27,497 nucleotides of DNA from positions 1 to 27,497 of the IMG/VR virus record IMGVR_UViG_3300011116_000564. One strand, given 5' to 3'. How positions within the stretch are numbered: position 1 is the first letter of the stretch; every line of letters starts with the position of its first letter. Below the pieces are notes generated by a model that saw only the letters and a list, made by a program, of their open reading frames with translations, did not search any database and was not told the origin of the DNA. The DNA is from a virus. Shown piece after piece: positions 1 to 27,497 of this stretch. A program made the position numbers and the translations under genes.

Positions 1-869
1 GCCGCACTTTGTATGATGCAAAGTTTGAGAAGGTGCGAGAATCTTCTTGTGGAGTACGATTCGAATCTGACGTCATCAATTGGTGAAGACATTCTGTAGA
101 TTTTGTCAAGTAATCGCTCTGCTGTTGGAGTAAGTTCTGAAGGTCCGTAACATTGAGTCTTAATTGATTTGAGGTACTCAATAAGTAATTTAGTGTGAGT
201 CGGATCTGGAGGTTTTGGGAATGTAATCTTTTTTCCATTAGGCTCTCCATATATAAGTAAGATCCGGGAAAAGAAACCTTGACCTAAGATTTCGGTAGGG
301 AAAGCAAGTGAGAAACCAGTAGGAGTGTTGCCCCCAAGAATGCTGATAGTAGGGTTATATATATTAACAGAGGTGCCATTCTTAATTCGGTTCCTGTAGG
401 TGCCTGAGTAATCCCATAGAGTTCCCAACAAACTGATAAACTCAATGTTACCATTACCAAAGAAATCATTAAACTCGTCAGCCATAATAAACATTTCTGC
501 ATCTTGTTTTCCAGCATCTGAATCTCCAAAAAGGTTTTGCTCTAAGATATCTTCAGGATCTGCCATACCTTCGCCAGCAAGATCAAGAAGGAACTTCTCT
601 TTCGTACTCTTATCTGCAGCAATTGTACTGTATCCTGAATCTTGTAAAAGTTTTTTCATTAACTTAATTGCTGTAGACTTACGGGTACCTGGGGAACCGA
701 TAAGCATACAGTACATATTAGGTTGGATAGTAAAATGTCCGTGTTGAAAATAATACTGTCTACCTAAAAATGCACCTATACCAGCGATAGCAGCCCAGCG
801 ATTAAAGAAAGCTGGAACTTCTGTCTCGCTAGTATAGGATAGATAAGAGGAAAAGAAGTCCTCTTGCAT
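1..869 (-). CDS. DUF3987-type replicative helicase/ATPase, partial (C-terminus beyond left edge)
   Basis: The open frame starts at the ATG at 869 (GGAGA about 9 bases upstream) and runs off the window without a stop, giving at least 289 residues. A Walker A P-loop, GSPGTRKST, lies at residues 58-66. A Walker B-like acidic pair, MADEF, has D131 and E132. The N-terminus (FFNRWAAIAGIGAFLGRQ, residues 21-38) followed by the P-loop resembles phage DUF3987 proteins, which are helicase-like ATPases often standing in for a DnaB-type or primase-helicase protein. The family call is from recognition, not a search. It is the last visible gene of the minus-strand replication operon, downstream of the DNA polymerase, which fits a role in unwinding at the fork. 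The C-terminal motifs cannot be judged because the gene is cut by the window edge. Confidence 0.75.
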   Translation of the reverse strand, partial: MQEDFFSSYLSYTSETEVPAFFNRWAAIAGIGAFLGRQYYFQHGHFTIQPNMYCMLIGSPGTRKSTAIKLMKKLLQDSGYSTIAADKSTKEKFLLDLAGEGMADPEDILEQNLFGDSDAGKQDAEMFIMADEFNDFFGNGNIEFISLLGTLWDYSGTYRNRIKNGTSVNIYNPTISILGGNTPTGFSLAFPTEILGQGFFSRILLIYGEPNGKKITFPKPPDPTHTKLLIEYLKSIKTQCYGPSELTPTAERLLDKIYRMSSPIDDVRFESYSTRRFSHLLKLCIIQSA

Positions 870-889
870 ACTGATCTCCGGTGAGGAGG

Positions 890-1108
890 TTATATTTGGG
901 ATTTATAATCTTGCTGGATCTTTCCATCTAGGAGGAGATCTGCGAATTCTTTGAGTTCAGCAGGTGCATCTGCCCAAGTATTCATTGCACGCTGAACGAG
1001 ATCCCGGAATGCGGGCATGATACTAGGCTCTAAATATATAGAACTAGCACCTGAACTATAGTGTGAAATATAAATAGATCTTGTTGATGTGTTAGATACA
1101 ATAGCCAT
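890..1108 (-). CDS. small conserved-looking protein of unknown function, 72 aa
   Basis: The ATG at 1108 is preceded by a good ribosome binding site (TAGGAGATTATT). The gene sits between the DNA polymerase stop (1118) and the DUF3987 helicase start (869), in the same direction and tightly spaced, so it belongs to the replication operon. The protein has a Ser/Thr/Tyr-rich first half and a helical second half (AELKEFADLLLDGKIQQDY). I see no signal peptide, membrane segment or known domain. Its location suggests an accessory role in replication, but function cannot be assigned. Confidence 0.65.
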   Translation of the reverse strand: MAIVSNTSTRSIYISHYSSGASSIYLEPSIMPAFRDLVQRAMNTWADAPAELKEFADLLLDGKIQQDYKSQI

Positions 1109-1117
1109 AATAATCTC

Positions 1118-3532
1118 CTACTCGGTATCGCTCCAATATTTTGCCCTAACAAGTTCCCCGGTTACCTTATCAATTTTACCAATCTTTAAGGCTGCGGGTA
1201 CGGTAAATTCCCTGTATATACCTGATACATCTCGAATAGTTACCTTAATCTCCATAGCTTCCCTCACTTGATTTGCTAAATGTTCGTGTCCAGATTTGTA
1301 CGAGAAAAGTATTGAGTCATGAATCTGGGAGTGAAGACGGAAAGATTCAGGGTTAGGTAGTGCGATCTCATAGAATACTCTTAGGAAAGCTTCATTCAAT
1401 GTGCGCGCGTTAAGAGATTGCGGACAGTGGGCGACATAAGAATTAAGGTCAGATTTGTTCGTATCAGGTTTTCCAAAACAGTATCTTGTCCAGTCGCCCG
1501 CTTCAATATATTCTCTAGGGTTGTAAGTTCTTTCATTATATTCTGTATGGTGAAAAGCGCGGCTGGATAACTTGCGGGATGTTCCAATTTCGTTAATGAC
1601 GCTGACATAATAAGCTCCTTTAATCTTAGGATAAGTTTTGTGAAATGTATTCAATAAGTGTTCTGCTATTTTCCTCGGGTCAGATTCAGATAAGCCGAGT
1701 AGTTTCTTAGCTTCCCAGATCTTATCCAGTCCCATGGTGTCAATCAGGACTCCTGGTCCCATATTATAATTAGCTCCATGGTTGACTCGTTTTGCAAGAT
1801 CCCGTAGTTTCTTATCTTTAGTCTTTCCGGTAGTGTCATCATAGATCTGATCATATGGCACACCAAAGAATGCTGAAGCATTGACTGAGTGAAAATCTTT
1901 TGTACCGCTAACTGCTTTGATGAGAGCCTCGTCTCCTGAAATGTTTGCAGTATCTCGTGACTCTGCCTGTTCCAGATCACACTCTGCAAGAAAGAAACCG
2001 TCTGGCGCTTCCACAGTTTGTTTAACCTCCGGCCCACGTGGAATGTTTTGTATTTGTAGTCCTGTCCAGAAGTGGTGCTCTCTACTAGCAAGCCTTCCGG
2101 TGTCTGTTCCGTGCGGATTAAGAGCATAGAGTATGAATCCAAAGAACTCTTTAGCTCCTCCATTTCCTTTTGAGTCAGCATCTTTATCTGTCCTTAAATA
2201 GGTTGTTGCAAGTTTACGCCAGCCACGAATGTCAAGAATCTTAGAAAGAATTAGATTATTCAGAGGATGTCTGAGCATCGCTTTCTTGAGATCTTTCTCA
2301 TTTGAGGAATCAATATCTCCACAGCCTAGAATTTTAAGTAAGGTCTTAACTTGTATAGGTGATCCAGGATTAAAACCTTTTGCGCCTACCATAGTCTGTA
2401 CTGATGCAAGGGCCGGAGCTTCTAGAGAATCAACTTCTTTCCGGGCTTCAATCAATCTTTCCTGATTCCTCTTTAGTCCTGTCATTTCTGCCAGTAGACA
2501 AGGATATACAAGAGGGAACTCTAATGTATAGTTTCTCCTTGCCCAGTCTGGTATTGATAACATTTGTTGTATCCAGACATTTGCTGTGGCCCAGGTGTCA
2601 AGTGCATTGTACTTATAGTATTCATGCAGGTCATTAGTTTCTGCAAGATCCTTCCAGTATACCACTTTTCGTAGGAAGAAGGAGTTAAGGAAAGCAAGAT
2701 CCTTTGGTAACTCGGAGTAGTATGAGTGAAACAAATGTGCAGTATCCCAAAGCCAGTTGGTAGGTGCAGCATTATATCGAAGGAGATAGGAACAGTCATA
2801 CTTTCCGTTTTGGAAGATCTTTTGAACAGGTAGCGCATTTATTGTCCTCATCACTGCGAGGTTAAAAGATGAGTCTATAGGTAGAACATAAGAACGAGTA
2901 GTAATACCACCGGACTCAGAGATATAAACACCGGTATAGCCAATGCAGCGAATAGACAAAGGGCTACGAAAAGTTTCAATGTCCGCAGCAATTGCATAGG
3001 CTTCAGATAAGTCTTGAATAATCTCAGCATGATTAGTTCCATCTACCAAAGTCCAATGAAAATCTGTGGCCTCACTCCAGGCTTCCGGGGCAGTAACCTT
3101 CGATATAAATCTCTGTGCAATGAATTTACCGTAGGATACCGTGAACAACTGCTTGAGTGGACTAATGAAAACGATTTCCAAAGTCCTGTACGTGAATAGG
3201 GAACCTTGGTAGTCTGATAAACTAGGGTTGGACTTACTATTACCAGATAACTCAAGGAGTTTGGAAAGGATTGGTATAGAGGTTGAAACAACTCTTGTAA
3301 CTGATCTTTTCGCACAATACATCTCCAGATGAGACAGAAGAGAGATTGGTTCTACGCAGACGTAAGTGTTCAGCCCATTGAACATTCCCTTTAGGTGAGG
3401 GATGTATGCTTTATCTTCTAGTGTACCTAGGAATAGAGCATTGTCACCTTTTTGGGAAGCTTCTTTCTGAGGAACTGCCGCGCGCATCTGTGCAGTCAGA
3501 GCTGCTAGTTTAGATTTCAATGGCGTTGTCAT
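1118..3532 (-). CDS. family A DNA polymerase with 3'-5' exonuclease domain, 804 aa
   Basis: Replicative polymerase of the Pol I/T7 gp5 family. I chose the ATG at 3532 because AGGAG lies about 10 bases upstream; an ATG 21 bases further out (3553) would place that site inside the gene. The proofreading motifs are intact: Exo I ADIETF (D184), Exo II NGKYD and Exo III YNALD. Polymerase motif A is DLEQAESR (D519), motif B is K-R-V-N-H-G-A-N-Y (H585), and motif C is QIHDSILF (catalytic D739). Two positions are unusual: His585 at the Pol I Phe762 equivalent, and Ser where most relatives have Glu after the HD of motif C. The N-terminus carries SKLAALTAQMRAA (residues 7-19), a peptide shared with the helicase at 9715-11373. 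No primase or thioredoxin-binding loop was identified. Confidence 0.96.
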   Translation of the reverse strand: MTTPLKSKLAALTAQMRAAVPQKEASQKGDNALFLGTLEDKAYIPHLKGMFNGLNTYVCVEPISLLSHLEMYCAKRSVTRVVSTSIPILSKLLELSGNSKSNPSLSDYQGSLFTYRTLEIVFISPLKQLFTVSYGKFIAQRFISKVTAPEAWSEATDFHWTLVDGTNHAEIIQDLSEAYAIAADIETFRSPLSIRCIGYTGVYISESGGITTRSYVLPIDSSFNLAVMRTINALPVQKIFQNGKYDCSYLLRYNAAPTNWLWDTAHLFHSYYSELPKDLAFLNSFFLRKVVYWKDLAETNDLHEYYKYNALDTWATANVWIQQMLSIPDWARRNYTLEFPLVYPCLLAEMTGLKRNQERLIEARKEVDSLEAPALASVQTMVGAKGFNPGSPIQVKTLLKILGCGDIDSSNEKDLKKAMLRHPLNNLILSKILDIRGWRKLATTYLRTDKDADSKGNGGAKEFFGFILYALNPHGTDTGRLASREHHFWTGLQIQNIPRGPEVKQTVEAPDGFFLAECDLEQAESRDTANISGDEALIKAVSGTKDFHSVNASAFFGVPYDQIYDDTTGKTKDKKLRDLAKRVNHGANYNMGPGVLIDTMGLDKIWEAKKLLGLSESDPRKIAEHLLNTFHKTYPKIKGAYYVSVINEIGTSRKLSSRAFHHTEYNERTYNPREYIEAGDWTRYCFGKPDTNKSDLNSYVAHCPQSLNARTLNEAFLRVFYEIALPNPESFRLHSQIHDSILFSYKSGHEHLANQVREAMEIKVTIRDVSGIYREFTVPAALKIGKIDKVTGELVRAKYWSDTE

Positions 3533-3585
3533 ATAGGTTAGATCTCCTATCAAATAATTATAAGGCCCACTACAGGCCCTAGGTA

Positions 3586-3834
3586 TTATTCGAAAGCTGG
3601 GATTGACTTTAACAATCTACTTGTAACCATGAAACAAAACTTCTGTCCAGTTGAATCCTTGAGAATAAAATCAGCTGTAGAATTTCCCGCTTTAGTGCCA
3701 TTCTTAACTACAACAATATCTATAATCTCAATTGGTAGATAGTCAGGCTCCTTGTATACAAAACCTTGAGCTACTGCATCTTCAACAGATTCACAGATAG
3801 TAATTTTAAGAGATGCGTGAATAGCGTTTATCAT
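3586..3834 (-). CDS. small protein of unknown function, 82 aa
   Basis: The ATG at 3834 follows GGAGATTATT, a good ribosome binding site. The gene lies just downstream of a strong hairpin (3858-3883) and just upstream of the polymerase. The sequence alternates charged and beta-prone stretches (PIEIIDIVVVKNG, TADFILKD, QKFCFMVTSR), suggesting a small all-beta or alpha/beta fold. No motif I recognise is present. Because it follows a terminator-like hairpin, its expression may be lower than that of the gene upstream, or it may depend on read-through. Confidence 0.65.
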   Translation of the reverse strand: MINAIHASLKITICESVEDAVAQGFVYKEPDYLPIEIIDIVVVKNGTKAGNSTADFILKDSTGQKFCFMVTSRLLKSIPAFE

Positions 3835-3857
3835 AATAATCTCCAGATAAAAGGGAA

Positions 3858-3883
3858 CCCACTAAGAACTTAATCTTAGTGGG
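3858..3883 (-). terminator. hairpin with T-rich tail after the ssDNA-binding-like gene
   Basis: A perfect 10-bp stem (CCCACTAAGA / TCTTAGTGGG) closes a 6-base loop about 25 bases after the stop at 3910. On the minus strand it is followed by TTCCCTTTTA, a moderately T-rich tail. This has the shape of a Rho-independent terminator or attenuator. It would set a high dose of the upstream gene relative to the polymerase, as expected for a stoichiometric ssDNA-binding protein. The tail is interrupted by CCC, so read-through is likely. Confidence 0.65.
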
Positions 3884-3909
3884 TGCTAGATGTTAGATCA
3901 TCGAGATCA

Positions 3910-4353
3910 TCAGATCACAGAGATATCAACCAGTGTTGTGTACTTCCGTGTCTTTTCCGTGTTCGAGCGCAAACCTGTAATGATAAGAACTTCGCAACCT
4001 TGGATCTCGTTCATCAAATCACGGTTAGCTTTAGCACCAAACTTTTCAGCAGCTGCTTTCATAACCTTCTTGAAATCACCTTGGCCGAATTCCTTATCCA
4101 ACAGGAATGCAATACTGGTAGATGCACCTTTGGACAGGGGAGTGTCAGATGAGTCAGCCAGCTCGATTGTTTCATCTGCTACAAAAGTTGCTTCGATTGC
4201 AGGATGTGTACCAATCTTCTTTTGTTCCAGCTTGATGGTAACCTTGTGAGTCCCAGCAGGGAAAGGCTTGAATTCTGGAGCATCTGCCAAGTCATCGAGT
4301 GTGCCGTCAAGCAATGCATTAATGTCGAAAGTGGATTGATCGATAGTAGACAT
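3910..4353 (-). CDS. putative single-stranded DNA-binding-like protein, 147 aa
   Basis: No catalytic motif is seen. After an acidic N-terminus (FDINALLDGTLDDLADAPEF) comes a beta-rich core (AGTHKVTIKLEQKKI, PAIEATFVADE, EVLIITGL), compatible with an OB fold. The gene lies between a dNTP hydrolase/ATPase pair and the DNA polymerase and is followed by a strong hairpin terminator, a usual setting for a phage ssDNA-binding protein made in excess. The SSB role is inferred from context and fold impression; an accessory recombination factor is equally possible. The start at 4353 has only a weak site (AGAAAG). The N-terminal FDINALL resembles FDIDTLL near the N-terminus of the nuclease at 6117-7160. 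Confidence 0.45.
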   Translation of the reverse strand: MSTIDQSTFDINALLDGTLDDLADAPEFKPFPAGTHKVTIKLEQKKIGTHPAIEATFVADETIELADSSDTPLSKGASTSIAFLLDKEFGQGDFKKVMKAAAEKFGAKANRDLMNEIQGCEVLIITGLRSNTEKTRKYTTLVDISVI

Positions 4354-4375
4354 GATAGTAGCTTTCTATAAAAGG

Positions 4376-4756
4376 TTATTTACGGGAGATTGAGCGCAGT
4401 GTAATTACTGCAAGAATATTCCAAGCTGCATGTGCAAGATGTGTAATGCCTGTTTGAGGATCTTTACTATCTTCACTTTGCATATCTTCAAGTAGGTGTC
4501 TAATCATCGCTTCATAATATCGTTCCTTTCCATTAGGTACTTCTATCCAACCATTCTTGGTGTATTTATTTGCACCAAAAGTTCCAACCTTAACTACCTC
4601 TTTAAGTGCAAGAACAAACTTACCGAGGACAAGAAAAGGTAACTGTTTACCTGCATCAAGTTTAGCTCCAGGTTCATGAGGATCTGTTCCTAGAGGATCT
4701 TTCTCGTGAGAGATTGATGCTAGATGTTGTAATTCTAAATCATCAAGTTCAGGCAT
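4376..4756 (-). CDS. dATP/dGTP diphosphohydrolase-family protein (DUF5664-like), 126 aa
   Basis: The order of motifs is that of the DUF5664 / dATP-dGTP diphosphohydrolase N-terminal family, related to MazG-type all-alpha pyrophosphatases: KLDAGKQLPF, then KVGTFGANKYTKNGW, then ERYYEAMIRHLLEDMQSED, then GITHLAHAAWNILAV. Such proteins hydrolyse dNTPs to dNMPs and shape the nucleotide pool; some act in phages with modified bases. I recognise the family by pattern only, and the substrate here is unknown. I place the start at 4756, where GGAG lies 7 bases upstream and the ATG follows the TAA of the ATPase gene by one base (TAAAATG). A start at 4768 is possible but lacks a site. No PurZ or other base-modification gene is visible in the window. 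Confidence 0.72.
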   Translation of the reverse strand: MPELDDLELQHLASISHEKDPLGTDPHEPGAKLDAGKQLPFLVLGKFVLALKEVVKVGTFGANKYTKNGWIEVPNGKERYYEAMIRHLLEDMQSEDSKDPQTGITHLAHAAWNILAVITLRSISRK

Positions 4757-4757
4757 T

Positions 4758-5639
4758 TTAGGCTCCATTCATCTTAGATCTCAAAGCTGCCAATCCGGTG
4801 AGAGCTTTACTTCCTTGCTCATTAGTCTGAGTTGTAGAAACTGTAGGTTTCTCAATCTGCCCGGTAAAGATAGGCAGTAAAGATAATTTACCTGAGCTTG
4901 CAATATCAAAATCAGATCTGGATCTTGTAAGGAATCCATTACTTGCAGTAGATGTTGAGTAAGCTCGGTGAGTTTTATTCTTCACCTCAGTATAAATCAC
5001 ATGATCAAAAGCTGAGGGAAATGTAGCAGACATTCCAGCAGATCCAAAAGATGGAACAAGTTTAGTTGTCTTATCTTCTAGTTCAGCTTCTTGACATTGA
5101 CAAGTTACAATAAGATTATATCTAGCTCCTTGGAATTGGGATTTAAAAAATTCTGTATACTTTCTCAGCGCACCCCAATCATCTCTTTCAGGTTTTGTAT
5201 CCAGAGACTTGTCTTTCATTGTATATGAAAGAATAGAATATGAAAGCTGAGTAGCTGTATCAAGAACTACAATATCTTTAGGCCCGAGTTTATTGAAATC
5301 TACCTCTGTTATAATTGCATCTGGATCCTTTGCGCAGATCGGACAACCTGATTTTCCATGCGCGTCACAAATCTTAGCTGTACCTTTGTTGAAAAGAATA
5401 AGAAGAGTTTGTGCAGCAATTGGATAAGAAGCTGAGTCTGGAATGTTAATAAGATCTATACGATCTTGAGCTTCAGGTGAGAGCTTGAGAAGAGTTTCAG
5501 CTGCGTTCTCTGTATTTATCCAGATTAGATTATATCCATGCTCTGCCATTTCAGCAGCTAATGTTGATTTACCTGAACCTGAGAGACCTAAGATTAGAAC
5601 ACGATGTGTGGATGCTGGTTTATATTGTGAGAGTTTCAT
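4758..5639 (-). CDS. Sak4-like P-loop ATPase with a Cys/His cluster, 293 aa
   Basis: A RecA-like P-loop ATPase of the phage AAA_24/Sak4 type, probably a ssDNA annealing or recombination-mediator ATPase. Walker A is GLSGSGKST (residues 18-26) and Walker B is DIVVLDTATQ (D127). Between them sits C91-x2-H94-x4-C99-x2-C102, a potential zinc-binding knuckle. The last 13 residues, TGLAALRSKMNGA, match the N-terminal peptide shared by the polymerase and helicase. The ATG overlaps the stop of the HNH gene as ATGA with no clear site of its own, so translation is probably coupled. It lies next to the Fe-S RecB-like nuclease, as ATPase/exonuclease recombination pairs often do. The exact subfamily is uncertain. 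Confidence 0.78.
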   Translation of the reverse strand: MKLSQYKPASTHRVLILGLSGSGKSTLAAEMAEHGYNLIWINTENAAETLLKLSPEAQDRIDLINIPDSASYPIAAQTLLILFNKGTAKICDAHGKSGCPICAKDPDAIITEVDFNKLGPKDIVVLDTATQLSYSILSYTMKDKSLDTKPERDDWGALRKYTEFFKSQFQGARYNLIVTCQCQEAELEDKTTKLVPSFGSAGMSATFPSAFDHVIYTEVKNKTHRAYSTSTASNGFLTRSRSDFDIASSGKLSLLPIFTGQIEKPTVSTTQTNEQGSKALTGLAALRSKMNGA

Positions 5640-6115
5640 GATGGAATTTTATTTAGAAGTGGTTTAGTAAAGTATATAGATACATATGTATTGCACGCCT
5701 TAGTTGCTGCAAGTTCTGTATCAAAATAACCTAGATGAACCTTACCCGCTACTGGATGATTAAACTGTGCAGACCAATTTGAGTCTCTGGAATTATATGC
5801 AACACCTTTATATTTAGATGTGCCAGATACTCTCTTATTAGCATTCTGCATATTCTCTGATTGAGAAACTAATCTAAGATTATCTCGTTGGTTATTAAGT
5901 TTGTTTCCATCCAGGTGATCCACAATATCTTTATCTCCTACAGATAGATTAAAAATTTCTCTATGAAAATAAACCAAAGTCCACTTACCTAATACTTTCT
6001 TCGAAGCAACTGCATAGCCAGCTTTATTTACATACCAGCCATATAAATGAACCTTAACAAAATCTATATCAGAGTATAGAAGTTTATTACCTAAAGATAA
6101 AAGTTTAATACCCAT
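5636..6115 (-). CDS. HNH homing endonuclease with AP2 DNA-binding domain, 159 aa
   Basis: Residues about 50-95 form an HNH_3-type nuclease core (YFHREIFNL, then DHLDGNKLNNQRDNLR, then a SQSENMQNANKR tail). The C-terminal part (GTSKYKGVAYNSRDSNWSAQ through GYFDTELAAT) is an AP2-type DNA-binding domain. The combination is typical of free-standing homing endonucleases that spread between phages. I use the ATG at 6115, with AAAGG about 10 bases upstream; an in-frame TTG at 6124 is an alternative. The gene overlaps the nuclease stop upstream and the ATPase start downstream, so it is inserted without breaking the operon. It probably has no role in replication itself. Confidence 0.88.
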   Translation of the reverse strand: MGIKLLSLGNKLLYSDIDFVKVHLYGWYVNKAGYAVASKKVLGKWTLVYFHREIFNLSVGDKDIVDHLDGNKLNNQRDNLRLVSQSENMQNANKRVSGTSKYKGVAYNSRDSNWSAQFNHPVAGKVHLGYFDTELAATKACNTYVSIYFTKPLLNKIPS

Positions 6116-6116
6116 A

Positions 6117-7160
6117 TCATCCAACCTTTCTCAGTTGTGAATCTAACAAGTCTTCCAATCCAATCTGTACCTGATAATCTGTTCTATCTTCTTCCTCAGG
6201 GGTACAAGGTTTGGTAAGATGTTCTGTACTCAATGTGCATGTCTGGAAATATTCACAGTCTCTACCGAAAGAGGTGCAAGATTCCCCATGCATCGGGTAG
6301 ATCTCAGCTTCTTCATATAGTTTAATTGTCTCAATATCTAAGAGGAGCTCACGAATCCAGAGTGCTCGCTGAAGGAAAGATTTAGTGAATGGGATTGGAT
6401 TGTACTCTCTACTCTTAGTTTGATATACTAAATAAAGAACTTTATAACTAGATAGATCGGGATAGAGATGGTCAAGAACAACAGAATAACCAATAGCCTG
6501 CGCTGAATTTTTATACGTTGCTGGGTTGATTGAAGAAGCATTCGTAGTTTTACATTCGAGAACAAGGATTTCTCCAGTGACTTTATGTCTGAGTACAGCA
6601 TCAACAAAACCTCTAAGCCGAAAACCGTCAGGAAAAGTAATAGAGAAACTAAGCTCACAAGCAGGAGCACCATTATAATATACAAGTTCGTAATCATCTA
6701 GGAATCCTTGTTGGCGAAGTTCGAGGAATCTTTGCAGAGCGATTACAGCTAGGAAGAAAGATTTAGCATCACGCTCGTGGATTGCAAACAGATCTGGTTT
6801 CCAATTAAGGAACATTTTCCAAATGATCTCATCTTCAGTTAGACCTTCGAGCGCAAGTTGGATAGCCTCGCCGACAACGTGTCCGAAAGCAAATGTGATT
6901 GAGGATTTGATATCTTCTTCTGTTCTGAAGGTAGATCGTTTCTTATAGAGTTCGAACTTACGAGGGCATTGGTGAAGTGTAAGGAGCGAGGAGTATGATA
7001 ATTGTCGAATCCTGTAATCAATATTTCCTTCATATCCGTCTTCGACAAAAGGTTCTCGGCTAATTCCTTCTGCTCCTGGCAGGATAGTTCCGACAAGATC
7101 ATTGGGAGTACCACTCCAATCTGATAATAGTGTGTCGATATCGAATTCATTGGTAGACAT
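6117..7160 (-). CDS. RecB/Cas4-like PD-(D/E)XK nuclease with probable Fe-S cluster, 347 aa
   Basis: The RecB-family motifs are in order: LSYSSLLTLHQCPRKFELY (C65), GHVVGEAI (H94), GFVDAVL (D187), ECKTTN (E202, K204) and QAIGY (Q221, Y225). One early cysteine (C65) plus three late ones (C295-x6-C302-x5-C308) reproduce the arrangement that holds a 4Fe-4S cluster in AddB, Dna2 and Cas4 nucleases, though the x6 spacing is not the usual one. The likely role is an exonuclease in phage recombination or host DNA breakdown, working with the neighbouring Sak4-like ATPase. The start at 7160 has a weak site (GAGATAACAAA), and a stop lies four codons upstream in frame. Near the N-terminus, FDIDTLL echoes the SSB-like protein. 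No CRISPR array or cas1/cas2 is present, so this is not an adaptation module. Confidence 0.85.
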   Translation of the reverse strand: MSTNEFDIDTLLSDWSGTPNDLVGTILPGAEGISREPFVEDGYEGNIDYRIRQLSYSSLLTLHQCPRKFELYKKRSTFRTEEDIKSSITFAFGHVVGEAIQLALEGLTEDEIIWKMFLNWKPDLFAIHERDAKSFFLAVIALQRFLELRQQGFLDDYELVYYNGAPACELSFSITFPDGFRLRGFVDAVLRHKVTGEILVLECKTTNASSINPATYKNSAQAIGYSVVLDHLYPDLSSYKVLYLVYQTKSREYNPIPFTKSFLQRALWIRELLLDIETIKLYEEAEIYPMHGESCTSFGRDCEYFQTCTLSTEHLTKPCTPEEEDRTDYQVQIGLEDLLDSQLRKVG

Positions 7161-7284
7161 TTTGTTATCTCAGTAATTAGTGGTGAATATATCTCCCCAC
7201 AAAAGCTAAGAGGCTCACAGTGGAGCCAATCTCTGAGAAGTTTATATTCAGGATATGTGAGTCTGTCTCTCAGAGCTACTAAGA

Positions 7285-7392
7285 CTAGTTGTTGCCTGAC
7301 TTGGGAAACAGTTGATTCCAGTATGAGCATACAATGGAGCAAGTAATTGCAATCTGAGTGAGTTTGAATTTCTTTTCAGGAGGATAGATCAT
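7285..7392 (-). CDS. possible 35-aa ORF, perhaps a remnant
   Basis: The ATG at 7392 has AGGA about 7 bases upstream and the frame (MIYPPEKKFKLTQIAITC...) closes at a TAG. It fills part of a 245-base gap between the nuclease and the 95-residue protein. Immediately after it, another frame (from the ATG at 7330) reads protein-like sequence (LRDRLTYPEYKLLRDWLHCE) but has no stop before running 300 bases into the nuclease gene. Either this is a genuine small peptide or an older gene broken by a frameshift. Bases 7161-7284 hold nothing else I can name. Confidence 0.35.
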   Translation of the reverse strand: MIYPPEKKFKLTQIAITCSIVCSYWNQLFPKSGNN

Positions 7393-7405
7393 AGGGATTC
7401 CTATA

Positions 7406-7693
7406 TCAAAAAGCATTAGCACCTAGAGTCTTGATCTTTGCGGCAAGAGTCTTAGATGCTGAAGGTTTAGTAACTTGTGCTGCGAACTCAGTTTGTGTTT
7501 GAACTTTAAGACCTGAGACAATTGTTTGGATCTCCTGCTCAGAGAGCAGTGTGATATTCTCAGGGTATGTTCGGAGAGTTTTCCAGATCTCTTGTAGAAG
7601 ATTCTTCATCTGAGGATGCTTGGAGAGGATAGCATCTGAGAGAGATGAGACGCGTTCTTTAAGTTCGAAACCTTGTGGGATAGGTGTGCTCAT
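7406..7693 (-). CDS. small protein of unknown function, 95 aa
   Basis: The start at 7693 has a GGAGG site and follows the TAA of the upstream gene by a single base, so it is co-translated with it. The protein looks mainly helical (VSSLSDAILSKHPQMKNLLQ, LLSEQEIQTIVSGL). Its C-terminus (SKTLAAKIKTLGANAF) is Lys/Ala-rich and loosely recalls the SKLAAL peptide of the polymerase, helicase and ATPase. Its place beside the recombination nuclease suggests a replication or recombination accessory factor. No domain is recognised. Confidence 0.6.
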   Translation of the reverse strand: MSTPIPQGFELKERVSSLSDAILSKHPQMKNLLQEIWKTLRTYPENITLLSEQEIQTIVSGLKVQTQTEFAAQVTKPSASKTLAAKIKTLGANAF

Positions 7694-7694
7694 G

Positions 7695-7904
7695 TTAACG
7701 ACCTCCAGCTAGGTAGTAGATATCTTGAATAAACTTTAACTGATCTTTATTGAAACCAAGATAGTTGTCATTAAGAGGACCACCTATAGCTACCATCTTT
7801 TGACGAATAAGTTTATAACAATTGTCTGACTCCTTTACCTGTTTCTTGAGTTCTTCAATCTCAAGTTGCTGCTTACCGATTAGTTCAAGCTCAAGACTTG
7901 CCAT
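7695..7904 (-). CDS. small coiled-coil protein of unknown function, 69 aa
   Basis: The ATG at 7904 has a GGAGGT site and overlaps the end of the upstream gene by 14 bases. Residues 1-35 (LELELIGKQQLEIEELKKQV) have strong heptad character and should form a coiled coil. The remainder is Tyr/Asn-rich with another helix (KDQLKFIQDIYYLAGGR). It is probably a dimer or a partner-binding protein. No enzymatic motif is visible. Confidence 0.6.
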   Translation of the reverse strand: MASLELELIGKQQLEIEELKKQVKESDNCYKLIRQKMVAIGGPLNDNYLGFNKDQLKFIQDIYYLAGGR

Positions 7905-8250
7905 GATTACCTCCAGTATTATCTTCCAGCCTATTCTTCTCTTCTTGAGTTGAGGGCATCAGCCCTTTCTCTTTCATAATCCATTCAGAAACAACAAGGT
8001 AATCTTTATCTACCTCATTAGGATTCGTCACTGATTTAGATACTTGTGAGAAAGGAAACCAAGTTGTCAATCCGTGATAAGGAACACCTTGGCAATCATA
8101 GATTGAGAACTTAACCGCTTTGGCTGTCTCACCCATACGGGTACCATTGACTACAAATTGTGAAGATTGTTTAGACATTGCTGGAATATCTTTCTTGGTA
8201 TATGGTTTATAGGCTAGATTGTAATGGTTAGGATACAAAGGATGGGGCAT
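7891..8250 (-). CDS. protein of unknown function, 119 aa
   Basis: I use the ATG at 8250, which overlaps the stop of the upstream gene as TGATG and so is probably translated by coupling. A TTG at 8277 and an internal ATG at 8178 (MSKQSSQF) are alternatives. The likely core is FVVNGTRMGETAKAVKFSI then PYHGLTTWFPFSQV, which looks beta-rich, followed by an acidic Asn-rich tail. I do not recognise a family. It lies within the early minus-strand operon near replication genes. Confidence 0.6.
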   Translation of the reverse strand: MPHPLYPNHYNLAYKPYTKKDIPAMSKQSSQFVVNGTRMGETAKAVKFSIYDCQGVPYHGLTTWFPFSQVSKSVTNPNEVDKDYLVVSEWIMKEKGLMPSTQEEKNRLEDNTGGNHGKS

Positions 8251-8513
8251 CAGAAATCTTTCAGAGTGAAAGAACAAACCCTGGTATATGTTAGAGTAAA
8301 TGTGAGGATGGAATGTTTAGACCTATTCGCTAAGACTGAGGCATAAGGTTCTATCTCTAGCTTATGTTCTATGTCCATCCATTTTTCTTTCTTAATCGCT
8401 TTTACGATTCTTCTGTGTAAGGCTCTCGGCGCAGATACAGACACTCCCACCTTAGCTGCTTCATCCCTAGGAAGAGCTTTAAGTTTCAGCCAAATGGGTT
8501 GATACATTCTCAT
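8250..8513 (-). CDS. small basic protein of unknown function, 87 aa
   Basis: The frame begins at the ATG at 8513 (a second ATG is at 8507), with no obvious ribosome binding site. The middle (RALHRRIVKAIKKEKWMDIEHKLE) is strongly basic and helical, which would suit nucleic-acid binding. The last third is beta-prone (SILTFTLTYTRVCSFTL). It sits directly downstream of the 218-residue protein, after a 104-base AT-rich spacer (8514-8617) in which I see no confident promoter or hairpin. Function is unknown. Confidence 0.6.
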   Translation of the reverse strand: MRMYQPIWLKLKALPRDEAAKVGVSVSAPRALHRRIVKAIKKEKWMDIEHKLEIEPYASVLANRSKHSILTFTLTYTRVCSFTLKDF

Positions 8514-8617
8514 AGTTATAGATTCTGATAGAAAATATATAAGTATAAAAAGTGAGCAGTTTTAAGTCATGCTCAGGACTCAAGGGTTAGGACTTATTTA
8601 TATGCCAGCCCAAGATC

Positions 8618-9256
8618 TTACAGATTCGCAACCAACAATTCTGTATCATTAGCAGACAGATAACCATCAGCCTTACGAACCAACAGTTCAATAATATCTG
8701 TAAACTGTTCAGCGTTAGGCGAGTGTTCAACATACAAAGAGAGTTGTTCTTTCAACTTACCCAGAACTTCCTTATTCGTTTTCACCTGTGCGAACTTCTT
8801 CAGATACACAACAGTTGCATTACCAACTTGTTCTGCAGTCTTGTTAGTAACTCCAGGCATCACAGCAATATAATCTGCTGCAAAGGCTGCCCACAATTCT
8901 TCAGAGATTGCAGAAGCACGGCGATCTTCACGAGGTTGATTAGCAATTGCTTCCCAAGAATACTTCGTTGCATTTGCATCATAGAATGCTTGGTTAAAAG
9001 ATTCATTATCACCTACATCACCGGCAAGAGCTGAACGAATAACATCATAGATTGCATCTTGCAACAGTTCCAGACCCTTGCCACCTTTTTCCAGAATGGT
9101 AACGATACCTTCAACTGAAGGAACAAATGCTTTCAATTCAACATCAGCACGTTTTGTACCCAGCTTATCTTTCTTAAAACGGAACTTGAAATCCTTTTGA
9201 TCTACAGTTTGGTCGAAAGAAGGATTGATTGCTTGGGTTGTAGAAGATTCAGTCAT
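8618..9256 (-). CDS. protein of unknown function driven by its own sigma-70 promoter, 212 aa
   Basis: The ATG at 9256 has AAGGAA about 9 bases upstream; a GTG at 9274 is less likely because it would bury that site. The protein has a basic N-terminal segment (KFRFKKDKLGTKRADVELK) followed by helices. No catalytic motif is recognised. A near-consensus promoter lies about 90 bases upstream, so it is probably made in quantity early in infection. Its plan (basic or beta start, then PSVEG...LEKGGKGLELLQDAI, then helical blocks) loosely resembles the 219-residue protein at 15336-15995, possibly a distant paralogue. An abundant DNA-binding or scaffold-like role is a guess. Confidence 0.65.
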   Translation of the reverse strand: MTESSTTQAINPSFDQTVDQKDFKFRFKKDKLGTKRADVELKAFVPSVEGIVTILEKGGKGLELLQDAIYDVIRSALAGDVGDNESFNQAFYDANATKYSWEAIANQPREDRRASAISEELWAAFAADYIAVMPGVTNKTAEQVGNATVVYLKKFAQVKTNKEVLGKLKEQLSLYVEHSPNAEQFTDIIELLVRKADGYLSANDTELLVANL

Positions 9257-9342
9257 GAGAGATTTTCCTTGCACATTTAAGTGCTTTAAGATTGTTGGTT
9301 AGGTGAGAATTTTCGGGGCAGATTTCTCAACTGCTGGAATGG

Positions 9343-9371
9343 AGTGTATCAGAGGCCGGGGACGCTGTCAA
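9343..9371 (-). promoter_or_regulatory. sigma-70 promoter (TTGACA, 17 bp, TACACT)
   Basis: On the minus strand TTGACA (9371-9366) is followed by exactly 17 bases and TACACT (9348-9343). The spacer is strikingly G/C-rich (GCGTCCCCGGCC), unlike the surrounding genome. It lies in the 134-base gap upstream of the gene starting at 9256 and should fire near position 9336. A matching CCCCTTGACA occurs in the control-region promoter at 15017-15045. Confidence 0.8.
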
Positions 9372-9390
9372 GGGGTCCCTCACAGTCTAG

Positions 9391-9702
9391 TTAAGAAGGG
9401 GATAAAGTAAAGTTCCTTGGTTTAGAATGAAAACGAGTTGAGCCATCATATTCATGAATGTAATATACATTTTCAGCAGTCCAGATAACTACATCATGAC
9501 AATCCACAGCTCCATATCCTGTATCATATTCATAGTTAAGCAATGCTTGGATTTCAGGTGTGAATTGCAGAGTCTTTCCTTCTAGATGTTCAGGGATTTT
9601 TAGTTTATCAGCGTAATAATAATCAGAAGTGCCCCCTAGAGTGATTGCTAGGATTTCTTCTCCATTAGTTTCCTTGAGAATGTCTTGTAAAAAATTAGCC
9701 AT
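9391..9702 (-). CDS. protein of unknown function, 103 aa
   Basis: The ATG at 9702 follows AAAGGCTATAATC. The protein is acidic and aromatic-rich, with alternating strands (EEILAITLGG, DVVIWTAENVYYIHEYDG), suggesting a small beta-sheet fold. It lies just downstream of the SF1B helicase and just upstream of the 9.3-kb promoter, so it is likely the last gene served mainly by the upstream promoter. I recognise no family. Confidence 0.65.
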   Translation of the reverse strand: MANFLQDILKETNGEEILAITLGGTSDYYYADKLKIPEHLEGKTLQFTPEIQALLNYEYDTGYGAVDCHDVVIWTAENVYYIHEYDGSTRFHSKPRNFTLSPS

Positions 9703-9714
9703 GATTATAGCCTT

Positions 9715-11373
9715 TCACGATTTCTCCAATTTACCTTTGAAATATTCAGCTTTCTCTTTAAGAGTATTACCTTTAATACGTTGAGTTTGTACCCCTTTAA
9801 CAAAGTGATCATCCTCGCAGATTATATATAACTCTTCCCTGGCTCTTGTGACTCCGGTGTATAACATCTCTCTGTTTACCATAGTATTATGCGATTGGTG
9901 CATAACAATGAAAACTTTGCGGAATTCCGAGCCTTGCGCCTTGTGAAAAGTTAATACATACCCTAAAACTAAAGTGTTAATATCTGCTGCCTTGTCTACT
10001 TTAATTGTCACTCCAGAATCTAACATCTGGATTGTAAGAACATGGGATGCTTGACGAACACGATCACCAGATTCTGAGGATGATACTTGGGAAAGAAGAA
10101 AGTCCATATCATCATCACTGACTGCGTCAACTCCGGGAGGTGTTGGATCATATCCCCAATAATCTAAAGATTTAGATGCTGGTAAGGGAGTTGCTCCAGT
10201 GTAAGATGGATTAGGATTAATCTCTATGATTGTTGCATCTTCCTTGTCATATAGAATCTTATCTCCAGGGGAAAGATAGTATTTATTAAATCCTGCAATA
10301 ATCTCATAAGTTGTAGCACCTCGTTTCTTAGAGAGATGGTTAGCGAGGATCTTGTTTAGTTCATCTGTTCCGAAAGATTTGTTAAATGGGATAAGGATGA
10401 TATCTTCTTCTGGATCATACAGAGCTTTCTCCTCTGCTTGAATAAAGAACATACCAGTAGTTCTTAAAGCTTCATCAGGAGAAATCTTTTTCTTCCAGGG
10501 ATGGATTGTGAGGCCAGTACGATTCCAATCTTTTAGCTCTGTCGGAGGTATTGGATTACCAGAGAGAATTCTATGCGCCAAAGATATAATCGGAGACTCC
10601 AATGCTTGGCGATATACTTCGGTGAGTTCAACAACAGGGAGGGAAAGAAGTTTGAATCCTAAGATCGCCGGACCGAATACAGGTGGTAATTGCTGTATAT
10701 CACCGAGAAAGATTTCTTGAGGGGAATGAGGACACGCATCTTGTACTTCCTTATAAAGATCAGTTCCAATCATAGATGACTCTTCAAATATGATTGTATG
10801 TATTGAAGATGGTAGAGGATTAGAATAATTCCTGGCAGGTTCAAAGGACATTTTAGTTTTTATGTCCCCTGTGATCGGATCAATAACTTCTGTATATACA
10901 GGTTGGTATTCGAGAAGTTTATGGATTGTTATGCAATTGTTTTGTAAATCTGCTGGCATATTCCGGCGGATGTTAGCAACTGCACGGCGAGTATATGCAA
11001 CAATTACAATACCTGGGGAAGATTGTGGAAGATATTTATGTCCTTCTGGAGATAAGATTCCAGCGCGGCCAGATTGGATAAGGGAAGATACAACTGCTTT
11101 CTGGGAAGTTGTTTTACCTACGCCGGCTGGACCAATGAGAACACAAGATTGACCAGTAACAGCAAGATTAACAAATTCCATTTGTTTGGAATTCAGTGCG
11201 ATTAGATTACCATATTTGTCATAGATATGGTTGGAGTCTTGGGCTGGTTCCTTTGGAAGATTGTGTAGATTAGTTTCGGTTCCAGGGGATGTTACGGTTG
11301 GAGATGTAGCAATCTGCGCGGCTCGAATCTTATCTCGTAGCGCGGCAAGTTTGGATATTGGTAGACTAGACAT
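9715..11373 (-). CDS. SF1B DNA helicase, RecD/Dda-like, 552 aa
   Basis: The superfamily 1 motifs are in order: Walker A GPAGVGKTT (residues 81-89), motif Ia VIVAYTRRAVANIRR, motif II IIFEESSM (Walker B variant EE), motif III GDIQQLPPV, a motif IV/V block YVLTFHKAQGSEF, and motif VI YTGVTRAREELYI. TFHKAQG with VTRA is characteristic of the RecD/Dda group, 5'-3' helicases used in phage replication and recombination. The start at 11373 has TAGGAA upstream. The N-terminus carries SKLAALRDKIRAA at residues 7-19, the same residue positions as in the DNA polymerase, joined by a flexible Pro/Thr-rich linker to the helicase core, as expected for a tethering peptide. Confidence 0.93.
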   Translation of the reverse strand: MSSLPISKLAALRDKIRAAQIATSPTVTSPGTETNLHNLPKEPAQDSNHIYDKYGNLIALNSKQMEFVNLAVTGQSCVLIGPAGVGKTTSQKAVVSSLIQSGRAGILSPEGHKYLPQSSPGIVIVAYTRRAVANIRRNMPADLQNNCITIHKLLEYQPVYTEVIDPITGDIKTKMSFEPARNYSNPLPSSIHTIIFEESSMIGTDLYKEVQDACPHSPQEIFLGDIQQLPPVFGPAILGFKLLSLPVVELTEVYRQALESPIISLAHRILSGNPIPPTELKDWNRTGLTIHPWKKKISPDEALRTTGMFFIQAEEKALYDPEEDIILIPFNKSFGTDELNKILANHLSKKRGATTYEIIAGFNKYYLSPGDKILYDKEDATIIEINPNPSYTGATPLPASKSLDYWGYDPTPPGVDAVSDDDMDFLLSQVSSSESGDRVRQASHVLTIQMLDSGVTIKVDKAADINTLVLGYVLTFHKAQGSEFRKVFIVMHQSHNTMVNREMLYTGVTRAREELYIICEDDHFVKGVQTQRIKGNTLKEKAEYFKGKLEKS

Positions 11374-11391
11374 ATAGATTCCTAGGGAGTA

Positions 11392-11718
11392 TCAATAAAC
11401 AGGTGTGAGAGGTAAAGCTCTTACAAGTGCATATCCTTCTTTATGATCCTTATGGCATCTGAAGGAGATTGCAACTTTAGATGCCCTGAAAACCATATCA
11501 ATATCCCCACGATAGAATAAGATCTGATATGTGGTTCCATTGTGGAAGACTCGCCCGGATTGGTTATAATATAGGCGAGAGAAATAATCTGTAGACCAAT
11601 GGTGGAGATAGTAAGATGAGAGTTCCTTAACTTGTTCAGGGGGAATTTCCCAGCAAGATGTTAAGAGAAGGGATAATGCTTTATCTTTCGGAAATGGGGA
11701 GGATCTTGGATCAGACAT
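11392..11718 (-). CDS. protein of unknown function, 108 aa
   Basis: I use the ATG at 11718 because AAGGAG sits 6 bases upstream; it overlaps the end of the upstream gene by 8 bases. An in-frame start at 11760 would lie well inside that gene. The sequence is rich in Tyr and His with a possible small alpha/beta fold (TTYQILFYRGDIDMVFRA). No motif is recognised. It lies between an unknown 336-residue protein and the helicase in the same operon, hinting at a replication-linked role. Confidence 0.6.
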   Translation of the reverse strand: MSDPRSSPFPKDKALSLLLTSCWEIPPEQVKELSSYYLHHWSTDYFSRLYYNQSGRVFHNGTTYQILFYRGDIDMVFRASKVAISFRCHKDHKEGYALVRALPLTPVY

Positions 11719-12721
11719 TTGATTCTCCTTCTTGATTCCGTGTACCTGCCTTTTGTGCAAGCTGATATCTTAGCCGGGCTTTCATATATAAGAACTTGGT
11801 TGGATACTGTTCGGGGCGCGGCTCAGATTCTGGAGCTGAATCAATCATACCTTTAAGATTCGCATCTTCTACTGTATCTGATGCACCGAGAATTGTGTAG
11901 GTAGATTTAGATATGTCAAGATCACCTAGGCCAAGGAAGTTCTTTTGTCTTTCTAGGGAGTGTCGGAGAACTTTAAATAGTTTATCTGAGAAGATAGATC
12001 CATATGGGATATGTTCTTCACAATGTTCTAGGAGTTCTTCAAGATCCCTGCGGCGGATAGAGAATATAGATTCCTCTTTAGTTGCCCGGATTATGAGAGA
12101 TTTCCAATAGTTTGCACAAGTATCTGTATGACCTGTGAAAGGATTGATTAGGGAGAATGTAGGGAAAGATCCAGCAACTGCTGCCCAATCTGAAAGTTGG
12201 ATAGAATATGTTGATACATCTTTGTGAGAAGATTTTATCAGCCTCTCTAGGGCAGCTTCCCTTGCGATAAGTTTCTGAGATTCATTAGCAGAGACATATC
12301 CATCAAGATGATCTTTATATGCATCTTTCCAATTCTGTATCCAGTATTGTATGTTTCCTAGACCTTTTGTTTCTGGGGAGATTACATACCTAGGGAATAC
12401 TTGGGATGGATTGATAACTGTATTAAGGCGGAGAAGAGTTTTGGTTAGAGATTCCATATTGAGGGCAATGATAGAATCTGTTTCGGGAGTTCTAGTTGCT
12501 GCTACTCTGAACTCAACTAATTCAGAGGATCTTAGGAGGGCGAGAAAAAGTAGGTAGGAATCAGTAGATGTTAGTTCACCTGCCGACCATTTAGATAAGT
12601 ATGGTAAGAGTTTCTTTTGAGGTACTGAGAATATAGGGTGGTAAGATTCTCTGGAATATAGAGATCCAGGGAAGTGTTCACATGTGAATTCTAGGGATGA
12701 ATAGGCACATAAGATTTTCAT
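11711..12721 (-). CDS. protein of unknown function, 336 aa
   Basis: The ATG at 12721 (MKILCAYSSLEF) is preferred over an in-frame start at 12757; AAGGAATC lies about 11 bases upstream. The protein begins with EFTCEHFPGSL and has a helical middle (ANESQKLIAREAALERLIKS) and a Glu/Arg-rich region (IRRRDLEELLEHCEEH). It has several Cys and His but no complete metal-binding or nucleotide-binding motif that I can see. It is co-transcribed with and upstream of the SF1B helicase. A helicase loader or primase-associated role is possible by position only. Confidence 0.65.
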   Translation of the reverse strand: MKILCAYSSLEFTCEHFPGSLYSRESYHPIFSVPQKKLLPYLSKWSAGELTSTDSYLLFLALLRSSELVEFRVAATRTPETDSIIALNMESLTKTLLRLNTVINPSQVFPRYVISPETKGLGNIQYWIQNWKDAYKDHLDGYVSANESQKLIAREAALERLIKSSHKDVSTYSIQLSDWAAVAGSFPTFSLINPFTGHTDTCANYWKSLIIRATKEESIFSIRRRDLEELLEHCEEHIPYGSIFSDKLFKVLRHSLERQKNFLGLGDLDISKSTYTILGASDTVEDANLKGMIDSAPESEPRPEQYPTKFLYMKARLRYQLAQKAGTRNQEGESNV

Positions 12722-12753
12722 GATATGTAGATTCCTTGGCAGAGCCAATAGTT

Positions 12754-12924
12754 TCAAGAGAGGTTTCTGATAAAAAGATCTTCAATATTTGTGTATAGCA
12801 GATCATCTTCTGAGTATCCCACATTAAACATATCTAAATATGCCGGGAAGTAATAATATTTAGGGCACTCTGTTAGGTAGGAGATGTAAATAATATTACA
12901 ATAGATCACATAGATGTCAGGCAT
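12754..12924 (-). CDS. MPDIY-family small protein A, 56 aa
   Basis: The ATG at 12924 opens MPDIYVIYCNIIY... and closes at a TGA at 12756-12754. The protein is Tyr-rich (11 Tyr) and acidic towards the end. It shares its first eight residues with two neighbours (B at 12999-13175 and C at 13946-14101). With B it also shares a spaced S-L-x-(E/D)-C-P...YY pattern, so they are paralogues. The ribosome binding site is weak (AAGAATC). Function is unknown. Confidence 0.6.
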   Translation of the reverse strand: MPDIYVIYCNIIYISYLTECPKYYYFPAYLDMFNVGYSEDDLLYTNIEDLFIRNLS

Positions 12925-12998
12925 GATAGATTCTTAGGTAGTTTCAAAGGGCTGATACAGCCGGTAAAGGATCAGTCTGGTAATCCTTTACAGAAGTA

Positions 12999-13175
12999 TC
13001 AGTGAAATGTCATATTACAACAGAGTTGTTCTTTGAATGTTATTGAATGTGGAATATAGTAAATGGAAGATACTAGGATATCAAACATTGTATCAGAGTC
13101 ATAGTAATCAGTCGGACAATCTGGTAGATCCGAGAAGAAATTAATGGTACAATATATAAGATAGATATCAGGCAT
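12999..13175 (-). CDS. MPDIY-family small protein B, 58 aa
   Basis: I place the start at the ATG at 13175 (MPDIYLIYCTINFF) rather than 13250. GGAG lies 6 bases upstream and the ATG follows the TGA of the preceding gene by one base. It is the closest relative of protein A: both have I-Y-C at residues 7-9 and a C-P-x-x-Y-Y pattern near residue 20. It is Tyr/Asp/Ser-rich with no membrane segment. Function is unknown. Confidence 0.65.
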   Translation of the reverse strand: MPDIYLIYCTINFFSDLPDCPTDYYDSDTMFDILVSSIYYIPHSITFKEQLCCNMTFH

Positions 13176-13176
13176 A

Positions 13177-13374
13177 TCAGGCTCCAAAAAGAGATATGAA
13201 GATTCTGGAAAAGATATCTGTACCTTCAGGGGAATCAAGATATTGTCCAAATGCTAGTACTCCTAAGATGATTCCTAGGTCACAGATTAGGAGAAGAAAT
13301 CTTAGAGTGTATGTGATTGATTGACGAATCATATCTTTACGGGCAAGGGAAGAGGAGTATTTATAGCGAACCAT
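13177..13374 (-). CDS. small membrane protein, 65 aa
   Basis: A basic N-terminus (RYKYSSSLARKDMIRQ) precedes one clear hydrophobic segment (LRFLLLICDLGIILGVLAFG, about residues 25-45), so the protein should be a single-pass inner-membrane protein with its N-terminus inside. The ATG at 13374 is well spaced from AAGGA; the ATG at 13380 overlaps the previous stop as ATGA and is an alternative. Its place in an early small-gene cluster suggests a host-takeover or superinfection role, which is inference only. Confidence 0.6.
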   Translation of the reverse strand: MVRYKYSSSLARKDMIRQSITYTLRFLLLICDLGIILGVLAFGQYLDSPEGTDIFSRIFISLFGA

Positions 13375-13376
13375 GG

Positions 13377-13745
13377 TCATATATCCTTTGAAAATAGTTT
13401 CATTTCATATTCTGCATCTTCTTGAGGATTCAAGAGATCATTCTGATATCCGAATTCTAATGCTTTATCTCTTTCCTCTTTTGTCATACCAACACCATTA
13501 GATTGTGCACGGTATTTATGATAAAGCATCTCAGGTGTGAGGAGAGGATCAGGGTTTTGTGTGAATCCTAATTTATCTTCAATAGCAGGTCTACCTGTCA
13601 AGGTGATATTCGCTACTCTATGTTCTGCCTCTATATCTGAGATAAATTTATCTAGATATCTTTTAAGAGAGAATGTCTTAGCTCCCTGAGATAGTTCTTT
13701 TAACTCAGGGAGTGTGAAATAAGGCCGGTATTTTTTAATTGTCAT
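13377..13745 (-). CDS. protein of unknown function, 122 aa
   Basis: The ATG at 13745 has AAGGA 7 bases upstream. The sequence is charged and mainly helical (LPELKELSQGAKTF, KRYLDKFISDIEAEHR, MTKEERDKALEFGYQNDLL). No known domain or catalytic motif was recognised. It is translationally coupled to the membrane protein downstream (ATGA overlap), within the early gene cluster. Confidence 0.6.
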   Translation of the reverse strand: MTIKKYRPYFTLPELKELSQGAKTFSLKRYLDKFISDIEAEHRVANITLTGRPAIEDKLGFTQNPDPLLTPEMLYHKYRAQSNGVGMTKEERDKALEFGYQNDLLNPQEDAEYEMKLFSKDI

Positions 13746-13755
13746 CTGGTAATCC

Positions 13756-13959
13756 TTATGATGGTAGGTCTAAGGAGGATTGATAGATCATCTTGTTTGC
13801 CATATCCTGACCTACTAGATCTATCAAGAATTGTTTAATCAATCGGTAAGATTCAGATATATTTGCGGGGGAATCTTCTGATATCTCTTGTTCTATCTCT
13901 GCAAGAATGAATGCGAGGGTAGAAGGAGATAAGAGATCTAGGATATCAGGATGGATCAT
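13756..13959 (-). CDS. small helical protein of unknown function, 67 aa
   Basis: The ATG at 13959 follows GGAGATATCACC. The sequence is acidic and amphipathic-helical (PSTLAFILAEIEQEISED, YRLIKQFLIDLVGQDM). It overlaps the end of the MPDIY protein C gene by 14 bases. Nothing identifies its role. Confidence 0.6.
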   Translation of the reverse strand: MIHPDILDLLSPSTLAFILAEIEQEISEDSPANISESYRLIKQFLIDLVGQDMANKMIYQSSLDLPS

Positions 13960-14101
13960 GGTGATATCTCCGTTCGATTAGGGAACCAAGGACAAAAAGA
14001 TTCCTATATAGGGAATCAGTATAACCAGATACTAGGGGATGATAAACAGGGATCTGATAATAAGATCTGATTGAGTAATATATTAGGTATATATCAGGCA
14101 T
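13946..14101 (-). CDS. MPDIY-family small protein C, 51 aa
   Basis: The ATG at 14101 has CAGGAG about 10 bases upstream. It opens MPDIYLIYYSIRSYY and ends at a TGA inside the start of the next gene. The first eight residues equal those of protein B; the remainder diverges, losing the Cys-Pro pattern and gaining basic residues (LIERRYHHD). It is Tyr-rich (9 Tyr). Presumed paralogue of A and B, of unknown function. Confidence 0.6.
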   Translation of the reverse strand: MPDIYLIYYSIRSYYQIPVYHPLVSGYTDSLYRNLFVLGSLIERRYHHDPS

Positions 14102-14107
14102 GATATG

Positions 14108-14326
14108 TTAATCTCCTGGCTCGATCTCAGGGAGAGGCTGAGTTTTGATGAAAGCGTGCAAAGATTCTAGTCCTGATTGTATACACCTGAAATCTTTATG
14201 GACAGATTGATTAACAATCAAAGGCAATCTAGCTCTCGATTCTGATAATAGAATAGTCATGTATTCTAATGTCTTGAGCTGTGTTTCAGAGATTATATAT
14301 TGCTTAGTGTGTGCAGGATGGGACAT
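14108..14326 (-). CDS. small protein of unknown function, 72 aa
   Basis: The ATG at 14326 (MSHPAHTKQY) has AAAGGAG upstream and begins one base after the TAA of denV, so the two are co-translated. The in-frame start at 14410 lies inside denV and is rejected. The protein looks helical (SETQLKTLEYMTILLSESRA) with a Pro/acidic tail. There are no recognised motifs. Confidence 0.6.
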   Translation of the reverse strand: MSHPAHTKQYIISETQLKTLEYMTILLSESRARLPLIVNQSVHKDFRCIQSGLESLHAFIKTQPLPEIEPGD

Positions 14327-14327
14327 G

Positions 14328-14756
14328 TTAGGCTCCTTTAAGGGAATGATTGATCCAATATCTAGGGGTAACTCTGCCAGTCCATTTAGGATTCGCTGGC
14401 ATACGATCAATTATGCGGGAAAGATTTAGGGAGATTTCGGCAGGTGTTGGAGTATATGGAATATGTTTCCATATAGGGGAATTGACTATAGTTGACCAAT
14501 CCATCTTAGACACCTTGAAACCTCTAACAAGAAGTTCATTATGCAATTCTAGGTGACGATAATACAACCATTCGAGCTTATCAACAAAGAATTTAATATG
14601 TCCTGATCCTAGAGTATATTTAGAGGGTGCATCAGGATATTGATTCTTGAGTCTACCTGTTAGTACTCCGTTAGGTATCCTGATCAATTCCCTATACTCT
14701 GCCATTAGATGTTTATCACAAAGCAGGGAAGGATCAATTAGGTTTATACGTGTCAT
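14328..14756 (-). CDS. denV: pyrimidine-dimer DNA glycosylase/AP lyase (T4 endonuclease V type), 142 aa
   Basis: The N-terminus MTRINLIDPSLLCDKHLMAE closely follows T4 endonuclease V, including the catalytic Thr2 (alpha-amine nucleophile after Met removal), Arg3, Arg22, Glu23 and Arg26. Further matches are GSGHIKFFVDKLEWL (T4: GAGHVTFFYDKLEFL), RGFKV, and a C-terminal basic and aromatic stretch (PKWTGRVTPRYW). The length is near the 138 residues of T4 DenV. It removes UV cyclobutane pyrimidine dimers by base excision. TAGGAG lies about 11 bases before the start. It sits second in the cluster behind the control-region promoter, so it is expressed early. Presence of an early repair gene suits a phage exposed to sunlight. 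Confidence 0.95.
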   Translation of the reverse strand: MTRINLIDPSLLCDKHLMAEYRELIRIPNGVLTGRLKNQYPDAPSKYTLGSGHIKFFVDKLEWLYYRHLELHNELLVRGFKVSKMDWSTIVNSPIWKHIPYTPTPAEISLNLSRIIDRMPANPKWTGRVTPRYWINHSLKGA

Positions 14757-14778
14757 AGGGGAAAATCTCCTAGTAAGA

Positions 14779-14940
14779 TTAAAAAGGTAATCCGGGAATA
14801 TATGCTAGATCGCAAAACCAATTAAGAGACGATACTCCAGGCATTTGTAACCACATATCACGGTGATATTCTGCGGTTTCTTTATCCTTGAAAATACCGA
14901 TAACAGTATTTTCATGTTTGAGAATACAACAATTAAACAT
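14779..14940 (-). CDS. small protein, first gene after the control region, 53 aa
   Basis: The ATG at 14940 has AAAGGAAACTATATC upstream, a strong site, and the frame ends at a TAA at 14781-14779. The protein (MFNCCILKHENTVIGIFKDK...) reads like a short beta-hairpin plus helix (KETAEYHRDMWLQM). It is the first gene downstream of the sigma-70 promoter at 15017-15045, with a leader of about 70 bases. Function is unknown, but its position makes it one of the earliest expressed. Confidence 0.65.
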   Translation of the reverse strand: MFNCCILKHENTVIGIFKDKETAEYHRDMWLQMPGVSSLNWFCDLAYIPGLPF

Positions 14941-14987
14941 GATATAGTTTCCTTTCTAGTTTCAACAAAAGTTTCACAGAATGCGAA

Positions 14988-15017
14988 AGTAGACCGTCAG
15001 ACTGCTAGACCGTAGGA
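14988..15017 (+). repeat. left arm of 30-bp inverted repeat, three 8-bp units
   Basis: The arm reads AGT then AGACCGTC, AGACTGCT, AGACCGTA, GGA. It matches the reverse complement of 15257-15286 at 26 of 30 positions; the four differences are two TC/CT swaps. It overlaps the -10 end and early transcribed region of the promoter at 15017-15045, a natural operator position. Confidence 0.75.
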
Positions 15018-15045
15018 GCATACGCCTATGTCTGACAGGTGTCAA
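15017..15045 (-). promoter_or_regulatory. sigma-70 promoter (TTGACA, 17 bp, TATGCT)
   Basis: On the minus strand a perfect TTGACA (15045-15040) is followed by exactly 17 bases and TATGCT (15022-15017). It is preceded by CCCC, giving CCCCTTGACA, the same decamer as the promoter at 9343-9371. It should start near 15010 and drive the early minus-strand cluster beginning with the gene at 14940. The repeat arm 14988-15017 lies across its start point, suggesting regulation by a repeat-binding protein. Confidence 0.8.
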
Positions 15046-15155
15046 GGGGATAATGATACTCTAGATTATACTATCTAGTTAGTTAGTTGTATGTGTAATC
15101 TATCATAGGATTCGACACGTTTTAGGCCCACTTAAAATTTATAAAAATATAAAGA

Positions 15156-15168
15156 GGGGGGGGGGGGG
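15156..15168 (+). repeat. 13-base G homopolymer
   Basis: Thirteen consecutive G follow an A/T-only stretch (ATAAAAATATAAAGA) and precede another A/T-rich stretch. It lies near the centre (about 15137) of the inverted-repeat pair. Exact length may vary between genomes in the population or be a sequencing estimate. Confidence 0.8.
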
Positions 15169-15256
15169 ATATAATCTAATATACCTATCTAATATATACA
15201 TACACGTGAGATATATACACATTAGGCAGGGCTGTCAGACAGAGGTTCGAGCGTTT

Positions 15257-15286
15257 TCCTACGGTCTGACAGTCTAGCGGTCTACT
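15257..15286 (-). repeat. right arm of 30-bp inverted repeat, three 8-bp units
   Basis: On the minus strand it reads AGT then AGACCGCT, AGACTGTC, AGACCGTA, GGA. Unlike the left arm it has no TTGACA or TATGCT in the matching flank, so the promoter is present on one side only. Both arms are followed toward the centre by TCTGACAG (15031-15038, and on the minus strand 15239-15232). Confidence 0.75.
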
Positions 15287-15335
15287 TATATACACCTAAA
15301 CTAGACTGTACAGACTTAGAGTCTACTTATGTATC

Positions 15336-15995
15336 TTACAATCCTAACAGTTCTTCAATCTTAGGTGTCTGAGACATCTGCTTGAGACGATTCCCAAGTT
15401 TCCCAGACATTTCATCATCTGGAGCACAGATATCCAGAGCCTTGGTGAGATTATTAATCTGCCCAACATTTAGGACAGTTTTCCCACCGGCCAGACTAGA
15501 AAACAATCCCTTATAACCTGCCAGATGTTTCCCGATTGTTTCTTCTTGTTCAGGTGTAGATAGATCATATCCGAGTTTTTCAGCGAACAGGACAGTAAGA
15601 TTATCTTTCATCTCACGATCAAACCATCCTTCAATGAGATCTTTAGTCAACCTGCCGCCATTTGCTTGACTCTCAAGATAACCAATGATTGCACCAATAC
15701 CTATTTCCTCATCGCTCACACTTGTGAGAGTTCCTCCAGATGATTCATACAAGGATCTAACAATGCCATCCTGAGCCGCTTCGCACATCTCACGGATATA
15801 AGGCAGTAGACCATTGATATTTTCCAGAATCTCACCTTGATTCAATAGCGGAACGCTAGCACAGACAGATGGATATTTAGCAGGATTCGCTTTTGTAGAC
15901 TTATATCCTACTTTCGCCAATCTTTGACCAGTCAAGGGATTAGATTGTCCAGATACGAACAGATTGACATTGTGACGATTAGATACGAGTGACAT
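15336..15995 (-). CDS. protein of unknown function, 219 aa
   Basis: The ATG at 15995 (MSLVSNRHNVNLF) has AAGGAAACTATC directly upstream; an in-frame start at 16100 would overlap the neighbouring gene and lacks a site. The protein starts beta-rich and basic (TGQRLAKVGYKSTKANPAKY), then becomes helical (LLPYIREMCEAAQDGIVRSL, GYKGLFSSL), ending KIEELLGL. No enzyme motif is seen. Its architecture and length parallel the protein at 8618-9256. It ends directly at the control region, so its product may act there, but that is position-based inference. Confidence 0.65.
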   Translation of the reverse strand: MSLVSNRHNVNLFVSGQSNPLTGQRLAKVGYKSTKANPAKYPSVCASVPLLNQGEILENINGLLPYIREMCEAAQDGIVRSLYESSGGTLTSVSDEEIGIGAIIGYLESQANGGRLTKDLIEGWFDREMKDNLTVLFAEKLGYDLSTPEQEETIGKHLAGYKGLFSSLAGGKTVLNVGQINNLTKALDICAPDDEMSGKLGNRLKQMSQTPKIEELLGL

Positions 15996-16096
15996 GATAG
16001 TTTCCTTCCCACTAGGGATAGTTTCAGAGAGTTTCAGGACTGAGGTAGAGATTACCTCCGATAACCTACCATTGTGCGATAGGTTATGGGAGAAAA

Positions 16097-16291
16097 TCAA
16101 TATGTGAGTTCTTTCAATCTTTTTAACTCCGCTTTACATTCTGCCTCAGTTCCGAGTGATTGCACACCATAATCGGATCTCAGATAGTTTCCAACAGTAG
16201 CTCGAACAATCTTTAAGCCTTTTTCAGTCTCTACAACCATGTGGGTTTGTTCAGGTTTGCCTGCGTGTGTTTGTGAGTAAGGTGTGTTCAT
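16097..16291 (-). CDS. small protein of unknown function, 64 aa
   Basis: The ATG at 16291 (MNTPYSQTHAGKPEQTH) has AAAGGCTTGAT upstream; the in-frame start at 16336 is not supported. The C-terminal half is a possible small fold (HMVVETEKGLKIVRATVGNY) followed by a charged helix (EAECKAELKRLKEL). It lies in the short early cluster right of the control region. No family is recognised. Confidence 0.6.
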   Translation of the reverse strand: MNTPYSQTHAGKPEQTHMVVETEKGLKIVRATVGNYLRSDYGVQSLGTEAECKAELKRLKELTY

Positions 16292-16292
16292 A

Positions 16293-16376
16293 TCAAGCCT
16301 TTCTAAGCAAATGACAGATAAAAATAATAACTTCAATATCTAATGTGAATAGAATTGTTAGGTAATCCATTTTCAT
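16293..16376 (-). CDS. possible 27-aa hydrophobic peptide
   Basis: A short frame (MKMDYLTILFTLDIEVIIFI...) with a hydrophobic core sits exactly between two likely genes; its TGA ends one base before the next ATG. A second ATG at 16370 has GGA about 8 bases upstream. It could be a small membrane peptide or chance. Its tidy fit in the gap is the only support. Confidence 0.3.
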   Translation of the reverse strand: MKMDYLTILFTLDIEVIIFICHLLRKA

Positions 16377-16383
16377 TATCCAA

Positions 16384-16545
16384 TCAAACCAGTTGCAGAT
16401 AGCACAAGGTCATAAAATGGCTATCATATCCGAATTTATCAAACATGACATCGTGCCAATAATCTGACTGTTCAGGGAAACCGTTAATTGAATACCATCC
16501 AGAGTAGCAGTCAGGACTAATATCGGCTTGAACAAATTTCATCAT
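16384..16545 (-). CDS. small protein of unknown function, 53 aa
   Basis: A double ATG (16545 and 16542) follows GGAGATTGAAA, a good ribosome binding site, and the frame ends at a TGA at 16386-16384. The protein (MMKFVQADISPDCYSGWYSI...) is aromatic-rich and acidic, with helices around SDYWHDVMFDKFGY. It is the first gene of the minus strand, next to the junction region. Function is unknown. Confidence 0.6.
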   Translation of the reverse strand: MMKFVQADISPDCYSGWYSINGFPEQSDYWHDVMFDKFGYDSHFMTLCYLQLV

Positions 16546-16947
16546 TTTCAATCTCCAATCAATTTAGATTAAACAAATTAACTAACTAGCCTTTATTATC
16601 GCCCATTCCTGCCCCTGCTTTATGACAATTCCAGGCCTTTTACAAACTGTTACATATTTTACAACTTGTTACATATACATACCTATACATACCAATCTAT
16701 CCAATCTCCCATATCCCATCTAACCTCTCCCATCTCCCATATAACATTTCCTATTCAATATATAACATATAACATATAACATCTAACATTAAATGCAAGG
16801 GGGGGGGTAAGGGCCTTTAACGACTTTTGAGCTGAGATATGTCCTATTGACCTAAATTCATTTTGCTAAAATTTTTCAAATCAAACTCGTCCCCCATATG
16901 AGAAAGATTATAACTGTCTTATACTAAATCTTTATATTGGAGATCTC
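16546..16947. other. gene-free divergent junction between minus- and plus-strand modules
   Basis: No ORF with a plausible ribosome binding site is seen. From left to right it holds an AT-rich stretch (16546-16600), two direct copies of TGTTACATAT (16648-16657, 16667-16676), a long G-free low-complexity tract (16669-16794), a nine-G run (16799-16807), and an AT-rich leader to the gene at 16948. Diverging transcription must start within or close to it, but no clear consensus promoter is visible in either direction. Confidence 0.6.
16669..16794 (+). repeat. 126-base G-free low-complexity tract
   Basis: There is not one G on the plus strand over 126 bases. The tract holds CTCCCAT at 16706, 16727 and 16734 and a TATAACA-type tandem repeat near 16760-16790. 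It is followed at once by GCAAGGGGGGGGG. Such strand asymmetry is far beyond chance for this base composition and marks a non-coding functional or slippage-prone element. Confidence 0.75.
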
Positions 16948-17412
16948 ATGTCTAAATCCTCCCATCCCTTATATCCTGTATACAACGCTATGATGTCCAG
17001 ATGTTATCTGGTATCAAATGAGTTTTATAAAGACTATGGGGGCAGAGGTATAAAAGTCTGTGAAGCTTGGAAAAATAATTTTGAAAAATTTTTAGAAGAT
17101 TTGGGACCTAGACCTGATGGATATACTTTAGATAGAATAGATAACGATTTAGGTTATTCAAAAGAGAATTGTAAATGGAGTTCACAATCTGATCAAAATA
17201 AAAATATGAGAAGAAGGAAAAATGCTTTAGATGATAGAGTTATTGTAGAGATTTATACTTCATACTTACCTACAATGATGTTAGCTAAAAAATTTGGAGT
17301 AGATAAAAGAACCGTGTATGGTATTAAAAAGAAGTGCCATAGTCAGTACACCACAGATATTTGTAACAGGTATACTATAGAAGATGGAGAATTAAAATTG
17401 AGAAAATCCTGA
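16948..17412 (+). CDS. free-standing HNH-type endonuclease with C-terminal helix-turn-helix, 154 aa
   Basis: The N-terminal part ([23 protein letters not shown], then F[21 protein letters not shown], [10 protein letters not shown]) matches a widespread phage HNH/His-Me-finger endonuclease family. Residues about 95-130 ([20 protein letters not shown] then [13 protein letters not shown]) form a helix-turn-helix resembling DNA-binding modules of homing endonucleases. The start has GGAGATCTC upstream. The gene is visibly more A/T-rich than the terminase genes that follow, suggesting separate acquisition. It sits at the edge of the gene-free junction, a common landing place for such elements. Confidence 0.8.
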
Positions 17413-17442
17413 CCCCGTCCCCGGGAATCTCTCCCTTCCCTG

Positions 17443-17448
17443 TATAAT
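17443..17448 (+). promoter_or_regulatory. -10 element (TATAAT) of a possible late promoter
   Basis: A perfect TATAAT lies in the 69-base gap between the HNH gene and the small terminase. No -35 match exists 16-18 bases upstream (CCCGGG there), so an activator or a phage factor may be needed. An element TGACCCCGTCCCCGG just upstream (17410-17424) resembles the minus-strand promoter at 9343-9371. Confidence 0.4.
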
Positions 17449-17481
17449 ATCTCTAGTTTAGAAATCAGAAGGGGTCCGGCC

Positions 17482-18027
17482 ATGGGACAAACCACAACAA
17501 CAGGAACAGAAGATAGAGCCTTGAGTCTCCTGGGACAAGGCCTGGGAGTTGAGATAGTTGCATCTGCCGTAGGTGTATCTACCTCAAGAATCTCTCAACT
17601 CCTGTCCGATCCAGAATTCTCATCTCGTGTTGCAGAATTGCGCTTCCAGAATCTAGCGAAACATAATGAGACAGATTCTCGCTATGATAAGATGGAACAA
17701 GATCTCCAAAAAAGACTTGAAGATCTTATCCCTTTCATGATGAAACCTTTCGAGGTTCTGAAAGCTATACAAATTATCAATGGTGCAAAGCGTCGCGGAT
17801 CTTCTGCCCCAGATGCTCTAATCGGACAACAGAATGTTGTACAACTTGTTCTTCCTGCACAGATCATGAATAATTTCACATCTCAAAACATCACCCTCAA
17901 TATTAACAACCAAGTCATTAAAGCTGGCGAACAAGAACTTGTTACAGTACAATCCTCAAATATGACTAAAATGTTAGAACTCTCAAAGGAGAATCATAAT
18001 GTGTCAAATATCATACACTCACCATAA
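17482..18027 (+). CDS. terS: putative terminase small subunit, 181 aa
   Basis: The start has AAGGGGTCCGGCC upstream. The N-terminal region (DRALSLLGQGLGVEIVASAV then GVSTSRISQLLSD, about residues 11-42) is a helix-turn-helix like those that recognise the packaging site in small terminases. A helical middle follows (DKMEQDLQKRLEDLIPFMMK), suited to oligomer formation, and the C-terminus is Asn-rich. It lies immediately before the large terminase at the head of the capsid operon. The call rests on fold pattern and position; a transcription regulator is the main alternative. Confidence 0.7.
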   Translation: MGQTTTTGTEDRALSLLGQGLGVEIVASAVGVSTSRISQLLSDPEFSSRVAELRFQNLAKHNETDSRYDKMEQDLQKRLEDLIPFMMKPFEVLKAIQIINGAKRRGSSAPDALIGQQNVVQLVLPAQIMNNFTSQNITLNINNQVIKAGEQELVTVQSSNMTKMLELSKENHNVSNIIHSP

Positions 18028-18163
18028 GACTCTAGCTCTCACTGAAGAGCAGGCTGCTAAGAAAGCAGAACTGGAAAGAAAGAATAAAGAGGCTGCTAAA
18101 GAACAGCTCCTGAAAATTTCTCTCTTGATTTCCAGAACTCATGTGCGGAAAGAAACTAAATGA
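17999..18163 (+). CDS. small charged helical protein between terminase subunits, 54 aa
   Basis: The ATG at 17999 has AAAGGAGAATCATA just upstream, an excellent site located inside the end of the small terminase gene. The TGA overlaps the start of the large terminase as ATGA. The protein is mainly one long charged helix (LTEEQAAKKAELERKNKEAA) with a Lys/Arg-rich end. The double overlap argues that it is translated and may couple production of the two terminase subunits. A direct role in the packaging motor is possible but unproven. Confidence 0.65.
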   Translation: MCQISYTHHKTLALTEEQAAKKAELERKNKEAAKEQLLKISLLISRTHVRKETK

Positions 18164-19698
18164 ATGAATCTTGGGATGACAAGCTAGGCTTGAATCTAGG
18201 AGCGTCTGAGGAAGATACATCCCTTCCTAGAGAAGCTTCTTTCCAGTCAGATCAAGCAGAAGATGCAGCTAGGCAATCATTAGATTTCTTGGCTGCTCTT
18301 ACCATGCCTTTAGTCTTCCGCTACCTGTTCCCTCCAGTTTTCAAATCAATCTGGAATTGGCTCCTATCTTACGTACACCGTACCAGAGATTTTTCCCAAC
18401 TTGCCATCGGATTGCCCCGCGGTTTTGGGAAAACAATGTTAATTAAAATCTTTATCATCTATTGTATCCTCTTCACAAAGAAACAATTCATCCTAATAAT
18501 CTGTGGCACACAAACCAAGGCGAATAATATTATCACAGATATTATGTCCATGCTCTCTGAGCGGAATGTACAAAAGATTTTTGGAGATTGGAAATTAGGG
18601 GCTGAGACAGATAGACAGGATCTGAAAAGATTCGGGTTCCGGGGTAGGAATATTATCCTTATGGGATCTGGTGCAGAATCTGATATCCGAGGAATTACCT
18701 TGGAAAATCAGCGGCCAGATATTATGATCTTTGATGACATTCAAACTCGAGAAGATGCTGACTCCGAAACTGTTTCTAAGAATATTGAAACCTGGATGGT
18801 TGGTACTGCAATGAAAGCTAAGAGTCCTCATGGATGTCTTTTCGTATTCATTGCTAATATGTATCCAACCAAACACTCGCTCCTTCGCAAACTCAAACAT
18901 AATCCTACATGGACTAAATTTATTGCAGGCGGCATCTTAGCTGATGGAACATCTCTTTGGGAAGATCTCCAACCAATTAAACAACTCCTGAAAGAATTTG
19001 AAAACGACTTGGCAATGGGGCGCCCGGAAGTTTTCTATGCTGAGGTTCTTAATGATGAAGATGCCTCAGTTAACAATCTTGTAGATCTTTCCAAACTCCC
19101 TGTATATTCCATTCCTGATGACGAACTCCATCAAGGAAATTTCATAGTTATCGACCCATCTAATGATAAAGTCAATTCTGACGCAGTCTCTATTATGTAT
19201 TTTGAGATCCATCAGAATGTTCCTGTATGTAAAGAAATTAAGGAAGGTAGACTGTCCCCAGGTGATACGATCCGGGAAGCACTTAAGATAGCTCTAAGAC
19301 GAAACTGCCGATTGATTGCTGTAGAATCCAATGCTTACCAATATTCCCTTCTATATTGGTTCGGGTTCATGTGTACTCAACTAGGTATTATTGGTATCGA
19401 AGCTGTAGAAGTTTACTCAGGTGGATATTCTAAGAATTCCCGGATTCTTAACATGTTCAAACAACTTCTTGCAGGTGAGATCCAAATTCATCCTTCCCAG
19501 AAAGCGCAAGTTAACATTCAGATCTCTCAGTTTAATCCTCTGAAAAGAGATAACACTGACGGACTCCTCGACTGTCTAACTTATGCCCCTAAGGTAATTG
19601 AGATGTATCTAGATCTTATTGTATCCTCTTTAGATATCATAGAACAAGATGCCGGGACAGCCCGAATCTACGGTGAAACTGAAAACTCCCCTTTCTAA
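18160..19698 (+). CDS. terL: terminase large subunit, 512 aa
   Basis: The packaging ATPase and nuclease. Walker A is LPRGFGKTM (residues 85-93) and Walker B is IMIFDD (D192, D193). The C-terminal RNase H-like nuclease has its acidic residues at FIVIDPSNDK (D332), IAVESNA (E389) and DGLLDC (D467, D471). Length and domain order are standard. The start overlaps the upstream small ORF as ATGA. With the small subunit it cuts concatemeric DNA and drives it through the portal encoded next. The packaging type (cos, headful or terminal repeats) cannot be told from this window. Confidence 0.95.
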   Translation: MNESWDDKLGLNLGASEEDTSLPREASFQSDQAEDAARQSLDFLAALTMPLVFRYLFPPVFKSIWNWLLSYVHRTRDFSQLAIGLPRGFGKTMLIKIFIIYCILFTKKQFILIICGTQTKANNIITDIMSMLSERNVQKIFGDWKLGAETDRQDLKRFGFRGRNIILMGSGAESDIRGITLENQRPDIMIFDDIQTREDADSETVSKNIETWMVGTAMKAKSPHGCLFVFIANMYPTKHSLLRKLKHNPTWTKFIAGGILADGTSLWEDLQPIKQLLKEFENDLAMGRPEVFYAEVLNDEDASVNNLVDLSKLPVYSIPDDELHQGNFIVIDPSNDKVNSDAVSIMYFEIHQNVPVCKEIKEGRLSPGDTIREALKIALRRNCRLIAVESNAYQYSLLYWFGFMCTQLGIIGIEAVEVYSGGYSKNSRILNMFKQLLAGEIQIHPSQKAQVNIQISQFNPLKRDNTDGLLDCLTYAPKVIEMYLDLIVSSLDIIEQDAGTARIYGETENSPF

Positions 19699-19719
19699 AC
19701 AATCCTACGAAAGTTCAAT

Positions 19720-21753
19720 ATGGCATCCGCAACACCTCTGATCATTCCAGATAAATCTCAGGAAGCTATCATTAGTTTCCATCGTGCTTGTTATTCCATG
19801 CTGAATCAACAGTGGAATATTCGAGAACAAATGAGACAGTCTGATCTTGCTTATATTCGAGAAACAGATTGGACAACTGAACATCGTAGGGCAGAACTCT
19901 CTAATAGGTATGGAGATCCCACAAAGTTTCAAAATGTAACTGTTCCAGTTGTAATGCCTCAGGTAGAAGCTGCTGTAACTTATCAAGCTTCTGTATTCTT
20001 AACAGGTTCCCCACTTTTTGGTTGGGTCGCACCACCAAATTTTGCAGATGCTGCCTTACAATACCAGGCAATTATTGAAGAAAACTCAATTCGCGGTGCA
20101 TGGGTTCAACAATTCATGCTCTTTTTCCGTGATTGCTTCAAATATAATCTTGGAGCTGTGGAAGTTGCATGGGATCGCCAAGTTACAGCTGCAATTGAGA
20201 CAGATCTTAACTTCTCTGTATCCCAAGGTAGGCCAAAAGAAGTTATCTGGGAAGGTAATTGTGTAAAACGCTGGGATCTTTACAATACTTTCTGGGATAC
20301 TCGATATAAACCTACAGATATTTTCAAAGATGGAGAGTTCGCAGGTACGACCCAGCTTATGTCCCGAGTTCATCTAAAGAAATTTATCAATGAACTTCCA
20401 GATAAGATGGTTGCAAATGTAAAAGCAGCTTTCGAATCTGGTCTTGGTACAGCTTCTGCAGGTCCTGGAGGTATCGAATCTTTCTATCTACCACAAATTA
20501 ACCCAAATGCATTGATCCAGAAAGATCCTAAGAGATCTACAGATTGGATGGCGTGGGCAGGAATCTTAGAACGTCCAGCTGGAGAGATCAATTATAAAAA
20601 TCTTTATGAGGTGACAACTCTTTATGCTCGAATCATTCCACAAGATTTCAGGCTGCGAGTTCCTTCTGCTAACACACCTCAAATCTGGAAATTCATTGTT
20701 GTAAATCACCAAGTTCTTATCTATGCTGAACGTCAAACTAATGCCCATGGGTATCTGCCCGTTCTTTTCGGGCAACCAAATGAAGATGGCTTGGGATATC
20801 AAACAAAATCTCTTGCTAATAATGCCAGACCCTTCCAGGAGATTGCATCAGCTCTTGTAAATTCGGCAATGGCTGCACGGCGCAGAGCAATTTCTGATCG
20901 TGGTATTTATAATCCTCTCCTTGTTTCTGCTGCACACATCAATTCAGATTCCCCGACAGCTAAGATTCCAATGCGCCCGGCTGGTTATAATAAGTTACCT
21001 AGTGAGGCTTATTTCCCTATTCCATTTCGCGATGACCAATCTTCCGTAGCTTTCCAAGAACTTCCTCAGATGCTTCAGATGGCAAATGATGTGAATGGAC
21101 AGAATAAAGCTAAGCAAGGTCAGTTTGTTAAGGGAAATAAAACTCAACATGAATATGAATCTGTAATGGCTAATGCAAATGGCCGGGATCAGATGACTGC
21201 CATGCTCTTTGAAGCACAAGTATTCACACCTTTGAAAGAGATTCTTAAGATCAACACCCTGCAATACCAAGCAGGTATATCTATTTTCTCCCCTTCCCAG
21301 GAACGAATGGTCACTGTTGATCCAATCACTCTCCGTAAATCTTTTGCAACCTATAAGATTACAGATGGTCTAACTCCCACAGATAAGGCAATCTCTGCAG
21401 ACTCCTTTACAATGGCACTGCAAACCATTGGATCATCCCCTCAGATTGGGGCAGGGTATAACATTGCACCGATGTTTTCCTATCTGATGAAAACTCAGAA
21501 TGTAGACTTAAAGCCTTATGAGAAATCTCCTGAGCAGCAGGTATACGAACAAGCTGTAAATACTTGGCAGAATATTATTATGGAACTTGTGAAACAAGGA
21601 GTTGACCCGAAACAATATCCACCTCAACCAACACCTCAAGCTTATGGTTATGTTCCTGGTGCACAAACTGCACAATCTGGATCTCCACAAGCTCCTACCG
21701 CACCTGTTCAAGGTGTAAATCCACAATCTTATCAACCAACCCAAGGATCTTAA
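19720..21753 (+). CDS. portal protein, 677 aa
   Basis: The gene follows the large terminase by 21 bases, is of portal size, and has the expected plan: a helical N-terminus (QQWNIREQMRQSDLAYIRET), a mixed wing and stem region, and long C-terminal helices with a Pro/Gln-rich tail (QPTPQAYGYVPGAQTAQSGS). The portal forms the 12-subunit ring for DNA entry and exit and binds the terminase. The call rests on position, size and overall character, since portal sequences are poorly conserved. The ribosome binding site is weak (GAAAG), so some coupling with the terminase is likely. Confidence 0.88.
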   Translation: MASATPLIIPDKSQEAIISFHRACYSMLNQQWNIREQMRQSDLAYIRETDWTTEHRRAELSNRYGDPTKFQNVTVPVVMPQVEAAVTYQASVFLTGSPLFGWVAPPNFADAALQYQAIIEENSIRGAWVQQFMLFFRDCFKYNLGAVEVAWDRQVTAAIETDLNFSVSQGRPKEVIWEGNCVKRWDLYNTFWDTRYKPTDIFKDGEFAGTTQLMSRVHLKKFINELPDKMVANVKAAFESGLGTASAGPGGIESFYLPQINPNALIQKDPKRSTDWMAWAGILERPAGEINYKNLYEVTTLYARIIPQDFRLRVPSANTPQIWKFIVVNHQVLIYAERQTNAHGYLPVLFGQPNEDGLGYQTKSLANNARPFQEIASALVNSAMAARRRAISDRGIYNPLLVSAAHINSDSPTAKIPMRPAGYNKLPSEAYFPIPFRDDQSSVAFQELPQMLQMANDVNGQNKAKQGQFVKGNKTQHEYESVMANANGRDQMTAMLFEAQVFTPLKEILKINTLQYQAGISIFSPSQERMVTVDPITLRKSFATYKITDGLTPTDKAISADSFTMALQTIGSSPQIGAGYNIAPMFSYLMKTQNVDLKPYEKSPEQQVYEQAVNTWQNIIMELVKQGVDPKQYPPQPTPQAYGYVPGAQTAQSGSPQAPTAPVQGVNPQSYQPTQGS

Positions 21754-22038
21754 ATGGCTATCCAAGCTACAGGACCTTTTACTTCTTGGTCTCTATCTGA
21801 ACAGGAAGTTCTTTCAGGATCTGTTCTATCTTTCCCTCAGAAGCAGGTTATCCAGAATCAAAGGGCTCAGATTGCTGAACAGATCTTAGCTCTTACATTT
21901 GATCCTCTAAATCCTGTTCAATTTGCACAAGATGACGCTCACTTAAAAGGTCAACTTTCTGCACTTAACTATCTTCTCCTTCTTTCTGACGAATCTGAGT
22001 CTGCTCTAAAAGCACTCTCTTCAGCTTCCCCTAACTAA
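21754..22038 (+). CDS. small head protein of unknown function, 94 aa
   Basis: The ATG abuts the portal stop (TAAATG), so translation is coupled. The protein is helical (QKQVIQNQRAQIAEQILALT, LKGQLSALNYLLLLSDESES) and acidic at its end. It lies between portal and scaffold, where phages often encode small head-assembly or portal-associated factors. I cannot assign a precise role. Confidence 0.65.
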   Translation: MAIQATGPFTSWSLSEQEVLSGSVLSFPQKQVIQNQRAQIAEQILALTFDPLNPVQFAQDDAHLKGQLSALNYLLLLSDESESALKALSSASPN

Positions 22039-22058
22039 ACAACTCTTAGGAAACAATC

Positions 22059-22838
22059 ATGGCTAACATTTTCCAAACTCTTTTCGGTACAACTCCAGCC
22101 GCTGCTTCTCAGAATCCAGCTCCATCTGCACCTACTGGTGTTGCTAATCCTGGACAACCTTTGCCAGGAACTCAAGCTTCACAACAGACTGCTCCTAATG
22201 GTACAGTTCCTTCTCAGTCTCAGACAATGAATCCTGATCCTACTCAGAATCAGACTCCAGCGTCCCCATTGGAGGCATTCAAAGACATTTGGCAAACTCC
22301 TCCTACTGATCCAAATTCAACTGCAAACCAATCTATGTTTGCAAATTTGGACCCAGCAAAGTTGATGGAATCTGCCAAACGCGTAGATTTTGCAAAAGCT
22401 GTAACTCCTGAGATTCTGCAAAAGATTCAAGCTGGCGGCCCAGAAGCTTCTGCTGCATTGATGGAAGCAATGAATACAGTTGCACAGATGGGTTACGCTC
22501 AATCAGCTCTTGCCACAACTAAGATTGTTGAACAAGCACTTGCTAAAGCTCAAGAGCAACAAAATGCTCAACTTCCCACTTTGGTGAAAAAGCTCTCTAC
22601 TACAGAAGCTACATTAGCCAACAATCCGCTCCTTCAAAATCCTGCTGTCCGGCCAATGTTTGAAGCTTTGCAATCTCAATTGCTTATGAAGAATCCTAAT
22701 GCTTCATCTGCCGAGATTCAGCAACAAGTTGGTGACTTCTTCTCTGCACTAGGTTCTACATTTGCACCTGCTGCACCTCAGACTGCCCAACAAAAGGCAG
22801 CTAGGACTGAAGAAGATTGGAGCAAGTTTCTTAGCTAA
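22059..22838 (+). CDS. putative scaffolding protein, 259 aa
   Basis: The start has AGGAAACAATC upstream. The first 80 residues are Pro/Gln/Ala/Thr-rich and probably disordered. The rest is long amphipathic helices rich in Ala and Gln (ATTKIVEQALAKAQEQQNAQ, PMFEALQSQLLMKNP), ending in a charged tail (RTEEDWSKFLS). This composition and the position between portal and capsid genes are typical of internal scaffolds that guide procapsid assembly and then leave. No protease domain is visible in it or beside it. Confidence 0.75.
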   Translation: MANIFQTLFGTTPAAASQNPAPSAPTGVANPGQPLPGTQASQQTAPNGTVPSQSQTMNPDPTQNQTPASPLEAFKDIWQTPPTDPNSTANQSMFANLDPAKLMESAKRVDFAKAVTPEILQKIQAGGPEASAALMEAMNTVAQMGYAQSALATTKIVEQALAKAQEQQNAQLPTLVKKLSTTEATLANNPLLQNPAVRPMFEALQSQLLMKNPNASSAEIQQQVGDFFSALGSTFAPAAPQTAQQKAARTEEDWSKFLS

Positions 22839-22890
22839 GATCTTATATCTATCTACATACTCTCCCTAACGGGATATAAAGGAAATTATC

Positions 22891-23550
22891 ATGGGTATTC
22901 TAAAAGGTTCCGTCTATGACGGTGGTTTGCAACGTCAACAACAGACTGGTGACACTCTTGCAACTCAAGAAGTTTTGCCAGCTACTTTGAGTGGTACAGC
23001 ACTTACCATTACAGGTTCCCAACTGGGATCTGGTTTGATTTTGCGTAATGCCTCTGGTGCTGGCACTGATACAATTGATTCTGCTGCTAATATTATTGCA
23101 GCTTTGTCAAGTGGTCTTGGTGCTACAGGTGTGCAACATGGCACTTCATGGCGATGCACTTGGATTGAAACAACTGCTAATGCAATTACTGTTCAAGCAA
23201 CTGCTAATACAGGTGTTACAGTAACTCGCGGTACAGTTAATGCTTCATCCGCCAAAGTGTTCTTGGTAACTGTTGTTAATGGCACTCCAGCTTCTACAGT
23301 TCAGGCAACTACAGTTAACGGTTCTGCTGTTATCTCTGGTTTGACAGGTGCTCAGATTGCTGCACTGTCTATTGGTATGATCATCACAAACTCTGTGGCT
23401 GGTTTGCAAGGTCAGACAATTGTTTCTATGAATGTGAATGCTGGCACAGTTACACTGTCTGGTAATGCTAATGCTGATAATACAACAGCAGTTGCAGTTA
23501 CATTCTCTCCAGTTGTGACAGTCACTGGCCTGCTTCAAGGTCTGATCTAA
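22891..23550 (+). CDS. putative capsid decoration protein, 219 aa
   Basis: AAAGGAAATTATC precedes the ATG. The protein is Thr/Ala/Val/Gly/Ser-rich with repeated beta strands (TLSGTALTITGSQLGSGLIL, AITVQATANTGVTVTRG, TVTLSGNANADNTTAVAVTF), suggesting an all-beta, surface-exposed structural protein. Position directly before the major capsid protein favours a head decoration protein. A second coat component or fibre is an alternative. The similar Thr/Val-rich passage in the capsid protein (TSTDTTFTVTSTTNVLPG) may reflect related inserted beta domains. Confidence 0.65.
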   Translation: MGILKGSVYDGGLQRQQQTGDTLATQEVLPATLSGTALTITGSQLGSGLILRNASGAGTDTIDSAANIIAALSSGLGATGVQHGTSWRCTWIETTANAITVQATANTGVTVTRGTVNASSAKVFLVTVVNGTPASTVQATTVNGSAVISGLTGAQIAALSIGMIITNSVAGLQGQTIVSMNVNAGTVTLSGNANADNTTAVAVTFSPVVTVTGLLQGLI

Positions 23551-23585
23551 TCTTCCCTACAAATCTAATCTAAAGGAAAACTATC

Positions 23586-24818
23586 ATGTCTACTGGTATC
23601 TTTACCTCTGGCGTTCTTACTCAAGATCTTGCCAAAAAGTCATTTGCATCGATGATTACTCGTCTGATGCCAAATGGTACAGCACCTCTCTTTGGTATGA
23701 CTTCCATGCTACCATCTGATACAGCTGTTCAAACTGAGCATGGTTTCTTCACAAAGACCATGCTGTTTCCACAACTGACAATCGGTGCAGGCGGTCAAAC
23801 TTCAACTGATACAACTTTCACAGTTACCTCCACAACTAATGTGCTTCCCGGCATGATTATGCGTGTAGATTCTTCCGGTGAAAATATTATCATCAATAGT
23901 GTTATCTCTGGTACACAGGTTTCTGTGACTCGTGCAGTTGGTACAGTTGCCGCCGCTTCGATTGCTGCTACAGTTAACTGCTATCAAGTTGGTAATGCTT
24001 ATGAAGAAGCTTCGCTGCGTCCACAATCATTGATTATCAACCCAGTTCGTGTTACTAATCTGACTCAGATTTTCCGTAACACTTGGGCAATCTCTGATAC
24101 AGTTCGCACAACAATGATGATTGCAGGCGAAACTAACGTCGCTGAATCTCGTCAAGATTGTGCCGGCTTCCACGCAGCTGATATTGAGAAAGCTCTGTTC
24201 TTTGGTCAGAAATCTCAAGGTGTTCGCAATGGTCAACCTTTCCGCACAATGGATGGTTTGATCAATATTGTCGGTAACTTGTCTTACTATCCATCGTACT
24301 ATTCCGCAGTCAATGTGAATACAGCCGGCGGCACCACAAACTATACACAGCTCGAAGGTTTCCTGGATCCAGTGTTTAACCAAGCTACTGATCCTAAGGT
24401 TGCCAATGAACGTGTTTTGTTTGTCGGTGGTACAGCCAAACGTGTTATTAATAACATTGGCCGTTTGAATGGTACTTACTATATTGTTGATGGTCAAACT
24501 TCTTACGGTTTGCAATTCAGTACTTTCAAGACTGCTCGTGGTACTTTCCGTATGGTTGAGCATCCACTGTTTAACTCGAATACTTCCTGGTCTAAGATGG
24601 CAGTTGCAGTAGATCTGTCTACATTCCGAGTTGCTTATTTGGGTGACCGTAAGACTCAGAACAAGGAATTTAATATTCCTGAAGCTGGTGATATGGATGT
24701 ATCTGATAATGGTATCGACGCAGTTGGCGGTACTTTGACAACAGAAATGACTTGTGTTGTTAAGAATCCTCCAGCTAACTCGATTATCTATAATCTGACA
24801 GCTGCCGCAGCAGGCTGA
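23586..24818 (+). CDS. major capsid protein, SU10-type HK97 fold, 410 aa
   Basis: AAAGGAAAACTATC precedes the ATG. Features of the SU10-like capsid family are visible: an N-arm (TGIFTSGVLTQDLAKKSFAS), PLFGMTSMLPS, then NLTQIFRNTWAISDT in the long-helix region, DIEKALFFGQKS, and FVGGTAKRVIN. Residues about 75-135 (GGQTSTDTTFTVTSTT through AASIAATVNCY) look like an inserted beta domain. It forms the icosahedral shell. Gene order (scaffold, decoration, capsid) and strong translation signals support the call. Confidence 0.92.
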   Translation: MSTGIFTSGVLTQDLAKKSFASMITRLMPNGTAPLFGMTSMLPSDTAVQTEHGFFTKTMLFPQLTIGAGGQTSTDTTFTVTSTTNVLPGMIMRVDSSGENIIINSVISGTQVSVTRAVGTVAAASIAATVNCYQVGNAYEEASLRPQSLIINPVRVTNLTQIFRNTWAISDTVRTTMMIAGETNVAESRQDCAGFHAADIEKALFFGQKSQGVRNGQPFRTMDGLINIVGNLSYYPSYYSAVNVNTAGGTTNYTQLEGFLDPVFNQATDPKVANERVLFVGGTAKRVINNIGRLNGTYYIVDGQTSYGLQFSTFKTARGTFRMVEHPLFNSNTSWSKMAVAVDLSTFRVAYLGDRKTQNKEFNIPEAGDMDVSDNGIDAVGGTLTTEMTCVVKNPPANSIIYNLTAAAAG

Positions 24819-24831
24819 TACCTGAGAGTTA

Positions 24832-24854
24832 GGAGGATCTCATTAAAATCCTCC
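24832..24854 (+). terminator. short hairpin after the major capsid gene
   Basis: GGAGGAT and ATCCTCC form a perfect 7-bp stem around a 9-base loop, 14 bases after the capsid stop. No T-run follows, so it is more likely an mRNA-stabilising end or weak attenuator than a full terminator. It would favour capsid over downstream gene expression. Confidence 0.45.
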
Positions 24855-24884
24855 ACTCCCTCCACAATCCTTAGGAAAACAATC

Positions 24885-25280
24885 ATGGCTATTCTCAATG
24901 TTTACAAGTGCACAATCCCATCTTGCAACTTTGTGTTCGCAAATGGTAAACCAGCAATCTTTGTCTCAGGTGTATATCGTACAGATATTGACTGGGAAAT
25001 TGCAGAGCTAGATAAAGAAGTAAAATCCGGTCACCCTCACATCTATGTTGACTCTGCTGAAGCAACTATTGAATCTGAGATGGTTGATCCAATGAATGCT
25101 CTGCGTGCTAAGATTATTGCAGAATTTGTGGCATCTCAGGAAGCTGCAACTAACCCAGATAATGATATGGGTAAATCTACGCAAGGTGCAGTTATTCCAG
25201 CTAATAGTCGTGATATTGCATCAGCAGCCGCTGGTGGATCTGGAGAGGCTAGGTTGGTTAATCTTCCTAAGAAATCTTAA
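24885..25280 (+). CDS. head-region protein of unknown function, 131 aa
   Basis: TTAGGAAAACAATC precedes the ATG. The first half is beta-prone with two Cys (KCTIPSCNFVFANGKPAIFV) followed by DIDWEIAELDKEVKSGHPHIY, and the second half is Ala/Ser-rich and probably flexible. It lies between the capsid gene and the connector candidate. A head-completion or minor structural protein fits the location, but no family is assigned. Confidence 0.65.
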   Translation: MAILNVYKCTIPSCNFVFANGKPAIFVSGVYRTDIDWEIAELDKEVKSGHPHIYVDSAEATIESEMVDPMNALRAKIIAEFVASQEAATNPDNDMGKSTQGAVIPANSRDIASAAAGGSGEARLVNLPKKS

Positions 25281-25362
25281 TGCCTAGATTCTAGCATACA
25301 TATAAATCTAAGAGGGGCTTGTGGAATCTAATTCCCGGTCCCTTTTCTTACGGGTAAATATT

Positions 25363-25953
25363 ATGACTCTGACTGAACTTATCCAGGAGGTGTATACTAT
25401 TACTGGTCGGCCAGATCAGGTAGATAGTACACTCTCTGCAATTAAATCTGCAACTCTTAAAGCTCATCAATCAGACTATTATTATAAAGATATGTTTGAG
25501 ACTGGAGTTGCTTTCGATACAGCCGATTATATTCAGGCACTAGATTATCGTGCAGTTCTTCCACGATATCGTGCTTTGAAATATCTTCGCAAGTATGATA
25601 TCACAACAAGTACTCCAGGAAAACTCCTTGACATTCTCGTACCTGAGCAGGTTATGGATGATTACAAGGTACAAAAATCAGATATCTGTTATGTAGCTGG
25701 AGCTTATATTCAGATCAACTCAAGAACAGCTGAGCAATACTATCTCTGGGGATCTTATATCAATCCAGATATCACAACATCTGGCTACGATTCTTGGATT
25801 GCTACAGACCATCCTTATGCAATTGTATATGAAGCTGCTGGAACTGTGTTCAAAACAATTGGCAAAGATGAAGAGGCAGCTGCTCACAAGCAGTTATCTC
25901 TCGAGCATATTGCAATGCTTAAGATGTCTAATGTTGTATCTGTCGGATATTGA
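25363..25953 (+). CDS. putative head-tail connector protein, 196 aa
   Basis: I use the ATG at 25363 (MTLTELIQEVYTITGRPDQV), a typical opening for helical connector-like proteins. A GTG at 25321 has a better site (AGAGGGGCTT) and would add 14 residues, so the start is uncertain. The protein is helical with Tyr-rich segments (HQSDYYYKDMFETG, YRALKYLRKYD), ending HKQLSLEHIAMLKM. It follows the head genes and precedes the tailspike, where neck or tail-tube adaptors sit. The role is inferred from order and character. Confidence 0.6.
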   Translation: MTLTELIQEVYTITGRPDQVDSTLSAIKSATLKAHQSDYYYKDMFETGVAFDTADYIQALDYRAVLPRYRALKYLRKYDITTSTPGKLLDILVPEQVMDDYKVQKSDICYVAGAYIQINSRTAEQYYLWGSYINPDITTSGYDSWIATDHPYAIVYEAAGTVFKTIGKDEEAAAHKQLSLEHIAMLKMSNVVSVGY

Positions 25954-25963
25954 AAGGATTATC

Positions 25964-27497
25964 ATGACTTCTATCTTCGGTGGGAATATTCCATCCACAA
26001 GTAAAAGTACTCCAGGTACTATCAATGTAAAAGATTATCCTTATAGTGCTAAGGGTGATGGTGTAACTAACGATCGTGCAGCTATCTTAGCTTGCTTTGC
26101 AGCCAATCCTACAGGACATATTGTATTTCCTGCTGGGGACTATCTTGTAAATAACTCTACAGGTTACCTGGAGATTACATCTTTTGCAGGTAAAGTGGAT
26201 TTTCTAGGTAAGGCAAGACTTGTAGGTACCACATCTTCTGAAGGTATTATCTGGTTTAATGGTGGATCTGGCGCTACAATTACAGGTTTACGAGTTGACT
26301 ATGTTACCCCATCTACTTATCGCAATAATGCTAAAGAAGTAATTTGGTTTACATCAACAACTGACACAGCCATTCATGATACTTATGTACAAGATGGAGC
26401 TGCCGCCGGCGTTCTTTTCAAAGAGTGTATTAGACCTAAGGCTTTTAATACAACTATTATCTTCTGTCAAGCTGACGGCCTTCACTTTGCTAACTGTCAA
26501 GATCCTCAAGCTGTAGGTCTTACTACAGTAGCTACAGGTGACGATGCGTTGGCTGTTGTTAATTACGCATCTCTTGCAGCTTATACTGGCGGGGTGTTTA
26601 CTAACATTCGAGTTAAGAATTCTAAGGCCCGCGGTATTGCAATTGTGGGACAATCTGATGTAGTTGTTACAGATTTTGAGATTGATGGTACAGCTGCATC
26701 TAATGTTCTCGTTTCTTATGACTCTACTTACAATTCTCGAGTACCGGATAATGTCTCTATTTCAGATGGGATCTGTAAAAATGCTGGGTCAGTTACACCA
26801 AACGCAGGTAATCAATATGGCATAGAATACAATGGTACGAGTTCAGTTAAGTTTGCCGATATCAAAGTATCTGGATCTAAGTATCGTGGCATGTCAGGAT
26901 GGACTGGTGCAGGAATTGTAGAAGTTGATAATGTTACTGTAGATACACCTCTGGCTCAGAGTGGTTTCAATCTTACAGCGCCTACTTTGATTCTTAATAA
27001 TCTGAAAGCTCTGAATACTCCAGCTGAAGGTATTTATGTTTCAGACTGTGCAAATGTAATTGCTACAGATCTTAAAGCTTTTAACTGCTCTAAAACATCC
27101 GGGTTGCATAGAGCAGTGTGGCTTGAAAACAATACGCGTATCAATGTAAATGGTATCCAGGTGGTTGATACAGCAGCTACAGCTACAGGATATATTGCAG
27201 GGGCTTATGGAACTCAGACAGGTATTATCAACAATGTTCAATTTAATATTGTTGATGCCGCTGTCACTCCTGCTGTGCAGAACTATTCCTACCCTAATGT
27301 TGTTACAGGTATAAATCATTTATCAGAGACAGGAAAGGTTGGTTTGCGTTTGGGAGATTTCTTAGTAGGCTATGCTTCTGCAATTCCAACAACACTTGCT
27401 TGGAAAAAAGGTGATAGACTTTTCAACTCTAACCCAACAGTTGGTCAACCTAAATCTTGGGTATGTACAGCTGCTGGAACACCTGGAACTTGGGTAA
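25964..27497 (+). CDS. tailspike/tail fibre with pectate-lyase-like beta-helix, partial (C-terminus beyond right edge)
   Basis: The ATG at 25964 has GAAAGGATTATC upstream, and the frame stays open to the window end (at least 511 residues). The segment VKDYPYSAKGDGVTNDRAAI, then HIVFPAGDYLV, is the classic start of a pectate_lyase_3 right-handed beta-helix found in phage tailspikes that bind or cut host surface polysaccharide. The body shows repeated short strands typical of beta-helix rungs. Near the edge, KKGDRLFNSNPTVGQPKSWV then CTAAGTPGTWV is a motif common near the C-terminus of spikes and fibres. Whether it is a depolymerase or only a receptor-binding spike cannot be told; no catalytic residues can be named. 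Confidence 0.85.
   Translation, partial: MTSIFGGNIPSTSKSTPGTINVKDYPYSAKGDGVTNDRAAILACFAANPTGHIVFPAGDYLVNNSTGYLEITSFAGKVDFLGKARLVGTTSSEGIIWFNGGSGATITGLRVDYVTPSTYRNNAKEVIWFTSTTDTAIHDTYVQDGAAAGVLFKECIRPKAFNTTIIFCQADGLHFANCQDPQAVGLTTVATGDDALAVVNYASLAAYTGGVFTNIRVKNSKARGIAIVGQSDVVVTDFEIDGTAASNVLVSYDSTYNSRVPDNVSISDGICKNAGSVTPNAGNQYGIEYNGTSSVKFADIKVSGSKYRGMSGWTGAGIVEVDNVTVDTPLAQSGFNLTAPTLILNNLKALNTPAEGIYVSDCANVIATDLKAFNCSKTSGLHRAVWLENNTRINVNGIQVVDTAATATGYIAGAYGTQTGIINNVQFNIVDAAVTPAVQNYSYPNVVTGINHLSETGKVGLRLGDFLVGYASAIPTTLAWKKGDRLFNSNPTVGQPKSWVCTAAGTPGTWV

Follow-up and report, generated by a model that had tools for sequence, protein, structure and literature searches.

The window analysed here is a 27,497-nucleotide stretch of viral DNA (positions 1 to 27,497 of IMG/VR record IMGVR_UViG_3300011116_000564). 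Three replication and recombination enzymes encoded in it carry a similar short peptide at one terminus.

1118 to 3532, minus strand: family A DNA polymerase, 804 aa from the ATG at 3532 (PF00476, 5e-25; phrog_17, 5e-64)
3476 to 3514, minus strand: putative docking peptide SKLAALTAQMRAA, polymerase residues 7-19 (22.4 bits, matrices trained without the window)
4758 to 5639, minus strand: Sak4-like ATPase, 293 aa, matching the AAA_24 / phrog_124 family (phrog_124, 4.3e-20; PF13479, 3.7e-13)
4761 to 4799, minus strand: putative docking peptide TGLAALRSKMNGA, C-terminal 13 residues of the Sak4-like ATPase (15.4 bits with the window left out; motif found de novo in 64 Sak4 C-ends)
9715 to 11373, minus strand: SF1B Dda-like helicase, 552 aa, ATG at 11373 (phrog_325, 1.1e-61; AAA_19/UvrD_C_2)
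11317 to 11355, minus strand: putative docking peptide SKLAALRDKIRAA, helicase residues 7-19 (15.7 bits with the window left out; motif found de novo in 70 relatives)

The sequences, positions and codons given for these peptides in a preliminary description of this DNA were all confirmed. The common LAAL core is written as CTA GCA GCT CTG, CTT GCC GCG CTA and TTG GCA GCT TTG; these differing codons, together with the presence of the protein pattern across diverged phages, rule out a recent DNA duplication, as had been argued. The identical numbering of the polymerase and helicase peptides, to which the description had drawn attention, was found to be incidental because the distance of the motif from the start varies among relatives. 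In the window helicase, a variable linker of approximately 40 aa separates the peptide from the motor domain. For the scoring of the window peptides, both the window and its sister, L001, were left out when the motif matrices were trained. Among the 156 ORFs of the window, the single other match above 9.3 bits was an unsupported 54-aa plus-strand ORF (15.6 bits). A chance resemblance in one genome was ruled out by this leave-window-out scoring and by the relatives.

De novo motif discovery in the helicase N-tails of 70 non-redundant relatives detected the pattern [KR][LMF]A[EA][LI][LI]A[KR]x[RK][AE]xK, with an LLR of 851 nats versus 251 to 271 in shuffled tails. Separate analyses of the Sak4 C-ends (438 versus 201 to 210 shuffled) and polymerase N-extensions (236 versus 123 to 139 shuffled) also detected motifs; the shuffled controls keep within-family shared ancestry, so that comparisons across families constitute the stronger test. 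The three matrices, each found separately, exhibited the same pattern and aligned at offset 0, with column-permutation p values of 0.0005, 0.0005 and 0.003 for the cross-family alignments. The helicase-trained matrix alone gave p ≤ 0.05 in 17 of 25 polymerase extensions and 18 of 66 Sak4 tails. In the helicase and Sak4 tails, a strong motif of 12 to 14 residues was located inside variable linkers. The motif consensus is KLAELLAKxRAxK, with alanine conserved at matrix positions 2, 6 and 10 and arginine at position 9. Two or more copies were present in 13 of the 70 helicase tails, versus 1.8 expected. The shared peptide is almost certainly a real conserved motif.

A survey of the termini of 144 ORF clusters indicated that the motif is concentrated on the helicase (83/92), Sak4 (60/85) and the polymerase (23/70), these three counts being based on matrices trained on the three families themselves. 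Outside these three, it was nearly absent from all clusters except some exonucleases and some 95-aa proteins, the window members of which are as follows.

6117 to 7160, minus strand: PD-(D/E)XK exonuclease (PF12705, 1.4e-12); N-end motif in some relatives, absent in the window
7406 to 7693, minus strand: 95-aa protein; N-extension with the motif only in some relatives, a different motif at the C-end

The motif was present on the exonuclease N-end and on the 95-aa family in a few relatives, and one run of motif discovery on exonuclease tails recovered a domain-boundary motif rather than the docking motif. The C-end of the 95-aa protein, previously described as a looser version of the peptide, is a different, family-specific end with another hydrophobic spacing and was rejected as a fourth copy. 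Conservation of the peptide in homologues of all three enzymes had been set as a check on the proposal; helicase and Sak4 homologues do keep it, some Sak4 C-ends being degenerate, but it was detected in only 18 of the 44 polymerases placed on the tree (one call is probably false). The polymerase copy is the least conserved of the three, with most polymerases having no motif. Its distribution on the tree requires at least five changes, three of them forced by starred branches, and comprises two main clades. The central proposal, that several replication enzymes share one short linear motif, was strongly supported, with the helicase and Sak4 conserving it and other proteins of the cassette acquiring it. 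From these sequence comparisons, the motif behaves like one that has been gained, lost, duplicated and moved among the proteins of one replication cassette.

Variants of the motif were also detected in Tiera and PaP2. Across all six frames of Tiera, its variant pattern has three occurrences, of which two lie in the helicase N-tail and the third ends Sak4; the PaP2 variant has the same layout. The Sak4 of HK620 has no such C-terminal peptide. Near-identical motif sequences were found on different proteins within some phages (Tiera, L087). Helicase and Sak4 peptides co-varied within a phage overall (p = 0.007) but not when compared against close relatives (p = 0.33), and strict co-variation beyond clade level is unsupported. 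The occurrence of lineage-specific variants common to different proteins suggests a co-evolving pocket.

The peptide is predicted to form a basic, alanine-rich amphipathic helix of approximately 12 residues, acting as a short linear docking motif on flexible tails. Such tails, being basic, amphipathic and terminal, might instead be generic helices with affinity for DNA or the cell membrane, and the Sak4 and PaP2 C-ends (DILARLRAKKK, PSFLAGLKKK) presumably resemble MinD-type membrane anchors in outline. This explanation is improbable given the position-specific conservation, the scarcity of aromatic residues (0.19 per motif), the moderate hydrophobic moment (0.40) and the pocket suggested by the lineage-specific variants. 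Direct association of the helicase, Sak4 and polymerase through motif helices binding one another would be consistent with amphipathic helices rich in leucine and alanine, with the near-identical sequences in Tiera and L087 and with the second copies in helicase tails. It is, however, quite improbable, since a net charge of about +1.9 disfavours self-association and the alanine, arginine and lysine columns are as well conserved as the leucines. Docking of the enzymes to one shared partner is, in our assessment, probable, a common partner being suggested because unrelated folds carry the peptide; the binding itself is putative. The partner would hold the carrier enzymes to one another, either at the fork or along single-stranded DNA.

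The preferred candidate for this partner is an SSB-like protein, p147, encoded between the polymerase and Sak4.

3910 to 4353, minus strand: p147, SSB-like OB-fold protein, 147 aa, DUF669-like (AF2 pLDDT 89; Foldseek)
4270 to 4353, minus strand: acidic flexible N-tail of p147, FDINALLDGTLDDLADAPEF (conserved residues, net charge, low pLDDT)

The p147 gene was present in all 66 loci containing both Sak4 and the polymerase and was located between the two in 64; within the window, p147 and Sak4 are separated by a single small gene at 4376-4768. An OB fold is supported by the AF2 model, folded from an alignment of window and relative-locus proteins only (pLDDT of 89), and by Foldseek matches with a probability of about 1, PrgE being the closest solved fold (4.4e-5) and SsbA and viral DUF669 proteins also being matched. 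Matches to DUF669 (PF05037) were detected for 3 of 57 family members (best, 9e-4) and to the phrog_378 SSB for 4 of 57 (best, 3.3e-4), with the window p147 itself matching neither. p147 is a putative DUF669-like SSB of the phage itself and a predicted binder of single-stranded DNA. Residues L15, L19, D20, D21, L22, D24 and P26 of its N-tail are at least 90% conserved, and the tail has a mean net charge of -6.3. The C-ends of p147 proteins (e.g., TLVDISVI; mean net charge, -0.4) have no acidic DDDIPF-like tip.

Gene content favours p147 over the 212- and 219-aa candidates; a partner among the helicase, Sak4, polymerase and exonuclease, each of them universal too, would also fit the gene content. 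The identification of p147 as the docking partner, resting on gene content, charge and precedent, has about an even chance of being correct. If so, the acidic N-tail or the OB surface of p147 would receive the basic helix, and SSB-coated DNA would recruit the annealing ATPase and the helicase and, in some phages, the polymerase and exonuclease as well. Docking to another phage hub or scaffold (p213, p348 or the 95-aa protein) was also considered.

8618 to 9256, minus strand: p213, conserved, without a recognised fold; alternative candidate partner (AF2 pLDDT 86)
11711 to 12721, minus strand: p348, conserved protein with a likewise conserved YLKAKMRW-type C-terminal helix

The p213, p87 and p95 genes are located in the cassette and conserved in 72 to 74 of 77 helicase-plus-exonuclease loci, and the p213 model is confident, matching no PDB fold. 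None of the three is present in Tiera, PaP2 or EBPR podovirus 3, however, and in both Tiera and PaP2 the helicase and Sak4 still show clear variants of the motif. Some 95-aa proteins bear the motif themselves. Another hub of this kind is unlikely.

Several known systems are comparable. One is the RPA32C-binding motif of UNG2, XPA, SMARCAL1, TIPIN and NEIL1, a short peptide, both basic and hydrophobic, that lies in disordered regions of several unrelated DNA enzymes and docks to an acidic surface of an SSB protein (PMC11387677); this system is eukaryotic and its receiver, the RPA32 winged-helix domain, is absent from the OB-fold p147, making it an analogue only. In phage HK620, the gene beside sak4 encodes an SSB of the DUF669 family, which recruits Sak4 (PMC5928155). 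Both this SSB and that of E. coli resemble the proposed arrangement in SSB-centred recruitment of recombination proteins. The ligand there is the acidic C-tail of the SSB (NDYPPF), whereas here it would sit on the clients; HK620 Sak4 has no peptide C-end and p147 no acidic C-tail. The beta-clamp binding motif directs many replication enzymes to one hub through one short motif (PMC11139829). The phage peptide differs in being a basic helix with no QLxLF-type peptide on comparison by eye, and no phage clamp gene was recognised among the window ORFs scanned. PrgE of plasmid pCF10, also an OB-fold protein, has an N-tail mediating subunit contacts on DNA and differs from p147 in being a plasmid protein, with no client motif described in the available part of PMC11137577.

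The partner might also be a host protein, such as the host SSB, clamp or replicative helicase. Phage proteins often hijack host factors via such peptides. A host partner is nonetheless very improbable here: no match to the clamp-binding consensus was seen by eye, the variants differ by phage lineage, as expected with a co-evolving phage partner, and the phages encode their own polymerase, helicase and SSB.

In roughly one relative in three, the 95-aa protein ends in an acidic LDDL-type peptide; on exonuclease N-tails, such a peptide seemed plausible by eye but was not significant (3/53). A two-peptide replisome code, pairing the basic KLAxLLAKxRA helix of the enzymes with an acidic LDDL-type peptide on the SSB N-tail and the 95-aa C-end, can be proposed only tentatively. 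If true, the polarity of recruitment would be opposite to that of classical SSB tails, and shifting the peptide from one protein to another would be the way in which phages rewire the fork.

Literature searches found no description of such a phage motif. To our knowledge, how most phage replisomes outside T4 and T7 hold together is poorly known. A peptide marking the clients of one hub would allow members of the replisome to be listed from sequence alone and recruitment to be tested through small deletions. Should the SSB be this hub, partners would be recruited via peptides on the clients and not via the SSB tail, in principle like the eukaryotic RPA32C system.

The window, a complete IMG/VR record, carries its replication cassette on the minus strand, in the following order:

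11711-12721, minus strand, p348
9715-11373, minus strand, helicase
8618-9256, minus strand, p213
small proteins, minus strand, among them the 95-aa protein p95 (7406-7693)
6117-7160, minus strand, exonuclease
4758-5639, minus strand, Sak4-like ATPase
4376-4768, minus strand, dATP/dGTP diphosphohydrolase-like protein (PF18909, 3e-21)
3910-4353, minus strand, SSB-like p147
1118-3532, minus strand, polymerase

Families related to the 4376-4768 protein are named endolysin in PHROG, which looks like annotation spill-over. The preliminary description placed a SKLAAL-type peptide at residues 7-19 of the polymerase and helicase and at the C-end of the Sak4-like ATPase, with differing codons for the common LAAL core; these positions and codons were confirmed in the sequence. 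Open frames served to infer the start codons. For the polymerase, a ribosome-binding-like AGGAG a short way upstream agrees with a start at ATG 3532; immediately before this lies TTG 3553, which the ORF finder listed.

IMG/VR, scanned once by protein search and twice by alignment, together with the GenBank phages Tiera, EBPR podovirus 3, PaP2 and Aeromonas phage P5, yielded 100 non-redundant related loci. All three peptides were present in the near sister, L001. In more distant relatives, the peptide was nearly always found on the helicase N-tail (e.g., KERLAALVAQMRAKK) and formed the end of most Sak4 proteins (SILARLAAKKAAQ, ALEALRAKLAEQKKG-like), with a variable linker between it and the folded domain.

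An EM search of 70 helicase tails, retained after an 80% identity filter, returned the motif [KR][LMF]A[EA][LI][LI]A[KR]x[RK][AE]xK with a log-likelihood ratio of 851 nats, compared with 251 to 271 for shuffled tails. Of 25 polymerase extensions and 66 Sak4 tails, 17 and 18, respectively, scored at p ≤ 0.05 with this helicase-only matrix. De novo searches of Sak4 C-ends (438 versus 201 to 210 shuffled) and polymerase extensions (236 versus 123 to 139) produced matrices that both aligned to the helicase matrix at offset 0 (column permutation, p = 0.0005 and 0.0005; Sak4 versus polymerase, 0.003). Shared ancestry accounts for conservation within each family but not for likeness across unrelated families. 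Within-phage covariation of the peptides did not reach significance when close relatives served as the comparison.

When the window and L001 were left out of matrix building, the three enzymes were the best matches among 156 window ORFs, bar one implausible 54-aa ORF. Across 144 ORF clusters, terminal motifs were found in 83/92 helicases (N), 60/85 Sak4 proteins (C) and 23/70 polymerases (N), these counts coming from matrices trained on the same families; most other clusters gave zero or one match. The motif also occurred at the exonuclease N-end in loci L056, L061, L063, L069 and L070, and 95-aa proteins bear it on N-extensions in L033, L034, L051, L065 and L107. A 138-aa family that is absent from the window and present at L054:14120, L061:6007, L069:14293 and 16 other loci has several members with the motif at the N-end (LAARIAKLRAS). 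At least two copies were present in 13 of 70 helicase tails (1.8 expected). On the polymerase tree, 18 of 44 members have the peptide, a distribution that takes five changes, of which well-supported branches impose three or more; one polymerase call, in L080, lies upstream of its own ATG and is probably false. In Tiera, the six frames together contain the variant [LIVM][ST][LFIVM][KR][ED][KR][ILVM] just three times, with two copies on the N-tail of the helicase and one at the C-end of Sak4. In PaP2, the helicase N-tail has two SFLxxM-type peptides and the Sak4 C-end another, with further examples close to the C-end of gp56 and within gp44, both hypothetical proteins of the early region; matches to this looser pattern occur in other frames too. 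The motif is real and specific to the cassette, as computed in this analysis. No description of it was found among the open-access papers searched.

The AF2 model of p147 (pLDDT 89) predicts an OB-fold protein, with Foldseek matches to PrgE and viral DUF669 proteins; sequence matches to DUF669 and phage SSB were weak and confined to few family members. In HK620, the DUF669 protein adjoining sak4 is a proven SSB whose acidic C-tail, NDYPPF, recruits Sak4 (PMC5928155). In contrast, p147 has no such C-tail, but its flexible N-tail (LLDxTLDDLADLPEF; mean charge, -6.3) is acidic and conserved, and HK620 Sak4 lacks the basic C-end seen here. Likeness to the conserved TLDDL core of this N-tail reaches p ≤ 0.05 at the C-ends of 95-aa proteins (MTLDDL, TTLDDL, MTVDDL) from 27 of 79 relatives (about 4 expected). 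The last residues of the 95-aa homologue in Aeromonas phage P5 are SMTKDLSIEQIMSML, and that phage's SSB-like protein begins ...LMKDMSIEQLLAL. Exonuclease N-tails, often FxLDxFLSD, are reminiscent of the SSB N-tail, a likeness that was not significant.

As p147 was present in all 66 loci having Sak4 and polymerase, while p213, p87 and p95 were all missing from Tiera, PaP2 and EBPR podovirus 3, p147 is favored as the motif partner; possibly, one of the enzymes themselves serves instead. p213 is kept in most relatives and has a confident AF2 model (pLDDT 86), with no PDB fold match at E < 0.001. p348, conserved in 80 loci, could be a further client; its C-terminal helix, of YLKAKMRW type, is conserved as well, and the residues beyond it vary and are often acidic.

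We infer both the docking and p147 as its partner; the closest functioning parallel is eukaryotic RPA32C recruitment (PMC11387677). p147 would be displayed on SSB-coated single-stranded DNA, and the basic helices of Sak4 and helicase, and in some phages of polymerase and exonuclease, would dock to it, which would keep annealing, unwinding and synthesis on the same DNA.
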